Source: Halanaerobium saccharolyticum
GTDB taxonomy: Bacteria; Bacillota; Halanaerobiia; Halanaerobiales; Halanaerobiaceae
Assembly: GCF_003259895.1 (NCBI RefSeq)
Contig: NZ_QLME01000011.1
Span: 1 to 64,000, forward strand
Direction of reading: 5' to 3'
Length of the DNA stretch: 64,000 nucleotides
Every line of letters begins with the position of its first letter. The first letter of the stretch is position 1. This document shows positions 1 through 64,000 of this stretch, one piece after another. A model generated the notes under the pieces. The model had not been told where the DNA came from and did not search any database. It saw only the letters and a list, made by a program, of their open reading frames with translations. A program made the position numbers and the translations under genes.

Positions 1-166
1 AATCCCAATTATAAGGAGTTTTTCTATTTTAAGCAAGTATTTTCGCTGAAAATAGAACTTGACTTTTCTTAAATATTTTTATGCAATGCTAGTGATATTT
101 ACTCTAAATATTTAAGTAAATATACTTATATTTTTAAAAATTATTTATTTAAATATTAATCTATTA
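1..166. other. A+T-rich gene-free edge
   Basis: This stretch is very A+T rich and has no convincing ORF, hairpin terminator or promoter. It lies downstream of the alcohol dehydrogenase gene that ends at 167. I see no stable GC-rich stem that would end that transcript. Confidence 0.5.
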
Positions 167-1333
167 TTAAAAACCTTCGTAAGCACTTTCAAAGATTTCA
201 ATTACTTCTTCTACAGTTGCCTGTCTTGGGTTAGTAGCACTACTTGCATCAGCTAAAGCATTTTTAGCTAAGGTTTCAAAGTCTTTAGGATCAACATCAT
301 CCAGTTCCTCTAAGCTTCCAGGTATACCTAAGTCTGCAGCTAAATCAACAATAGCCATAATTCCTTCATCTGCTGCTTCCATAACTGTCATACCCTCAGT
401 TTTAGCTCCTAATAACCTACCCATTTTAGCTACTTTTTCTGGTTTAGCAAGTTTATTAAAGTTTGTTACATGAGGAAGTAAAATAGCATTACAAACACCA
501 TGTGGTAGGTCATAAAATCCACCAAGCTGATGTGCCATACCGTGAACTAAACCAAGAGAAGCATTATTGAATGCCATACCCGCTAAAAACTGAGCATAAG
601 CCATTTTTTCTCTGAGTTCATAGTCAGAACCATTAGCTACAACCTTACGCAAATTCTCTCCAATCAATTCAAATGCTTTTTCTGCAGCTGAATCGGTTAA
701 AGGATTAGCAATAGTAGAAACATAAGCTTCTACAGCATGAGTAAGAGCATCCATGCCGGTATTAGCAGTTAAGGCCTGAGGTTTTTCCAGCATTAATACT
801 GGATCATTAATTGATACATTAGGTGTTACTCTCCAGTCAACTATAGCCATTTTAATATGTCTTTCTTCATCAGTTATAATACAGAAACGAGTCATTTCAC
901 TAGCTGTACCAGCTGTAGTATTAACAGCTACTAAGGGCATAATAGCTTTATTAAGTTCATTTAAGCCCTCATAATCCTGAATTTTACCACCATTAGTGGC
1001 AACAGTAGCAATACCTTTAGCACAGTCATGAGAGCTTCCCCCACCAAGTGAGACAATAACATCAACATTTTCGGAGTCTATAAGTTTTAAACCATCCTCT
1101 ACATTAGAAACAGTAGGGTTTGGCTGTACTCCATCAAAAACAACAAAATCTATACCTGCTTCTTCAAGATGATCAGTTACAGTTTCAACTATACCAATTT
1201 TAACTAATACTTCATCAGTTACAATTAAAGCCTTTGAACCATTTTGACGTTTAATATGCTCACCAATTTCACTAACTGTGTCTTTACCTAATACATTAAC
1301 TGAGGGAATAAAATATCTACTTACTTGTGCCAT
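167..1333 (-). CDS. Iron-containing alcohol dehydrogenase
   Basis: A group III (iron-dependent) alcohol dehydrogenase of 388 residues, the usual family length. These cytoplasmic enzymes interconvert aldehydes or ketones and alcohols with NAD(P)H, typically to dispose of electrons in fermentation. The sequence shows the nucleotide-binding GGGSSHD near residue 98 and the metal-site segments DALTHAVEAY and HGMAHQ followed by the histidine of DLPHG. The ATG at 1333 has a GGGTGG SD eight bases upstream. It is monocistronic, with a consensus promoter at 1395-1423. A related paralogue lies at 59381-60523 and a more distant butanol-type one at 42280-43446. The substrate (ethanol, 1,3-propanediol, lactaldehyde or other) cannot be read from the sequence. 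Confidence 0.93.
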   Translation of the reverse strand: MAQVSRYFIPSVNVLGKDTVSEIGEHIKRQNGSKALIVTDEVLVKIGIVETVTDHLEEAGIDFVVFDGVQPNPTVSNVEDGLKLIDSENVDVIVSLGGGSSHDCAKGIATVATNGGKIQDYEGLNELNKAIMPLVAVNTTAGTASEMTRFCIITDEERHIKMAIVDWRVTPNVSINDPVLMLEKPQALTANTGMDALTHAVEAYVSTIANPLTDSAAEKAFELIGENLRKVVANGSDYELREKMAYAQFLAGMAFNNASLGLVHGMAHQLGGFYDLPHGVCNAILLPHVTNFNKLAKPEKVAKMGRLLGAKTEGMTVMEAADEGIMAIVDLAADLGIPGSLEELDDVDPKDFETLAKNALADASSATNPRQATVEEVIEIFESAYEGF

Positions 1334-1394
1334 TTACTTAACCACCCTTTTTTGAATTTAGACTAAATTAAGAAAATTTAAATAAGTTGTCTAG

Positions 1395-1423
1395 ATTATA
1401 AAAGATAGAGGTCGAGTTGTCAA
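1395..1423 (-). promoter_or_regulatory. Sigma-A type promoter of the first alcohol dehydrogenase
   Basis: On the minus strand TTGACA (1418-1423) and TATAAT (1395-1400) are separated by 17 bases, a perfect consensus. GACAACT occurs at the -35 and again just downstream of the -10, so a repressor could bind there, but I cannot name one. Confidence 0.75.
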
Positions 1424-1486
1424 GAAATTCCATTAAATTATTTTTTTCACATTTTTAATTAATTTTTTCACATTAGTTTTTTTGAT

Positions 1487-2788
1487 TCAAGGACACTGAA
1501 TAACTCCGCGAGCCCAGAGGCAGTCTCCACAGACCGGAAATTCATTACCATGGCAGTCTTCTGTATTTTCTTTAGACATCTCACAGCCCGAACACTGAGT
1601 ACAGTCGGAAAAAGGAAATTCCTTAACTTTTTTGCGAAAATCTTTAAATTGCTCCTTATTCCAGATTTCTAAGAGCGATTCTTCTGTTATTTTTCCCAGC
1701 GAAAATTTATTAATATGTTTTTCTCGTTCTCTAATATAGAGGTCGTAGCTGTGCATTAAAGCAATACAGGGGCTTATCTCTCCCTGCCAGTTAACTGCAA
1801 TTGAACCATCCTCTATAAATTTACAGTAACCACGATGTGGATTAAATGGAACCTGGGTTGTGCTGATCGAACTTGATTTTCCTCCCACTGCAGATAGATC
1901 ACGGATAATATCTTCTCGCAAATCAGTTGGCGGCAGATAAATTTCAGGTCTGTGTTTAGTTCTGATTTCAGGTTGAGAGCGGCTGATAGAAAAAGAATAG
2001 AGTATCTCATCTGTCATATCTTCAGTATAGGGCAGTAAATTTGTCAGAAAAATAAATGAGGCTCCCATCCTGAAGGCAAGTTTGCGCAGATCTTTAAGTT
2101 CATCCACATTGGATTTCATTATTACATATTCAATCCCAATCTCACACTCTTTCTGTTTTTTATTCCGCAAACTGCGAAAGTTCTGTACATTTTCAATTAC
2201 AGTTTTTAAATCTGCACCGGAACGAATATCAGCCATAGTTTCCGGAGACGTTCCATCTACAGAAACTACCAGGCTATCCAGGCCGTCTTCAAGTAGGGCT
2301 TCTGCTTTTTCCTGATCCAGTAAAAGTCCATTTGTAATTATCTGAGTTTTTACTCCCAGCCGGGAAGCCAGCCCAATCATTTCTGCAATCTGAGGATGAA
2401 AAAGTGGTTCTCCAATTCCCCAGAAAGAAATTTTATCCAGCCCCTTAAAATCTTTAAGCTCCTCTATTAATTTCAAATAAGCTGCCATCTCCATAAATCC
2501 CATCTCTTCATCCCAGGAATGACGGACACAAGTCTTGCAGTTTAAGTTGCAGTCACTCGTTGGTTCAATATAAACTCTTGTCAGTCTGGGATCAGCTCTT
2601 TCGATATAGATCCCATTCTGATTAAATTGAAGCTTAACTTTAGTCCCGGAATCAAGACCTATTTTTTCATTTAATTCTTCCGGCAGTTCAAGTTTACCAT
2701 CTTTTAATTTAAGTTCCACTGCTTCCGGTAGTTCTTCCGTTAAACCAGCACTGCGCCAGAATTGTGGATTGTTGATTAAAAACTGCAT
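1487..2788 (-). CDS. Radical SAM/SPASM protein with AbrB-like N-terminus; probable tungsten-enzyme cofactor maturase
   Basis: A 433-residue radical SAM protein. Residues about 22-65 read like a SpoVT/AbrB swapped-hairpin domain (pattern of LELPEELNEKIGLDSGTKV). The radical SAM cluster motif CxxxCxxC is at Cys80, Cys84 and Cys87, followed by a glycine-rich SAM-binding stretch (WGIGEPL). The C-terminus is SPASM-like with many cysteines (CTQCSGC, CGDCLW) and ends in IQCP. The segment around TCVRHSWDE and the cysteine-rich tail resemble proteins annotated as tungsten cofactor oxidoreductase maturases, which accompany aldehyde:ferredoxin oxidoreductases. No such oxidoreductase is in the window, so this role rests on family resemblance. 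It follows the DUF438 gene by 72 bases on the same strand and may be co-transcribed. Confidence 0.7.
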   Translation of the reverse strand: MQFLINNPQFWRSAGLTEELPEAVELKLKDGKLELPEELNEKIGLDSGTKVKLQFNQNGIYIERADPRLTRVYIEPTSDCNLNCKTCVRHSWDEEMGFMEMAAYLKLIEELKDFKGLDKISFWGIGEPLFHPQIAEMIGLASRLGVKTQIITNGLLLDQEKAEALLEDGLDSLVVSVDGTSPETMADIRSGADLKTVIENVQNFRSLRNKKQKECEIGIEYVIMKSNVDELKDLRKLAFRMGASFIFLTNLLPYTEDMTDEILYSFSISRSQPEIRTKHRPEIYLPPTDLREDIIRDLSAVGGKSSSISTTQVPFNPHRGYCKFIEDGSIAVNWQGEISPCIALMHSYDLYIREREKHINKFSLGKITEESLLEIWNKEQFKDFRKKVKEFPFSDCTQCSGCEMSKENTEDCHGNEFPVCGDCLWARGVIQCP

Positions 2789-2860
2789 AATTTGCCCCTT
2801 TCTGCTGCTAAATATTTTTAGTATTAATAACTTTGTTAAATTAAACCTGAATCAACATTT

Positions 2861-4210
2861 TCACTCCCAGTCCAGCAATCTCTGTTCTCCTTCTAATTCT
2901 CTAAGTTCTGTAAGATCCTGACTGACTTCAATTGTGCCTCTGTAATTTCTATTATCATCTCTTAAAGCATAATATTCAATCAGAATAAATTTGCCCCGCA
3001 TTTGAATCCAGAAACGGGCTTTATCTTTCTCTCCTTCTTTAAAAGCAGTTAGTATTTTTTCCACAATGTGCACACTTTCCGGTGGATGACAGTTCTGAAC
3101 TGTGCGGCCGATAATAGCTTTAGAACGCGGAAAAAATCTATCGTCCGGATTGGAAAAAAATTTAACCCTGTTATTTTGATCAACATAGGTAATGTCCAGC
3201 GGTAGTTTGTTAATCATCATTTTCACTTCTTCCAGACTTAAATTACCTGTTCCCAGACCCAGCATTACACCTTCTAAAGGAATTTCTCCGGTCACAGTAT
3301 CTGATTCCATTTCCGGCAGTGAACCTGGATGAGTGTAATCGGAATCTTCTTCAGCAGAAGATCCCGGCTGCCCCTGCTTATTTAAGGCTTTCTGTTTCGA
3401 TTCTTCATTTTTTATTTTCTTTCCATTTTCGTCTTTTTTAGCAAGAATGTTTTTTTGCGGTGGTTCAATATAAACATAGCCCATCTGCATACTTTCTCGC
3501 TGGATTTGCTTCCATTCTTTAAGAGTTAAAGTTTCCATTGCTACCGGGAAAACTACATTTTCCTCTTTAAAAATCATTCTGTACATTAACATTAAAATTT
3601 CACCCAGGAGCTGTCTGATCTCCATATCAAAATTATCTCTGTTACTGAGCAAATTTAGTAATTTTTTAAGATTTTTTCGGATATCATCATGCAGTGACCA
3701 CATAACTTTTAAGGGACGATAATTCTCCCATTTTTTCTCCAGATAGGGAAAGAGAATATTTTCTTTTCTGACAAAGTGTCTATCAAATTCCTGCAGCTGC
3801 ATAGTCAAACTGCGTAAGTTTTCAATTTCCTCTTCCTTTACTGTTTCTGAATCAAATTCTATCCTTTTTATATTGTCCTTAAATTTTCGCAGCAGTTTTT
3901 CCAGTTCCCGGTTTTCGTTCATTAAATAATAAAGAGGGTGGCCTTCTTCCGGCTTATCCCACTCATATTTTTCCAGATGTGGATTTAAGACATTCATTAT
4001 TTTTTCTATATCCTCTTTGATCTCAGCCGGTTTGACACCCTTTTTGATCTGTAAATCCTCCATAGCAATCATATCATGAGGAGTTACATTTTCTATTGCT
4101 TCCTGATATTGATCAATCAGCTCTTTACCATTTTTTCCTGCCATCATTCCCATCGAAAATTCTAGTAACTGCTGAACCCGCTGCTCACTGTTATTTATAA
4201 ATTCGGACAT
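2861..4210 (-). CDS. DUF438 / hemerythrin / PAS domain protein
   Basis: A 449-residue soluble protein of three parts: an N-terminal DUF438 domain (about 1-85), a hemerythrin-like HHE four-helix region (about 90-235, with spaced His and Glu residues such as DRHFVRKENILFP and KEENVVFP that usually hold a di-iron site), a charged linker, and a C-terminal PAS domain (about 325-440). Related anaerobe proteins are thought to sense oxygen, nitric oxide or redox state; no output domain is visible, so it probably acts through a partner. The SD is GGAGG upstream of the ATG at 4210. Its neighbours are the radical SAM gene downstream and the thiamine operon upstream, from which it is separated by a terminator at 4311-4335. 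Confidence 0.85.
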   Translation of the reverse strand: MSEFINNSEQRVQQLLEFSMGMMAGKNGKELIDQYQEAIENVTPHDMIAMEDLQIKKGVKPAEIKEDIEKIMNVLNPHLEKYEWDKPEEGHPLYYLMNENRELEKLLRKFKDNIKRIEFDSETVKEEEIENLRSLTMQLQEFDRHFVRKENILFPYLEKKWENYRPLKVMWSLHDDIRKNLKKLLNLLSNRDNFDMEIRQLLGEILMLMYRMIFKEENVVFPVAMETLTLKEWKQIQRESMQMGYVYIEPPQKNILAKKDENGKKIKNEESKQKALNKQGQPGSSAEEDSDYTHPGSLPEMESDTVTGEIPLEGVMLGLGTGNLSLEEVKMMINKLPLDITYVDQNNRVKFFSNPDDRFFPRSKAIIGRTVQNCHPPESVHIVEKILTAFKEGEKDKARFWIQMRGKFILIEYYALRDDNRNYRGTIEVSQDLTELRELEGEQRLLDWE

Positions 4211-4310
4211 TAAATCCGCCTCCAGTTAATTAGTTTTAATTTTTAGTTAATTTTATTTTATCTTTTCTAGAAGTTTTTTGCAATGGCATAAGGGGTTTTA
4301 GATCGAAAAT

Positions 4311-4335
4311 AGCCAGCCCCGGTTCAGGGCTGGCT
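4311..4335 (-). terminator. Terminator of the thiamine operon
   Basis: AGCCAGCCC and GGGCTGGCT form a nine-pair G+C-rich stem with a short loop about 50 bases beyond the thiM stop. The following U-tract on the minus strand is short (ATTTT), so termination may be partial. Confidence 0.65.
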
Positions 4336-4386
4336 TAGTTTGAAAAAATTATAATGGAAATAAATAATATATTGGAAATAATAAAA

Positions 4387-5190
4387 CTACCCTAATAAAT
4401 AAATCTGATCCATAAATTCTATTTTAAATCTGGCTGGAGTATTTTCTTTTGCTGCTGCTTTTTCACCGGCAAGAGAGTAATAATAGACTGCTGTTTTAGC
4501 TGCCTCAAATAAAGATAGACCTGACTTTTTGGCTGCTGCAGCAAAAACCGCCAGAGTTGAGCCCAGCATACAGCCAGTACCAACAACCTTCCCCATCAGT
4601 GGGTGGCCTCGATTTATTTCTGCCAGCTGACTGCCCTCAGCAATTAAATCTGTTTCTGAACTGACAACAACAGCTGTATCCAATCTCTGAGCCAGCAGCA
4701 ATGCATTTTCTGCTATCTCTTCATATTCTCCTATCGACTCTACACCTTTAACCTCCGCTGTCTTTCCGGCCAGTAAAGAAATTTCTCCTTTATTTCCTTT
4801 GATCAGGTCAATTTTTAACTCAGATAATATTTGTTGAGCAGCTTCAGTTCTAAATTTCGTGGCTCCAACTCCAACCGGATCTAAAACTATGGGAATCTCC
4901 AGTTGATTTGCTCTCCTTCCAGCCTGCAGCATCGATTCCAGCTGAGCAGAAGAAATTGTACCTAGATTTAGAACTAAAGCAGAAGCATTTTCCACCATCT
5001 GGGCTGACTCCTCTGCTGCCGGGGCCATCACCGGCAGAGCTCCCCAGTTAAGTGTTAGATTAGCACAGTCATTAACAGTTACATTATTGGTAATATGATG
5101 AATTAATGGTTTTTCTGAATTGATCGTCTTTTTTATTAGCTTCCAGTTTTGAGAGAATTCTGCTGCAGTTTTATTATTTTCTGCTGACAA
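4387..5190 (-). CDS. thiM: Hydroxyethylthiazole kinase ThiM
   Basis: A 267-residue kinase that phosphorylates 4-methyl-5-(2-hydroxyethyl)thiazole, the salvage entry for the thiazole half of thiamine. Hallmarks are HHITNNVTVNDCAN near the N-terminus, VLDPVGVGAT in the middle and the catalytic GTGCMLGS motif near residue 205. The likely start is a TTG at 5190 preceded eight bases upstream by AAAGGAGG. The first 55 bases overlap the 3' end of thiE, so the two are translationally linked. It is the last gene of the thiC operon. No thiazole synthesis genes (thiG, thiS, thiH) lie nearby, which makes salvage the probable thiazole source. Confidence 0.95.
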   Translation of the reverse strand: MSAENNKTAAEFSQNWKLIKKTINSEKPLIHHITNNVTVNDCANLTLNWGALPVMAPAAEESAQMVENASALVLNLGTISSAQLESMLQAGRRANQLEIPIVLDPVGVGATKFRTEAAQQILSELKIDLIKGNKGEISLLAGKTAEVKGVESIGEYEEIAENALLLAQRLDTAVVVSSETDLIAEGSQLAEINRGHPLMGKVVGTGCMLGSTLAVFAAAAKKSGLSLFEAAKTAVYYYSLAGEKAAAKENTPARFKIEFMDQIYLLG

Positions 5191-5840
5191 TTTAGGGCCC
5201 TCCTTTTAGATTTTGCTTTTTTGATTATTTGCTTAAATTCTCGAGCTTCATTTTCTATCTTTTCCGCTTTTGTCAGAGCTGTGATCACCGAAATACAGTC
5301 AGCTCCATTTTTAATCACCTGAGGGGCATTGTTTTTATTCAGGCCTCCAATTGCTATCAGCGGTAAATCAGTATTTTTTCTAATTTCAGCCAATTTCTGC
5401 AGACCAATTCCATTTTTATCTGGGTTAAGCTGCTTAGATTTAGTTTCAAAAATTGCTCCCACTCCCAGATAATCAGCACCATCAGCCTCAGCAGCTGTGA
5501 TTTCCTGATTGAGCCAGGCAGAAAGGCCAATAATTTTATCCGGCCCCAGGATTTTGCGAGCAGACCGCAGAGGCAGGTCGCTCTGCCCCAGATGAACCCC
5601 ATCTGCATCTAGAGCCTGGGCCAGATCTACCCGATCATTGACTATAAAATTAATTCCATACTGGCGGCAGATTTTTTTAATTTGCTTTCCCAGCTGGAAT
5701 TTTTCTCTCAAAGACAGATTTTTTTCCCGCAGCTGAACCACATCCACTCCGGCAGCAGCTGCTTCTTTAACAACTTCTATAGATTTTCTGCCTGCTGATA
5801 AACTTTCTTCTGTAATTAAGTAAAGATCCCAGTTTAACAT
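5136..5840 (-). CDS. thiE: Thiamine-phosphate synthase ThiE
   Basis: A 234-residue TIM-barrel enzyme that joins hydroxymethylpyrimidine diphosphate and thiazole phosphate to thiamine phosphate. Characteristic segments are VQLREK, NDRVDLA, DGVHLGQSDLP and the phosphate-binding IGGLN near the C-terminus. About 20 extra basic and glutamine-rich C-terminal residues lie over the start of thiM and are probably not part of the catalytic core. The ATG at 5840 follows GGAGG at a slightly long spacing. Confidence 0.95.
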   Translation of the reverse strand: MLNWDLYLITEESLSAGRKSIEVVKEAAAAGVDVVQLREKNLSLREKFQLGKQIKKICRQYGINFIVNDRVDLAQALDADGVHLGQSDLPLRSARKILGPDKIIGLSAWLNQEITAAEADGADYLGVGAIFETKSKQLNPDKNGIGLQKLAEIRKNTDLPLIAIGGLNKNNAPQVIKNGADCISVITALTKAEKIENEAREFKQIIKKAKSKRRALNCQQKIIKLQQNSLKTGS

Positions 5841-5876
5841 TTTTATTTTTACCTCCTCAGATATTTTCTCTTACTG

Positions 5877-6734
5877 CTAGATAAACTTAAGAGAACTAAT
5901 AAGTTGATTATCACTCTGCTGCTGATTATTACTCTGATTTTGAAGCTGCCAGAGATGATTAACCGGGCTATTACCCTGACCAACAGGAAAATAATTTTTG
6001 ATGGCTCCGGTGATAAACTCTTTTGCCTGTCCCACTGCTTTTTCCATCTTCATTCCCCGGGCCAGATTGGAAGCAATTGCAGCGGACAGTGTACAGCCCG
6101 TCCCGTGAGTATTGCTGCTTGGAATATAATCTGCTTCAAATTCAATAAACTGACTGCCATCATAGAGCAGATCAACAGCCTTCTGCAGCTTCTTTTCTTT
6201 ACTGCTGTGGCCGCCTTTAATCAGAACATAGCTGCTGCCGTATTTGATCAATTCTTCTGCCAGATAATGAGGATCAACAGCTTCTTCTGGAGCAGCTCCG
6301 GTCAGCACCCGGGCCTCATGCAGATTGGGGGTAATAATTTCTGCCAGTGGAAAAAGTTTTTCCTGATAGGTCGTTACTGCTTCTGGTTCTAAAAGCAGAT
6401 CTCCACTGGTGGCTACCATAACCGGATCCACTACCAGATTGGAAAGGGAATATTCTTTAATTTTTAGAGCTACTTCTGCAATAATTTTACTATTGGCCAG
6501 CATACCAGTTTTCAGAGCAGAAAACTCTATATCTCTTAAAACTGATTCCAGCTGAGAAGCTACAGCTGTCACAGAAAGAGTTTTAACATCCTGAACTCCC
6601 AGAGTATTCTGAGCTGTAACTGCAGTAATTACAGAAGCACCATAAACCTGATGAACAGTCATCGTTTTCAAATCAGCCTGAATTCCGGCACCACCACCAG
6701 AATCAGAACCGGCAATTGTTAACACCTTTTTCAA
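5877..6734 (-). CDS. thiD: Hydroxymethylpyrimidine (phosphate) kinase ThiD
   Basis: A 285-residue ribokinase-fold enzyme that phosphorylates HMP and HMP-phosphate to the diphosphate used by ThiE. It shows the N-terminal AGSDSGGGAGIQAD substrate motif, TAVTAQNT, VDPVMVATSG and the catalytic NTHGTGCTLS near residue 210. The start is a TTG at 6734 with GGAG upstream. The last 20 or so residues are rich in Asn and Gln and look like a nonconserved tail. It sits between thiW and thiE in the operon. Confidence 0.95.
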   Translation of the reverse strand: MKKVLTIAGSDSGGGAGIQADLKTMTVHQVYGASVITAVTAQNTLGVQDVKTLSVTAVASQLESVLRDIEFSALKTGMLANSKIIAEVALKIKEYSLSNLVVDPVMVATSGDLLLEPEAVTTYQEKLFPLAEIITPNLHEARVLTGAAPEEAVDPHYLAEELIKYGSSYVLIKGGHSSKEKKLQKAVDLLYDGSQFIEFEADYIPSSNTHGTGCTLSAAIASNLARGMKMEKAVGQAKEFITGAIKNYFPVGQGNSPVNHLWQLQNQSNNQQQSDNQLISSLKFI

Positions 6735-6813
6735 ATTTATCAGCTCCTTTTGTTCGCTTTAATTTAATTAACCAATCTTAAAATTTATTCAGTCATTTTT
6801 CTATCTTAAAGTA

Positions 6814-7311
6814 TTAGCCTAAATCTTCAATAAATGTTAAGCTGTCAGCCTTTTCCACAGCTTTTAAGAATAAATAAGCAATAACTGCCCCTCCAGCTGC
6901 ACTCAAGGAAAAAGGAATGACAAAGAAAAAAACTGCAGAATTGCTGCCCATCAAAAAGCGGGCAATCGGATAGGCGGCTACTGCTCCCAGGAGGCCTGTA
7001 CCAATTAACTCTCCTGCCAGTGCCCAGCGCTGTTCTTTAAACTTTTGATAAAGCAATCCGGCTATTAAGGCCCCAATCATACTGCCCGGAAAGGCCAGCA
7101 GAGAACCGGTACCCAGCATATTTCTGAGCAGAGAAATTGCAAAAGCATTCCAAACTGCATAGGCTGGCCCCAGTAAAACAGCAGATAAAATGTTAATCAA
7201 ATGCTGGACCGGAAAAGCTTTTGCCACTCCCACTGGAATATAAATTAAGTGTCCGGTCATTGTTCCCAGAGCAATTAAAAGTGCAGAAAAAGTCAGTTTT
7301 TTATTATCCAT
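6814..7311 (-). CDS. thiW: ThiW, ECF transporter substrate-binding component (thiazole uptake)
   Basis: A hydrophobic protein of about 165 residues with five to six membrane segments, matching the ThiW S-component family. Such proteins bind the vitamin precursor and dock on a shared ECF energizing module, which is not in this window. Its place between thiC and thiD, in an operon with thiM and without thiazole synthesis genes, supports thiazole uptake. The ATG at 7311 is preferred over the one at 7320, because AAAGG directly abuts the earlier ATG but is nine bases from the later one. Confidence 0.85.
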   Translation of the reverse strand: MDNKKLTFSALLIALGTMTGHLIYIPVGVAKAFPVQHLINILSAVLLGPAYAVWNAFAISLLRNMLGTGSLLAFPGSMIGALIAGLLYQKFKEQRWALAGELIGTGLLGAVAAYPIARFLMGSNSAVFFFVIPFSLSAAGGAVIAYLFLKAVEKADSLTFIEDLG

Positions 7312-7342
7312 CTTAATCATCCTTTCAGAATTAATTTGATAT

Positions 7343-8629
7343 TTACTTTAATTGTTTGTCTACTATTTTCATCGCACAATAAGAACCGCACATTGTACAG
7401 GCATCTTCTGCTTTTAAAGACTGATTATGTTCTTTTCTTGACTCTCTCAATTTCTCCGGAGCCAGGGCCAGCTCAATTTGTTTTTCCCAGTCTAGTTTCT
7501 TCCTGGCTCTTGCCATCTTATTATCTCGCTCTTTTGCTCCCTTAACTCCTTTGGCAATATCGGCTGCATGAGCTGCAATTTTGCAGGCAATAACTCCTTC
7601 TCGCACATCTTGAATATCAGGTAAACCAATATGTTCAGCCGGGGTCACATAACAGAGGAAATCAGCTCCAGCCGCTGCCGCTGCAGTACCACCAATAGCA
7701 GCTGTAATATGATCATAGCCTGCTGCAATATCTGTAACCAGAGGTCCCAGAACATAAAATGGAGCTTCTTTACAGAGTTCTTTCTGCAGTTTAATATTTG
7801 TTTCAATCTGATCATAGGGTACATGTCCAGGTCCCTCTACCATTACCTGAACATCTGCTTCTCTAGCTCGATCTACCAGTTCACCCAGAACTAAAAGTTC
7901 ATGGATCTGAGCTCGATCTGTTGCATCTGCCAGACTGCCCGGACGGAGGGCATCCCCCAGACTTAAAGTTACATCATTTTTATAACAAATTTCTAAGAGA
8001 CGGTCATAATACTCAAAAAGTGGGTTTTCCTGATCATTATGCAGCATCCAGGCTGCCATAAACGAACCACCCCGGCTGACAATATCAGTTACTCTCCCTT
8101 CAGCTGCCAGATGCCTTAGAGTTTCTAAAGTCAGACCACAGTGAACTGTAATAAAATCGACTCCTTCTTCAGCCTGATCTGCAATCACTCCAAATAATTC
8201 TTCAACTTCCATTTCTATTATTCCCCGGCCGGACTTTACCGTTTCTACAGCTGCCTGGTAAATAGGCACTGTTCCTACCGGCAGTTTTGAATTGTTTAAA
8301 ATTGCCTCTCTGGTTTCTTTAATTTTATCTCCAGTTGAGAGGTCCATCACCGCGTCTGCACCAGCCTCAACAGCTGCTTTTAATTTTTCTAATTCATTCT
8401 CAATCTGATCACAGTCTTCTGAAGTTCCAAAATTAGCATTAACCTTCGTTTTTAAACCCTGACCAAAGGCTACAGCTTCCAGCTTACTGTGATTTACATT
8501 TGCCGGAATCACTATCCTTCCAGTCGCCACTTTGTCTCTGATATATTCTGCACTAACCCCTTCATTTACTGCTGCCAGTCTCATTTCTGCGCTTATCTCA
8601 CCATTTTTTGCTCTTGTTACCTGAGTCAT
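7343..8629 (-). CDS. thiC: Phosphomethylpyrimidine synthase ThiC
   Basis: A 428-residue radical SAM enzyme that rearranges aminoimidazole ribotide into hydroxymethylpyrimidine phosphate. It is the short bacterial form. Visible landmarks are [33 protein letters not shown] and the C-terminal cluster motif CTMCGSYC. The ATG at 8629 has an AAGGAGC SD. It is the first gene of the thiC-W-D-E-M operon and is controlled by a TPP riboswitch and terminator in its leader (8711-8873). Confidence 0.96.
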
Positions 8630-8710
8630 AATCGTCAGCTCCTTTTATTTTAAATTATTTTTAATTATATTTTTTTGATTCTACTCTTGCTTTTGAAAAT
8701 AAAGTTTCAT

Positions 8711-8757
8711 ATAAAAACAAAAAACACAGCCTCCCAACTAAGGAAACTGTGTTTAAT
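8711..8757 (-). terminator. Riboswitch-controlled terminator before thiC
   Basis: On the minus strand AAACACAG-TTTCC pairs with GGGAGG-CTGTGTTT and is followed by a long U-rich run. It lies just downstream of the TPP aptamer, so thiamine pyrophosphate should promote premature termination of the thi operon. Confidence 0.85.
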
Positions 8758-8789
8758 AACTTAAGCAATTATTTAAATAATCACTCCGC

Positions 8790-8873
8790 ACAACTCCCTT
8801 CGCTGGTATTATCCAGATCAGGTCCAAAGGGTCAAAGCATCTGCTTTATCTCAACCAAAAGGCTCCCCTGTCA
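8790..8873 (-). promoter_or_regulatory. TPP riboswitch aptamer (thiC leader)
   Basis: Read on the minus strand, the segment has the conserved THI-box parts in order: ACAGGGGAGC, a variant TTGAGA in place of CTGAGA, GACCCTTTGGACCTGATC, GGATAATACCAGCG and AAGGGA. It precedes an intrinsic terminator and thiC. Confidence 0.95.
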
Positions 8874-8932
8874 ATATTCAATTTTCTGATTAAAGCTTAA
8901 TTTTTTAACTTACTAGTTTTGCGAACTCGACA

Positions 8933-9463
8933 TTATTTGTTTTCCAGTGCCTTCATTACCATTATCAGCACAATATAGGTTACTATAGTTGTTGGAATCA
9001 AAAATGTCGCATTATAAACTGTGGAGTATACCCAGACATTCTGGCCTTCTGGCGCATAACTGCTAAAAAAGATAACTCCTGATATAATGTGAACAATTAA
9101 CCTTAATGCCGAGGCCACTACCACTGCCCAGAACATTTTAAGAGGCTGAATAATCTTGTCTTTTCTGATCTTAAACATTCCCGCTACTCCTAAAACCATA
9201 TAGGGTAAAGGATAATCCATAATCAGCTGAACTGGATGAATAATATAGGCTCCAAACATCAGCTGCAGCAGTCCATAGGCCAGACCACTAAACATTCCTG
9301 CACCTAGACCCCAGCGAAAAGCAATAACAAAGATCGGCAGCATTTCTAAAGTAACAGAACCACCCTGAGGCATCCGCCAGAGTTTGAGAAAATTAAGCAC
9401 AACTGCCAGAGCAACAGCCACCCCAATTTCTGCCATCATTCTTGTTGAAAATTTATTTTGCAT
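8933..9463 (-). CDS. thiT: Thiamine transporter ThiT (ECF S-component)
   Basis: A 176-residue membrane protein with about six helices. The loop WRMPQGGSVTLEMLP and the later HPVQLIMDYPLPYMVLG are signatures of ThiT/YuaJ, the thiamine-binding S-component of ECF importers. The ATG at 9463 is preceded at 8 bases by GGAGGG. That SD lies in the 3' arm of a hairpin directly after a TPP aptamer, so translation should be shut when TPP is bound. The ECF ATPases and T-component are not in the window. Confidence 0.93.
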   Translation of the reverse strand: MQNKFSTRMMAEIGVAVALAVVLNFLKLWRMPQGGSVTLEMLPIFVIAFRWGLGAGMFSGLAYGLLQLMFGAYIIHPVQLIMDYPLPYMVLGVAGMFKIRKDKIIQPLKMFWAVVVASALRLIVHIISGVIFFSSYAPEGQNVWVYSTVYNATFLIPTTIVTYIVLIMVMKALENK

Positions 9464-9470
9464 AGTAAAA

Positions 9471-9506
9471 ACCCTCCTGATTTGTGAGGAGCAAACCGGA
9501 GGGTTT
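9471..9506 (-). promoter_or_regulatory. SD-sequestering hairpin of thiT
   Basis: AAACCCTCC (9498-9506 on the minus strand) pairs with GGAGGGTTT (9470-9478). The second arm contains the thiT SD, eight bases from its ATG. Only a short U-run follows, so translational control is more likely than termination. Confidence 0.75.
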
Positions 9507-9509
9507 AAA

Positions 9510-9603
9510 GTCTTTATATAGCTACCTACGCCTGCATTACCAGGTTCAGGTTAATGGGTCGATGATTGCTCATCCTCTCAGCCTCCAGTTTGGCTCCCCA
9601 GTC
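9510..9603 (-). promoter_or_regulatory. TPP riboswitch aptamer (thiT leader)
   Basis: Minus-strand THI-box: GGGGAGCC, GCTGAGAGG, GACCCATTAACCTGAACC, TGGTAATGCAGGCG, TAGG. A second, independently diverged TPP aptamer 0.7 kb from the first, with a different expression platform. Confidence 0.95.
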
Positions 9604-9672
9604 TTTAATTTTTAAATCTAGTCATGTAGAAATCTCTATCTAGCTGTATTATACAATAGAAATTGAGATTAA

Positions 9673-9993
9673 TCAAATGAAATCTTGATACTTTTGCCGT
9701 CCGGACAAAACTCGCATAATAACAACTTCATTTTCATCTTCATTAACTAAATAAAATGCTACATATTTATTTATTATTAATTTTCTATATCCTTTATTTT
9801 GTAAAACTTGATCAGCAACTAAACTACCGGATAATGGAAACTGCTTCAATCTCAAGACTTTATCTTCAATTTTATTTAACAAATTTTTTGCAGAAGCTTT
9901 ATCATCAAATTCAGAAACAATATAAGAATAAATATTATCTAAATCATTATATGCCTGTTTTGTTATTTTTAAACTATAATCATTCTTCACCAT
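9673..9993 (-). CDS. ParE/RelE-superfamily toxin
   Basis: A 106-residue basic protein with the ParE/RelE fold pattern: an N-terminal helix pair (ITKQAYNDLDNIYSYI), FPLSGSLV in the middle and a C-terminal strand-rich part with YRKLIINKYVAFYLV and VLSGRQKY. Toxins of this class act on the ribosome or gyrase; which one is not decidable here. It overlaps the antitoxin gene by 14 bases, the usual arrangement for co-translation of a toxin-antitoxin pair. Confidence 0.88.
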   Translation of the reverse strand: MVKNDYSLKITKQAYNDLDNIYSYIVSEFDDKASAKNLLNKIEDKVLRLKQFPLSGSLVADQVLQNKGYRKLIINKYVAFYLVNEDENEVVIMRVLSGRQKYQDFI

Positions 9994-10246
9994 ATTTTTC
10001 CCTTAGCTCTGAAAAAACCTGTTCACCGTCTAATAATTCTGCTCCATTTTTTATTTCATTTTCTGCTTCAGCCAGTTTTTGATATAAATCTAGTTTAGCA
10101 ATTGATCTATCATAAGTCTCAACACTCATCACAACAAGGTCACCATAACCGTTTTTTGTAATAAAAATTGGTTCATCACTTTTATGACAGATTTCAGATA
10201 TTTCTTTAGTATTTCTTAATTCTTTTATCGGTTTGATTTGAGGCAT
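9980..10246 (-). CDS. Phd/YefM-type antitoxin
   Basis: An 88-residue acidic protein with a Phd/YefM-like DNA-binding N-terminus (IKELRNTKEIS, PIFITKNGYGDLVVMS) and a charged C-terminal helix that would wrap the toxin. The ATG at 10246 follows GAGGAG. It is the first gene of the pair and presumably represses its own promoter at the palindromes of 10268-10298. Confidence 0.88.
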   Translation of the reverse strand: MPQIKPIKELRNTKEISEICHKSDEPIFITKNGYGDLVVMSVETYDRSIAKLDLYQKLAEAENEIKNGAELLDGEQVFSELREKYGEE

Positions 10247-10267
10247 ATTATCAACTCCTCTTTTTAT

Positions 10268-10298
10268 TATGTCATAATTATATCATTTAAATGACATA
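10268..10298. promoter_or_regulatory. Candidate antitoxin operator
   Basis: TATGTCAT (10268-10275) and ATGACATA (10291-10298) form an inverted repeat, and a perfect 12-base palindrome TCATTTAAATGA (10283-10294) is nested in it. It lies 22-52 bases upstream of the antitoxin start, where autoregulation would be expected. Confidence 0.5.
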
Positions 10299-10340
10299 TA
10301 TACAATTATTTAATCTGAAATCTGCAAATAAATATTGTTG

Positions 10341-10742
10341 CTACTCAACCCGAATAATCACAGTTTCATTTTCATCATCAACCCTTAGAATTTCTTTTTC
10401 TTCCGAAAGGTCATCAATAGTCTTGGTCAGAGCATTTAGATCAATATCTTTTGCCGCCATTTTATCTTTTGCTGATTGCGGTACAAAATTCAAAAGACTC
10501 TTCGCTACTCCCAGCGGCAGCGACATATTAACCTTATCTTTGCCACCTTCATTGACAATTATTCTTAAGTGTCTTTTCTTTCCAGCCTGCCCATTCTCAC
10601 TTTCATTTCTGCTTTTTAACTGAACAGCATTTGAATGTCCGGACTCTTCTTCACCTAAAGCAGCCAATAATTTCTCAGTTTCTTCAGCATTAATCTTACC
10701 ATCCTGCAGCATTTCTAAAATTCTCATTTTCTCTTCTTTCAT
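10341..10742 (-). CDS. SHOCT-like domain protein, YvlB/LiaX-like
   Basis: A 133-residue soluble protein. The first 30 residues (ILEMLQDGKINAEETEKLLAAL) match the short SHOCT-like helical hairpin seen at the N-terminus of YvlB/LiaX-type envelope stress proteins. The rest has a strand-rich part (HLRIIVNEGGKDKVNMSLPL) and an acidic end (DDENETVIIRVE). It follows the DUF2089 gene by 87 bases on the same strand, a frequent pairing in Firmicutes. No enzyme motif is visible. Confidence 0.7.
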   Translation of the reverse strand: MKEEKMRILEMLQDGKINAEETEKLLAALGEEESGHSNAVQLKSRNESENGQAGKKRHLRIIVNEGGKDKVNMSLPLGVAKSLLNFVPQSAKDKMAAKDIDLNALTKTIDDLSEEKEILRVDDENETVIIRVE

Positions 10743-10829
10743 TATTTTCAGCTCCCTTTTAATTTAATGAAATATTCTTTAATAAAACTTAATTACCTAA
10801 AACTTATCACTCAAAATTTAAATACCAGA

Positions 10830-11204
10830 CTAAATCTCCTTCAACTTCTGTGCTGCTTCAACAGCTTCAATTTCGCCCGCTTCTAACTGATCCAGAATCT
10901 CTCTTCTTTTTTCCTGCTGTTCTTCTTCAGCAAAATCATCCTCATAACCCAAGCTCTTAATCAGTTCATTCAGCTTATTTCTGACTGTGGGATAGGACAT
11001 CTCAAGCTCCTTTTCCATATTCTTGATGTTACCTCTGGTTTTAATAAAAATCTTTAAAAACTGCTGCTGCTCGTAATTTAATTGAAAAAGCTCATCCAGG
11101 TAAAAATCACCGCTAATTTTAGTCTGACAGTTATTACATCTTAGTTCAGTTACATTTAATTTCCCCTCACAGGTTGGACATTTAGCCGGAATTGGATAAC
11201 TCAT
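10830..11204 (-). CDS. DUF2089 zinc-ribbon/HTH regulator
   Basis: A 124-residue protein with an N-terminal zinc ribbon (CPTC ... CNNC), a helix-turn-helix-like centre (MEKELEMSYPTVRNKLNELI) and a C-terminal SHOCT-like hairpin (ILDQLEAGEIEAVEAAQKL) resembling the N-terminus of the neighbouring product. The layout fits DUF2089, a presumed transcription regulator, possibly acting with the downstream SHOCT-like protein. The gene ends in TAG. Confidence 0.82.
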   Translation of the reverse strand: MSYPIPAKCPTCEGKLNVTELRCNNCQTKISGDFYLDELFQLNYEQQQFLKIFIKTRGNIKNMEKELEMSYPTVRNKLNELIKSLGYEDDFAEEEQQEKRREILDQLEAGEIEAVEAAQKLKEI

Positions 11205-11319
11205 TTAACTTCACCCCTCTCTTGTTTAATATTATAAACTAAAAATTAATATTTGTAAAGTATTTTTTAAAAAAATTAATTATTTTAATAAAAATATTAA
11301 ATATATTGATTTATACATC

Positions 11320-11366
11320 AAAAAAAGAGCGAAAGTGGTTAAATTATGACCAATCACTTTTCGCTC
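11320..11366 (-). terminator. Terminator of the SLC13 transporter gene
   Basis: GAGCGAAA...GTG pairs with CAC...TTTTCGCTC over about 11 bases. On the minus strand the stem is followed by seven U residues. It lies 70 bases beyond the stop at 11438. Confidence 0.85.
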
Positions 11367-11437
11367 CTGAAATAATTATTTATTTTTTTATTTTCTCTGA
11401 AATCAAATTTATTATAAGCCACCATTATTTTGGCCAC

Positions 11438-13366
11438 TTAAAAGCCCCAGAACAGCCTGACCAACAGCGGCACAAAGATTGCCAGCAAAAGCTGCAGCGG
11501 AGCTCCAACAATAATAAAATCTTTAAACTTAAATCCACCTGAACTGTAAACCATCAGGTTTGTCTGATAACCGACAGGACTGGCAAAGGCAGCACTGGCA
11601 GCAAAAGTGGTTATTAAAACAAAGGCAAATGGATTTATCGCCAGCTGCTGAGCTGTCCCAATAGCTATCGGCAGCATCAGGAGGGCACTGGCATTATTCC
11701 CCACCACATTGGCCATCACCGAAGTTGCCAGGTAAACAATCATTGCAATTACAATTGCGGGAAAAAGATCTGCCAGGTTCAAAATTTTAGCAGCTATATA
11801 AGAAGCAGTTCCAGACTTTTCAATTGCCATTCCCATCGGAATCAGACCTGAAAGCAGAAAATAAACCTCCCAGTCAATGGAGCTAAAAAAGTCACTTTTA
11901 TTTATCACACCGGTTAAAACCATCAAAAAGGCCCCGCTTAAGGCAGCTATAGCGACCGGTAAAATGTTTAAAGACACTGTCAGAATAAAAAAAGCCAGAA
12001 TTGCGGCTGAAATTAACATTTTACTTTTATCAAATAAATTTGGATCATATTCGTGGTCAATAATAAAATTGTTATTTTTACTCAAACGCTCACGTGTCTT
12101 TTCTGTAGCTAAAAGCAAAATTAAATCTCCAGGTTGAAAGCGATAATCCCGCATTTTCTGGTGAGTTAACTCTTCCCCACGCCGCAGAGCCAGTACATTA
12201 CAGTTATAACGCTCCAGAAAGTTAATTTCGTCTAAAGTTTTATTAACCATAAATGAGTGAGCAGGAACAACAACCTCAATTAAAGTCTCGCCTTCAAAAG
12301 GCTGCTCAATTGACTGATCATCAACCACCATTTCCGGCAGCGTCTTCATTCCTTTACTTTTAACAAGCTCCAGCAAAGTTTCTTCCCTGGCTCTGATAAT
12401 TAAATGGTCACCAGCTCTAACTGTTTTTGCATTTAGCGGCTCCATAAACTGCTTGCCATTGCGAATAATCCGGATTATATCATAATCAAGTTCTTTATCT
12501 TCAGCTATCTCATCAAAGCTTTTACCTACAAAACTGCAGTCTTCACCAATCAAAACCTCTGTTAGATAACCACTCATCTCATACTCATCAGTTAAATCTT
12601 CTTCAACCTCCAGCCGGGATGGAATCAGCTTATAGCCGACTGTCAAAAGATAGGTAATTCCAATAAATAAAACTATTATACCCAGACCGGTAAACTCAAA
12701 CATAGAAAAAGGGTGGTTTAGCATCCGATCTGAAACCTGACTCGCCAGCAGATTAGTTGAAGTTCCGATCAGAGTTACAGTTCCTCCCAGCATGGCTGTA
12801 TAAGAGAGAGGAATTAATAACTTAGAAGGTGAGACTTTTGTTTTGCGTCCCAGTTCTCTAACCATTGGAATCAGGGCTGCAACTACCGGGGTGTTATTTA
12901 TAATCCCCGAAGTTGAGCCAGTCAGAGCTGAAATCAGAGCAATCTGTCTTCTGGGATTTTCTCCGGTTAAATCAGAAATTTTATCACCCAGCAGCTGAAC
13001 TGCTCCACTGCGCTGAATTCCAGCACTGAAGACAAACATTGCCATTACAGTAATTGTAGCTGAGTTGCCAAAACCTGAGAGGGCCTCCTCAACTGACATT
13101 CTGGATAAATCGCCAAAAATAGTTAACGAAATTGGAACCAAAACTGCCAGTAAACTGATCGGCATTGGTTCCCAGATAAATAAAATAATAAGTATTGAAA
13201 TCAAAGCAATAATAAAAATTATACTGCTGTTCAACTGATCCTGCACTTCCAAATTTTCAGCTGCTCCATTCATCTCCAGGTTCTGGGCCGATAAATTAAA
13301 AGGAAAAAGCAGCAAAAATAACAGCATCCACAAAACTACAATATATTTATTTTCACTTAACGACAT
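11438..13366 (-). CDS. SLC13/DASS-family anion transporter with two TrkA-C (RCK-C) domains
   Basis: A 642-residue inner-membrane transporter. After an unusual extra N-terminal hydrophobic segment (about 9-28) come the first half of the transporter (about 45-240, with GIINNTPVVAALIP and LGGTVTLIGTSTNLL), two TrkA-C regulatory domains (about 265-345 and 355-435), and the second half (about 440-642, with VMANVVGNNASALLMLP). This build is common in bacterial sulfate or dicarboxylate carriers. The divergent neighbour is a SulP transporter, which favours sulfate or a related anion, but the substrate is not proven. Confidence 0.85.
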   Translation of the reverse strand: MSLSENKYIVVLWMLLFLLLFPFNLSAQNLEMNGAAENLEVQDQLNSSIIFIIALISILIILFIWEPMPISLLAVLVPISLTIFGDLSRMSVEEALSGFGNSATITVMAMFVFSAGIQRSGAVQLLGDKISDLTGENPRRQIALISALTGSTSGIINNTPVVAALIPMVRELGRKTKVSPSKLLIPLSYTAMLGGTVTLIGTSTNLLASQVSDRMLNHPFSMFEFTGLGIIVLFIGITYLLTVGYKLIPSRLEVEEDLTDEYEMSGYLTEVLIGEDCSFVGKSFDEIAEDKELDYDIIRIIRNGKQFMEPLNAKTVRAGDHLIIRAREETLLELVKSKGMKTLPEMVVDDQSIEQPFEGETLIEVVVPAHSFMVNKTLDEINFLERYNCNVLALRRGEELTHQKMRDYRFQPGDLILLLATEKTRERLSKNNNFIIDHEYDPNLFDKSKMLISAAILAFFILTVSLNILPVAIAALSGAFLMVLTGVINKSDFFSSIDWEVYFLLSGLIPMGMAIEKSGTASYIAAKILNLADLFPAIVIAMIVYLATSVMANVVGNNASALLMLPIAIGTAQQLAINPFAFVLITTFAASAAFASPVGYQTNLMVYSSGGFKFKDFIIVGAPLQLLLAIFVPLLVRLFWGF

Positions 13367-13590
13367 AATAACACCTCTTTTCAGCTAAGAAATATTTTAT
13401 AAAAACTTTAAACCTTATATTATATTTTAACAAATTATAATTTAAATTTCTAGCTGCCAGAAAGAGTTGTCTAAAAATTATGTTTTAGATAAATAAATTT
13501 AAAACTTCACGAATTCAATTGAAACTTTTAAGCTGGCCTGTTAAACTATAACCACAGTTTGAATATAATAAAAAAACGGGGTGGATCACC

Positions 13591-15330
13591 TTGCAGATTA
13601 TAAAGGATTTTTTCAAAAAATATAATAACGATATGGTGAGTGGTTTAACAACTGCCACCATTGCACTGCCGCAGAATATGGCCTATGCTTTAATTTTAGG
13701 CATCAACCCTATTTACGGAATTTATGCTTCCATTTTTTCAATGCTTTCTGCCTATTTTTTCAATCTATCTTCTTATATAATTGTCGGTCCAACCAATATG
13801 ATGGCAGTAGCCCTCTACAGTAGTTTAAACAACTTTCAGGGAGAAAATTATCTTCCCATAATATTTTTAACAACATTTTTAATCGGGCTGTTTCAGTTTT
13901 TACTGGTCAGCTTTAATCTAAGTGAACTGGTCAAATATGTTTCTCACCCGGTCGTTGTCGCCCTTTCTCATGGGGCAGCTGTTTTAATTCTGTTTTCTCA
14001 GATAGAGAATTTTACCGGAGTCAGTGTCAGCGGTTCCAATGTAATTACCAAGGGCTGGCAGTTTATTTTAAATATTTCCCAAATTAACTATCTTAATCTA
14101 ACGGTTGGAATTATAACATTAATTTTAATTTTCACAATTCCTTTAATCAAAAAATCACTGCCGGAATATCTTCTCACTGTTGTGATCATGACTATCTTAA
14201 CTGCTGTTACCGGAATTAACCAGTCTATCCCACTGGTTGGTGAGATACCAAGCAGAATTATTGATTTTAACATAATAGACTTTGATCTGCATCTAATCGG
14301 CCGGGTTTACTCTAAAGCTTTTTCCATTGCCTTACTCGGTCTAATTCAGACAATGGCGGTTCTGCAGGCAATTTCCCTTAAAGAAGACGAGGATCCCGAT
14401 TTTAAAAGGGAATTTAAAAGTCAGGGAATTACTAATATGATTATTTCATTTTTTAGCGGCTTTGCAATTTCCGCTTCCTTTTCCAATACTTTTGCTAATT
14501 TAAGTGCTGGAGCAACTCACAAAATATCTCAGCTTTTTTGTGCTCTCTCAATTATAATTTTCATTTTATTTTTTCGACCTCTTTTAACTTTTATTCCGGT
14601 TTCAGTACTTGCCGGACTGGTAATTGCTGCTGCAATTGGAATTGCTGACCTTAAAGAAGTAATCAGAAACATGAAGACCACCAAAGGAGATGCCCTGATC
14701 TTCTGGTCAACTTTTCTGGCCGCAATAGTACTGCCCAACCTTGATCAGGCAATTTATTTTGGCGTAATGGTTTCTCTGGTGGTAGTTTTACAAATTTCCA
14801 AAGAAGCTGATATAGACATGTTATATTATGACAAAAAGGATGATGATGAAGGATATCATCTGCACCATGTCCAGCATCAGGAAGCAGATAAATCAGATAT
14901 TTCTGCAAAGCAGGCCCGGGTTGTTGACCTTAAAGGAGCAGTTCATTTTAGTGCTGCAGATGATATGAAAGATCAGCTGGATGAATTTTTTGAACCAGAG
15001 ACTGACTTTATCATCAGACTCAGAAATGTGAGAAGAATTGATATTACAATTATCAAAGTTTTAGAAGATTTTGTTGACCAGGTTCAGGCAAATGGGGGAG
15101 AAATTATGCTGACCGGAGTTAATCAGCGGCTGCTTAATATTTTCCGCAAAATTGGTCTTGCAGAAAAAGTTGGAGAAGGCAATATTTATCTACCGGAAAC
15201 TGAATATTTTGCTGCCACCCATAAAGCTCTCGATTTCAGTCATAATGGCTTTGGAGAAAAGGAAATTTCAGAAGAAGACAAAAATGGTGATCATGATAAA
15301 AACAAAACTGATGCTGAGCAAAAAGAATAA
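13591..15330 (+). CDS. SulP-family anion transporter with STAS domain
   Basis: A 579-residue SLC26/SulP protein: 12-14 membrane helices to about residue 400 (SGLTTATIALPQNMAYALILG near the start is the family signature) and a C-terminal cytosolic STAS domain (about 440-550; VVDLKGAVHFSAADDM, RLRNVRRIDITIIKVLEDF), then an acidic tail. SulP carriers move sulfate, bicarbonate or other anions. The start is a TTG with GGGGTGG upstream. It is transcribed away from the SLC13 gene, and a strong hairpin terminator follows. Confidence 0.9.
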   Translation: MQIIKDFFKKYNNDMVSGLTTATIALPQNMAYALILGINPIYGIYASIFSMLSAYFFNLSSYIIVGPTNMMAVALYSSLNNFQGENYLPIIFLTTFLIGLFQFLLVSFNLSELVKYVSHPVVVALSHGAAVLILFSQIENFTGVSVSGSNVITKGWQFILNISQINYLNLTVGIITLILIFTIPLIKKSLPEYLLTVVIMTILTAVTGINQSIPLVGEIPSRIIDFNIIDFDLHLIGRVYSKAFSIALLGLIQTMAVLQAISLKEDEDPDFKREFKSQGITNMIISFFSGFAISASFSNTFANLSAGATHKISQLFCALSIIIFILFFRPLLTFIPVSVLAGLVIAAAIGIADLKEVIRNMKTTKGDALIFWSTFLAAIVLPNLDQAIYFGVMVSLVVVLQISKEADIDMLYYDKKDDDEGYHLHHVQHQEADKSDISAKQARVVDLKGAVHFSAADDMKDQLDEFFEPETDFIIRLRNVRRIDITIIKVLEDFVDQVQANGGEIMLTGVNQRLLNIFRKIGLAEKVGEGNIYLPETEYFAATHKALDFSHNGFGEKEISEEDKNGDHDKNKTDAEQKE

Positions 15331-15345
15331 TTAAATAAATAACTA

Positions 15346-15417
15346 AACTCCCACCAGAGCTGTTAAAGCAGATTATCTCAATCTTAGCTGCACAGCAGTG
15401 AGTGGGAGTTTTTTTAG
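15346..15417 (+). terminator. Terminator after SulP, possibly bidirectional
   Basis: AACTCCCAC pairs with GTGGGAGTT across a loop holding a smaller hairpin. Seven T residues follow on the plus strand. It also lies just past the end of hydE on the other strand, where the flank is T-rich but broken. Confidence 0.85.
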
Positions 15418-15464
15418 CAAACATTTATTTATTTTATTAAGCTTTTATTTTTTAAAATCTGATA

Positions 15465-16511
15465 TCAATTTTGCCTCAGGCTGTGTCCTTTATCCTGACT
15501 GACAAAACGGCCGAGTGAAGCAATAATTCCACCAATACACTGGCGGCAGTCTCCTGCTTCTTCATTGACACAGATTTTTTCTGGATAAATTTGATATTTA
15601 GTCCTGTACTTAGAATCTGTCACATTGGGCATTACAACATTGGCCCCGGCCAGCAGAGCTTTCTGGCGGCCTTCGTCATCAATTGTACCCAGAGCTGTGG
15701 TTGCCGGAATATGGGCCAGCGGCAGCAGCAGTCTGCTTAAGGCGGTAAACTTTAGAGTCATTTCTACTGTTCCAGTCTTACCATTTTTAAGCGGTGTCTG
15801 CTGATGAGGAATAAAAGGTCCCGAGCCAATCATATCAAGTTCTAAATCCTGAGATAAAAGCAGATCTTCAGCCATAATCTCAGGTGTCTGTCCCGGTAGA
15901 TCAATTATAACCCCACTTCCAATCTGATAGCCGATTGTTTTAAGATATTTAAGGCTTTCTATCCTGTTGTCAAAACTCATCCCCGGATGATACTTTTCGT
16001 ATAAAGCTCGATCTGCAATTTCATGTTTTAAGAGATAGCGGTCAGCGCCGGCTTCCCGCCAGAGTTTATAGGCAGCAAAATCTCTTTCTCCCAGGCTTAA
16101 AGTAATTGCCATCCCGGTAGTATTTTTAATTTCATTAATAATCTCTGTAATTTCAGCTGCCGGATATTCATCTTCTCCCGACTGCAGGACAACGGTCTGA
16201 TAACCAAGTTCAGCCGCCATCTGAGCTGTTTTAATAATTTCCTCTTTTTCTAACTGATAACGTTCCAACTTCTCATTTTCCTTTCTCAAACCACAGTAAT
16301 AGCAGTTTTGCTTACAGTAACTAGAAAGCTCAATGATGGCTCTTAAATGAACCTCATCACCACAGATTTCTTCCCTTTTTTGATCTGCCTTTTGCAGTAG
16401 ATAATCTAAATCACTGATATCTGCAGCCAGCAGAGCCGTAATCTCTTCTTTATCTAATACTGCTTTTTCATAGGCCTGATCAACAAGCCTCTTTATTTCA
16501 AATTGATTCAA
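15465..16511 (-). CDS. hydE: [FeFe]-hydrogenase maturase HydE
   Basis: A 348-residue radical SAM enzyme with CxxxCxxC at Cys66, Cys70 and Cys73, and the C-terminal CVNEEAGDCRQC region with further cysteines. HydE helps build the dithiolate-bridged diiron subcluster of [FeFe]-hydrogenase. The start is a TTG immediately after the stop of the hydF remnant, with AGAGGTGA five bases upstream. It is the last gene of the maturation operon. No hydrogenase structural gene is in the window. Confidence 0.94.
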   Translation of the reverse strand: MNQFEIKRLVDQAYEKAVLDKEEITALLAADISDLDYLLQKADQKREEICGDEVHLRAIIELSSYCKQNCYYCGLRKENEKLERYQLEKEEIIKTAQMAAELGYQTVVLQSGEDEYPAAEITEIINEIKNTTGMAITLSLGERDFAAYKLWREAGADRYLLKHEIADRALYEKYHPGMSFDNRIESLKYLKTIGYQIGSGVIIDLPGQTPEIMAEDLLLSQDLELDMIGSGPFIPHQQTPLKNGKTGTVEMTLKFTALSRLLLPLAHIPATTALGTIDDEGRQKALLAGANVVMPNVTDSKYRTKYQIYPEKICVNEEAGDCRQCIGGIIASLGRFVSQDKGHSLRQN

Positions 16512-17512
16512 TTAAATCACCTCTTTCATTTCATCTTGCTTGACTTCTGTTTGATCCTGCTGCCAGATTTTCAGTGCCTCTGGAAAAGGCTTTAAAGCTC
16601 TATCTAAAATTCCATGCAGCCAGGCAATTGCAATTCCATAATTAATTACCGGAATTCCCACCTTTTTTGCTTCCTCTAATCTTGATAAAACTTCCTTGCG
16701 GTTTAACATACAGCTGCCTCTTTCGACACTGTTTCAAAAGCCTGAGAATCTGTCACTACAATTTTAGGCTTCTTTTTCAATTTACTAATTTCGGAACTTA
16801 CTTCAGCTTTTTTAGTCACCAGAGCGGTTGCATTATGATCCAGAATATCTCTAATTGTCTGGACCTGAGGCAAAATTAATCTTCCTTTAGGTGCTGCACT
16901 GTCAATAGGGGTCACTAAAACTGCAACTTCTCCCGCATCGATTAAATCTCCCATAATTGTATCCCGGCTGTGGTCCTCCGGCATTTTTTCTGCCGTTTTT
17001 TCTCTAATTAAATCTATATTGATTTCAGCTTCTGCACTGGCTTTTATAAACTCCAGCTTATATTTTTCAAAAAATTGATTGAATTCTGCTGAAACTGCAG
17101 CCTGCTCTTTACTTTCTGAATCCAGCAGTTCGATTTTATTTAAAACAGTTATAAAGGGAATATCCCTTTCTTCAAATTCCCTGATCAGCTCAGCTTCGAA
17201 CTCTCCTGCCCCCTGGACAGCTGAAATAACCAGCAGTGCCAGATCAGTCTTCCGCATAATTTCCTTAGCCTTTTTGATCCGCATTTCTCCCAGCTCACCC
17301 TGATCATCAATCCCTGCTGTATCAATCATCATCACCGGTCCAATCGGCAGCAGTTCCATTGCCTTATAGACTGGATCAGTTGTAGTTCCAGGCTGGCTGG
17401 AAACAAGGGCCAGATTCTGATTTGTAAGTTTATTAATTAAAGAAGATTTACCAACATTTCGCCTGCCAAAAACTGCAATATGCGGCCGATCTCCCTTTGC
17501 TGTAGAATTCAT
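16512..17512 (-). pseudogene. hydF: hydF broken by internal deletion and frameshift
   Basis: HydF is the GTPase scaffold that carries the diiron precursor to the hydrogenase. The 5' part (16703-17512, 269 codons) has the Walker A GRRNVGKS, QPGTTTDPV, DTAG and NKIE GTPase motifs and the dimerization region, then ends early after TDSQAFETVSKEAAVC. A second frame (16512-16709) gives the normal HydF C-terminus, LNRKEVLSRLEEAKKVG and NYGIAIAWLHG. Just upstream of that ATG the same frame reads G-S-C-M, matching the G-G-C-M that normally leads into this part. About 70 residues, including the Cys and His ligands of the [4Fe-4S] cluster, are missing compared with the usual roughly 400. The start at 17512 is set by GAAGGAAG seven bases upstream. 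An assembly error is possible. Confidence 0.82.
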
Positions 17513-17614
17513 TTTTCCACTTCCTTCTTTATAATGGTTAATTAGCTTAAAATTAGTTGGACTGAAAAATACCATCAGTAAAATAGAAATAAACTTTATC
17601 CGTTAAGATTTTAG

Positions 17615-17909
17615 CTTTAGATTTTAAGTTATATTTAAATTTAAAATCGGAAAATATTTTAGCATCAAATTCTGTTCTGTGACTTAGAAAGATTAATTAG
17701 AAGGAGTTGATTATTATGATGATTAAATCTGACTGACAAACACGATGTTTGTCACTGACCGTGCCACAGGATGTGGCAATCGGGAAGGAAGTCAGATTTA
17801 AGCTGAAATAATAATCTTACTCCCTTCTTTAATCTTAATTTGGAGCAGATCAGAATTTGATGCTTGAAATATTAACTATTCTAAAATGATGACAGCTTAA
17901 AATCTAAAG
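17615..17909. repeat. 295-nt long inverted-repeat element with two-hairpin core (unknown)
   Basis: Two 120-base imperfect inverted arms (17615-17734 and 17790-17909) flank a 55-base core. Perfectly matching blocks are CTTTAGATTTTAAG (17615/17896), GCATCAAATTCTG (17662/17851), GATTATTAT (17709/17808) and TTAAATCTGACT (17723/17790). The core holds two triloop hairpins, stem GACAAACA with loop CGA (17735-17753) and stem TGCCACA with loop GGA (17762-17778). It lies between hydG and hydF, and one end covers the hydG stop codon. It could be a MITE-like foldback element or a structured RNA of the operon; it has no ORF. Confidence 0.75.
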
Positions 17910-19352
17910 GTACAAATCGTGCTCTCCATCTGTAATTGCATCAAGTTTATCAGCAATATTTTCAGCTAACTTTGGCTTATCATTTTCCAGCTTTTCCATC
18001 AGTTCCGATAGACATTGCTTACCATTTTTTCGACTTTCTTCTGTTCCGAAATCCTCTAAATATTCTTTGAAAGTCAGCATTGCATTGGGGCGACAGAACT
18101 CCTGAATCTTACCCGGTTTGGCCAGATCCATAAAGTCTTTTCCAGTCCGACCGAGACGATAACAGGCGGTACAGAAACTTGGAATATAACCATCTTTAGC
18201 AATCCCGGAAATAATCTCATCAATTGGACGTAAATCATGGAGTGAAAACTGGGCCAGTTCTTCCTTCTTGTTTTCCTTTTTCTCATAACCACCTGGGGTT
18301 GTCCGGGAACCGGCAGATATCTGAGAAACTCCATGCTCAAATAATTCATTTCTCATCTCTGTAGTTTCTCTGGTCGATAAAATCATCCCTGTATAGGGAA
18401 TTGCCAGTCTTAAAACTGCTACCAGTTTGCGAAAATCAGCATCTGATACTGGATAAGGAACTTCATCCAGAGGAGTTCCCGTAGCTGGATTAAGTCTGGG
18501 TACTGAAACTGTATGAGGCCCAACTCCCCACTTTTTATCCAGATACTCAGCATGTAAGAGCATTCCAATTACATCAAATTTATAATCATAAAGACCAAAT
18601 AGGGCTCCAATTCCTACATCATCGATTCCAGCTTCCTGAGCTCGATCCATCACCGAAAGGCGCCATTCAAAATTACTCTTGGGACCTGAAGGATGGAGTT
18701 TAGCATACTGTTTGCGGTTGTATGTTTCCTGAAAACAGGTATAGGTACCAATTTCAGATTCTTTAAGTTTTTTAAAGTCTTCGGTACTTAAGGGAGCAAT
18801 TTCTGCATTAATTCTTCTAATTTCTCCACCATTTTCAGTTTTGACATCATAGGCAGTTTTAATACTTTCTACAACATAATCAAGATCAGTCACAGGTGCC
18901 TCTCCGGTTAGAACAAGTAATCTTTTATGACCTTCCCGCTCTAAAGCCTCAACTTCATTTCTAATTTCAGTCTGAGTTAATTTTTTGCGATCAATCTGAT
19001 GATTGTCTTTGCGAAAACCACAGTAAAGACAGTCATTAACACACTGATTAGCAAAATAAAGAGGTGCAAAAATAACCAGCCGCTTACCGTAAATTTCTTC
19101 CTTAACTTTCCGGGCAGCTTCCAGAAAGCGATCAATCAGCTCTTCATCCTCAACCTGCAGTAAAGTTGCCGCCTCCACCGAAGTTATTCCCTTGAGCTCT
19201 AAAGCTTTATCCACAATTCTATTTACTTCCTTCTGATCCGGCTCTTTTGCCTCTGCCAGAATTCTTTCAATCTTTTCATCAGTTATATAGTCACAGACCT
19301 CAGTCCGATAATCCTCACCAAATTCTTCTTTAAAATAATTAATATTACTCAT
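17904..19352 (-). CDS. hydG: [FeFe]-hydrogenase maturase HydG
   Basis: A 482-residue radical SAM tyrosine lyase that makes the CO and cyanide ligands of the hydrogenase active site. The SAM cluster motif CVNDCLYC is at Cys104-Cys111, and the C-terminal auxiliary cluster motif CTAC...22 residues...C separates it from ThiH. It follows the TM1266-like gene and precedes hydF in the same operon. Its TAG stop lies inside the right arm of the palindromic element. Confidence 0.96.
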   Translation of the reverse strand: MSNINYFKEEFGEDYRTEVCDYITDEKIERILAEAKEPDQKEVNRIVDKALELKGITSVEAATLLQVEDEELIDRFLEAARKVKEEIYGKRLVIFAPLYFANQCVNDCLYCGFRKDNHQIDRKKLTQTEIRNEVEALEREGHKRLLVLTGEAPVTDLDYVVESIKTAYDVKTENGGEIRRINAEIAPLSTEDFKKLKESEIGTYTCFQETYNRKQYAKLHPSGPKSNFEWRLSVMDRAQEAGIDDVGIGALFGLYDYKFDVIGMLLHAEYLDKKWGVGPHTVSVPRLNPATGTPLDEVPYPVSDADFRKLVAVLRLAIPYTGMILSTRETTEMRNELFEHGVSQISAGSRTTPGGYEKKENKKEELAQFSLHDLRPIDEIISGIAKDGYIPSFCTACYRLGRTGKDFMDLAKPGKIQEFCRPNAMLTFKEYLEDFGTEESRKNGKQCLSELMEKLENDKPKLAENIADKLDAITDGEHDLYL

Positions 19353-19379
19353 AACATATTTTCCTCCTATTAATTTACT

Positions 19380-19391
19380 GTACCGGGTACC
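19380..19391. repeat. GTACC repeat, half copy A
   Basis: GTACCGGGTACC lies 27 bases upstream of hydG. It shares the core of the full inverted repeats at 19788, 46681 and 50537, but no matching partner arm follows. Confidence 0.55.
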
Positions 19392-19463
19392 ACCCGATTT
19401 ATGTCGAAAAGTGTCTAAAAAGATTCTTTTTCAACATAGTTTTATATAGATCGACACAAACTG

Positions 19464-19484
19464 ACAGGTGCACGGTGCGCCTGT
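19464..19484. other. Small triloop hairpin between the TM1266-like gene and hydG
   Basis: ACAGGTGCA and TGCGCCTGT pair over nine positions (one G:T) around a CGG loop. No U-run follows on either strand, so it is not a terminator. Its triloop form recalls the two hairpins in the 17615-17909 element. Confidence 0.5.
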
Positions 19485-19494
19485 ATGATAATAT

Positions 19495-19752
19495 TTACTC
19501 CACTTCTACCGAGGTCAAAGCCGATTTTAAATTAACTCCCGCCAGATTTCCCAGCTGACCTGTCATTGCTCCAATCTCATCCGGCGTTCCCTCTACAATT
19601 AAAGAAATCATTGATAGACCATGTTCAACTGAAGGAATTCCCATCCTTCCAATAATACAGTCCGCATTTTTACTTAAAATTTTATTAATTCGGTCACTTA
19701 CCTTTTCTCTCTTTTCTACAACAACTGCTACTGAGCCAATTCTTTTTTTCAT
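19495..19752 (-). CDS. TM1266-like iron-only hydrogenase system protein
   Basis: An 85-residue ACT/NikR-C-like ferredoxin-fold protein (RIGSVAVVVEKREKVSDRINKIL, IIGRMGIPSVEHGLSMISLIVEGT) of the family that precedes hydrogenase maturation genes and is thought to be regulatory. The ATG at 19752, with GGAGG nine bases upstream, is preferred to a longer reading that would run into the palindrome at 19788-19823. It is first in the hyd operon. Confidence 0.88.
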   Translation of the reverse strand: MKKRIGSVAVVVEKREKVSDRINKILSKNADCIIGRMGIPSVEHGLSMISLIVEGTPDEIGAMTGQLGNLAGVNLKSALTSVEVE

Positions 19753-19787
19753 CCTCGTTCCTCCATTAGTTGTGATATTTTTCTCTT

Positions 19788-19823
19788 GTACCAGGTACAA
19801 AAAGGCCTTTTTGTACCTGGTAC
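19788..19823. repeat. GTACC repeat, perfect 36-base palindrome (copy B)
   Basis: GTACCAGGTACAAAAAGG is followed directly by its exact reverse complement. It lies 35 bases upstream of the TM1266-like start, inside the presumed hyd leader, and shares its GTACC core with the repeats at 19380, 46681 and 50537. Confidence 0.8.
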
Positions 19824-19960
19824 CTAACGTTTTATATTTATTTAAATTTGGACATAGAAAGACCCCTCCCCTGATCCTCAGAAATTATCCTTAAATTCAG
19901 GAAGTGCTAAAATATGATATCCTTTCAGACAGGTGGCCCCGGCTGATCAGATATTAACTT
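19824..19960 (-). other. Structured leader of the hyd operon (no assigned function)
   Basis: Between the promoter and the palindrome the transcript would carry CTGATC and, about 85 bases later, a complementary GATCAG, a G/C-rich stretch (CCGGGGCC), a strong SD-like GGGGAGGGG and a five-codon ATG...TAA frame ending near 19840. I match it to no known riboswitch class. Confidence 0.35.
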
Positions 19961-19967
19961 TGATAAT

Positions 19968-19996
19968 ATTATAACTCATCTGGGGGCTTTGTTCAA
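19968..19996 (-). promoter_or_regulatory. Candidate promoter of the hyd operon
   Basis: Minus-strand TTGAAC (19991-19996) and TATAAT (19968-19973) with a 17-base spacer. It would give a leader of about 200 bases before the TM1266-like start. Confidence 0.55.
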
Positions 19997-20151
19997 GTTT
20001 TCACTAAAAAAATAATTAATTTTTCCAATTATCAAGATTTTAGGTTTTAGGGCTGATATATCCAATAATCCCTGGATAGAAGCTTTAATTGGTTTTAAAT
20101 GAAGATGCAGATTCTTGCTTTTTATCTTCAGATATAGTAAAATTATATAGG

Positions 20152-20189
20152 AACACTTTAATCTCAAAAAATAAATAAGTTAAAGTGTT
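20152..20189. promoter_or_regulatory. Inverted repeat upstream of the TAXI gene
   Basis: AACACTTTAA and TTAAAGTGTT are exact complements separated by 18 bases, ending 45 bases before the ATG at 20235. It may be an operator or a 5' leader stem. The rest of 19997-20234 shows nothing I can assign. Confidence 0.4.
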
Positions 20190-20234
20190 AAAGTATTAAA
20201 TTAATTTATTACAAGAAGGGAGAAGAGATAATTT

Positions 20235-21194
20235 ATGTTAACAAAGAAAACTAATTTAGTTGTTTTAACTGCTGTTATTGTTTTCAGTCTTTTAATCACA
20301 GGGATGGTATCTGCACAGGATACTACTTTCCTCTCAATCGCAACCGGAGGTACTTCTGGTACTTATTACCCAGTGGGTGGTGCGATTGCAAAGGTTCTGA
20401 ATGAGAATATAGACAATATGAATGCTTCTGCTCAATCAACAGGAGCTTCTGTTACAAATACTCGCCTGATTTATAATCAGGAAGTTGAGTTAGCAATTCT
20501 CCAGAATGATATTGCCAGTTATGCTGTAAATGGTCAAAATCAATTTGCAGATAATCAGGTTAATAACATGACTGGAATTGCCGCTTTATATCCAGAAGTT
20601 ATTCAAATCATCGTTCGTGATGATGCCGGAATCGAAAGCATTGCAGATTTAGAAGGTAAAAGTGTAGCTGTTGGTGCTCCTGGTAGTGGTGCTGAAGCAA
20701 ATGCCAGCCAGATTTTAGATTTCTTCGGTTTAACTTATGATGATATTGAAGAAGATTATCTGTCATTTGGAGAGGCTGCAAGTAGACTTAAAGATAGACA
20801 GATTGATGCCGCTTTCTTAACTGCCGGTATCCCAACTGCAGCGGTAATGGATGTTGCAGCAACTCAGGATATTTCACTGCTTAACTTTAGTGATTCCGAT
20901 ATTGAATCATTAAATGAAGCTTATCCATATCTAACCGGAGTAACTGTTCCAGCTGGAACTTATAATGGCTTAGACAGTGATGTTCAAACTGTAGCTTTAA
21001 AAGCTATTTTAGTTGCTGATTCAGACTTAAGTGAAGATGTAGTCTATAACATTACTAAAGCAATCTTCGAAAACAGAGATACTTTAATTGCAGCTCATGA
21101 TAGAGCCAGAGATATTAAGTTAGAAAGTGCAATGGATGGAATGACAGTTGAACTTCATCCTGGTGCTCAAAGATACTATGATGAGGTAAACTAA
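20235..21194 (+). CDS. TAXI-family TRAP transporter solute-binding protein
   Basis: A 319-residue exported binding protein. A signal peptide (about 1-27, ending in VSAQD) is followed by the TAXI signature IATGGTSGTYYPVGGAIA and the typical ALLQND-like and DLEGKSVAVGAPGSG segments. TAXI proteins capture small organic anions (glutamate or other carboxylates in studied cases) for a sodium-coupled TRAP permease, which is encoded just downstream. The ligand here is unknown. Confidence 0.93.
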   Translation: MLTKKTNLVVLTAVIVFSLLITGMVSAQDTTFLSIATGGTSGTYYPVGGAIAKVLNENIDNMNASAQSTGASVTNTRLIYNQEVELAILQNDIASYAVNGQNQFADNQVNNMTGIAALYPEVIQIIVRDDAGIESIADLEGKSVAVGAPGSGAEANASQILDFFGLTYDDIEEDYLSFGEAASRLKDRQIDAAFLTAGIPTAAVMDVAATQDISLLNFSDSDIESLNEAYPYLTGVTVPAGTYNGLDSDVQTVALKAILVADSDLSEDVVYNITKAIFENRDTLIAAHDRARDIKLESAMDGMTVELHPGAQRYYDEVN

Positions 21195-21272
21195 TTAGAT
21201 TTTAAAAACGGCTTAGAGTTAAAATAAATCAAATTAATATTAAGCCTCTAAAATCTATTCAAAGGAGGAAAA

Positions 21273-21305
21273 CCGGGTATTGAAAAATACCCGGCTCTCA
21301 TTTTT
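21273..21305 (+). promoter_or_regulatory. Hairpin and U-run between the binding-protein and permease genes
   Basis: CCGGGTATT and AATACCCGG form a nine-pair stem with a GAAA loop (21273-21294), followed by CTCTCATTTTT up to the next ATG. It can act as a leaky terminator or a stabilizer of the upstream message, giving more binding protein than permease, as is common in such operons. Confidence 0.6.
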
Positions 21306-21309
21306 ATGA
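21280..21309 (+). CDS. Possible nine-codon leader peptide coupled to the DUF1850 gene
   Basis: After GGAGG (21264-21268) a TTG opens a short frame reading M-K-N-T-R-L-S-F-L and stops at TGA, which overlaps the next ATG as ATGA. The DUF1850 ATG has no SD of its own, so re-initiation after this frame is plausible. The alternative is that the hairpin simply brings the SD closer to the ATG. Confidence 0.35.
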   Translation: MKNTRLSFL

Positions 21310-21806
21310 ATAAAAATAAATTATTTAAATTTTTTTTGTTTGGATTATTGCTTTTTATAGTATTTTCACTCTTTGTTTTTAAAGTCAATACACTGCAGCT
21401 TGTTGATTATAGAGCAGATAAAATTATCTGGGAAGAAAGAATAAACGATGGTGATCATTTTGAGATTAAATATCAACACTCAGTTGCCAGAACCCCTGTA
21501 ATTGAATTTTTTGAAATCAAAGATGGAAAAATATTATTAACAGGAACAGAATATCAGTCTTACGGAGCAGGTCTTCCTACCTCTGCTGAACAGGGAGATT
21601 ACATAGTAGAAAATGATCGATTTATAATTGAAAATATAGATCAGTTTCTACCAGAAATTATGCTCAGAGTCAGTGATTATGCAGAGCATCAATTTATTTT
21701 CAAGCAGGAGAGTTTTAAACTATACAAAAATTTAAAAACAGAAACTCTTTTACAGATTAAGACTGACAAAATTAGCTATTTTACATTTATCTTAAGGAGG
21801 TTTTAA
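21306..21806 (+). CDS. DUF1850 protein of the TRAP operon
   Basis: A 166-residue protein with one N-terminal membrane helix (about 9-27) and a strand-rich outer domain containing the DUF1850 pattern FEIKYQHSVARTPVIEFFEI. Small DUF1850 proteins regularly sit between TAXI binding proteins and fused TRAP permeases; their function is unknown. Its start codon follows a hairpin and a possible leader peptide and lacks a close SD. Confidence 0.85.
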   Translation: MNKNKLFKFFLFGLLLFIVFSLFVFKVNTLQLVDYRADKIIWEERINDGDHFEIKYQHSVARTPVIEFFEIKDGKILLTGTEYQSYGAGLPTSAEQGDYIVENDRFIIENIDQFLPEIMLRVSDYAEHQFIFKQESFKLYKNLKTETLLQIKTDKISYFTFILRRF

Positions 21807-21807
21807 A

Positions 21808-23739
21808 ATGGCTGAAAAAGAACATTTAAAAGAAGATGAATTATTAAAAAAATATGATCCCAGTGCAGATTATAGACATTATACTGGACTGGCAGCAATT
21901 ATAGTTTCAACAATAGCCATAGTTTTATCTTTATTTCACCTTTATACAGCCGGTTTTGGAGTTCTGCTGGCTTTAAAGCAGCGGGCGGTTCACCTTGGTT
22001 TTATTTTCACTCTGATTTTCCTTTTATACCCGGCTTTAAAAAACAAAAAAGAGAGTAAGTTTATACTGGGTATTGATTTAATTTTAGCTTTAGGAAGTAT
22101 TGCAATTTCGTCTTATATTATAGTTAATTACGAAGCTCTGGTCCACAGAGCCGGAATGTACACTCAGGTGGATCACTTTATGGCTATTCTGGCAATCATT
22201 ATTGTGCTGGAAGGAACCCGGAGAGCTTTAGGTCCAGAGTTGCCTGTAATTGCAATTCTATTTTTGATTTATGCTCACTACGGCCAGCAGATGCCCGGTA
22301 TGTTAGCACACCGCGGTTATTCCTGGTCCAGAATCGCAAGCCACATGTATTTTACAACAGAAGGTATTTTCGGAATTCCGCTGGGAGTATCAGCAACCTA
22401 TATCTTCCTATTTTTACTCCTGGGAGCCTTTGCTAAAAGAACGGGGCTCGGTGATTTATTCATTGACCTTTCTCTTTCTCTGACCGGAAGAACAACCGGA
22501 GGGCCGGCTAAAGCTGCCGTTGTTTCCAGTGGTTTAATGGGATCCATTTCCGGAAGTTCGGTTGCAAACACTGTAACCACAGGATCTTTTACCATTCCTT
22601 TAATGAAGAGAGTAGGTTATAATTCTCAATTTGCAGCTGCAGTTGAAGCCTCCGCCTCTACTGGTGGACAAATCATGCCGCCAATCATGGGAGCCGCCGC
22701 CTTTATCATGGCTGAATTTATTGGCGTCCCTTATGTCACAATTGCCAGAGCCGCTATTTTGCCAGCAATTCTTTACTATATTACTGTTGGTTTAATGGTT
22801 CACTTTGAGGCAAAAAAACAGGGACTTATCGGGATGAGTGAAGATCTAATTCCCAAGTTTTTAACTGTCTTAAAAAATAGAGGGCATATGATAGCTCCTC
22901 TGATTATTATTTTCTATTATTTATTTAGAGGTTATACACCTTTAAGGGCAGCTTTTCTTGGTATTCTGGTCTCTTTTGCCTTAAGTTTTCTCAAAAAAGA
23001 TACCCGGATGAACTTACAGGATCTGCTTGATACTTTGAGAGAGGGAGCAATTTCTGCGCTGGGAGTTGCTGCTGCCTGTGCCTCAGTTGGTTTTATAGTT
23101 GGAGTTACAACTCTGACCGGTCTTGGACTTAAATTTACAAGTTTAACTGTAGCTCTCGCTAATGGTAATCTCTTTTTAGCGCTCTTTTTTACTATGGTTG
23201 CCTGTACTATTCTGGGAACTGGTTTACCAACAACTGCAACATATATTGTGCTGGCAACAATGGCAGCTCCTGCGTTAACTCAGCTGGGAGTACCAATTTT
23301 AGCAGCCCATCTATTTGTACTTTATTTTGGAGTTGTAGCTGACCTGACACCGCCAGCAGCATTAGCTGCCTATGCAGGTGCGGGTATTTCAGGCTCTGAT
23401 CCATTTAAAACTGGGTTGACAGCGGTTAAACTTGCAATTGCTGGTTTTGTGGTGCCCTTTGTCTTTGCCTATTCTCCCTCACTGCTGTTGATAGATACTA
23501 CAGCTGTTCAGGTAATTTTAATTACCGGAAGTTCGATTCTGGGAGTATTCTCACTGGCAGCGGCAGTACTGGGATATTTAAACCGGAAAACTACTATTTT
23601 AGAAAGATTACTGCTTCTGGGAAGTGCCTATGGTCTCTTAATTCCAGGCTGGCAGTTAGATCTACTTGGAATTTTACTGCTGGTAGTTGTCTTATATTTA
23701 CAGTTTAAAGGTAAGGATTTGAAGCCGAAAACTGCTTAA
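21808..23739 (+). CDS. Fused TRAP transporter permease (4TM/12TM)
   Basis: A 643-residue membrane protein joining the small and large TRAP membrane subunits in one chain, the usual form for TAXI systems. The DctM part shows GLMGSISGSSVANTVTTGSFTIP, EASASTGGQIMPPIMGAAAF and GLPTTATYIVLATMAAPAL. AGGAGG precedes the ATG, and the gene overlaps the end of the DUF1850 unit. It drives sodium-linked uptake of the ligand held by the binding protein. Confidence 0.95.
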   Translation: MAEKEHLKEDELLKKYDPSADYRHYTGLAAIIVSTIAIVLSLFHLYTAGFGVLLALKQRAVHLGFIFTLIFLLYPALKNKKESKFILGIDLILALGSIAISSYIIVNYEALVHRAGMYTQVDHFMAILAIIIVLEGTRRALGPELPVIAILFLIYAHYGQQMPGMLAHRGYSWSRIASHMYFTTEGIFGIPLGVSATYIFLFLLLGAFAKRTGLGDLFIDLSLSLTGRTTGGPAKAAVVSSGLMGSISGSSVANTVTTGSFTIPLMKRVGYNSQFAAAVEASASTGGQIMPPIMGAAAFIMAEFIGVPYVTIARAAILPAILYYITVGLMVHFEAKKQGLIGMSEDLIPKFLTVLKNRGHMIAPLIIIFYYLFRGYTPLRAAFLGILVSFALSFLKKDTRMNLQDLLDTLREGAISALGVAAACASVGFIVGVTTLTGLGLKFTSLTVALANGNLFLALFFTMVACTILGTGLPTTATYIVLATMAAPALTQLGVPILAAHLFVLYFGVVADLTPPAALAAYAGAGISGSDPFKTGLTAVKLAIAGFVVPFVFAYSPSLLLIDTTAVQVILITGSSILGVFSLAAAVLGYLNRKTTILERLLLLGSAYGLLIPGWQLDLLGILLLVVVLYLQFKGKDLKPKTA

Positions 23740-23827
23740 CCATTATTAATTTCAGCAGAGTAATGAAAGCTTAAGATCTGGCTTAATTTATAGCTAAATA
23801 GTGAACTTAGTTTATATTTGATCCACA

Positions 23828-23868
23828 AAAAAACCCTCCAGCAGTTTAATTACTGCGGGAGGGTTTTA
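23828..23868. terminator. Shared bidirectional terminator
   Basis: AAACCCTCC and GGAGGGTTT form the stem ends with an inner GCAG/CTGC pairing. There are seven U residues beyond it on the minus strand (end of the ThuA-like gene) and four on the plus strand (end of the TRAP operon). Confidence 0.85.
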
Positions 23869-23871
23869 ACT

Positions 23872-24498
23872 TTATACTTCCAAAATATTATTTATCAATT
23901 TCTGCATCATTTCTTCCTCAAATACTTCCAGAGTGTGCCCCGGAGTCAGTACAATTACTTTACCCTTTTTGTAATCTTTAGTCCAGCCGGCAGTGCTCTC
24001 TCCAAACTGATCACTTTCTGCTTTCAAAAAGACCTCAACTTCTGGATCCACATCCATAAAATACTGTTCATCTGTAATTTTAAAATCCGTAATTCCCCGG
24101 GTCAGAAAATTATCTGCTGCTGCTTTAATTGTGATTTCTGGATGTTCTTCCGGGTGTTGAATAAAATGTCCCCCTGCAATCTCTCTAAAAAGTCCATCTT
24201 TAGGGTAGCTTGCTGTTCCAGAATGAACTAAAAATAATTTGCCACCCTCTGCTAAAAACTGATCAATTTTCTTTTCGTGGTATTCGTCAAGCCAGTAGGC
24301 TTCATCATCTGGATCGTTTATTTTACCCCAGGTTGCCAAAATTAAAATATCATATTCCAGCAAACCTTCCCAGTTAATTTCCTGATGACTGCTGAAAATA
24401 TCCAGCTGATAATCATTTTTTATTACCATTTTTAAAGCCTGTTTTAAATAGTCAGAAGGATGATAATAGTCGCCGACCAGGGCCAGTACCTTTTTCAT
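23872..24498 (-). CDS. ThuA-like domain protein
   Basis: A 208-residue protein of the class I glutamine amidotransferase-like fold in its ThuA version (VLALVGDYYHPSDYL, LATWG, GGKLFLVHSGTASYP, GRGKV-like KKGKVIVLTPGHTLE). Such domains occur in sugar-related proteins, including trehalose utilization, but have no catalytic triad that I can identify. It stands alone, with GGAGG before the ATG at 24498. Confidence 0.8.
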   Translation of the reverse strand: MKKVLALVGDYYHPSDYLKQALKMVIKNDYQLDIFSSHQEINWEGLLEYDILILATWGKINDPDDEAYWLDEYHEKKIDQFLAEGGKLFLVHSGTASYPKDGLFREIAGGHFIQHPEEHPEITIKAAADNFLTRGITDFKITDEQYFMDVDPEVEVFLKAESDQFGESTAGWTKDYKKGKVIVLTPGHTLEVFEEEMMQKLINNILEV

Positions 24499-24637
24499 CT
24501 GTCAGCCTCCTCGTATAATATACTTAGTGATATTGAATATTTATCACTAATTTAATTAACTCAAATTTCTATTTTCTAATCAAATTTATAATCAAATTTT
24601 TATTCAACAATTCAATTTTTAATCTGTAATCAAAATA

Positions 24638-25420
24638 TTATTCTGTAATTAAAATATCATGAGGATCATCAATAATAATCTGGGGGCTTCCCTGATAAAA
24701 TTCAATTTCACCTAAAACTTTAATCTTTTTATCCAGAAAATATGCTGCTGGCTGATAATCAAATTTATTTAAATCCCTATTAAAAATTACCAGCGAAAGT
24801 GTGTTCTGATAAGCCTTAGAAAAGTTAAGATAGTTTACCGAATCAGTGGCTGCAGTATCAACTATCTCTCCTGCTACAATTACCCTTTCGTCTCTGAATA
24901 ATTCAGCCTGCTGATAGGAAATGACTGGTAGAGATTTTTCCATTTCCAGCACCTGAGACCAGATGCCTTTTCTGGACTCTCTTGCCCTGGAGACAGCATT
25001 TTTAAACTCATTTTCAAATTTATCATTGGGCTCAACTATCATCAAAGTTGCATAACCAGCTTCCAGCAGCCTCTGATTAAAATTTTGACCGTCCTGATAA
25101 ATATAGGCTAAAATCCTGCCATACTGGTCTTCTCTTTCCTGATCATACTCCAGTAAAACATTTTGCCCCTCTAAATTGTCAAAAGTAAATTCCCTGGCTG
25201 CTTCCGCATAAAACTCGGACTCACTATTATTATCCCAGTCAATCTCAGGAGTATCAACTCCTAAAAGCCGAATAGAATCACCGGCTGCAGTCTCAACTGT
25301 ATCACCGTCAATAACTCTTTCTATATAAACTTCTGCTGCCTGCTGACCATCAAGATAAAAGTAGGAACCACCAAGAATAACTACTAAGGCCATTAAAGCT
25401 GTAAATGATTTTTTTAACAT
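24638..25420 (-). CDS. Secreted thermonuclease-family protein with C-terminal OB-fold-like region
   Basis: A 260-residue exported or membrane-anchored protein. A hydrophobic N-terminus (about 5-25) is followed by a staphylococcal-nuclease domain (about 30-155; VIDGDTV, IRLLGVDTPE and YGRILAYIY carry the calcium and catalytic positions). The last 90 residues (RVIVAGEIVDTAATDSVNYLNF ... LVIF ... KVLGEIEFYQGSPQI) look like a single nucleic-acid-binding OB-fold. It probably degrades extracellular DNA or RNA. Confidence 0.85.
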   Translation of the reverse strand: MLKKSFTALMALVVILGGSYFYLDGQQAAEVYIERVIDGDTVETAAGDSIRLLGVDTPEIDWDNNSESEFYAEAAREFTFDNLEGQNVLLEYDQEREDQYGRILAYIYQDGQNFNQRLLEAGYATLMIVEPNDKFENEFKNAVSRARESRKGIWSQVLEMEKSLPVISYQQAELFRDERVIVAGEIVDTAATDSVNYLNFSKAYQNTLSLVIFNRDLNKFDYQPAAYFLDKKIKVLGEIEFYQGSPQIIIDDPHDILITE

Positions 25421-25510
25421 CAGATCAATCCTTAATTTTCTTCTTTGCTGTCAGAATTACAATTATTGAATAATTACAGAAAAATTACAATTATTACTAA
25501 AGCACCATAA

Positions 25511-26725
25511 TTACTGTTGATAGGTGCTTAAAAACTTCTCTAACCGACCAATAGCAATTTTTAGATCTTCTTCTGGTGGTAAAAAGACAAGTCTAAAGTG
25601 GTTTGGTTCTGGCCAATTAAAGCCGCTACCCTGAACTAAAAGCACCTTCTCCTGAGTTAAAAAATCAAGAATAAAACGCTCATCATTTGTAATATTAAAT
25701 CTCTCAGTCTCAATTTTTGGGAAAAGATACAGACCTGCCTCCGGTTTAACACAGCTAATCCCCGGTATATCTGTCAGCAGCTTATATGCTAAATCACGCT
25801 GATCCTTAAGTCGACCACCCGGCAGCACCAGATCATCAATACTCTGATATCCGCCCAGAGAAGTCTGAATAGCATACTGTGAGGGCACATTACTGCAGAG
25901 CCTCATAGAAGATAACATGTTTAAACCTTCAATATAGCTTTCTGCATGGTATTTTTGACCGCTGAGCATCATCCAGCCGGCTCTAAATCCAGGAACCCGG
26001 TGTGATTTGGAAAGTCCACTAAAAGTAACTACCAAAACATCCTCAGTCATAGTTGCAATTGAAGTATGCTCTGCTCCATTATAGGTTATTTTTTCATAAA
26101 TCTCATCACTGTAAATAATCAGCTCATTTTCCTTAGCAATCTCAATAATTCCTTCTAAAATCTCCTCCGGATAATTAGCTCCAGTTGGATTATTGGGATT
26201 TATAACAACAATTGCCCTGGTGTTATCATTAACCTTAGCTCTAATATCATCCAGGTCAGGGTACCACTTTGACTGTTCATCACAGATATAGTGAACAGCC
26301 TTACCCCCGGCAAGATTTACCGAAGCTGTCCAGAGAGGATAATCAGGTGTCGGAATTAAAACCTCATCCCCATTATCCAGCAGCCCCTGCATGGCCATTG
26401 TAATTAATTCACTGACCCCATTGCCGATATAAATATCATCAATCTCCACGTCCATAATTCCTTTTTTCTGATAATACTGCATTACTGCTTTTCGAGCCGG
26501 AAAAATTCCTTTAGATTCACAATATCCCTGCGAATTTTTTAAATTATACATTACATCATGGATAATTTCATCCGGGGCATTAAAACCAAAGGGAGCTGTG
26601 TTCCCAATATTCAGCTTATAAATATTATATCCTTCTTCTTCTAACCGAGTCGCCTCATCCAGAACCGGTCCTCGAATATCATAACAAACATTTTGCAATT
26701 TAAGCGATTTTTTAATATAATCCAT
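25511..26725 (-). CDS. Class I/II aminotransferase, alanine transaminase (AlaA) type
   Basis: A 404-residue PLP enzyme that moves amino groups between alanine (or another amino acid) and 2-oxoglutarate. It has GNGVSELITMA for the cofactor phosphate, INPNNPTGANYP, YSDEIYEKITY and the PLP lysine in SGLSKSHRVPGFRAGWM. The overall pattern is closest to AlaA; specificity is inferred. It is monocistronic between a response regulator and a nuclease gene. Confidence 0.9.
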   Translation of the reverse strand: MDYIKKSLKLQNVCYDIRGPVLDEATRLEEEGYNIYKLNIGNTAPFGFNAPDEIIHDVMYNLKNSQGYCESKGIFPARKAVMQYYQKKGIMDVEIDDIYIGNGVSELITMAMQGLLDNGDEVLIPTPDYPLWTASVNLAGGKAVHYICDEQSKWYPDLDDIRAKVNDNTRAIVVINPNNPTGANYPEEILEGIIEIAKENELIIYSDEIYEKITYNGAEHTSIATMTEDVLVVTFSGLSKSHRVPGFRAGWMMLSGQKYHAESYIEGLNMLSSMRLCSNVPSQYAIQTSLGGYQSIDDLVLPGGRLKDQRDLAYKLLTDIPGISCVKPEAGLYLFPKIETERFNITNDERFILDFLTQEKVLLVQGSGFNWPEPNHFRLVFLPPEEDLKIAIGRLEKFLSTYQQ

Positions 26726-26775
26726 ATTTCAACCTCCATTTTTACTCAATACTCGCTGCTCACTGGTCGCTTTCT

Positions 26776-27690
26776 TTATTCATAATACTTTTTCTTTCTC
26801 TTATTATTATACATTATTTTGTCCGCTTTTTTAAATATTTGATCTAAATTTTGTTCATTTTTGGTTTTGACAGCAAATCCAAGTGATAACCTGAGCTCTA
26901 CTACCAGCTCCTGCTGCTGATTATATTTTTTTAAATTAAATTTAAGCCGCTGGTAGATTTTATCAGCAGCCTCAAAACCTGTTTCCGGCAGAATAATTGC
27001 AAACTCGTCGCCACCAATTCTGGCAACTATATCTTCATTCCGACTTGACTCTTTTAAAACTTCTGCTGCCCCTTTGATGTACTGATCTCCCATTTTGTGA
27101 CCATAATTATCATTTATAAGTTTTAATTTGTCCAGATCAGCCACCATCAACGTAATCGGAAGTCTGCGGGAGGACGCCAGCCGCTTCAGTTCATTTTCAA
27201 AATATCTTCTGTTATATAATCCTGTCATTTCATCGTGAAAAGATAAATACTCTACTTCCTTCAGCAGCTCTTTAAGCTCATTATTAGTTTTTTCGAGCTT
27301 TCTCTGAGTTTCACTGAGTTTTAAATGAGTATTGACCCGTGCCAGAACCACTTCTTTTTGAAAGGGTTTAACAATATAATCTACTGCTCCTGCTTTTAAG
27401 CCCTTAACAATATCCTTGCTTTTATCCAGACCGCTGATAAATATAATAGGAATATTTTTAGTTTCTGGATCAGCCTTTAAACGACTGCAGACTTCAAAAC
27501 CGTCAATTTCGGGCATCATGATATCAAGCAGTATTAGATCTGGTTTTTTCATATTTACAAATTCTAAGGCCATCCTGCCGCTTCTGGCTAAAGAAATCCT
27601 GTAGGACTTTTCCTTTAATATATCACTTAATACCTGAATATTCAATTTGCTGTCGTCTACTATTAAAATAGTTTTATCTCTATTCAACAT
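26776..27690 (-). CDS. Response regulator with GGDEF diguanylate cyclase domain
   Basis: A 304-residue protein: a receiver domain (about 7-122; phosphoacceptor Asp in LILLDIMMPEIDGF, Lys in VKPF), a helical linker, and a GGDEF domain (about 150-300) with intact GGDEF and an RNED inhibitory site five residues upstream. It should make c-di-GMP when phosphorylated. The window also holds an HD-GYP protein (33423) and a c-di-GMP riboswitch (59131). No histidine kinase is adjacent. Confidence 0.93.
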   Translation of the reverse strand: MLNRDKTILIVDDSKLNIQVLSDILKEKSYRISLARSGRMALEFVNMKKPDLILLDIMMPEIDGFEVCSRLKADPETKNIPIIFISGLDKSKDIVKGLKAGAVDYIVKPFQKEVVLARVNTHLKLSETQRKLEKTNNELKELLKEVEYLSFHDEMTGLYNRRYFENELKRLASSRRLPITLMVADLDKLKLINDNYGHKMGDQYIKGAAEVLKESSRNEDIVARIGGDEFAIILPETGFEAADKIYQRLKFNLKKYNQQQELVVELRLSLGFAVKTKNEQNLDQIFKKADKIMYNNKRKKKYYE

Positions 27691-27762
27691 CCTATCTCCT
27701 CTTCCAGCAATATTGTTTACCCATCTTAGATCTGAATAAATTACTGTATCTATTATTTTAGT

Positions 27763-28959
27763 TTAAGAATTTAAAAAATCTATAGCAGCCTGGGCCATTA
27801 CAGCAACCCCATCTTTTAACACCGAATCATTAAATTTGAAATTCGACTGGTGATGATTAATTACTTTACCTTCAGGAGCAATCCCCAGGTAATAAAAGGC
27901 TGCTGGAACTTCTCTGCCGAAATAGGAAAAATCTTCTCCTCCCATTTCCGCCTTTTCTTTTTCTCGAACTCTGTTTTCACCCAACACCTTTTCTGCCGCT
28001 CCAGCCACTATTTTTATCATTTCAGAATCATTAACTACCGGTGGATAACCAAAAATATAATTGAATTCATAATCTGCTCCATAAATATCACAGATATTTT
28101 TAATTACTTTTTCGATATTTGCTGCCAGCTGTTCCCGGATCTCACTCTTTAAAGAGCGAACTGTAGCCTTCAGTACTGCCTGGTCCGGAATTACATTATG
28201 GGTGCTGCCTGCTTCAAAATTGCAGACAGAAATAACTGCTGACTCTAGAGGATCAATCCGGCGGCTGACAATTGTCTGCAGGGCAGAAATTATTTCGGCT
28301 CCAATTGGAATCGGATCAATAGTATTCTGCGGTCGGGCAGCATGACCACCTTTGCCGATTATTTTTAGATCAAAACGGTCAGGTGAGGCCATAAAAGGAC
28401 CACTTTTATACTCTACAACTCCTTCAGGACTGCTGCCCCAGAGATGAAGACCAATCGCTGCATCAACATCAGGGTTTTGGAGCACTCCTTCTTTGATCAT
28501 CCCCTCAGCCCCACCTGAGGTCTCCTCCCCCGGTTGAAAAAGAAATTTTAAATTACCATTAAAATCGGCAGCCAGTTCTTTGAGCGCCAGGGCAGTTCCA
28601 ATCAAAATCGCAGTATGTCCATCATGACCACAGGCATGCATGATTCCTTCATTTTTTGACTTAAACTTAAGCTCATTCTTCTCTTCTACCGGCAGAGCAT
28701 CCATATCAGCCCTGATTAAAAGAGTTTTAGCCTCAGAGTCACTGCTGTTTCTAAAAGTTGCAGTGACTCCCGTCCCAAAAATATTCTCTCTAACTTCAAA
28801 TCCAAATTTCTTCATTTCTGCTGCTGCCAGGGCTGCTGTTTTATTCTCTGAAAAAGACAGCTCTGGATTTTGATGAATCTGATGTCTAATCTTAATCACA
28901 TATTCCTCAACTTCTGCTGCTTTTTCTTTTATTTTCTGACTGAGATCATTCTGATTCAT
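27763..28959 (-). CDS. M20-family amidohydrolase (N-acyl-amino acid hydrolase type)
   Basis: A 398-residue metallopeptidase-fold enzyme that removes acyl groups from amino acids or similar amides. Metal ligands are visible in HACGHDGHT, FQPGEETSGGAEGM, GLHLWG and MGGEDFSYF. The substrate is not predictable. It ends one codon from the chemoreceptor stop, so it follows that gene in one transcript. Confidence 0.92.
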   Translation of the reverse strand: MNQNDLSQKIKEKAAEVEEYVIKIRHQIHQNPELSFSENKTAALAAAEMKKFGFEVRENIFGTGVTATFRNSSDSEAKTLLIRADMDALPVEEKNELKFKSKNEGIMHACGHDGHTAILIGTALALKELAADFNGNLKFLFQPGEETSGGAEGMIKEGVLQNPDVDAAIGLHLWGSSPEGVVEYKSGPFMASPDRFDLKIIGKGGHAARPQNTIDPIPIGAEIISALQTIVSRRIDPLESAVISVCNFEAGSTHNVIPDQAVLKATVRSLKSEIREQLAANIEKVIKNICDIYGADYEFNYIFGYPPVVNDSEMIKIVAGAAEKVLGENRVREKEKAEMGGEDFSYFGREVPAAFYYLGIAPEGKVINHHQSNFKFNDSVLKDGVAVMAQAAIDFLNS

Positions 28960-28960
28960 T

Positions 28961-30646
28961 TTATTTCACCTCAAAATTTTTGATAAGTGACTGTAAATGT
29001 TTTGCCATATTTTCCAGTTCATCTGCAGAAGCGGATATTTCCTCTACAGTTGCACTCTGTTCTTCTGCTAGAGCAGAAACCTCCTCTGCACTGGCAGAAT
29101 TATTTTCTATTGCACTACCTACAGAATCTACCGCATTATTGATTGTATCAATAATTTCATCAAGATGATCTGCAAACTGATGCATTTCTTTTACCTTTTT
29201 ATTTGTTTTTTCTGAGGCAGTAACCATTTGATCCAGAGAATCTCCAGCTTCATTGATAATCTGAATCTGCTTATTTACCTCTTCAATATTGGTATCCATC
29301 GAATTAACAGTTGCAGTAGTTTCGGACTGAATATCCTCAATTAAAGAGCTGATCTGAGTTGTTACTTCAGAAGATTCTTCAGCCAGTTCTCTAACTTCTT
29401 CAGCTACAACTGAGAAACCTCTGCCCTTTTCCCCGGCCCGGGCTGCCTCAATTGCTGCATTCAAAGCCAGCAGATTGGTCTGCGAAGAAATGCCTTCTAT
29501 CATTTCTACCATTTGACCAATTTCTTGAGACCGCTTACCCAGCTTTTCAATGGCTTCAGTCGCAAAGTTTACAGTCTCACTGACCACATCCAGCTGACTG
29601 ATTGCCTGGCGGATAGCTTTTTGACCCATTTCTGCAGATTCTGCCGACTGATCTGCCATCTTTAAACTTTCTTCTGTGTTGGCTTTTAAAGTTTTACCTT
29701 CCTGATTAAGCTGTTTTGCTACATTTTTGACTTCTGCTATTTCATTACCAATCTCGGAACTGCTCTCTGCAACTTCAGTAATACTGCGGGCAATATCTTC
29801 AGAACCGCGGCCGGTATCTTCCGAAACTGCATTCAGATCTTTAACAGCTGTCACAACAGCATCGCTATTGTCATCAATATTATTAACTAAATCACGTAAG
29901 GTGTCAATCATCTTATTAAAAGCACCCACAAGTGTTCCCAACTCATCAGTTTTCTTTGACTGCACTTTATTCCTTAAATCACCTGCTGCCACTTTATCTG
30001 CCTGCTCAACCAGCTGGTTAATCGGACCGACTGTAGTTTTAGTTAAAATCCAGGCAATTAAAGCTGCCAGCAGTAAAGTAATTACAGTCACAGAGTAGAA
30101 AATGAGATCAGATAGTTCCATCATTTCATTTTTTTCTACATTCATTTCTTCAATCTCAGCTTCAGTTAGCTGAATCATCTCGCCTAAATTTTCCCGAACA
30201 AGCATTAAATTAGGTTTAATATCTTGATTAAAGACTCTTAAGGATTCCTCCTGCTCACCAGAGGTGAAAAGTGTTACAACTTCCTGTCCGTGTCTATGTA
30301 AATTTCTATGCGGCTCTTCCATTGCCTCATAGGGTTCTCTAAAATAATCTTCTGGAGTCATATCATAATACCACTAACCCAGGTTACATTCTGTGTGATC
30401 ACCCAGCTCAGGTGCTGCTCCTCCAACAAACATATCATAAAGACTGATCATCCAGAGATGATGATCAATTTCTAAATTAGCTAACTGTAATTGAAATTCG
30501 TTCATTTCTGCTATTTCTTCTTCCATCTCAATTACCTGCTGTGAATAATAATGCTGCACATAACTTCCAACAGCAAACAAAACAATTATAACCAAAAAAG
30601 ACAGCACAAACTTTGCGAACATAGATCCCTTAATTTTTTTAAACAA
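28961..30646 (-). pseudogene. Methyl-accepting chemotaxis protein interrupted by an in-frame TAG
   Basis: One continuous frame of 561 codons with a single TAG at 30374-30376 (codon 91). Parts: membrane helix (about 10-28), a sensor region (about 40-185), second helix (about 200-225), HAMP, and a complete signalling domain with [20 protein letters not shown]. The sensor has H...W, C-x-L-G-[TAG]-W-Y-Y and P-H-x-x-L-H, which resembles a zinc-binding CZB-type core where a lysine usually precedes W-Y-Y, so AAG to TAG is the simplest explanation. A shorter protein could start at 30361 but would lack the first helix. TAG is used as a normal stop by hydG and the DUF2089 gene. Confidence 0.8.
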
Positions 30647-30694
30647 TGTCTTCCCCCCGTTTGTTAGTTCTCTATATTTTTTGAAATTTTTCCC

Positions 30695-31123
30695 CTATAG
30701 TTTAAAAACTGCTGTTATTTTATTGCCAGCAGAATTAAATTTCATTTGATCTGAAACCTGATTTATCATTTTTAAACCTCTACCTTTTTCTGCAAAACTG
30801 GGCTTGATTTCTAAATCACAATTTTCCCAGTCAAATCCTGGCCCCGGGTCTTTTACCTTAAATACAATTTTTTCGCTGCAGATCTGCAGCTCAAGCTTAA
30901 TTTTAAAATTTTTTAAGCGCCCATTCTTTTCAGCAGCCAGAGCATATCCGTGTTCAATTGCATTTGCCAGCATTTCGCGAGCTGCAATTTCGAGACAAAA
31001 CTTGATTTCTGCAGCCGAAACAGCCGAATTATCAAGCTCTAAAAATATCTTTTCTAAAAGCGGAGAAATTTCCTCCGCCTTACAAGCTATCTCATAATTT
31101 TTTTCCACTCTTGAACTCTGCAT
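30695..31123 (-). CDS. RsbW-type ATP-binding regulatory kinase
   Basis: A 142-residue GHKL ATPase of the anti-sigma-factor class: N-box REMLANAIEHGYA, G1 box VKDPGPGFDW and G2 box KGRGLKMI. Such kinases phosphorylate STAS antagonists and bind a target when the antagonist is phosphorylated. It lies with two STAS genes and a PP2C phosphatase. No sigma factor is encoded beside it, so the target may be a different protein. Confidence 0.88.
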   Translation of the reverse strand: MQSSRVEKNYEIACKAEEISPLLEKIFLELDNSAVSAAEIKFCLEIAAREMLANAIEHGYALAAEKNGRLKNFKIKLELQICSEKIVFKVKDPGPGFDWENCDLEIKPSFAEKGRGLKMINQVSDQMKFNSAGNKITAVFKL

Positions 31124-31166
31124 TTAATACACCTCAGCCCTGGTAATTAATCTGCTAATTAATAAG

Positions 31167-31520
31167 TTAAACCGGTTCTTCCTCCATCGCCTCTTCGACT
31201 CCGGCATAAACTGGAATTATTTCTTGCAGTTTAGTAACTTCAAAAACTCTTTTGATTTTCTCATTTGCGGCTGCTACAGCTAAAGTCCCCTTTTTGTTAC
31301 GCATAAATTTAAACAGCGATAAAATTAATCCTACTCCAGAACTATCTAAGTAGGAAACATTGGCCAGATCAATAACCAGCTTGTTAACTCCTTCGTTTTT
31401 AGAAAGCATTTGTTTTGCTTCTTCTTTTAACTGATTTGAATTATCAAAAATAACTTCTCCCTCAAATTTTAAAACTGCTTTATTGTTTTCTACCAGCAAT
31501 TTCAATGATTCTTTTAACAA
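31167..31520 (-). CDS. STAS-domain anti-sigma antagonist (first)
   Basis: About 117 residues, single STAS domain. The phosphorylatable serine lies in YLDSSGVGLIL. The TTG at 31520 has GGGGTG six bases upstream; the GTG at 31529 lies inside that SD and is less likely. It precedes the ATP-binding kinase and probably serves as its substrate. Confidence 0.87.
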   Translation of the reverse strand: MLKESLKLLVENNKAVLKFEGEVIFDNSNQLKEEAKQMLSKNEGVNKLVIDLANVSYLDSSGVGLILSLFKFMRNKKGTLAVAAANEKIKRVFEVTKLQEIIPVYAGVEEAMEEEPV

Positions 31521-31604
31521 TTTAAACACCCCACTTTTTATTTTTATTATTCCAGGCTGAGAGACTGCACCAGCTATAGCATAAATTCCGGCATTAGCTA
31601 AATT

Positions 31605-32954
31605 CTAATTTAAATCATCTTCTTTGATTAACATTAGATACATTCTGTTATTGGAAGCCGTATGGCTGAAATAAATTTCCTTTTTATTAAATGAAATATC
31701 TGCTTCCCCATTTTGAGACCGATTTAAGTCTTTTTCTGCAATTGAAATTAAATCCGGATAATAATTTAAAATCGAATCCCAGCCGGTTTTATCATTTAAA
31801 TTTTCCAGACTGAACATTAAAAGCTGCTGCTTATTGAGAGCTTTAATTTTAAGTTTAAACTCCGGATTTTTTAAGAGATCAGTTATAATGTCTTTAAATG
31901 TCTGCAGCAGAGGGTGCTCAGACCATAAATTCTGATCTAAAAACTCCTTAATTTCAGCTGCTTCTGCATTATTATTTTCCTGATCAAAAATACAGTTAAT
32001 AATCTCACCTGCAGGTCTTTCCACTAACAAAAATGTAATATCATCTTTACCTGGACTATCATTAGTAAACTTATAAAAATCACTGCGAATTAAATCTTTT
32101 AAAAATGGTGCCGGCAAAAATTTATATTTTTTTAAAATTCCCTGCAGCTGCTGAAAATACTGCTGCTGACCATTGCTCTGTTCCAGCAGACCATCGGTAG
32201 AAAGCATCAAGGTATTATTTTTTTCAAAATTAAGAGTCTGTTCCTCCCGGCTGTCTGGAAGAGCACCCAGAGCTGCAGAAATAGGGAGCCCGCCAATATT
32301 TATTTCCTTTATCTGCTCCTCCTGGTCCAGTTTGTAGATTGGATATTGAAAACCACCACTGCTGTAATTTAAAGTGCTTTTTTTCTTGTCAAGGACAGCA
32401 ATAAATAGACAGACCAGATAATCATCGGGGAAACCTTCATTCTGATAACGCTGATCAATGTAATTCATCAATTTACTGGTTGATATTTTCTCTCCCGGAC
32501 TGTGCCGCAGTTTAAAATAGTTTTCAATACTGTCATTAACAAAGATTGATAGGAGAGTACTATCAATTCCATGTCCGGAAACATCGAAAAAATAAAGCAA
32601 ATATTGGTCAAAAAAAGAATCCAGAGCCCCATGATCTATTTTAAAAACATTATAATAATCCCCACCAATATACTCAGCCGGTTGATAGTAATCACTGATA
32701 AAATAATCAGCGGGCTCAGCTAATTTGTCAGGCAGCATTCGCTGGTGAATATTTCTGGCTTTTTTAAGTTTTGATTTGAGATCATCTTCCAGTTCTTTAA
32801 TTTTACCGTGCTGTTCTTTTAACTTTAAGTTCTTAATTTCTGCCTGAGACTCCAATTTTCGAAAATCTTTTTTATCAATCATAATTTTAACTGCCAGTAC
32901 TATAATTAAAGCTGTCATTAAAAATAAAAGCAGCAGCATTAATGATAAATTCAT
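31605..32954 (-). CDS. Membrane-anchored PP2C/SpoIIE-family serine phosphatase
   Basis: About 449 residues. An N-terminal helix (about 4-25) and coiled coil precede a PP2C domain (about 70-305; YIGGDYYNVF, FFDVSGHGIDSTLL and GKDDITFLLV carry the metal-binding aspartates). The last 130 residues have no clear family. It would dephosphorylate the neighbouring STAS proteins, reversing the kinase. The ATG at 32954 has AGAAGG nine bases upstream and is favoured over the ATG at 32963. Confidence 0.9.
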   Translation of the reverse strand: MNLSLMLLLLFLMTALIIVLAVKIMIDKKDFRKLESQAEIKNLKLKEQHGKIKELEDDLKSKLKKARNIHQRMLPDKLAEPADYFISDYYQPAEYIGGDYYNVFKIDHGALDSFFDQYLLYFFDVSGHGIDSTLLSIFVNDSIENYFKLRHSPGEKISTSKLMNYIDQRYQNEGFPDDYLVCLFIAVLDKKKSTLNYSSGGFQYPIYKLDQEEQIKEINIGGLPISAALGALPDSREEQTLNFEKNNTLMLSTDGLLEQSNGQQQYFQQLQGILKKYKFLPAPFLKDLIRSDFYKFTNDSPGKDDITFLLVERPAGEIINCIFDQENNNAEAAEIKEFLDQNLWSEHPLLQTFKDIITDLLKNPEFKLKIKALNKQQLLMFSLENLNDKTGWDSILNYYPDLISIAEKDLNRSQNGEADISFNKKEIYFSHTASNNRMYLMLIKEDDLN

Positions 32955-33060
32955 AGGGCCCATCCTTCTCGAATCATTATATTTTAAAAATTAAGTTCTG
33001 ATAGTTTTAAGTATATAATTTTAAGCTTAAAAAATCAATCTCTAGCCGCCATTGAATAAA

Positions 33061-33372
33061 TTAAGCTTCAATTTTTATGACCTTATTTAAATGAATCATC
33101 TCAAACATGTTTTTAATATAATCACTTTTTACATTTCTAATAATTAAAGTTCCCTCTTTTTCTTTTAACTTTTTCTGGAAAAGCAGCAGTTTACCTAAAC
33201 CGGAACTGTCAATGCTTTTAACCTCAGAAAAATCTAAGACAACCTTTTTGTAATCCTGCTCAAATACCTGCAGCAGTTCTGCTTTTAACTGCTGAGAATT
33301 GGAAAAATCTATATCCCCCTGCGGACTAATTACAACTTCACTGCTGTCAATTTCTGTTATTTTATTTTCCAT
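33061..33372 (-). CDS. STAS-domain anti-sigma antagonist (second)
   Basis: A 103-residue STAS protein with the phosphoserine motif SIDSSGLGKLLLF. The start at 33372 is set by GGGGGA six bases upstream. It lies between the HD-GYP and phosphatase genes. Two different antagonists in one module suggests two input or output branches. Confidence 0.88.
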   Translation of the reverse strand: MENKITEIDSSEVVISPQGDIDFSNSQQLKAELLQVFEQDYKKVVLDFSEVKSIDSSGLGKLLLFQKKLKEKEGTLIIRNVKSDYIKNMFEMIHLNKVIKIEA

Positions 33373-33422
33373 TTTTATCCCCCATTTTTTATTAAGTTCC
33401 CTCAAATCAAATTGTTTTTAAT

Positions 33423-34670
33423 TTAGACTGCATTTTTCAGGACAGAAATAACATCTGCATCCAGTTTCAAATCCTGCTGCATTTGATCAATAATTTCTAA
33501 AGCTCTGGTAATCGAAAAAGCCGACCGATAAGGCCTGTCCTCAGTCAGTGCCTGAAAAACATCACTTACTGCCATAATTCTACTGCCCATATTTAAATCT
33601 TTTCCCCGGATTCTAAAAGGATAGCCGGTGCCATCCAGTCGTTCATGGTGAAAACCTGCCCACTGCGGTATACTGCCCAGCCCCTCAATCTTATCCAGCA
33701 GTGTATGAGTATAAAAAGTATGCTGTTTTACAACTCTGTATTCTAGTTCTGTCAGCTCTCCCTTTTTTTCGATAATCTCATTGGGAACAATTAACTTTCC
33801 CAGATCATGAAAAAGGCCGGCAATTCTAACTGCTCTCTGCTCCTCTAAACTGTAACCAAGATCATTTGTAAGCATGGCAGCAATTGTTGCTACCCCTGAA
33901 CTGTGGCGGGAGGTAAAGGGGCTGACTCGATCAATTAAATGGGCAACTATACTGGCCAGTGATTCCAGATCACTTAAGTTAATATTAGTTTTAGTCTTTT
34001 GACCCCATCTTTCCAGAATATTATTATATTCCTTTACCTTTAAATTAAGCCAGAAAGATTCTTTCTGGGCCAGGGCAGAAAATATTTTTACCAGCTCTGG
34101 GTCAAACCAGCTCCCAGATTTAGCATTAATCTCCCGCCTGATCCCCTCCACCTGATTTAAAATGAATGTATCTGACTCAATCAGTGATTCAATTCTATCT
34201 GCCAGATGAATAATTCTGCTGGCCAGAGGAATCTGAGTTTTTCTAATTAAATTAAAATTCTTTCCCTCCCATTTGTGATGATGATAATGAATAATATCAG
34301 CCAGATCAGGCATAAAAGTTAATTTTTCTATCAGCTTTGAGCCAAGCTTACAGTGGGATTCAGCAAGTTCCAGATCTATCTGAAAAACCCTTTTTGCTTT
34401 TGCCTTATTTTCATAATCCACGATACCTACATCATGAACCAGAGCTGCCAGCACGAGTTGATTTAGCTCCTCTGCCTCCAATTCCAGCAGACCTCCAATT
34501 TCCAGAGCAATGTAAGCAACTCTGCGGGAATGATCCAGAATTTCAAAATTACCCATATCTAAAGCACTGGAAAGAGTGATAAAAAGCTCACTTAACCTCA
34601 TTTCAGAATTGGGAAGATTACCTAATTTTTTTATTTCAACTTTTTTTACTCTATTTTTAGTCTGTCTCAA
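33423..34670 (-). CDS. Tandem HD / HD-GYP domain protein, probable c-di-GMP phosphodiesterase
   Basis: About 415 residues with two related halves. The C-terminal half (about 235-410) is a full HD-GYP domain: RHSSGVATIAA, LFHDLGKLIVP, and HHERLDGTGYP. The N-terminal half (about 35-190) keeps LVHDVGIVD and HYHHHKWEG but lacks the GYP loop, so it may be a degenerate copy. It likely breaks c-di-GMP to pGpG or GMP. The TTG at 34670 lies eight bases after GGAGG; a longer reading would start inside that SD. Confidence 0.88.
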   Translation of the reverse strand: MRQTKNRVKKVEIKKLGNLPNSEMRLSELFITLSSALDMGNFEILDHSRRVAYIALEIGGLLELEAEELNQLVLAALVHDVGIVDYENKAKAKRVFQIDLELAESHCKLGSKLIEKLTFMPDLADIIHYHHHKWEGKNFNLIRKTQIPLASRIIHLADRIESLIESDTFILNQVEGIRREINAKSGSWFDPELVKIFSALAQKESFWLNLKVKEYNNILERWGQKTKTNINLSDLESLASIVAHLIDRVSPFTSRHSSGVATIAAMLTNDLGYSLEEQRAVRIAGLFHDLGKLIVPNEIIEKKGELTELEYRVVKQHTFYTHTLLDKIEGLGSIPQWAGFHHERLDGTGYPFRIRGKDLNMGSRIMAVSDVFQALTEDRPYRSAFSITRALEIIDQMQQDLKLDADVISVLKNAV

Positions 34671-34722
34671 AATAATAGCCTCCAATAAATAATCTAATTA
34701 TCGTTAACCTGATTGTCTTCAA

Positions 34723-34923
34723 CTACTTATCTTTTAAGTGGTCCTTTAAAGCTTCATAACGAGAACGCAGGAGTTTCTCATGTCCTATCTCATCTTTAAT
34801 CAGCTGTTCAAAAAGAGCTTTTGCCTGCTCATCATCAGTCTGTTCCTTTAAGTATTGATATTTTTTTTGAGCGGCAATTTCATCATCTATAGCTTCTAAT
34901 AATCCTTCTAATACTGGGTCCAT
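34723..34923 (-). CDS. Small ferritin-like / rubrerythrin-half protein
   Basis: A 66-residue helical protein with AIDDEIAAQKKYQYL and KDEIGHEKLL, the E-x6-Y and E-x-x-H patterns of a rubrerythrin-type di-iron helix pair. Two helices cannot make a full site, so it probably dimerizes. The ATG at 34923 follows AGAGGGA; the upstream reading has no support. The 180 bases further upstream hold the terminator at 35111. Confidence 0.75.
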   Translation of the reverse strand: MDPVLEGLLEAIDDEIAAQKKYQYLKEQTDDEQAKALFEQLIKDEIGHEKLLRSRYEALKDHLKDK

Positions 34924-35110
34924 AATTATCCCTCTTTCTTTTTTTATTTTTAAGTAATCAGCTTTAATTTTTAAGCAATCAGCAAAATATACCTGATTTT
35001 CAAAACCTGAACTTTTATCAAAACTTTTAAAGCGATTTAAAAATAAATACCAATTAGATATTCTAATAATATTATTAAACATCAACCGAAAAGCACCTGT
35101 TTTTTTCGAC

Positions 35111-35166
35111 AAAAAACCCTAAATTTAACAAATAGCAATTAACTGCTTTTATGTTTAAATTTAGGG
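35111..35166 (-). terminator. Terminator of the antiporter operon
   Basis: CCCTAAATTTAA and TTAAATTTAGGG pair exactly over 12 bases. Six U residues follow on the minus strand. It lies about 60 bases past the last antiporter gene. Confidence 0.85.
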
Positions 35167-35225
35167 AGTCAGTAAATATTTATTTTTAAGCCAGAAAAAT
35201 TATTATTAAAGTAAAATTAAGATCT

Positions 35226-36767
35226 TTAAAAATAACTGTAAATCTGCTGCCAGAGTAAGAGAACTATCATAAAAATTGGAATCCATAACAACTGCATTGT
35301 AAAATCCTGATAAACAAAGTCATGCAGCTTTTTAGAAGCGTTAAAGATTGCATTATAGAAAAAAGTTTCAAAAATTTTCTCTGTATCAAATTTAACACTT
35401 TTGCGGCTCAGACCATATAAAAAGTTTAAAAACAGCTGCAGATAATTTTCCAGGGAAAGATTGCCCCGGGCTTCAACTTTAAAGCCCCTGTTATTATAAA
35501 ATAAATAGGCTGAAATCCCGAGATAAATCAGGATATCCCGCAGACCACTTAAAAGATGAAAATCTTTTTCCACCAGAGTAGATAAAATTTCACCGGGCAT
35601 CTCCGGCCAGAATCCAACTACAATAATTCCCAGCATTCCTGTCAGAAGAGCCAGAATATCGTGAGTATAAATTTGATAATGATTAAACCCCTGTTTTAAA
35701 TCAGCAAAAAAAGTGCTGTAGTCCTGATCCTTAATAAAAAGCCAGTAAAGAACTCTACCTGCATAGAGAAAACTTAAAAGCCCCAGCAGAAAGAAAACTG
35801 CTGTGGTCAGTAAACCAGGAGTCTGAGCAGATTTAATTAAATATTTACTATTATAACCGGCTGTGAAAACTACAGCTGCCAGAGAAGCAAAACTCAAAAT
35901 GGTAGCGGCTGAGGTAATCGGACGGCGGCTGACAGCATCTTTAAAATCATAAATAATCCTGGTCCCATATTCTCTCTGCCAGATACCACTGCTGATAAAG
36001 AGAGTAGTTTTGGCAAATCCATGGGCAATAATATGCAGCACCGCTCCATAAAAAGCATACTGACCTCCGGTACCGATGGCCAGAGCAATAAAACCCAGCT
36101 GACTGACTGTAGAATAAGCCAGCATAATTTTTAAATCAGCAGAACGCAGAGCCTGCCAGCCGGCATAAATAATCATTGCCAGTCCCAGCAGAAAAAGAAA
36201 AGTATTTCCAGTTTCCATCGGAATAATTTTCAGCAAAAATATGTAGCCCAGCTTAACTACCCAGCCGGATAAAATTGCACTAACCGGAGCCGGGGCCTCT
36301 GAGTGAATTGGAGGCAGCCAGAAATGAAATAAAAAGAGACCACTTTTCATCCCGATCCCCATAATTAACAAAAACTGCAGCGGCACCGAATCAATGACTC
36401 CAATCTCTGTATAACCAAAAGCGTTTGCCGCCAGGGCTCCAAAGAGCAGAATACTGCTGCCGCTGAACTGAATCACAAAATACTGGCGCACCAGCTTCCA
36501 GTCACTCCAGGCCAGCATAAAGGTAGTGGCCAGAGTTACCATCTCCCAGGCAAAAAGGAAGAAAAACCAGTCATTTGTTAAAACTACAACCAGGGTACTT
36601 AATAAATAAACTAAAGTCAGGGCATAATACCAGAACTTATTTTCCCTGATATAATTCCAGGCTGCCAGAGCTGTCATCAGAGTTAAAATCACTCCTACCT
36701 CAGCCAGCAGAGGAAAAAAACTTTCAAATTGAAAACTTACTAAAAACTGCTGCCAGATAACAGCCAT
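35226..36767 (-). CDS. Proton-conducting antiporter subunit, third ND5/MrpA-like copy
   Basis: A 513-residue complex I ND2/4/5-type membrane protein with about 14 helices. The helix-7 lysine region and the family signature LPPIHSEAPAPVSAILSGWVVKLGY are present, along with YSTVSQLGFIALAIG. It lacks the long C-terminal extension of a true MrpA; that function is taken by the two small genes at 40177-41161. It starts four bases after the preceding stop and ends the operon. Confidence 0.85.
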   Translation of the reverse strand: MAVIWQQFLVSFQFESFFPLLAEVGVILTLMTALAAWNYIRENKFWYYALTLVYLLSTLVVVLTNDWFFFLFAWEMVTLATTFMLAWSDWKLVRQYFVIQFSGSSILLFGALAANAFGYTEIGVIDSVPLQFLLIMGIGMKSGLFLFHFWLPPIHSEAPAPVSAILSGWVVKLGYIFLLKIIPMETGNTFLFLLGLAMIIYAGWQALRSADLKIMLAYSTVSQLGFIALAIGTGGQYAFYGAVLHIIAHGFAKTTLFISSGIWQREYGTRIIYDFKDAVSRRPITSAATILSFASLAAVVFTAGYNSKYLIKSAQTPGLLTTAVFFLLGLLSFLYAGRVLYWLFIKDQDYSTFFADLKQGFNHYQIYTHDILALLTGMLGIIVVGFWPEMPGEILSTLVEKDFHLLSGLRDILIYLGISAYLFYNNRGFKVEARGNLSLENYLQLFLNFLYGLSRKSVKFDTEKIFETFFYNAIFNASKKLHDFVYQDFTMQLLWIPIFMIVLLLWQQIYSYF

Positions 36768-36770
36768 ACT

Positions 36771-38303
36771 CTAACCTCCCAACACTAATTCTATATATCT
36801 TTCTACATTCATAATGCTCTCAATTGACATTCTAAGTGGTAAATCAAAAAATCTAAAACCAAGTCCAAAGCCAACAATAATTGCTGTATAGGCATAGGTA
36901 ATAAAGCTGACAATTTTTTCTCTGTATAAAACTGACAAAAGAGGTCTGCTGTAAATTTCTTCTCTTAAGTCATCCTCAGTTAATTTAACCTCTTCAAACC
37001 CTTTGGCTATGTAACGTAAATAATAGATAACAGCTGTCAGACTGCCAAAAATAACAATAAAGGCACCAAAATAACTGCGGGCCTCCAGAAAAGCCATTAA
37101 AACATACCATTTGCTGGCAAAACCAAGCAGGGGCGGCATTCCAATCATACTTAAAAGGAGGGCTATAAAAGCAATAAATACTGATCTGTTTCGTAAGCCT
37201 ACTCCCTTAAAATCTCGATAGGCATGGGAACGAGTATACTGAAGCAGATAACCACAGGCTACAAAAAGTCCGGCCTTCATAAACATGTGGCTGATAATAT
37301 GGAGCAGGCCTCCATAAAAACCGGCATCAGTATTCAGCATAATTACTGCTGTAATCATTCCAATATGGCCGATGCTGGAATAACCCAACAGCCGCTTAAT
37401 ATTATTGGACTGCAGGGCAAAAACATGACCAAAAAAGGAAGAAAGCAGAGCCAGATCAAGCAGCAGCACATTTAAATTTAAAGCCACCAGGGTTTCAAAA
37501 CCAATTACAGTCCAGAAAAGCCTGATAAAAATATATAGATAAACCTTTGACAGCACACCTGATAAAACCGCAGTCACCGGTGAAGGTGCAGTATCATAAC
37601 TTTTGGGCAGCCAGAACAGAAAAGGAAATATCCCCATTTTGATTAGAATTGCTGTCAGAAAAATAGCTGAAATAAAAAGTTGAATCCCGCTTTCCAGGGA
37701 AGCAAAATTTTGAGAGATATCTGCCATATTTAGAGTTCCCAGATTGAAATAAATCAAAAGCACACCCAGGAAAAAAAGCAGCCCGGCCAGAACATTATAA
37801 ATTAAATATTTAATTGCTGCCGCACTGGCTTCCTGGCTTCTTTTAAAACCAATCAGCGCACCTGAAGTTATAGTCAGCATCTCTATAAAAACATAAATAT
37901 TAAACATATCTGCAGTTAAAACAACCCCCATCGAGGCAGCTGTTATTAAAAAATAAAGCACATAATATTTACCCTCGTGGTGTCCAATATAACCAATAGA
38001 ATAAATAACTATCAGAAAAAGGCTTACAGCTGTAATTACAGCAAATAAAAGACTCAGACCATCCATTGCCAGAGTAATCCCAAGTGGTGGATGCCAGCCT
38101 CCAAGATAATACTGCAGAAAAAAATCTCCCTCTCTGAGGCTTTGAAAGTTATTTATTATAATACTTATAATTAAATATGATTCCAGTAAAATTCCGAGCA
38201 ATACAAAAAAGCGCCTTAATTTAGCATTAATCAGATCAATAAAGGGAATCAAAAAGGCCGTACCCAGAGGAACTAAAATCAAAAATAAAATTCTAATATC
38301 CAT
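36771..38303 (-). CDS. Proton-conducting antiporter subunit, second MrpD-like copy
   Basis: A 510-residue ND4-like subunit, clearly a duplicate of the preceding gene product: both share FIEMLTI/FIEAITI, FLFWLPKSYDTAPSPVTAVLSGVLSKVYLYI and YSSIGHIGMI. It should form one ion channel of the antiporter. The pair differ mainly at the N-terminus and in loops. Confidence 0.88.
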   Translation of the reverse strand: MDIRILFLILVPLGTAFLIPFIDLINAKLRRFFVLLGILLESYLIISIIINNFQSLREGDFFLQYYLGGWHPPLGITLAMDGLSLLFAVITAVSLFLIVIYSIGYIGHHEGKYYVLYFLITAASMGVVLTADMFNIYVFIEMLTITSGALIGFKRSQEASAAAIKYLIYNVLAGLLFFLGVLLIYFNLGTLNMADISQNFASLESGIQLFISAIFLTAILIKMGIFPFLFWLPKSYDTAPSPVTAVLSGVLSKVYLYIFIRLFWTVIGFETLVALNLNVLLLDLALLSSFFGHVFALQSNNIKRLLGYSSIGHIGMITAVIMLNTDAGFYGGLLHIISHMFMKAGLFVACGYLLQYTRSHAYRDFKGVGLRNRSVFIAFIALLLSMIGMPPLLGFASKWYVLMAFLEARSYFGAFIVIFGSLTAVIYYLRYIAKGFEEVKLTEDDLREEIYSRPLLSVLYREKIVSFITYAYTAIIVGFGLGFRFFDLPLRMSIESIMNVERYIELVLGG

Positions 38304-38306
38304 TAA

Positions 38307-39842
38307 TCAACCTCCCAGAACAAGCTCAATATATTTCTGCGGATTTAACAGTTCAAAAATTGCTGTATTAATTGGCATTTCAAAGATTTTATAACTCAGG
38401 CCAAAGAAAATAATCAGCAGGGTAAAAAGATAGATAACATTTTTCATGATATTTGTAGATTTAAAGAATGCTTTTAAAGAAATCAGTTCTTCCCGCAGAG
38501 TTTTGCTCTCTGTTTTTACGGTCTCATAGGCCTGCGAAATATAACGCAGATAATAAATAAGGGCAATTATACTCCCGGCTCCAACTACAAATGCACCAAA
38601 ATAATGACGGGCTTCTAAAAAAGCAAGCAGTACAAACCACTTACTGACAAAACCAATCAGCGGCGGCATTCCAATTGTTCCCAGACAAATAATTATAAAA
38701 GAAATAAAGACCAGCCTGTTTTTATGTCCAATTCCTTTCAGGTCATCTATATGATGAGAAAGGGTCGTTCTGAGCAGATAGCCGCTGCTTAAAAAGAGCC
38801 CGGACTTCATCAGCATGTGGGCAATAATATGCAGCAGACCTCCATAAAAGGCCGCTTCTGTATTCAGCATTAATACTGCTAAAATCATACCTATATGACC
38901 GATGCTTGAATAAGCAAGCATTTTCTTTAATTCGTCTGCCTGCAGGGCAAAAACATGGCCGATCAGGCTGGAAACTAAGGCCAGATCCAGCACAAAAGCA
39001 CTTAAATGCAGCTCCACTAAAAAATCAAAGGCAATCATCGTCCAGAATAAACGCATAAATATGTAAAGGTAAACCTTTAACAGCACTCCCGAAAGCAGAG
39101 CACTGATCGGTGCCGGACAGGCACTGTGAGCCCGGGGCAGCCAGAAATGAATCGGGAAAATCCCCAGCTTAATCAGCACGGCCAGCAGAAAGAAAATAAT
39201 AATTGTTAACTGCATCGGTGTAGAAATCAGACCGAAATTTTCAGCTACTGCAGCCATTTTCAGAGTTCCCAGGTTAAAATAAATCAGGATAATTGAAATA
39301 AAGAAAAATACGCCCCCGGTAATTCCATAAAATAAATACTGCATCGCAGCTCTGGTCGTCTTCTCTGTTTTATTAAAAGAAATTAAAGGAGTTGTAAAAA
39401 TCGTGATAGCCTCAATAAATAAATACAATGTAAAAAGATCTGCAGTTAAAATACTGCCCTGAATCGAAGCTAAAACCAGAAAAAAGAGAGCAAAATATCG
39501 ATTTTCCTTATCTCTAATATACTGGGTTGAAAAAATGACTATTAAAAATACAACCGCTGTCACAATTAAAGAAAATAAAAGGCTTAGATTATCCATTGCA
39601 AAATTAATTACAAACGGACTATCACTATAACCCATCGTGGACTGCAGAAAAAAATCAGAGTTTTTAACTGCTTCAAAATTAAATATAAATAGTGAAAAGA
39701 CTAAATAAAGCTCGACACCTGCTCCGACAACTGCCAGAGAATTTCGAGCTCGCTGATTAAAAGCAGAACTAAAATACATAATCACTGCTAAGCCAGCCGG
39801 CAGCACAATCAATAAAATAAGTTCAATATTCATCCAGCTCAT
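38307..39842 (-). CDS. Proton-conducting antiporter subunit D (MrpD/MbhH-like)
   Basis: A 511-residue ND4-like membrane subunit with LPRAHSACPAPISALLSGVLLKVYLYI and YSSIGHIGMILAVLML. In the Mbh arrangement this is subunit H, directly after the C-type subunit, with which it overlaps by one base. Confidence 0.9.
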   Translation of the reverse strand: MSWMNIELILLIVLPAGLAVIMYFSSAFNQRARNSLAVVGAGVELYLVFSLFIFNFEAVKNSDFFLQSTMGYSDSPFVINFAMDNLSLLFSLIVTAVVFLIVIFSTQYIRDKENRYFALFFLVLASIQGSILTADLFTLYLFIEAITIFTTPLISFNKTEKTTRAAMQYLFYGITGGVFFFISIILIYFNLGTLKMAAVAENFGLISTPMQLTIIIFFLLAVLIKLGIFPIHFWLPRAHSACPAPISALLSGVLLKVYLYIFMRLFWTMIAFDFLVELHLSAFVLDLALVSSLIGHVFALQADELKKMLAYSSIGHIGMILAVLMLNTEAAFYGGLLHIIAHMLMKSGLFLSSGYLLRTTLSHHIDDLKGIGHKNRLVFISFIIICLGTIGMPPLIGFVSKWFVLLAFLEARHYFGAFVVGAGSIIALIYYLRYISQAYETVKTESKTLREELISLKAFFKSTNIMKNVIYLFTLLIIFFGLSYKIFEMPINTAIFELLNPQKYIELVLGG

Positions 39843-40177
39843 CAGTCATTCAGCCCCTCTATTTTCTCTCGATCAATAGTACCACTAAATTTATTTAATT
39901 CTATAATTAGGGTTAAAAGTAAAGCAGCTGTACTGGCTCCAATTACAATTCCGGTTAAAGTCAGGGCCTGGGGGACTGGATCATTAAACTTTGTCATTTC
40001 TTCTCCCATTTTATGAATCGCTACTTCTCCCCCAATATCAGAAAAAGAAATAACCCAGAAAAAAACAGCTGCTTCCATTAGATTTAAACCGATTACATTT
40101 TTAATTAAGTTTGTTTTCATAACCAGAGCGTAAAAACCAATCATAAAGAGGATAATAAAAACTAAATTAGTAAACAT
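39842..40177 (-). CDS. Antiporter subunit C (MrpC/MbhG, NuoK-like)
   Basis: A 111-residue three-helix protein of the NuoK family. GLNLMEAAVFFWVI is the family glutamate helix, and DPVPQALTLTGIVIGASTAAL is the conserved third helix. One-base overlaps to both neighbours show tight co-translation. Confidence 0.92.
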   Translation of the reverse strand: MFTNLVFIILFMIGFYALVMKTNLIKNVIGLNLMEAAVFFWVISFSDIGGEVAIHKMGEEMTKFNDPVPQALTLTGIVIGASTAALLLTLIIELNKFSGTIDREKIEGLND

Positions 40178-40956
40178 TAAAAATCCTCCTCAAAAGTTTT
40201 TTGAATCATACTGTAGAAAATAATAGCCAGTCCTGCACCAACTTTAAAACCTACCCCGATATTAATATAGGGAATACTGCCGGCAGAAATCAGAGTCCCT
40301 GTTTCTGCAGTTAAAAAACCTAAATTATGCAAAAAGGCACCTTCCATAAATATTCCTGCCAGACCCAGACCTAAAAAAGTCAGAGCTCCACCTGTCTCCA
40401 GAGCAGTCTTAGTCTGGGGACTGTAGCGTCGGTAGTCAAAGGCACTACCATAAACAATACTAAAAATAATTGAAATAGCAGCCAGAATTACTCCTCCCTG
40501 AAAACCTCCACCAGGTGTTAAGTGGCCGTGGGTAATAACATAAAGACCAAACAGGGCAATAAATGGAGTCATAATCCCTAAGGTTCTTTTGACAATAAAA
40601 GACAGCCCTTTTGAAGAAACAGGCAGCATTTTCCGGGATAAAATAAGGACAATCCCACTGACCGCTCCAAAAATAACCGTACTCTCTCCCAGTGAATCAA
40701 AAGCACGATAATCATAAAGAACCGCAGTAATTAGGTTAAGAGAACCTGTATCCTTAAGTCCGGATTCAATTATATAATTAGAAAGGCCTACATTTAAGCC
40801 TTCATATCCAGGCATCAAAGAAAAATTTTGATAAAGGGCAAAAGCAACTCCTGCCAGCACCACTGAGATTAAAGTTTTTTTCATTAATTTATTCAAGCTT
40901 TCCACCTCCGGCTGAGTTTCAGTCGGAATCTCCATGTCTAATCTGACTGATTGCAC
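40177..40956 (-). CDS. Fused MbhE-MrpB antiporter subunit
   Basis: A 259-residue protein uniting two normally separate pieces: an MbhE-like N-terminal part (about 20-110; the TAVLYDYRAFDSLGES segment equals the end of MrpA) and an MrpB part (about 115-255; GLYVITHGHLTPGGGFQGGVILA). The start is uncertain: a GTG at 40956 or an ATG at 40935, neither with a clear SD, and both inside the end of the previous gene. Confidence 0.85.
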   Translation of the reverse strand: MQSVRLDMEIPTETQPEVESLNKLMKKTLISVVLAGVAFALYQNFSLMPGYEGLNVGLSNYIIESGLKDTGSLNLITAVLYDYRAFDSLGESTVIFGAVSGIVLILSRKMLPVSSKGLSFIVKRTLGIMTPFIALFGLYVITHGHLTPGGGFQGGVILAAISIIFSIVYGSAFDYRRYSPQTKTALETGGALTFLGLGLAGIFMEGAFLHNLGFLTAETGTLISAGSIPYINIGVGFKVGAGLAIIFYSMIQKTFEEDF

Positions 40957-41161
40957 TCATAAAGATTGCTGTATTTAGTCCAGCCCCAATAACTGCTTCT
41001 GCTAAAGCTACATCTGCAGCTTTATGGAGCAGATATAGAGCTGTTAAAATTAAAGAAAATATAGATAAAAAAATTATAGAAATCAGTTCTTCATCAAAAC
41101 GCACCGCCATCAAAGCTGAAAAAACTAAAAAAACAACTAAAATTATCTCAAGCACTGCCAT
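40919..41161 (-). CDS. DUF4040 antiporter subunit (MbhD-like)
   Basis: An 80-residue three-helix protein (LHKAADVALAEAVIGAGLNTAIF) corresponding to the DUF4040 part of MrpA, here encoded separately as in Mbh complexes. It starts one base before the G subunit's end. Confidence 0.85.
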   Translation of the reverse strand: MAVLEIILVVFLVFSALMAVRFDEELISIIFLSIFSLILTALYLLHKAADVALAEAVIGAGLNTAIFMSAISQIRHGDSD

Positions 41162-41502
41162 TAAACATCTCTCCCCAGATAATCAGAATAAGCATCAATC
41201 TCATATTCTTTTGGTAGAGCAATCTCTCTTTTGTAAGAAGCCCTGGCAATAGCGTGAGTTGCCATCGGATTGGAAAAAAGAAAAAAGATCCCAATCAAAA
41301 TAATTTTGGCACTTAAAAAGAAATCCCAGACATAAATTGCAGTACCCATGGTCACTAAAACTGCAGATATTGTCAGCACCACAGCTCCAGCATGAATCCG
41401 GGTATAGACATCAGGAAATCTCAGCAGCCCCAGTACAGTTACTATTGCAAAAGCGGATCCAGTTATCATTAAAAAATAGGCAGCTATTAATCTAATTGGC
41501 AT
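41161..41502 (-). CDS. Antiporter subunit G (MrpG/MbhC)
   Basis: A 113-residue three-helix protein with LGLLRFPDVYTRIHAGAVVLT, the MrpG/PhaG signature. It overlaps its neighbours by one base each. Confidence 0.92.
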   Translation of the reverse strand: MPIRLIAAYFLMITGSAFAIVTVLGLLRFPDVYTRIHAGAVVLTISAVLVTMGTAIYVWDFFLSAKIILIGIFFLFSNPMATHAIARASYKREIALPKEYEIDAYSDYLGRDV

Positions 41503-41759
41503 TATCTATACAGCTCCCCGTGTTCAAAGTATTTAGCATAAATCAACATATCAATAAATAACAAAACAGCATAAGCCAGCACAATATCTACCAGTAAACT
41601 AATATCATATTCTAAAGCAATCATCAGCATCACCAGAGACATAAAAATTCCAATTGTATCAGCACCGATCAGCCTGTCTGTAATAGTCGGTCCCACAACT
41701 ACTCTGTAAGAGACTATGATTGAAAGTATAGTGAAAAAAATAGCAAAGCCCATAATCAT
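41502..41759 (-). CDS. Antiporter subunit F (MrpF/MbhB)
   Basis: An 85-residue three-helix protein with VVGPTITDRLIGADTIG, the MrpF/PhaF signature. It overlaps the E gene by four bases (ATGA type). Confidence 0.92.
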   Translation of the reverse strand: MIMGFAIFFTILSIIVSYRVVVGPTITDRLIGADTIGIFMSLVMLMIALEYDISLLVDIVLAYAVLLFIDMLIYAKYFEHGELYR

Positions 41760-42262
41760 CTAAAAATCACTCCTACCCAGCGCTCAAAACGAGCAATTAT
41801 TTTCTTTTTCATCTCAGCCTCTTCCACTGTTTCTACATCAATCCAGTGAATATAGTAGGCACTTTCGCTTCGATCATAATCGAGAGTTAATGTTCCTGGA
41901 GTTAAAGTAATTAGATTGGCCAGCAGACTCAAACCCGTAATATCGGTCAGTTCAGTCTTTACTTTTACGATCCCAGGATTAAAGGAAGGATTTTTTTCAA
42001 AAACATGTTTAGATACTTTGAGGGCAGCGGTTATTGCTTCATAAAAAAATACAGGAATAAATAATAATAAAAGTGCCAGCTTCCGCAGATAGTGATACCA
42101 GGGAAGTTTGCGGTGAACTTCCCTGAAAAGCATATCACTAAAAAATAAGGTTACCAGAAGTGAAGCTGCACTGCCTATTATTAAAACATCTACCGTGATT
42201 CTTCCTGCAAAAATAAACCAGACAATTAATAAAAAGATAAAGGCAGAAAATTTCTGCAGCAT
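41756..42262 (-). CDS. Antiporter subunit E (MrpE/MbhA)
   Basis: A 168-residue protein with two or three N-terminal helices and a soluble C-terminal part (LANLITLTPGTLTLDYD is the MrpE signature). It is the first gene of the nine-gene operon, which moves Na+ (or another cation) against H+ across the cytoplasmic membrane. GGAGG precedes the ATG. Confidence 0.92.
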   Translation of the reverse strand: MLQKFSAFIFLLIVWFIFAGRITVDVLIIGSAASLLVTLFFSDMLFREVHRKLPWYHYLRKLALLLLFIPVFFYEAITAALKVSKHVFEKNPSFNPGIVKVKTELTDITGLSLLANLITLTPGTLTLDYDRSESAYYIHWIDVETVEEAEMKKKIIARFERWVGVIFR

Positions 42263-42279
42263 TTAAACACCTCCAACCA

Positions 42280-43446
42280 TTATTTTAACGCACTCTTATA
42301 AATCTTTAAGACATCTTCTTTACCTAATTTAACAAAATTACCAATCGGGCCATTTTCAGTAGCCTTTTCAGCCATTTCTTCCAGACGGTCAGCAGGAATC
42401 TCAAGTTCCTCTAAAGTAACCGGGAGGCCAATTGAGCTAAAGAATTCCTTTGTCTTTTTAATTCCCTGACGGGCAGTCCATTCTAAATCTTTAAAATCAG
42501 GTTCTACATCCCAGACCCGCACCGCAAACTGGGCAAAACGCTCCAGATCATGCTGATAAACATAGTTCATCCAGGCCAGGAAAACAACTGCCAGACCAGC
42601 GCCATGGGCAACATCGTAAATTCCACTCAACTCATGTTCTATACCGTGGGAGGACCAGTCTTCTTCTCTGCCGGTACCTAAAAGATTATTGTGGGCAATT
42701 GTACCTGTCCACATAATCTCAGCCCGGGCCGCATAATCTTCATTATTCTCCAGTGCTTGGGGCACATTCTTAATAATTGTTTTTAAAGCTGACTCGGATA
42801 ATCTATCTGTTAGTTCTACATTTTCGGTATTGGTAAAATATCTCTCCATAATGTGAGCCATAATATCTGCTGCCCCACAGGCTGTCTGATAATCCGGCAG
42901 GGTAAAGGTAAGCTCGGGATTCATAATTGCAAACTGAGGTCTAATTAAATCAGATCCAATATCCCTTTTATACATTCCCTCCATTTTTGTTACTACCGCA
43001 GCTCCACTGGATTCACTTCCAGCAGCAGGAATAGTTAAAACAACTCCAATCGGCAGAGCTTCATTAATTTCTGCTTCTCTGGTAAAGAAATCCCAGACAT
43101 CACCATCATAAAAATAACCAACAGCAATTGCCTTGGCAGAATCAATAACACTTCCTCCACCAACAGCCAAGATAAAATCTACTTTTTCTTCCCTGGCCAG
43201 CTCAATCCCTTCTTTAACCAGTGACAGTTTGGGGTTAGCTTCCACTCCACCCAGCTCAACATAGTCAACACCGGCCTTTTCCAGAGATTTAACTACTTTA
43301 TCATAGGTTCCATATTTTTTAATGCTGCCGCCACCATAATGAAGCAGCACCTTATATCCATGTTCGGCTGTATGTTCCCCAACTTCTTTTTCTGTATCTT
43401 TACCAAAAATAATTTTTGTAGTGTTTTGAAAAGTAAAATTTTCCAT
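42280..43446 (-). CDS. Iron-containing butanol-type alcohol dehydrogenase (YqhD/BDH family)
   Basis: A 388-residue iron alcohol dehydrogenase of the NADPH-dependent butanol dehydrogenase branch (LHYGGGSIKKYGTYD, LAVGGGSVIDSAKAI, HGIEHELSGIYDVAHGAG). It reduces a broad range of aldehydes. It lies just upstream of the antiporter operon (18 bases to mrpE), and some readthrough between them is likely. A cre-like box is about 100 bases upstream of its start. Confidence 0.92.
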   Translation of the reverse strand: MENFTFQNTTKIIFGKDTEKEVGEHTAEHGYKVLLHYGGGSIKKYGTYDKVVKSLEKAGVDYVELGGVEANPKLSLVKEGIELAREEKVDFILAVGGGSVIDSAKAIAVGYFYDGDVWDFFTREAEINEALPIGVVLTIPAAGSESSGAAVVTKMEGMYKRDIGSDLIRPQFAIMNPELTFTLPDYQTACGAADIMAHIMERYFTNTENVELTDRLSESALKTIIKNVPQALENNEDYAARAEIMWTGTIAHNNLLGTGREEDWSSHGIEHELSGIYDVAHGAGLAVVFLAWMNYVYQHDLERFAQFAVRVWDVEPDFKDLEWTARQGIKKTKEFFSSIGLPVTLEELEIPADRLEEMAEKATENGPIGNFVKLGKEDVLKIYKSALK

Positions 43447-43546
43447 AATAAATAACCTCCCGCTAATTTGATTCTTAAATGAATAAAAACTGAATTAAAT
43501 CAAAACTGATGCTTAAAATTAAAACTGAGTTTTTAAATTCTTCCCC

Positions 43547-43560
43547 TGAAAATGTTTTCA
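43547..43560. promoter_or_regulatory. cre-like palindrome upstream of the butanol-type dehydrogenase
   Basis: TGAAAATGTTTTCA fits the CcpA consensus TGWAANCGNTNWCA with one mismatch (T for C), and the flanking C and G extend the palindrome. Carbon-catabolite control is inferred only. Confidence 0.35.
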
Positions 43561-43627
43561 GACTAGAAATAGTTACTTATTTAGATTATATCATAACCTT
43601 TTTACATAATTCCATTAATTATAGAAA

Positions 43628-44680
43628 TTAGTTAGAATTATTTTCTCGATTTTCATCATCTGCCGCAGATTCTTCATTTTCCCCGTCAGAATCTTCATCT
43701 TCTTCCAGCAGTTCTCCCCCGAGTTCTCCTACATTTTCTCCAAATTCCTGAACTCTATTATAAAAATTGGTCAGCAGTTCCGGGCGATCGGTCACATAAC
43801 CATCTGCACTAAACCAGGAAAATATTTTAAGCTGCCAGGAGCGGTTAATTACATAGGGAAATACAAATAAGCCTCTTTTGTGAGCAGCCCCAATATACCA
43901 GGGGAAACTCACATGACCTTTAGGTCCAATTCCATCGGCAACTTCCTCGGTTATATCAAGCCAGCCCTGCCAGCGCCTGGGCGAAACAAAATTTCTTCTG
44001 GTCAGCAAAATTCGGGGAGACTCCGGTCTTAATTCGGAAAGCCTCTGTAAAGCCGCCGGGGAAAAGGAAAGAAAAAGAATCCGGGGAGGCTCAGCTTCTG
44101 CCTCAAAAATTTCATTTTCTTCCAGGGCAGCTGCAATTTCTTTTTCAATTCCTTCATATAAATAGGGACTTTTTAGCTCGAGTGCAAGTCCAACCCCCGT
44201 ATTCACAGGATCTACAAAGTCCAGTACTTCTTCTAAAGTAAGTATTGTCAGCTGACTGTAGGAATCTCTGGCCCGCTGAGGATGGCTGATATTAAACCAG
44301 GCACCATAATTTAAACTCTTAAGTTCCTCTAAAGTGAAATTCTGCAGTTCATAATTTTCTCGCTCCGGAAACACGGTTTTAGCATTGGTTAAACGCAGGA
44401 GATTGGTGTCATGAAAAATAACCAGCTCCTCATCTTTAGTCCACTGTACATCGAGCTCAATGTAGTCAATTCCGCTTTCGAGCGCAGTTTTAATTGCAGG
44501 AAGAGTTGACTCAGGGGCTGTATATGATGCCCCCCGGTGAGCCACCAGCACAGGATAATCAAAATTATATTTTTCAATAATTTCTTTTCCCAGTCTAGAA
44601 GGTCGAATTAAATAATAAAATTCAAAATAAATAAAGGCAAGTATTAAAATTATGGCCGAAACAATTATAAAGTATTTAAT
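43628..44680 (-). CDS. Membrane-anchored glycerophosphodiester phosphodiesterase with probable ATT start
   Basis: The catalytic TIM-barrel (LVAHRGASYTAPEST, ELDVQWTKDEELVIFHD, LALELKSP) releases glycerol-3-phosphate from glycerophosphodiesters. The first standard start in frame is a GTG at 44551, which would begin inside the first strand. The frame stays open upstream for 43 more codons, encoding a membrane helix (IIVSAIILILAFIYFEFYYL) and a short linker, up to an ATT at 44680 placed seven bases after GGGAGG. No ATG, GTG or TTG exists in that stretch. The ATT overlaps the stop of the LtaS-like gene. The tail is acidic (EEDEDSDGENEE). With the longer start the protein has 350 residues. Confidence 0.8.
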   Translation of the reverse strand: MKYFIIVSAIILILAFIYFEFYYLIRPSRLGKEIIEKYNFDYPVLVAHRGASYTAPESTLPAIKTALESGIDYIELDVQWTKDEELVIFHDTNLLRLTNAKTVFPERENYELQNFTLEELKSLNYGAWFNISHPQRARDSYSQLTILTLEEVLDFVDPVNTGVGLALELKSPYLYEGIEKEIAAALEENEIFEAEAEPPRILFLSFSPAALQRLSELRPESPRILLTRRNFVSPRRWQGWLDITEEVADGIGPKGHVSFPWYIGAAHKRGLFVFPYVINRSWQLKIFSWFSADGYVTDRPELLTNFYNRVQEFGENVGELGGELLEEDEDSDGENEESAADDENRENNSN

Positions 44681-46581
44681 TATTCCACCTCCCTGAATAT
44701 TTCTCCCTGATTAATAATAAATATACTGCGCATATAATTGATGATTTCAGATAACTGCTCTATTTTCTGCTCCGAAAAAGTAATTTCTCTTTCCTGGTCT
44801 TTTAAATGACCAACCTTAATCAAATTATCAAGTTCCTTGATAAATAACTGTCCATCTTTTAGAATATGGGGAGTCTCATGTAAAAATAAGATTGGATCTT
44901 CCTGTTCTAAAAATAATGATTTACCGACAAACTGTTCCGGCAGCTCCTGAAACCCTAATAAATCCAGCACTGTCGGGGCAATATCAGTTGTAGTGCCCTC
45001 GCGCTCAAAAATAGAGTTCCCAAGCTGTGGGTGTTTAATAAACAAAGGAATATGATAGGGAACTTTAACATTGCGCCAGAGGGTGAAATCGCGTCCGGAC
45101 TCGTATTCTAAAGTTTTAATTTCCGACTCATGATCAGAATAGATTACTAAAAGAGTATTATCCATGACACCTGCAGTTTCCAGCTTAGAAATAAAATTCT
45201 CTAAAGCTCGATCTGTAAAGTTAATAGACTTAAAGTAATTTTGAACCAGATTGTTGCCCACTTCTGCAAAATCTCCTACAGCATTTTTCGGGTAAAACTG
45301 AAAAGGGGTATGGCTGGTCAGGGAAATTAAATAAGCAAAAAATGGCTGCTCCTCTGCTGCCGCATTTTTGAGCTGTTCAGCTGCTGAAGCAAAGAAATCA
45401 TAATCATTAATTCCCAGACCTCTCTGCTCAGGAATCGGATAAATTTCTTCTTCAAAATTACGCTGGCTGTAAAAGTGATCAAAACCCAGATCGGGATAGG
45501 CTTCAGCTCGATTAAAAAAGTTGCGATCATTATTGTGAAAAGCCAGGGTTTGATAATTTTCTGCTTTTAATAATTTAGGCAGTGATTGGAAAGCACTTAA
45601 GTCAATATCTCTAAAGACATAACTCCGATTAACCGGATAAAGTGAAGTCAGAGTTGATAAATCGGCATCAAAACTGCCGTTAACTTTTTGGGCATAAAAA
45701 TTTTCAAAATATAAACTTTCATCTTTTAAATCATTTAAAAATGGTGTGATTTCTTTACCCTGCTGTCTGTAATCCACTATTTTAGCATCCAGTGATTCAA
45801 CCTGAATTAAAATTACATTTGTATTTTCCGGCAGAGTCTGGGTCCCACTCAGCTGTTTCTGCTTTTCATAATAAGGTATATTTTCAAGCTCAGGCCGCGG
45901 TTTTTCTTCCTCCCGGCTTAAATAACTGTAAGCCTCAATTGCATAAACAGGTAAGATGCCGTAAACTGAAGCCAGATAAGAACTTCCCGTTTGATAAAGT
46001 TCAGCCGGACTTTTTTCTCCCAGAATAAAGCTGCCTGCTGCAACCTGGAGCAGCAGCAAAAAAACAATCAGAGCATAAACTCCTGTCTTTTTAAGCGGCA
46101 GTTTTGCCATCGATTTTCCCCAGAAACCCCACTCTGCTGTTAATTCTAAATCAGGAAGAGAATTAAATCCTCCCAGACCTAAAAGGGCCAGATCTAGAAT
46201 AATGATAATATCTCTAAATCTAAAAATATGGGTAAATAAGACCTGGTACATCGAAAATGAGCCTGTACCTTCTCCCGAGAAAATATCACTAATGCTTAAA
46301 AAATTGCCAAAATAATGGTTATACCAGTAATTTGCGAGAAAGAAAAAACTAAATATAAAAAGCATGAAAAACAACCTCTGTCTTATCTTTTTAGAAATAA
46401 GCAGAGGCTCAATGAATTTTAAATAAAAAATTGCAAAAAATAAGTTGCGAATAATCACTGCTGTCAGAGAAGGTGCATAAAATATCTGCAGCATTAAATA
46501 ATTATATTTTATAATAAAGGCCAGGAAAAGTATCAGAGATAAATATCGCAGACGCTTCTCCAGTTTAAAATTACTTAACAA
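44680..46581 (-). CDS. LtaS-like sulfatase-family phosphoglycerol transferase
   Basis: A 633-residue protein: five N-terminal membrane helices (to about 200) and an extracytoplasmic sulfatase-fold domain (about 240-600; NVILIQVESLDAKIVD, VIYSDHESEI, KHPQLGN). LtaS enzymes polymerize or transfer glycerol-phosphate for lipoteichoic acids or osmoregulated glycans. At the place of the usual nucleophilic Thr (GKTSDAE-type motif) this protein reads NGSFDAD, suggesting Ser. It is co-transcribed with the glycerophosphodiesterase, which points to glycerophosphate polymer turnover. Confidence 0.87.
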   Translation of the reverse strand: MLSNFKLEKRLRYLSLILFLAFIIKYNYLMLQIFYAPSLTAVIIRNLFFAIFYLKFIEPLLISKKIRQRLFFMLFIFSFFFLANYWYNHYFGNFLSISDIFSGEGTGSFSMYQVLFTHIFRFRDIIIILDLALLGLGGFNSLPDLELTAEWGFWGKSMAKLPLKKTGVYALIVFLLLLQVAAGSFILGEKSPAELYQTGSSYLASVYGILPVYAIEAYSYLSREEEKPRPELENIPYYEKQKQLSGTQTLPENTNVILIQVESLDAKIVDYRQQGKEITPFLNDLKDESLYFENFYAQKVNGSFDADLSTLTSLYPVNRSYVFRDIDLSAFQSLPKLLKAENYQTLAFHNNDRNFFNRAEAYPDLGFDHFYSQRNFEEEIYPIPEQRGLGINDYDFFASAAEQLKNAAAEEQPFFAYLISLTSHTPFQFYPKNAVGDFAEVGNNLVQNYFKSINFTDRALENFISKLETAGVMDNTLLVIYSDHESEIKTLEYESGRDFTLWRNVKVPYHIPLFIKHPQLGNSIFEREGTTTDIAPTVLDLLGFQELPEQFVGKSLFLEQEDPILFLHETPHILKDGQLFIKELDNLIKVGHLKDQEREITFSEQKIEQLSEIINYMRSIFIINQGEIFREVE

Positions 46582-46680
46582 TTAAACTCCTCCTGAATGT
46601 TAATAGAATGTTAACTTCTTTCAAATTTATCATATCAGAAATTAAAGTTGATGAAAAGTAATTTTTTAACAAGGAAGAGG

Positions 46681-46756
46681 GTACCGGGTACCTGGGAAAT
46701 TATTCCAATAGATAAATCTTTTTTTGAAAAGGAATAACTTTCCAGGTACCCGGTAC
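46681..46756. repeat. GTACC inverted repeat, full copy C
   Basis: Left arm 46681-46706 starts GTACCGGGTACCTGGG; right arm 46731-46756 ends CCAGGTACCCGGTAC. A 24-base loop contains a T7 run. It lies six bases beyond the GH95 stop. It matches copy D at 50537 in arms but not in loop. Confidence 0.8.
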
Positions 46757-46762
46757 ATTAAT

Positions 46763-48898
46763 TTAATAGATCTGATAATCATCCAGCTCACCATTGCTCC
46801 AGCTAATATCAATAGTTTTTCCCTTCTTAATTCTCAGACCTTTGACATGTCCATTTTCAAACTCTTCCGGTAAGGCAGGTAATATCTTAACTTCATCATT
46901 TCTATCCTGAACCAGCATATTTGCAATTCCTGCAATCCCGCCAAAATTACCGTCAATCTGAAAAGGAGGATGGGCATCCCAGAGATTATCATAGCTGGAA
47001 CGAGTCAATAAGGTCTTTAAATATTTAAATGCGTTCTCACTATCACCCAGCACAGCAAAAACATTTATAACCCAGGCACAGCTCCAACCTGTATGTCCCC
47101 CACCATTTTCCAGGCGTTCCAATAAAGAAATCCGGGAAGCTTCTTTCAGTATATTATCTTCAGCAAATATTTCTGAAGGAAAAAGTCCATAAAGATGAGA
47201 AATATGACGATGTCCAGGCTCACACTCTTCAAACTCCTGATGCCATTCCAGCAGCTGACCCTTACTTCCGATTTTAAAAGTTGATAAACGATCCAATCTT
47301 TCTGTTATTTCTGCTAAAATATCATCTTCAATTTCTAATATTACACATATTTTTTTAAAATTACCAAAAACTTCTCGAATCAGAGCCAGATCCATAGCAG
47401 TTGAGACTGCAACTGCACTGCTGCCCCCTTTTTTAGTCTTAAATCTATTTTCTGGAGAAGTTGAAGGACAGGTTATATATTCTCCATCATATTCAAAAGT
47501 CCAGTCCAGCAGAAATAAGGCCGCCTCTCTTAATAAAGGATAGACTCTCTTTCTCAGGAATTCCCGGTCAGGATTATATTCATAATGCTTAAAAAACTCG
47601 CTTACCAGCCAGGCACCTCCCATAGGCCACATTGACCAGGTTGCAGACTGCTCCCGGGCTTTTTCTCCTCCATAAACTATACCAACCGGATTTGTATTAC
47701 ACCAGTAATCTGCATTATGATGGTGAGTGAAACCTCTGCAGTTATAATGAATTTGGGCTGTTTTCTTTCCAGCTTCAGCTATCTTCTCTACGAAATTTAG
47801 ATATGGTTCAAGGCATTCCTCTAAATTACAGTTCTGCACAGGCCAGTAGTTCATCTCTACATTGATATTTGTTGTCCAGTTACAGCTCCATGGTGCTCTA
47901 AGTTCCCAGCTCCAGATCCCCTGCAAATTAGCCGGCAGACTCCCTTCTCTGGAAGAACTTATCAGTAAGTATCTTCCATACTGAAAGTACAGTGCGTATA
48001 AAGCATTATCTTTTTTACCAGCACGCAATTTTTTTAGCCTCAAATCTGTTGGCAGCTTTATATCTTCGCCAAGATATAATTCTACCTTATCATAAATACT
48101 TTTGTAATCTTTAATATGTATTTGCTTTAATTGCTCATAATCCAGATTCTGATCATATTGAGCTTCTTTAACTGCTGAGAAAGCGAGTACAACCTTAGAT
48201 GCACCGCTTATATCCATAGAATTAGCTCCCACTTCTAAAGAACCATTACAGGAGATAACTTTTAGCTCAGCCTGATATTCCATTCCTTTATCTCCCTGAA
48301 TAATAGAATTGCCATCACTGTCTATATAAGAAGGGTCAACATGTTCAGGGCATTTACCATTTATTTTGAGACCAGTATTATTATATCTGCAATTGTATAC
48401 CATTTGTGAATCAAAACTTAAAGAAAAGTTTAGTTCTGACTGATCACAGCTGAGCTTAATAAATATCGCCCCGGCAGGATAGCTGGCAAAATATTCCCGC
48501 CTGTAATTATTTTCATCAACCTGATAACTAACACTGGCAGTAGAACTATCAATATCAAGTGATCGCTCATAGTTTTTTATTTTCCTGCTGTGCTCAAAAT
48601 TTATAAACAGATCTCCAAGCGGCATATATGATTCATTATATTCTCCCAGCATATTTTTTTCTATCAATTTTTCTGCTGCCTGATAGTCTTCATTTAAAAT
48701 TAACTGCCTTACTTTTTCTAAATACTGAGCAGCACCAGTGTTGTTTTTATCACGATAATAACCAGACCAGAGGCTTTCTTCATTCAAGCCCAGATGCTCT
48801 TTTTTAGCTCCTCCCCAGATCATTGCTCCCAGACTGCCATTACCAATAACTAATGTATCTTCCCATTTTTGAGCAGATCTTTTATAATATAATCTCAA
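46763..48898 (-). CDS. Glycoside hydrolase family 95 enzyme (alpha-L-fucosidase/galactosidase type)
   Basis: A 711-residue cytoplasmic enzyme without signal peptide. The N-terminal beta domain begins WEDTLVIGNGSLGAMIWGG; the (alpha/alpha)6 barrel carries WTTNINVEMNYWP (paired asparagines), STSPEN (general acid Glu) and DAHPPFQIDGNFGG. Family members act on alpha-1,2-fucosides or related alpha-L-galactosides; the exact substrate is open. It is slightly short for the family, ending soon after the catalytic domain. A perfect palindrome lies 62 bases upstream of its start. Confidence 0.9.
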   Translation of the reverse strand: MRLYYKRSAQKWEDTLVIGNGSLGAMIWGGAKKEHLGLNEESLWSGYYRDKNNTGAAQYLEKVRQLILNEDYQAAEKLIEKNMLGEYNESYMPLGDLFINFEHSRKIKNYERSLDIDSSTASVSYQVDENNYRREYFASYPAGAIFIKLSCDQSELNFSLSFDSQMVYNCRYNNTGLKINGKCPEHVDPSYIDSDGNSIIQGDKGMEYQAELKVISCNGSLEVGANSMDISGASKVVLAFSAVKEAQYDQNLDYEQLKQIHIKDYKSIYDKVELYLGEDIKLPTDLRLKKLRAGKKDNALYALYFQYGRYLLISSSREGSLPANLQGIWSWELRAPWSCNWTTNINVEMNYWPVQNCNLEECLEPYLNFVEKIAEAGKKTAQIHYNCRGFTHHHNADYWCNTNPVGIVYGGEKAREQSATWSMWPMGGAWLVSEFFKHYEYNPDREFLRKRVYPLLREAALFLLDWTFEYDGEYITCPSTSPENRFKTKKGGSSAVAVSTAMDLALIREVFGNFKKICVILEIEDDILAEITERLDRLSTFKIGSKGQLLEWHQEFEECEPGHRHISHLYGLFPSEIFAEDNILKEASRISLLERLENGGGHTGWSCAWVINVFAVLGDSENAFKYLKTLLTRSSYDNLWDAHPPFQIDGNFGGIAGIANMLVQDRNDEVKILPALPEEFENGHVKGLRIKKGKTIDISWSNGELDDYQIY

Positions 48899-48960
48899 TT
48901 AAACCATTCCCTCTTTATATTTATTATTTATTAACTGTGATTTTTACTTAATTATTTTCA

Positions 48961-48976
48961 TGTATAAATTTATACA
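48961..48976. promoter_or_regulatory. Perfect palindrome upstream of GH95
   Basis: TGTATAAATTTATACA is an exact 16-base palindrome, a possible operator. The remainder of 48899-49140 is A+T-rich and shows nothing else I can assign. Confidence 0.3.
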
Positions 48977-49146
48977 TTTGATATTGGACTCCTCAGGTGA
49001 TCATCAGTTAAAATATTTGGCATAAAACTTTTAAGTCTTAAGAGATAATTGTACTAATATTTTAATATTCCTTTATAACCTTTAATTTTTATATAAATAT
49101 AATAAGTAGTTATTATAGCAGTGACAAAAAAAGAAATCAGAGCAAT

Positions 49147-49179
49147 TAAAAAACCAGATAGTTAAATAAAACCATCTGG
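49147..49179 (-). terminator. Terminator of the lactate operon
   Basis: CCAGAT and ATCTGG pair around a 14-base loop, with a U6-U7 run on the minus strand, about 50 bases after the larA stop. Confidence 0.75.
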
Positions 49180-49231
49180 CCAAGTTGAAAATATTTAATC
49201 CTACTGAATATTTTTTTAACAATGAGTAAAT

Positions 49232-50512
49232 TTAACTTCTCACGATTACTGAAACCCCATCAGGGATTGCTGTAATTGAAGGCTTTTTACTTTCAACCAA
49301 GCTTTCTGCTTTCTCAACTGCTTGATTAAGATCTGCAGCCCAGTCCATCCCCATCTCTTCTACAATATTTCTCTTTTCGGGATCTGTAATCATAATTACT
49401 TTAAACTTAATCATAATTCGAGCCAGAATCTGGGTTTCCCACTGATCGGGAACTGTTTCTTTGCGTCCCCGGGCCAGAATCTGATCCATAATTTCCTGCA
49501 CAGTTTCTGTTTCTTTAAATGTACGATAAAATTCTTCTCCTCCATGACCGTCAGAACATTCTGCAGCAATTATGATTACTCCACCTTCTTTACAGGTAGC
49601 TTCTGCTGCTGTCATTCCCTTAACTGACTGATAAATATTTTGATCAAGTGGATAACCACCATTGCTGGTAATTACAATCTCAGCAAGTTTAGCATTAACT
49701 CCGGCCAGAGAATCAACAAATTCGGTTCCCTTAAGATGAGCTTTTTCGCGGTGGCCGGCAAAAGCATTGATCACTTTCTTTTCCGCATCAATGACTACAT
49801 TTAAAATGAAGGCCAGTCCTGCTGCTTCAGCTGCATACAGCATATCCTGATGCATTGGATTGCCTTCTAAATTACCTGTTCTGGCATTGTCACTGTCGAT
49901 AAACTCTGCACAGTGGTTGGCCAGAACTGTAGTTTTACTGGCCACACCGGGAAGCACACTTTTGCGTCCACCAGAAAAGCCGGCGAAAAAGTGAGGCTCA
50001 ATAAAACCCTCAGCAACTAATAAATCAGCTTCTACTGCTGTTTTATTTAAAATCATATCTCCCCCGGAGGGCAGCTGGCCTAAATTTACCATCTGAGATT
50101 CGTCCCGGCTGTCATGCATTTCAATATTTACACTGTCAACTATCTGATCACCATACTTGTTCCGCAGTTCCTCATCAGTTGAAGCCCGATGAAAACCGGT
50201 CGCCACTAAAATTGTAATTTCTGCTTCCGGAGCAGTTTTCCTGATTTCTTCCAACAGGACCGGCATTGTGATCTGGCTGGGCACCGGTCTTGTATGATCA
50301 CTGGAGATTATTACAATCTCTTTTTTTCCCCGGGCCAGCTCTGACAATCTCTGACTGCCAATTGGATTTGCCACTGCCTCTTTTACAATTTCCGTTTCCG
50401 ATTTTTCTGCTTCAAATTGATGGGCCAGGGAGACTAAAACTCCCTGCAGCCTTTCAGCTTCTACTTTGAGTTCTAACTCCTTTCTTCCAAAAGGAAATTT
50501 AATCTGTTTCAT
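49232..50512 (-). CDS. larA: Nickel-dependent lactate racemase LarA
   Basis: A 426-residue LarA-family enzyme (DUF2088) that interconverts D- and L-lactate using a nickel-pincer nucleotide on a conserved lysine. SDHTRPVPS, the EPHFFAGFSGGRKSVLPG segment with the cofactor lysine, and NHCAEF are visible. The ATG at 50512 is chosen because a longer frame would read through repeat D; AAGGAAG lies about eleven bases upstream. Genes for cofactor synthesis (larB, larC, larE) are not in the window. Its place at the end of the lactate operon matches the role. Confidence 0.92.
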   Translation of the reverse strand: MKQIKFPFGRKELELKVEAERLQGVLVSLAHQFEAEKSETEIVKEAVANPIGSQRLSELARGKKEIVIISSDHTRPVPSQITMPVLLEEIRKTAPEAEITILVATGFHRASTDEELRNKYGDQIVDSVNIEMHDSRDESQMVNLGQLPSGGDMILNKTAVEADLLVAEGFIEPHFFAGFSGGRKSVLPGVASKTTVLANHCAEFIDSDNARTGNLEGNPMHQDMLYAAEAAGLAFILNVVIDAEKKVINAFAGHREKAHLKGTEFVDSLAGVNAKLAEIVITSNGGYPLDQNIYQSVKGMTAAEATCKEGGVIIIAAECSDGHGGEEFYRTFKETETVQEIMDQILARGRKETVPDQWETQILARIMIKFKVIMITDPEKRNIVEEMGMDWAADLNQAVEKAESLVESKKPSITAIPDGVSVIVRS

Positions 50513-50536
50513 CTTAAAATTCACTTCCTTTTTAAA

Positions 50537-50620
50537 TGGTACCGGGTACTTGGAAAATAACTCCATTTTGCAGGCGAGTTTTTTAATCTTTTCAGGAATT
50601 ATTTTCCAAGTACCCGGTTC
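50537..50620. repeat. GTACC inverted repeat, full copy D
   Basis: Left arm 50537-50563 starts GGTACCGGGTACTTGG; right arm 50594-50620 ends CCAAGTACCCGGTTCC. It lies ten bases past the lactate dehydrogenase stop. Compared with copy C a C:G pair has become T:A in both arms. Confidence 0.8.
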
Positions 50621-50629
50621 CATAACATT

Positions 50630-52048
50630 TTATTCTAAATCAAAAATCTTACCTGGATTCATAATATTATTTGGATCAAAGGCTTTTTTGATTCCTCGCA
50701 TTAAGTTAAGCTCGGCCGGATCCAGCATCATTTCCATATACTTTTTACGTTTAGAACCAATACCGTGTTCACCACTTAAAGTACCTCCAAGTTCTTTAGT
50801 TGCTCTGTATAAATCTTCCAGAGCCTTTTCTTCAATCTCAAACCATTTTTCCATGGAATGATCAGGATTTTTAACTAAGGTAGCATGTAAGTTACCATCA
50901 CCGGCATGCCCGTAACAGGGAACCTTGATCTCATATTTTTCACTGATCTCATCTAAATAAGGCATCAATTTGGGAATATTGGCAGTTGGAACCACAATAT
51001 CCTCCAGACTCTGATGCGGACTGACAACTTTAAAGGCTTCAGCAATATTGCGGCGTACACTCCAGATCCGCTCCCGGGTGGTGTGGTTATCAGCAACATA
51101 AACCTCGATTGCATCATTATCCAGACAGAGTTCACCAATTGTCTCACTATCTGCGTTCACTACATCTTCTTTATTTCCATCAACCTCTATTAAAAGCATA
51201 GCACCTGCTTCCTGATAGGGCAAATGCTCATTTAAATATTCACAGGAAGTCTTAACCGAAAGCTTATCCATAAATTCAATACTGGTCGGGATAATTCTTC
51301 CTTCTGTCATAATTTTGGGTACTGTAGAAATAGCTGTGGCCTCATCCTTAAAGAGTGCCAGCAGTCCTACCCGCTGAGTTGGTTTAGGGAGTAGTTTAAT
51401 AATTGCTTTGGTTACTATACCCAGGGTACCCTCGGAGCCTACAATCAGCTGTTTTAAATCATAACCGGTTACATCTTTAACTCGCTTACCACCCAGCTGC
51501 ACAATATCTCCCGTTGGAGTTACAACTTCCAGCCCCATTACATAGCGGCCGGTAACACCATATTTAACCGCCTTACCGCCACCGGCATTTTCGGCAATAT
51601 TACCTCCGAGAAAACAGGTTTCTACACTCATTGGATAGCCGGCAAAAAAGAGCCCGCTTTCTTCAAGCATTTCATTAACACTATTGGTAATTACACCCGG
51701 TTCTAAAACCATCATTAAATTATCATAATCAATTTCTATAACTTCATCCATATTCTCCACGGAGACTACAATCCCTCCGTGGTCTGGAATTGCTCCCCCG
51801 GAAAGTCCACTGCGGGCTCCGGATGGAGTTACCGGAATCAACTCTCTATTGGCCAGCTTCATTACTGCTGCAATTTCTTCCGCAGTATTTGGAGTTAAGA
51901 CAACCTCGGGCATGTGGCCATACTGTTCGGCCGGGGTTTCATCATGAGAATACGCTTCAATTTTTTCCTCATCTGTCATTACATTTTTTTCGCCAACAAT
52001 TTCTCTTAGTTCTGCTAAAATTTCCTCAGTTACAGGATTATATTTCAT
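50630..52048 (-). CDS. FAD-dependent lactate dehydrogenase (GlcD family, LctD-like)
   Basis: A 472-residue flavoprotein: PCMH-type FAD-binding domain (about 40-215; TPSGARSGLSGGAIPDHGG, ENAGGGKAVKYG) and FAD-oxidase C-terminal domain with HAGDGNLHATLV and SGEHGIG. Directly downstream of etfB and etfA it matches the LctBCD complex of Acetobacterium, which drives lactate oxidation with NAD+ by spending reduced ferredoxin (electron confurcation). The ATG overlaps the etfA stop. Confidence 0.93.
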   Translation of the reverse strand: MKYNPVTEEILAELREIVGEKNVMTDEEKIEAYSHDETPAEQYGHMPEVVLTPNTAEEIAAVMKLANRELIPVTPSGARSGLSGGAIPDHGGIVVSVENMDEVIEIDYDNLMMVLEPGVITNSVNEMLEESGLFFAGYPMSVETCFLGGNIAENAGGGKAVKYGVTGRYVMGLEVVTPTGDIVQLGGKRVKDVTGYDLKQLIVGSEGTLGIVTKAIIKLLPKPTQRVGLLALFKDEATAISTVPKIMTEGRIIPTSIEFMDKLSVKTSCEYLNEHLPYQEAGAMLLIEVDGNKEDVVNADSETIGELCLDNDAIEVYVADNHTTRERIWSVRRNIAEAFKVVSPHQSLEDIVVPTANIPKLMPYLDEISEKYEIKVPCYGHAGDGNLHATLVKNPDHSMEKWFEIEEKALEDLYRATKELGGTLSGEHGIGSKRKKYMEMMLDPAELNLMRGIKKAFDPNNIMNPGKIFDLE

Positions 52049-53040
52049 TATTTTACCTCCTCAGCCAGCTGCTTGTTCAGTTCAGGTACAATTTCAAATA
52101 AGTCGCCCACGATTCCAAAGTCTGATACCTTAAAAATATCTGCATCGGGATCTGCGTTGATTGCAATTATATTTTCGGAAGTCTTCATTCCAGCCAGATG
52201 CTGAATAGCACCAGAAATTCCAATTGCAAAATAGAGTTTAGGGGTAACTGTTTTACCACTTAAACCTACCTGATAGGGATAGCTGATCCAGTCTCTATCA
52301 ACTGCATCCCGGGAAGCACCAACTGCTCCCTCAAAATAGCCGGCAAGCTCTCTAATCATAGCAAAGTTTTCACCCTTTTTCATTCCCTTACCTCCAGCTG
52401 CAACTACATCCTGGATATTAACCGCATCACCCTCGTTTTTACGGAAACCGAGCTTTTTGACTCTACCATCTAAGAGTGAGCTGTCAAGTTTAAGATGAAC
52501 TATCTCACCGGTCCGGCTCTCATCTTTTGCGGCTGGTTTGGTTGAATGTGGTCTCACTGTCGCCATCTGAGGTCTGTGGTTAGGTGATTTAATTGTAGCC
52601 AGAATATTACCACCAATCGCTGGTCTGGTCTGCAGCAAATTGCCTGTATCTTCTTCGATATCTAATTCAGTACAGTCAGCTGTCAGGCCTGCATCTGTTT
52701 TAATTGCTACATAGGGCATTACCGTTCTCCCCATTGAAGTTGCTGCCGCCAGAATAATCTCCGGCTTATATTCTGCAATTAAATCCTGCAGAACATTACT
52801 GTAGTTTTCAACAATAAAGTCCTTTAAAGCGGGGGCATTCATCAATAATACCTTATCAGCTCCACTTTTAATCAATTCTTCTGCCTGCTGATCGCTAATC
52901 TGATCACCCAGAATAACTGAAACCAGTTCTTCATCCAATTTATCTGCTAATTTGCGCCCTCTGCTTAATAACTCAAATGACACTTCTTTAATTTCCCCAT
53001 CTCTTGCTTCTCCAAGAGTCCATACACCTTTGTACTCCAT
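52048..53040 (-). CDS. etfA: Electron transfer flavoprotein alpha subunit (LctC-like)
   Basis: A 330-residue EtfA with the C-terminal FAD-binding signature PKLYFAIGISGAIQHLAGM and NADPDADIF. It has no N-terminal ferredoxin domain. Paired with EtfB it passes electrons between lactate dehydrogenase, NAD+ and ferredoxin. Confidence 0.95.
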   Translation of the reverse strand: MEYKGVWTLGEARDGEIKEVSFELLSRGRKLADKLDEELVSVILGDQISDQQAEELIKSGADKVLLMNAPALKDFIVENYSNVLQDLIAEYKPEIILAAATSMGRTVMPYVAIKTDAGLTADCTELDIEEDTGNLLQTRPAIGGNILATIKSPNHRPQMATVRPHSTKPAAKDESRTGEIVHLKLDSSLLDGRVKKLGFRKNEGDAVNIQDVVAAGGKGMKKGENFAMIRELAGYFEGAVGASRDAVDRDWISYPYQVGLSGKTVTPKLYFAIGISGAIQHLAGMKTSENIIAINADPDADIFKVSDFGIVGDLFEIVPELNKQLAEEVK

Positions 53041-53052
53041 TTATATACCCTC

Positions 53053-53889
53053 CTATACTAATTCTTTTGCTTTTAAGTAGTCAATTAATTTAGATACTGC
53101 CTCTTCTACTTTACCATCTTCTCTGACATCGATAATTGTTCCACCTCTGGTTACCTTGGGGTGGTCAATGTTTACCACTCTGGTCGGTGAACCCTGTAAA
53201 CCAAGGTATTCCTGATTCAGATCAAGGTTTCCTAGATTCCACTGTGGAATTTCAACCTTGCGTGAGCGCTGCTTTCCTCTTAAGGTTGGCAGACGCGGAA
53301 ATGAAATTTCTTTAACAACTGTCAGTAAAGCCGGCAGCGGCAGTTCAAGTTTTTCGTAGCCGTCTTCTACCATTCTCTCAACTATAATCGAATCCTGTTC
53401 TACATTAGTATAATTGACTTCTTCGTCCTCAACTAAATTTAGATCGACTACCTTAGAAGTATAGGTCGAAAGTGTGAGGTCAAGCCAGGAAGCAATACCG
53501 GGGCCAACCTGGCCGGTGTCTCCATCTGTTGCTCTTTCTCCTGCTAAAATTAAATCAAAATCGCCAATTTCGCGGATTGCTTCCGATAAGGCGTACGAGG
53601 TGGCCCAGGTATCTGAACCTGCAAATTCTCTCCCCGAAAGTAAAATACCATCATCACAGCCCATGGCAATTGCTTCTTTTAAAGCTTTGTCAGCACTTGG
53701 TGGCCCCATTGTAATCACCGTAATTTTACCACCATATTCTTCTTTCAGCTGAATACCTGTTTCAATTGCATAAAGGTCAAGCGGATTAATAATACTTTCT
53801 ACCCCTTCTCGTTTCATTGTCCCTGTCTCTTCATCCATTTTTACATTACTTGTCTCTGGAACCTGTTTAATTGGAATAACTATATTCAA
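53053..53889 (-). CDS. etfB: Electron transfer flavoprotein beta subunit (LctB-like)
   Basis: A 278-residue EtfB with VIPIKQVPETSNVKMDEETGT, the nucleotide-binding AGERATDGDTGQVGPG and PTLRGKQRSRK. In bifurcating Etfs this subunit holds the bifurcating FAD and binds NAD(H). A lactate operator copy lies 35 bases upstream, so it may start its own transcript besides being read from lctP. Confidence 0.95.
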   Translation of the reverse strand: MNIVIPIKQVPETSNVKMDEETGTMKREGVESIINPLDLYAIETGIQLKEEYGGKITVITMGPPSADKALKEAIAMGCDDGILLSGREFAGSDTWATSYALSEAIREIGDFDLILAGERATDGDTGQVGPGIASWLDLTLSTYTSKVVDLNLVEDEEVNYTNVEQDSIIVERMVEDGYEKLELPLPALLTVVKEISFPRLPTLRGKQRSRKVEIPQWNLGNLDLNQEYLGLQGSPTRVVNIDHPKVTRGGTIIDVREDGKVEEAVSKLIDYLKAKELV

Positions 53890-53924
53890 TTTCTTTACCT
53901 CCCTGTGTAAAATTCATTTTGGTT

Positions 53925-53938
53925 TGATGGTCAGACCA
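53925..53938. promoter_or_regulatory. Lactate-regulator operator before etfB
   Basis: TGATGGTCAGACCA matches, on one strand, 13 of 14 positions of the perfect palindrome upstream of lctP. The TGGTC-GACCA core is typical of FadR/LldR-type GntR regulators. Confidence 0.65.
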
Positions 53939-54003
53939 CTATTCCATATTTATAATTCTTCTTCAACTCTAAAATTCCTGCAAAATTAAATATTTTACAC
54001 TAC

Positions 54004-54036
54004 TGAAGTTTCAAAAAGCTCCAGCAGTGCTTATTT
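54004..54036 (-). terminator. Weak hairpin between lctP and etfB
   Basis: On the minus strand CACTGCTGGAG pairs with CTTCAGTAGTG over 11 positions with two G:U pairs, followed by only a broken U-rich run. It may be a leaky terminator or processing site. Confidence 0.45.
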
Positions 54037-54040
54037 CAGG

Positions 54041-55741
54041 CTAAAATATACCCGGGATAAAAAAGAGCGTTATGATCCAGGCCAGTGCTCCGGCGGTTAA
54101 ACCATAAAAAAGTGCAACCGGCAGGTTTTTGCGGATAATAAGTCCTTCTTTCCCAACCAGTCCAACTGTTGTCGCTGCTGCCACCACATTATGGATACAG
54201 ATCATATTACCTGCTGCTCCTCCAAGCGCCTGCAGGGCAAGAATTGGAGTCACTGCTGTTCCAGAAGCTACTGCGGTTCCATACTGAAAAGGACCAAACA
54301 TAATATCCGAAGTAGTATTACTTCCAGATATAAAGGCTCCCAAGATACCAACAAGTGGTGCAACCAGATACCAGATTGAGCCAAGTGTAGCTGCTGCAAA
54401 TTCTGCCATCACAATTAACATGGAATTTTCTCCAGTTGCTCCACCGGAGTTCATCATAATATAAACCATACCCAGCGCAAAGAAAAGTGCAATCGCAGCC
54501 GGCTTAATCATCTTAAATGTTTCCTTCCAGGCTTCTCTGGTTTTGCCGCTGTCCAGACCATGTAAACTCGGAATTAAAAGGGCAACAAAGATAAAGGGAA
54601 AGATTCCTGGATTATAAAAGGGAGTAATTACCCTTCCAATCCCTGTCCCAAAAATATCTCTCCAGCCTATAGTCCAGCTCTGCAGCAGTGGAGTTAGATT
54701 AAAGATTTCTAATCTACCTACCAGTAAAATTAAGCCAATTAAAGCATATGGTAACCAGGCTTTAAAAGTACTTACCTGTTTTTGAGCAGCATCTACATCC
54801 TGCTCACCTGCTTTAATCTCACCTTCCCAGTCTTCTCCCCACTGATCGTGAGAGGGAAAATCCCATTTGTCTTTCGGCACCAGAAATCCTTTAGAAATCG
54901 CAAATATAAAGAGCGGCAGTGCGATTAAAGATCCCAGCAGTGATGGAAGTTCTGGCCCCACAAAATAGGCTATAGAAAACTGAAAAACTGTAAATACAAA
55001 ACCTCCAAATAAGGCTAAAGGTAAAACTTCTAAACCTTTTTTAAATGAGCCGTCTACAATTTTGGTCATTAATAAAACAATGATCAGCGGAATAAACGAA
55101 CCAACTAAAAAATGTAAGAGTGCAGAAAAAGCACCAATATTGTGTAAAAATTGAGTAAATTCAATCGTTCCCCCCATTGACTGGATAGGAAATTCGATCA
55201 GATTCTCTAAAGCAGCAAAGCCTCCCCAGATCGGAACTCCAACAGCGCCAAAGGTTACAGCAGTACTATCTGCAATCAGAGCAGAAGTTGCTGCAATTAA
55301 GGGTGGAAAACCCATTCCCACTAAAAGTGGTGCCGCCACTGCTGCAGGTGTTCCAAAACCTGCTGCTCCTTCAAAAAATGAGCCCATTAACCAGGCAATA
55401 ATTATTACCTGTACTCTTCTATCAACTGAAATTGTAGTCATAGAATGAGAAATGCCATATACTCCTCCACTTTTTTTCATTAACTGTAAAATAAGTAGAG
55501 CCCCAAAAACTATAAGTAAAATACTAAGTGCATTGATTACTCCTCCAATTGTGGCTGCAGATAACCATCTAACAGGCATTCCCCAGCCTATAGCGGCTAT
55601 AATTAAAGCACTGAGCCAGCCAAAAGGCATTGCCTTACTTGCAGGCCACATGTAACCAATCATTAAAACACCAACAATAATAATAGGTAAAGCAGCTAAA
55701 AGAGCTAACATAAATTCCTCCTTATAAAATTGTCTGTTCAT
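54041..55741 (-). CDS. lctP: L-lactate permease LctP
   Basis: A 566-residue membrane protein with 12-14 helices of the lactate permease family (GFGTPAAVAAPLLVGMGF, ALIADSTAVTFGAVGVPIWGG, GAFISGSNTTSDIMFGPFQ). It takes up lactate or glycolate with protons. It heads the lct gene group and is controlled by the palindromic operator at 55835. Confidence 0.95.
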   Translation of the reverse strand: MNRQFYKEEFMLALLAALPIIIVGVLMIGYMWPASKAMPFGWLSALIIAAIGWGMPVRWLSAATIGGVINALSILLIVFGALLILQLMKKSGGVYGISHSMTTISVDRRVQVIIIAWLMGSFFEGAAGFGTPAAVAAPLLVGMGFPPLIAATSALIADSTAVTFGAVGVPIWGGFAALENLIEFPIQSMGGTIEFTQFLHNIGAFSALLHFLVGSFIPLIIVLLMTKIVDGSFKKGLEVLPLALFGGFVFTVFQFSIAYFVGPELPSLLGSLIALPLFIFAISKGFLVPKDKWDFPSHDQWGEDWEGEIKAGEQDVDAAQKQVSTFKAWLPYALIGLILLVGRLEIFNLTPLLQSWTIGWRDIFGTGIGRVITPFYNPGIFPFIFVALLIPSLHGLDSGKTREAWKETFKMIKPAAIALFFALGMVYIMMNSGGATGENSMLIVMAEFAAATLGSIWYLVAPLVGILGAFISGSNTTSDIMFGPFQYGTAVASGTAVTPILALQALGGAAGNMICIHNVVAAATTVGLVGKEGLIIRKNLPVALFYGLTAGALAWIITLFFIPGIF

Positions 55742-55834
55742 TATTAACAGATTATATAAAGAAGAAATTTCTAATAAAAATTATCAGCTATAAGAATTTT
55801 CTCCACCTCCAATTTTCTTATCCAGCATATTGTT

Positions 55835-55851
55835 TGATGGTCTGACCATCA
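55835..55851. promoter_or_regulatory. Lactate-regulator operator before lctP
   Basis: TGATGGTCTGACCATCA is a 17-base palindrome, perfect around its central T. A second close copy lies before etfB. It sits 94 bases upstream of the lctP start. The rest of 55852-56160 is A+T-rich leader or promoter DNA with no ORF. Confidence 0.75.
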
Positions 55852-56164
55852 GTACTCTATTATATTATTTCAACACTCAAAGCATTATACCTGCCTTCAT
55901 TTCGCGCTATTCGCAATTGTCTGATAAGTAAAAATTTCACAATGTGATCTTTGTCTATACTCCGGAGTTCTTATTGTTCATAATTGTCATAAAATTTGAA
56001 ATAGTTGTTAAGCAGTCTCAAATTATGATCTAATCTAGTTTTAGCTATTTAATCACCTTTAACAGCTTTTAATAGTTATAAACAGCAAAATAGAGACGAA
56101 TAATTATTCTAAATATCACAAAATTAGCTGATTAAATCTTTATTTTCACATTTAAATGCAAAAA

Positions 56165-56190
56165 AATCCACCTCGGCAGGCGGATTTTAG
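56165..56190 (-). terminator. Terminator of the GntR regulator gene
   Basis: AAATCCGCC pairs with GGTGGATTT (one G:U) and is followed by seven U residues on the minus strand, about 100 bases beyond the regulator stop. Confidence 0.85.
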
Positions 56191-56285
56191 ATGTTAATTC
56201 ATTATTTTTATTAAATTTACATTATATGCTATTAATTATTTTGATATTTCTCGTCTCATCTTGCTAATTTAAACAAATTTATAAC

Positions 56286-56996
56286 TTAACCTTCAATTTC
56301 TTTATTGATTAATTTTTCTACATAATCTAAATGATTTCGCATTTCTGCTCCAGCTTTTTTTGGATCATGATTCTTTAAAGCCTTAAAGATCTGCTGATGC
56401 TGTTCGGCAAATTGAGTCATAGTTTCCTCTTTGGAGACCAGTTTAGTTCTTGTATTCTTGATATGAAAATCCATTGCTTCCGAAATAGAACGCATAAAAA
56501 ACAGCAGTACTTTATTTCCACTGGCCCGGGCTATAGTATAATGAAACATTTTATCTGCCTTAATACTTTCTTCTTCATAACCAGAACTGGAAAGCAGATC
56601 ATCAATATATAAGCCCATCTCTTCAATTTCTGCTGCGGTGGCCCTTTCTGCTGCCAGTTTAACACAGTCAATCTCCAAAACTCTTCTTAATTCCAATAAT
56701 TCTTCCGCCACATTATCATTTAGAAGCAAAATGAGAGAAAGTGGATTAAAAAAGTCTTCATCAAAAGAATCACGGATAAAAGTTCCCTCACCCGGCCTGC
56801 TTTCGATCAATCCGATCATTTCCAGAGCACTAAAAGCCTCCCTGATTGAAGCCCGGCTGACCCCCAGATCTTTTTTCAATTGTCTTTCTGAAGGCAGTTT
56901 ATCCCCTTTTTTTAGTTCACCCTCATAAATCAATTCTCGTATTTGCTCAATAATCTGTTCATAGACTTTATTATTTTTAATCTGTTTAAATTCCAT
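56286..56996 (-). CDS. GntR/FadR-family lactate regulator (LctA/LldR-like)
   Basis: A 236-residue regulator: winged-helix N-terminus (LPSERQLKKDLGVSRASIREAFSALEMIGLIESRPGEGTFI) and FCD C-terminal domain (about 95-225) with the usual Asp/His metal-ligand pattern (DKMFHYTIARASGN). It lies upstream of the lactate permease, transcribed the same way. Its natural targets are the TGGTC-GACCA sites before lctP and etfB; lactate should release it. Inference from family and context. Confidence 0.9.
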   Translation of the reverse strand: MEFKQIKNNKVYEQIIEQIRELIYEGELKKGDKLPSERQLKKDLGVSRASIREAFSALEMIGLIESRPGEGTFIRDSFDEDFFNPLSLILLLNDNVAEELLELRRVLEIDCVKLAAERATAAEIEEMGLYIDDLLSSSGYEEESIKADKMFHYTIARASGNKVLLFFMRSISEAMDFHIKNTRTKLVSKEETMTQFAEQHQQIFKALKNHDPKKAGAEMRNHLDYVEKLINKEIEG

Positions 56997-57157
56997 TATC
57001 TTTCCTCCAAAAATTAAATTGTTAAATTTTTCTTAATATAAGTATACATCGCCGACAGAGCTTTTTCAATTAATAAGCAGGTTTATCAGTAAAAATATAG
57101 AAATAATAGAATAAGAATTAATTTATTTTAAAAAAATTATTGTAAAGGAGAAAAATT

Positions 57158-58291
57158 ATGAATAAAAATAAATTGACCTTATTTCTGCTGCTGCTTTCCT
57201 TAATCCTTATTTTCACTTTAAATACAACCGCTGAAAATTTAAAAATACATTTTATTGATGTTGGGCAGGGAGATTCAATTTTGATTGAAGAAGTCGGAGG
57301 GCAAAATATTTTGGTTGATGGTGGTGACCGGGCAGACAAAATTACAGCCGGAATAATAAATTATCTCAGGGATCAAAATGTAAAAAAATTGGATTATTTG
57401 ATCAGCACTCATCCTCATGCTGACCACATTGGTGGTCTGGTTGATATAATTGACAGCTTTGAAGTTGGAACTGTGCTGGACAGCGGTAAAGTCCATACCT
57501 CTAAAACCTATGAGAATTATTTAATCAAAATTGATCAGGAAAACATTAATTTTGAAACTCCTCGCCGGGGAGATAAATTTAAAATTGGAGAAAGCGAACT
57601 CCACTTTTTACATCCCGAGCAGAATTTAGAGGCATATGATTTAAATAATTCCTCACTGGTCTTTCTGCTTGAATTTAGGCAGCAGAACTTTTTATTTACT
57701 GGAGATATTGAAGCAGAAGTAGAAAGAAAACTGCTTGCCGAAAATCCCGAACTCAAAGTTGATATAATTAAAGTTCCACATCACGGAAGTAAGACTTCCA
57801 GTTTTGCCGGCTGGATAAAAAGTATTCAACCAGAGACTGCAGTAATCCAGGTCGGAGAAAATCATTACGGCCATCCTGCAGCAAAAATTATTGAACTTTA
57901 TCAAAGTCAGGGTGCCCGGGTTTTCAGAAATGATTTAAATGGTAATATTGTAGTTACCGCTGACGGCAAAAATTATACTGTAAAAGTTGATCAGAGCACA
58001 GATAATAGCAGGACCGGCACAAAAACCAATACTAAAAATGAAAATACTTCTGCAGAGAAAATAAAATCAAAATCAAAAAATAAGGCTGACAGCAGCAATT
58101 TAATCAATATCAATACAGCCAGCGCTGCTGTTTTGGACCAACTCTGGGGGATCGGGCCGGCAACTGCAGAAAAAATTATACACTACCGCGAGAAAAATGG
58201 ACTTTTTACCCAAATTGAAGAAATAAAAAAAGTTGATGGAATTGATGATGGTAAATTTGGACGCTGGTATGATAAAATTACAGTAGAGTGA
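57158..58291 (+). CDS. Secreted ComEC-type metallo-beta-lactamase hydrolase with ComEA helix-hairpin-helix tail
   Basis: A 377-residue exported protein: signal peptide (about 1-25), a beta-lactamase-fold domain as at the end of ComEC/Rec2 (FIDVGQGDSILIEE, STHPHADHIGGL, FTGDIE, VPHHGSKTSS), a charged low-complexity linker, and a ComEA-like helix-hairpin-helix DNA-binding end (ININTASAAVLDQLWGIGPATAEKII). It probably cuts extracellular DNA or another phosphodiester. It forms a pair with the DUF3006 gene downstream. Confidence 0.9.
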   Translation: MNKNKLTLFLLLLSLILIFTLNTTAENLKIHFIDVGQGDSILIEEVGGQNILVDGGDRADKITAGIINYLRDQNVKKLDYLISTHPHADHIGGLVDIIDSFEVGTVLDSGKVHTSKTYENYLIKIDQENINFETPRRGDKFKIGESELHFLHPEQNLEAYDLNNSSLVFLLEFRQQNFLFTGDIEAEVERKLLAENPELKVDIIKVPHHGSKTSSFAGWIKSIQPETAVIQVGENHYGHPAAKIIELYQSQGARVFRNDLNGNIVVTADGKNYTVKVDQSTDNSRTGTKTNTKNENTSAEKIKSKSKNKADSSNLININTASAAVLDQLWGIGPATAEKIIHYREKNGLFTQIEEIKKVDGIDDGKFGRWYDKITVE

Positions 58292-58329
58292 AACAATTAA
58301 ACATTAAAATGATATGAAAGGATGATTTG

Positions 58330-58548
58330 ATGAAGGTAACAGTTGATAAAATTGAAAATGGAAAGGCCAGACTTTTAATTAGACCTCAGGAAAAGGAAGA
58401 TTTTTTGCTGCCAGTTGAAGAACTTCCAGCTAAAACAGCAGAAGGCAGTATTTTAGAAATTAACTTTGAACTCAAAGAAGCTGAAAAAAAAGCTGCCGAA
58501 AAAAGAGTCAGCAGCCTTTTAGATAAGCTTAAGAACAAAAAGAGCTGA
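58330..58548 (+). CDS. DUF3006 protein
   Basis: A 72-residue protein with the DUF3006 pattern (VDKIENGKARLLI ... LPVEELP ... EGSILEINFEL) and a lysine-rich helical tail. DUF3006 proteins commonly follow ComEC-like hydrolase genes in Firmicutes; the function is unknown. ATG at 58330 is eight bases after AAAGG, better than the adjacent TTG. Confidence 0.85.
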   Translation: MKVTVDKIENGKARLLIRPQEKEDFLLPVEELPAKTAEGSILEINFELKEAEKKAAEKRVSSLLDKLKNKKS

Positions 58549-58570
58549 ACAATATCAGCTCTTCTTTTTT
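58538..58570 (+). terminator. Terminator after the DUF3006 gene
   Basis: AAGAGCTGA and TCAGCTCTT pair exactly and are followed by CTTTTTT. The first arm contains the end of the DUF3006 gene. Confidence 0.88.
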
Positions 58571-58605
58571 ATTAAAATTTAATTGTAGTTTAATTTAATT
58601 CTCAT

Positions 58606-59118
58606 TTAATACACTTCTGGAGCAAGACTGTGTCTTAAATCAAGAGCTAGATTATTAACTGCAGCTATCGAACTCTGATCCAGAACAAATTTCAGATCAA
58701 AAGTTATTCTCTGCTCACCATTTTCTCCATTAAATTTAGCTGTTGTGGAATTTAAATTCTGCCAGTCATAATCACTCTGACCACTTTTTCTAATCATAGC
58801 ATTAGAATTTAAATTTCTATTATTTAAGCGCAGATGCCAGTCAGCATTACTTAAAACTTCAATAGTTAGAGCTTCTTCTAAAATTATTTCTCTGCTGCCA
58901 TTATAATTATCCATCAAAAATGCATAATTAATATTTGGTTCTTCGATAATTTCAAGTCTCTGGAAAATAGGGATATTAACCTTTACTGCAATTCTGGCTT
59001 CGCGTTTAAGCTGCTGTCCTTTATCAGAAGCCGCCTCAACCAAATCAGCTGTAGCTAAAAGACTTAAGAACAAAAAGACAAAAATCATAACACCACTAAA
59101 TCTAAACTTAAATTTCAT
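58606..59118 (-). CDS. Secreted protein of unknown function under c-di-GMP riboswitch control
   Basis: I do not recognise the family. 170 residues with a clear signal peptide (about 10-30, ending VEAAS). The mature part is polar and strand-rich, with many Asn (LSNADWHLRLNNRNLNSNA, DLKFVLDQSSIAAVNNLALDL), like a small beta-sandwich surface protein or pilin-like subunit. It has no cysteines. A c-di-GMP-I riboswitch sits in its leader, so it is probably part of a motile-to-attached switch. AAGGAGG precedes the ATG. Confidence 0.8.
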   Translation of the reverse strand: MKFKFRFSGVMIFVFLFLSLLATADLVEAASDKGQQLKREARIAVKVNIPIFQRLEIIEEPNINYAFLMDNYNGSREIILEEALTIEVLSNADWHLRLNNRNLNSNAMIRKSGQSDYDWQNLNSTTAKFNGENGEQRITFDLKFVLDQSSIAAVNNLALDLRHSLAPEVY

Positions 59119-59130
59119 TATTTCCTCCTT

Positions 59131-59200
59131 TTAGCAGCCGGCTATCTCAAGTTGAGATCCTCAGCTTTGTGCCCCTACCTCACGATAAGTTTACCTTTAT
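59131..59200 (-). promoter_or_regulatory. Cyclic di-GMP-I (GEMM) riboswitch
   Basis: On the minus strand the segment shows AGGTAAAC, a stem closed by a GTGA (GNRA) tetraloop, GGGGCACAAAGC and the terminal AGCCGGCTGCT, the ordered parts of a GEMM c-di-GMP aptamer. The SD AAGGAGG of the secreted-protein gene lies three bases beyond its last stem, so control of translation is likely. Confidence 0.78.
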
Positions 59201-59233
59201 TAAAAAGAGCTATTAACCCTTCTATGTAACTTT

Positions 59234-59263
59234 ATTATATCAAGATAAGTAAATTTTTGTCAA
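59234..59263 (-). promoter_or_regulatory. Promoter of the riboswitch-controlled gene
   Basis: Minus-strand TTGACA (59258-59263) and TATAAT (59234-59239) with an 18-base spacer, both perfect. Transcription would begin about 30 bases before the aptamer. Confidence 0.85.
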
Positions 59264-59310
59264 GTTATATTTTGGGCTATAAGAGGTTTTTTATTTTAAA
59301 ATAGATATAA

Positions 59311-59355
59311 TAAAAACCCTTTCTATCAATATATTCAAAATTGATAGAAAGGGTT
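59311..59355 (-). terminator. Terminator of the third iron alcohol dehydrogenase
   Basis: AACCCTTTCTATCAAT and ATTGATAGAAAGGGTT pair exactly over 16 bases and are followed by TTTTTATT on the minus strand. Confidence 0.9.
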
Positions 59356-59380
59356 AGGTTTTGTAGCCAGGTTTTAAACT

Positions 59381-60523
59381 TTACTTCCCAAAAAATGATT
59401 TCTGGTAGATCTCTTTCATGTCAGCCACTGAGGGGTCTCTGGGATTAGTTAGGGTACATGGATCCTGAAGCGCATTTTTAGACATTCTGTCCAAAATTTC
59501 TTCAAAATCTTCTGTAGTAAACTGAGCATCTTCAATTTCATTGAAAGAAGCTGGAATATTTAAACTTTTATTTAAATCTCTAATTGCATCTGCTAAACTA
59601 TCAATTCCTAAAGTTTTTTCGATAGCTGCAAATTTATCAGCTGCAGACTCATAATTAAATTCAATTACATAAGGTAATAATATTGCATTTGCTAAGCCAT
59701 GAGTTACATTTAGTTCCCCACCAATTTTATGAGCTAAACTATGAATGATTCCCAGAGATGAATTAGAAAATGCCATTCCCGCGATTGTAGAAGCATTATG
59801 CATTTTATCTCTTGCTTCCATATTATCACCATTTTTATAGGCTTCTGGTAAGAATTCAAAAACCAATTCAATTGCTTTTAATGCAAGAGCATCTGTGTAA
59901 TCACTTGCATTAGTAGAAGCAAAAGATTCTACTGCATGTGCCAGAACATCCAGACCAGTATTGGCTGTAATGTGAGGCGGCATTGTAGCTGGGATAGCGG
60001 GATCTACAATTGCAACATCAGGTATGATTTCTGAAGAAACAATTGGATATTTAATTTTCTTTTTTGTGTCAGTAATTACAGAAAAGGCTGTGATTTCAGA
60101 TGCAGTTCCACTGGTAGAAGGAATGGCGATAAAAGTCGCCTTATTTCTTAATTGGGGAATCGAACCTACTTCAATGATATCCTCAAAGTCCAGATCTGGA
60201 TGTTCATAGAAGACCCACATAATTTTTGCAGCATCCATAGTGGAACCTCCACCAAGAGCAATTACTAAATCAGGTTCAAATTCTAACATTGTTTTTTTCC
60301 CTCTCAGTACAGTTTCAACAGAGGGATTAGCTTCAACTCCATCAATTACAGTGGTCTCTATTTCAGCTTCAGCCAATTTTGCCTCAGTCTTAGCCAAAAA
60401 CCCTAATTCTTCCATTACTCCTTCATCAGTAACAATGGCAGCTTTTTTACTATCTAACTGAGATAAATAATCTAAAGCATCTTTATCAAAATGAATTGCC
60501 TTTGGAACTAAAAATGATTTCAT
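59381..60523 (-). CDS. Iron-containing alcohol dehydrogenase (third copy)
   Basis: A 380-residue iron alcohol dehydrogenase. ALGGGSTMDAAKIMW binds the cofactor; DVLAHAVESF, HSLAHKIGGELNVTHG and its histidines bind iron. It resembles the copy at 167-1333 more than the butanol-type copy. Its own strong promoter and terminator make it monocistronic. The function is probably alcohol formation from an aldehyde; the substrate is unknown. Confidence 0.93.
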   Translation of the reverse strand: MKSFLVPKAIHFDKDALDYLSQLDSKKAAIVTDEGVMEELGFLAKTEAKLAEAEIETTVIDGVEANPSVETVLRGKKTMLEFEPDLVIALGGGSTMDAAKIMWVFYEHPDLDFEDIIEVGSIPQLRNKATFIAIPSTSGTASEITAFSVITDTKKKIKYPIVSSEIIPDVAIVDPAIPATMPPHITANTGLDVLAHAVESFASTNASDYTDALALKAIELVFEFLPEAYKNGDNMEARDKMHNASTIAGMAFSNSSLGIIHSLAHKIGGELNVTHGLANAILLPYVIEFNYESAADKFAAIEKTLGIDSLADAIRDLNKSLNIPASFNEIEDAQFTTEDFEEILDRMSKNALQDPCTLTNPRDPSVADMKEIYQKSFFGK

Positions 60524-60596
60524 AATTTAACATCTCCTCATAAAATTTTATAATATATATAACCAAGTTAGTCACTATTAATTACATCTTGTGAAT

Positions 60597-60624
60597 ATTA
60601 TAACATGACTTTTTTTAAAGTCAA
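60597..60624 (-). promoter_or_regulatory. Promoter of the third alcohol dehydrogenase with nested inverted repeat
   Basis: TTGACT (60619-60624) and TATAAT (60597-60602), 16-base spacer. GACTTT and AAAGTC form an inverted repeat across the spacer, and TTCACAA, a half-site like that of redox repressor Rex, follows the -10. Control by redox state is only a suggestion. Confidence 0.6.
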
Positions 60625-60709
60625 TTATTTTGCATGTAAATCAAAAATTATATTTTTAAATATGAAAACTCTTAAAATAAAAACTGCCCACCTCAGCCAA
60701 AAATGGATT

Positions 60710-60823
60710 TTAGCAGCCAGTTAAGGAATTAATATTTACAGCTGCGAACATTTGCGCTTTAGCTCTTTCAAGATTAGCTGCCCTTTCATCAGGATATTCA
60801 ATTCCAAAATTAAAAGTGATCAC
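60710..60823 (-). CDS. Possible 37-residue protein or gene remnant
   Basis: A short frame from a GTG to TAA, with coding-like content (FGIEYPDERAANLERAKAQM, then FAAVNINSLTGC). There is no clear SD, and an in-frame TGA directly precedes the GTG. It may be a small protein or the tail of a deleted gene. I do not recognise the sequence. Confidence 0.3.
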   Translation of the reverse strand: MITFNFGIEYPDERAANLERAKAQMFAAVNINSLTGC

Positions 60824-60848
60824 TCAACTCTGATTGAAAATTCTGATT

Positions 60849-60992
60849 TTATTGCTTATCATCACCTTCTTTAAATTCAAAGAGCACAAGTTTATTTCCG
60901 CATTTTTCACATTTTTCTTCCTTAATTCTTTTTCTACTGCGTGCTGTATAATATTTTTCTCCACAACTTTAACATTTTAGGTGAACAGGCAT
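60849..60992 (-). pseudogene. Small zinc-ribbon protein gene interrupted by TAA
   Basis: An ATG at 60992 with GGGGGGA four bases upstream opens a 47-codon frame with one in-frame TAA at codon 8 (60969-60971). Reading through gives MPVHLKC-[stop]-SCGEKYY and then EEKCEKCGNKLVLFEF. The two CxxC pairs form a typical zinc ribbon only if the stop is bridged. A lysine AAA to TAA change would explain it. It is too short to appear in ordinary ORF calls. Confidence 0.65.
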
Positions 60993-61127
60993 AATATCCC
61001 CCCAAAAATATTCCCTGCTTCTCCTGTTTCTTATTAAAATTATTATAGCATAAATCAAATTTATAATAAAATTAATTTTTACTCAAACAGCATATTTTTC
61101 CAATTTTTTGTCGTATTTTGTAGAAAA

Positions 61128-61164
61128 AAAGCGGCAAACCCTCGCATGAGAGTCTACCGCTTTC
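61128..61164 (-). terminator. Terminator of the alkaline phosphatase gene
   Basis: AAAGCGG...GACTCTC pairs with GAGGGTT...GCCGCTTT with a small internal loop and ATGC apex, followed by U7 on the minus strand. Confidence 0.88.
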
Positions 61165-61196
61165 AATTAATTGTGTTTATAACTTCTAATATTTAA

Positions 61197-62555
61197 TTAG
61201 GGACGCATTGATTCAAATAGGAAATCAGCAAATTCGGTATTCTGCATCATTCCATTAAATACTTCTGCTCCTTCTCCATAAGCAAAGATTGGGACTGAGT
61301 TAAGTGTGTGTCCACCAGTGGAGGAATTAGCTCTGATTTCTGTGTTAACTACTCCTGCCTGATATTCGTTGGCAATAATAGAGCCAATTTCATATCCTAC
61401 AAGATAAGCGTACTTGATATTGCCATCTTCATCTAAAATTAGATCATTAAATCTGGCAACTTCTGCGTCAGTTAAAGAAATATTTGCATATTCTTCAAAT
61501 ACTGACTTCACACTATCTACAGTATATCCATCTCCATTTTCCTTAACTGTCATCTGAGAAGCCATATATTCTGGAGAAACATCGATATTCATTAAAGCTT
61601 CCTTATTAATTGGTTCAGTTACAGAAAAACCAAGAGTTTCATGGTCAGCGGTTACAATAACAAGAGTGTCTCCATTTTCTTCAGCAAAATCCATAGCCAC
61701 TTTAACACTGGCATCAAAATCAAGTGTTTCTGCTACAACACCAGGAACATCTGCGGCATGGGCTGCGTGGTCAATCCTGGCACCTTCTGCCATTAAGAAA
61801 AATCCATCTTCATCTTCAGAAAGTACTTCAATTGCCTTTTTAGTCATTGCTTCCATTGAAGGTTCATTTGAATCAACATCATCACGATCATTAACATAGT
61901 TCATATATGAATCATTAAATAAACCAAGAAGTTTTCCATTCATGGCAATTACCTTTTCTAGTTGAGTTTTATCAGATACATACTGATAACCATTTTCTTT
62001 TGCCTTAGCAATTAAATCTTCACCGGCTTTTTCTTCCATAAAGTCTTCCCGGCCGCCACCAAGCATTACATCCACCTCATTATTAATAGCCTGTTTGGCA
62101 ATTTCAGCTCCCATACCTCTGTCTTCAACTGAGGCAATAAAGGCAGCTGGAGTAGCATCTGTAACCATATTAGTACTGATTACACCTGTAGCTTTGTTTC
62201 TAACCTGGGCAAAGTCTAATACAGAATCCAGCTCTGCACCGCTTTCATTCATGGCAATTGCACCATTATATACCTTATGGCCTGTTGCCATTGCAGTACC
62301 TGCTGCAGCTGAATCTGTAACTCCTTCAGTAGAACTGGTCATCATAATACCAGTTTCAGGCAGCTTCATTAATTCTAGCTCATGATCTTTGTCACCAGCA
62401 AGATAGCGAGTCATATCAATCTGACCGATTCCGAGGCCATCACCAATAAGTAGGATGACATTTTTAACATCGGCCTGTGCTGCTGCTGTAAAAACAAGAG
62501 CAAAAACCATAAAGAGTGATACAACCAGCATTAATCTTTTTGACTTTTTAAGCAT
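61197..62555 (-). CDS. Secreted alkaline phosphatase
   Basis: A 452-residue exported phosphatase: signal peptide (about 8-28, VFTAAAQA), metal site ILLIGDGLGIGQ, the phosphoserine segment TDSAAAGTAMATGH (near residue 82), EGARIDHAAHAAD and TADHETLGF. It frees phosphate from organic monoesters outside the cell. It is monocistronic and divergent from the FMN-binding-like gene; I see no clear PHO box. Confidence 0.94.
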   Translation of the reverse strand: MLKKSKRLMLVVSLFMVFALVFTAAAQADVKNVILLIGDGLGIGQIDMTRYLAGDKDHELELMKLPETGIMMTSSTEGVTDSAAAGTAMATGHKVYNGAIAMNESGAELDSVLDFAQVRNKATGVISTNMVTDATPAAFIASVEDRGMGAEIAKQAINNEVDVMLGGGREDFMEEKAGEDLIAKAKENGYQYVSDKTQLEKVIAMNGKLLGLFNDSYMNYVNDRDDVDSNEPSMEAMTKKAIEVLSEDEDGFFLMAEGARIDHAAHAADVPGVVAETLDFDASVKVAMDFAEENGDTLVIVTADHETLGFSVTEPINKEALMNIDVSPEYMASQMTVKENGDGYTVDSVKSVFEEYANISLTDAEVARFNDLILDEDGNIKYAYLVGYEIGSIIANEYQAGVVNTEIRANSSTGGHTLNSVPIFAYGEGAEVFNGMMQNTEFADFLFESMRP

Positions 62556-62750
62556 AAATTTAAACTCCTCCTTTAAAATTAGTTTGTCAGACGACTGATG
62601 TCTGTCTATTATTATATATTCAATACAAAAGAGAGAATTCCTCCCTTATTTTCTGATTTTTTTATTAATTCTGTTTAAAAACACTTGTTTTAAAAAAATG
62701 AATCAACTTATTTTTGTAATAAAAATAATCAATTTAGTATTCTGAAGATA

Positions 62751-62779
62751 TTGACAGACTGAATATCTCATGTTATAAT
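62751..62779 (+). promoter_or_regulatory. Promoter of the FMN-binding-like gene
   Basis: TTGACA (62751-62756) and TATAAT (62774-62779) with a 17-base spacer, all consensus. The remaining gap 62580-62750 holds the phosphatase upstream region and no ORF. Confidence 0.88.
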
Positions 62780-62872
62780 TTTATTGTGTTGTGATAAATT
62801 TAGCATAATACTCATTAAAGTTTAGTTAATGGCTCCAAATCAGGCACAAAAAATTAATTGGGAGGTAAAAAA

Positions 62873-63448
62873 GTGAAGAAAAATTTAGTAGTTTCACTGG
62901 TTTTAGTTTTTGTTTTAACATTCTCTGGTATGGCATTTGCAACAGCTCATACGCTTGATGTTGTTGGTGGTGGAGACATGCAGGAGATTTCAACTGGCAG
63001 AACTGTTGACGATTATGTGAATGCTTTAATTGAATTAACCGATGCTGATGAAGCTGGAGACATCTTCTATCCTGAAAGAAATGAAGTGAAATATCCATTT
63101 GTACCTCTTCATAAAGATGGTGAAGTTATTGGTTATGGAAGCTGGGTAAATACAATTATCTACTCTCATCCAGAAGATTTTATTGCAGTTTTAGGTATGG
63201 CTAATAACTCTAAATCTGAGGAAAGCATGGCTATAATTAAAAAATGGAAGCCGCTGGATGCCAATGATCATCATCCAGAAATGAGACAGGAAGAGTTTCT
63301 AAGTAGATATTATGGAATGAGCCTTAAAACTTCTTTTGATCCAGAAGTAGATGTAATTTCTGGTTCTACTATTTCCAGTCAAACATTCTTCTTTGAAATG
63401 AAAAATATGCTGCTTGTCTTTGAACAATATGGCCCTGAAGCAGAATAA
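62873..63448 (+). CDS. Secreted FMN-binding-like protein
   Basis: A 191-residue exported protein with a signal peptide (about 4-25, MAFATA). The C-terminal DVISGSTISSQTFFFEM resembles the D-[SG]-[GA]-A-T-x-S-S motif where FMN is bound covalently in NqrC/RnfG-type domains, with Ser in place of the usual Ala. The rest (FVPLHKDGEVIGYGSWVNTI) fits the same fold. The GTG at 62873 is seven bases after GGGAGG. The function is unknown; extracytoplasmic electron transfer is a possibility. Confidence 0.6.
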   Translation: MKKNLVVSLVLVFVLTFSGMAFATAHTLDVVGGGDMQEISTGRTVDDYVNALIELTDADEAGDIFYPERNEVKYPFVPLHKDGEVIGYGSWVNTIIYSHPEDFIAVLGMANNSKSEESMAIIKKWKPLDANDHHPEMRQEEFLSRYYGMSLKTSFDPEVDVISGSTISSQTFFFEMKNMLLVFEQYGPEAE

Positions 63449-63465
63449 ATTAATTAATTTAACTA

Positions 63466-63490
63466 GCCCACTTCATTTGAAGTGGGCCTT
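63466..63490 (+). terminator. Terminator of the FMN-binding-like gene
   Basis: GCCCACTTCA pairs exactly with TGAAGTGGGC and is followed by CTTATTATTT. About 150 bases of gene-free DNA follow to the next terminator. Confidence 0.75.
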
Positions 63491-63642
63491 ATTATTTGTA
63501 TTGTTTTCATTCAACTCACTCCCCCTCTACGAAAAACAATGTTAAACCAAGATAATATGTAGAAGAGAAATACTACCCTTAAAAATTTTATGTTCCTTAT
63601 TACATTTTAATTATATACTTTTCTAAAAATCTTTACAATAAA

Positions 63643-63671
63643 AAAACCCTCTCCTTTTGAATTGGAAAGGG
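63643..63671 (-). terminator. Terminator of the ABC transporter operon
   Basis: CCCTTTCC and GGAGAGGG form an eight-pair stem followed by U7 on the minus strand, 40 bases after the permease stop. Confidence 0.85.
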
Positions 63672-63711
63672 ATTAATTTAAATCTAATTTTAGTAATTAA
63701 TTTAAATATAA

Positions 63712-64000
63712 TCAATCTAAAGAACCACTGGTTAAACCAGAAACTATTCCTCTTTGAGCAACAAAAACAAGAATTATCATTGGAACAACCATCGTCACAC
63801 CTAAAGTACTGATTAATTCCCAGGGACGTCCATAAGGAGTTCTGGCCTGAAAAATTTCTGTTATACTAACTGTAAGGGTCTTTGCTCTCACTGAGGAACT
63901 AAAAACCAAAGGATATAATAAATTGTTCCAGGCATTAATGAAATTTATAATAGTTACAGTAACCAAGGAAGGCTTCATTGCAGGAATTACAATATAAAAT
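63712..64000 (-). CDS. Sugar ABC transporter permease, MalG type (5' part beyond window)
   Basis: The last 95 or so residues of a binding-protein-dependent permease. IVIPAMKPSLVTVTIINFINAWNNLLYPLVF is the end of the EAA loop and the next helix of MalG-family carbohydrate permeases; VPMIILVFVAQRGIVSGLTSGSLD is the typical C-terminus. The frame runs off the right edge, so the start is not visible. The sugar is unknown. Confidence 0.88.
   Translation of the reverse strand, partial: FYIVIPAMKPSLVTVTIINFINAWNNLLYPLVFSSSVRAKTLTVSITEIFQARTPYGRPWELISTLGVTMVVPMIILVFVAQRGIVSGLTSGSLD

Follow-up and report, generated by a model that had tools for sequence, protein, structure and literature searches.

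The palindrome between hydG and hydF in the 64 000 nt window of Halanaerobium saccharolyticum analysed here belongs to a hitherto undescribed family of mobile palindromes that occurs in several Halanaerobium relatives and reaches up to hundreds of copies; no description of the family was found in the literature searched, from whose coverage most subscription journals were absent. The element is not confined to the hyd operon, nor is it the only one of its kind, and we consider it likely to be an old and no longer mobile member of a non-autonomous, MITE-like family of mobile palindromes. The whole element, comprising two arms and a tip, was identified from its inverted repeat and fold at positions 17615–17909 (plus strand, as for all parts of the element below). 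Its arms at 17615–17734 and 17790–17909 reproduce the 120 + 55 + 120 layout given in an earlier note on this DNA. The four long perfect blocks described there were recovered in part: perfect pairing extends over 14 positions at the outer end of the arms and 12 at the inner end, whereas the middle two blocks require small bulges. Arm pairing placed the outer block at 17615–17628 on the hydF side and 17896–17909 on the hydG side, the latter containing, as claimed, the hydG stop codon TAG (17904–17906, minus strand). The core hairpins also match the earlier description, TGACAAACA-CGA-TGTTTGTCA and TGCCACA-GGA-TGTGGCA. Based on fold and alignment, hairpin 1 spans 17734–17754 with loop CGA (CACGA or CAGGA in the family) and hairpin 2 spans 17761–17783 with loop GGA (ACAGGA in the family). 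The covariance model R1 defined a conserved core of 46 pairs, comprising a three-way junction and rod, at 17702–17824, and an 18-copy conservation profile placed the part common to all Halanaerobium copies at approximately 17670–17851, running from the TGACTTAG motif via the tip to the ATTTGGA motif. Folding of 17575–17940 yielded −113.2 kcal/mol compared with a mean of −60.0 for refolded shuffles (z −12.7; 0/100 shuffles as stable). A terminator had been dismissed at the outset, and the sequence and fold indeed do not display a short GC-rich stem with a U-tract behind it. No Rfam covariance model, group II introns included, scored above its gathering score at 17615–17909, and no ORF or transposase was present within the family's elements (209–330 nt).

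The flanking genes are both on the minus strand. The upstream gene in transcription is hydG (17904–19352; TIGR03955), which is adjoined by a TM1266-family putative hydrogenase regulator at 19495–19800. Downstream lies a hydF fragment (16703–17575; TIGR03918 positions 2–255 of 392) in which a 286 bp deletion between direct repeats of GGCAGCT, evident from comparison with genome G001, has shifted the reading frame. Another contig carries a further copy of hydF that is intact (G000:C1:33502–34680). The proposed link between the palindrome and the hydF break was not upheld, as the break is a deletion between these repeats roughly 1 kb away. Elsewhere in the window, two TPP riboswitches (8778–8879 and 9506–9610) are situated on the same strand about 700 bp apart, and a c-di-GMP-I riboswitch is present at 59130–59205 on the minus strand.

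A DNA search identified six diverged relatives of the element's central part in its own genome, and searching with the 122 nt core model R1 raised the number of copies there to 11. Because only the best 22–58 candidates per genome were scored in the multi-genome R1 searches, copy numbers per genome from these are lower bounds. On this basis, R1 matches were present in at least 17/61 relatives, and a survey of the phylum identified patchy multi-copy sets in at least 7/159 genomes, among them G109 (at least 8 copies) and G147 (at least 22), which both belong to other classes. Named organisms with matches include two strains of H. saccharolyticum, H. kushneri and a MAG. The Halanaerobium copies sort into 14 site groups, many common to several species, adjoining unrelated genes such as hydG, purC, tyrS, rpsI, cheV and those encoding KDPG aldolase, an M29 peptidase and a glycosyltransferase, among others (names read from sequence, with only the hyd genes tested against family models). 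At hydG–hydF itself, the whole element is present in G000 and G001, only the hydG-side arm in G004 and G005, a remnant in G009 and G003, and a simple short gap without the element in G007 and G008. Similarly, five species (G003, G009, G004, G005 and G007) have a simple gap between purC and purF. The earlier note had held that a simple gap in related strains together with a lack of other copies would count against its reading; such gaps exist in some relatives, yet other copies abound. Two sites displayed more than one element or part thereof. In G004 (L052 1501–1806), two tandem elements of different type are found behind a CaCA-type antiporter gene, and at the cheV site (L191, L186) several additional half-arms have accumulated beyond the element, on its far side, as successive events might have left them. 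No target duplication was visible at the hyd site, nor was one demonstrated for any other Halanaerobium copy.

The family is dispersed, multi-copy and accompanied by empty sites, and in two other genomes, G039 and G147, its elements carry terminal inverted repeats and 6–7 bp AT-rich target duplications and measure about 209–222 nt. These features bear out the foldback MITE that had been suggested as one possibility, and the element in G039 and G147 is a textbook MITE. The terminal repeat GATTATACTGCAAAAAGCTAATTTT matched G039 577 + 583 times, compared with 0 + 1 for the reversed pattern, giving about 580 terminal-repeat pairs in a 3.56 Mb genome. Within a 400 kb sample, 53 such pairs were mostly about 209 nt apart, and 36 R1 core matches were found in the same sequence. 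Copies outside an Rhs cluster were nearly identical, measured ~220 nt and ended sharply (GATTATACTGCAAAAAGCTAATTTT ... AAAATTAGCTTTTTGCAGTTTAATC), and more than half of these were flanked by 6–7 bp direct repeats, yielding a target-duplication score of 143 against a shuffled mean of 35 and maximum of 68. Sites were intergenic in 50/51 cases and orientation relative to genes was even (49 vs 45). G147 carries a related terminal repeat, GATTCTGGTGCAAAAAGT, with 6–7 bp flanking repeats apparent by eye, whilst G109 elements have GGCTCT... ends and similar flanking repeats, also by eye. All three genomes contain shortened, core-less derivatives. Terminal repeats in these genomes have fixed ends, whereas Halanaerobium arms are inverted but their ends are locus-specific. 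A search for an autonomous partner with matching ends found none in 0.8 Mb of G039, 26 G109 loci and the G147 list, nor any transposon-sized spacing between terminal repeats. Two further impressions from G039 were discarded. A replication-strand bias suggested among the matches listed was gone upon direct reading of 800 kb, and a 2.1 kb near-tandem series, considered as an RNA-gene cassette, was instead an amplified Rhs-tip cluster with the element as passenger. This cluster (G039:C1:1943–1982 kb; L070–L072) consists of ~15 units in near-tandem arrangement; each is roughly 2.1 kb long and contains an Rhs core-tip fragment, a different C-terminal end, small ORFs and a passenger palindrome.

Comparison of Halanaerobium sites revealed that only about 180 nt is common between them, whilst the outer arms differ from locus to locus but remain complementary to one another. 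Four loci clearly carry within the far arm an inverted copy of the 3′ coding end of the host gene, with scores that no mismatched control reached: hept (52 nt; 51.5 vs control maximum 34), ssnA (39 nt; 44.5 vs 28), pepM29 (27 nt; 44 vs 32.5) and purC (22 nt; 32 vs 28.5). The same test was borderline for tyrS and CaCA and found no such copy at hydG, KDPG, cheV, rpsI and glcD. The captured purC end is host sequence, because the purC coding end is identical in species lacking the element. The gene at the KDPG site takes its final codons and stop from the element, and its last residues differ between two element types. Different element types (65–74 % identical) were found to occupy a single site, against the species tree. 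The ssnA copy of G000 is a chimera, with its left half as in G001 and its tip and right half from another element, and its outer arms now pair poorly (−67 vs −104 kcal/mol). Inversion of the tip was rejected as the cause of this core switch (direct 120 vs inverted 43). Across species, same-type copies at one site frequently resembled each other more closely than did the genes flanking them (O4, 100 % vs 88 %; an arm of the hyd element, 105/108 between species vs 83 % for hydG), so plain decay of an immobile insertion is insufficient to account for them. Exchange and template switching between palindromes fit better than simple inheritance, although they do not fully explain the facts. One alternative is that the unit that propagates is the forked tip, which would be recognized as folded ssDNA or RNA and would seed fold-back synthesis at the 3′ ends of genes; the arms would then be made from the host gene and thereafter serve as an address. 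If true, this would explain the locus-specific gene-end arms, the tip swaps at fixed sites and the likeness across species above that of neighbouring genes; we nonetheless regard it as unlikely.

The tip is conserved across classes, with a three-way junction, two hairpins, fixed loops and covarying stems. Seven aligned copies, namely the hyd element and its six relatives in the same genome, share the junction, the loops CACGA and ACAGGA, and an internal-loop pair AACTTGATGA / TGAATCTTAGTT. They also contain a tandem G-A motif that in some copies is swapped as a unit for G-C/C-G. Double changes were observed in 27/46 pairs of this alignment, whereas shuffles gave 13 and slid controls no more than 10. 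With 64 aligned matches these rose to 45/46 pairs and the covariation was 0.647 (0.186 shuffled; 0.104 best slid), although this alignment leans towards the model because it was fitted to R1. Covariance scoring thus indicated that the stems covary family-wide. Such covariation might reflect a functional structured RNA kept by the host at gene 3′ ends as an mRNA stabilizer or processing element, for example one setting the HydG:HydF ratio. Consistent with this, Halanaerobium copies sit right behind stop codons in one direction at 11/14 sites (11/13 co-directional sites, p 0.022), same-type copies exceed flanking genes in conservation, and the plus-strand fold is the more stable in 41/43 copies. 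The more stable strand is, however, antisense to the genes, the host genes share no common function, close species have empty sites and G039 elements lack an orientation bias. Wobble pairs are not favoured across the family (GU 65 vs AC 48), and orthologue pairs more than 90 % identical displayed about 10 WC>GU, 22 WC>AC and 22 WC>mismatch changes against about one compensatory change. Because these recent one-sided changes break pairs freely and without bias, there is no sign of current selection for pairing or of host RNA use. Neither the single genomic context nor the pair-preserving orthologue changes of a cis-regulatory RNA were seen, and a host-maintained RNA is in our estimation quite improbable. 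The earlier idea of a processing element specific to the hyd operon fares no better, as copies follow unrelated genes.

We also considered a single-strand element moved via hairpin recognition by an HUH/Y1 transposase, as for REP or IS200/IS605 derivatives, in which the loops CACGA and ACAGGA would be recognized. The fixed loops and tandem G-A motif amid varying stems are in line with this, as is the strand-specific stability. Evidence to the contrary comes from G039 and G147, in which target duplications of 6–7 bp are clear and terminal repeats long, and from core-less derivatives with terminal repeats at other sites. REP/BIME and IS200/IS605 elements are marked by the lack of a target duplication, whereas duplications are present in the relatives, and HUH/Y1 hairpin-recognizing systems are not known to make 6–7 bp target duplications or long terminal repeats. 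This renders the explanation very improbable. That the palindrome is an assembly artefact or a chance occurrence deserves practically no credence: palindromes do tend to be misassembled, but the separately assembled G001 has the same element at the same site with 97 % identity, which refutes an artefact, and a fold z of −12.7 speaks against chance.

A MITE-like palindrome remains our preferred reading, against which stand the lack of a visible target duplication at the hyd site, the lack of an autonomous partner in the sequences searched, the orientation bias in Halanaerobium and the over-conserved same-type copies. Under the MITE-like reading, the element was presumably moved by a DDE-type transposase acting in trans, and the structure of the tip would be important, or faithfully reproduced, only during the mobile phase. 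Once settled behind a stop codon, the palindrome may become a hot spot for fold-back template switching, which would re-match the arms, copy the neighbouring gene's end into the opposite arm, delete halves and swap tips between elements. Paired changes might then arise partly from one arm being copied off the other and partly from the need for the tip fold and loops during mobility; template switching alone is not credited, mainly because the loops stay fixed. The hyd location is incidental. The operon would gain a hairpin RNA of about 250–300 nt between hydG and hydF, and any effect on expression would likewise be incidental.

In sum, these palindromes form a new MITE-like family whose conserved forked tip is unusual and whose arms capture host sequence. 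Strong covariation, usually taken as proof of a functional RNA, is seen here in an element that appears to be mobile and unused by its host. The many copies at shared sites allow template switching to be separated from selection. The family additionally documents mobile palindromes taking up the 3′ coding ends of host genes in inverted form. Like the prokaryotic MITEs reviewed in PMC10969869 (e.g. QMITE of Coxiella, ERIC and BOX), its elements are short and non-coding, with terminal inverted repeats, target duplications, AT-rich intergenic sites and a very stable transcript fold. Unlike these, the forked tip is structurally conserved across classes and the Halanaerobium arms are locus-specific with inverted host gene ends. 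REP/BIME palindromes with their RAYT transposase are similarly extragenic, often located behind genes and possess a conserved foldable sequence, but REPs measure 20–40 bp (PMC3733652) compared with 200–330 nt and target duplications in this family. Hairpin template switching has been described as a source of paired changes (PMC8794818), and the present elements resemble quasipalindromes (PMC8794818, PMC7202029) in that inverted repeats are created and re-matched and paired changes appear without wobble intermediates. Quasipalindrome template switching is, however, a mutation process rather than a mobile family, and in the present case its substrate would be a mobile palindrome, with coding sequence captured in the process. 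Finally, the 5S rRNA expansion segments of Halanaerobium and Halobacteroides (PMC7812874) are likewise mobile-looking helical inserts from the same order, but by their description these are set apart, being unbranched helices inside the 5S rRNA, where expansion segments overall span 13–109 nt.
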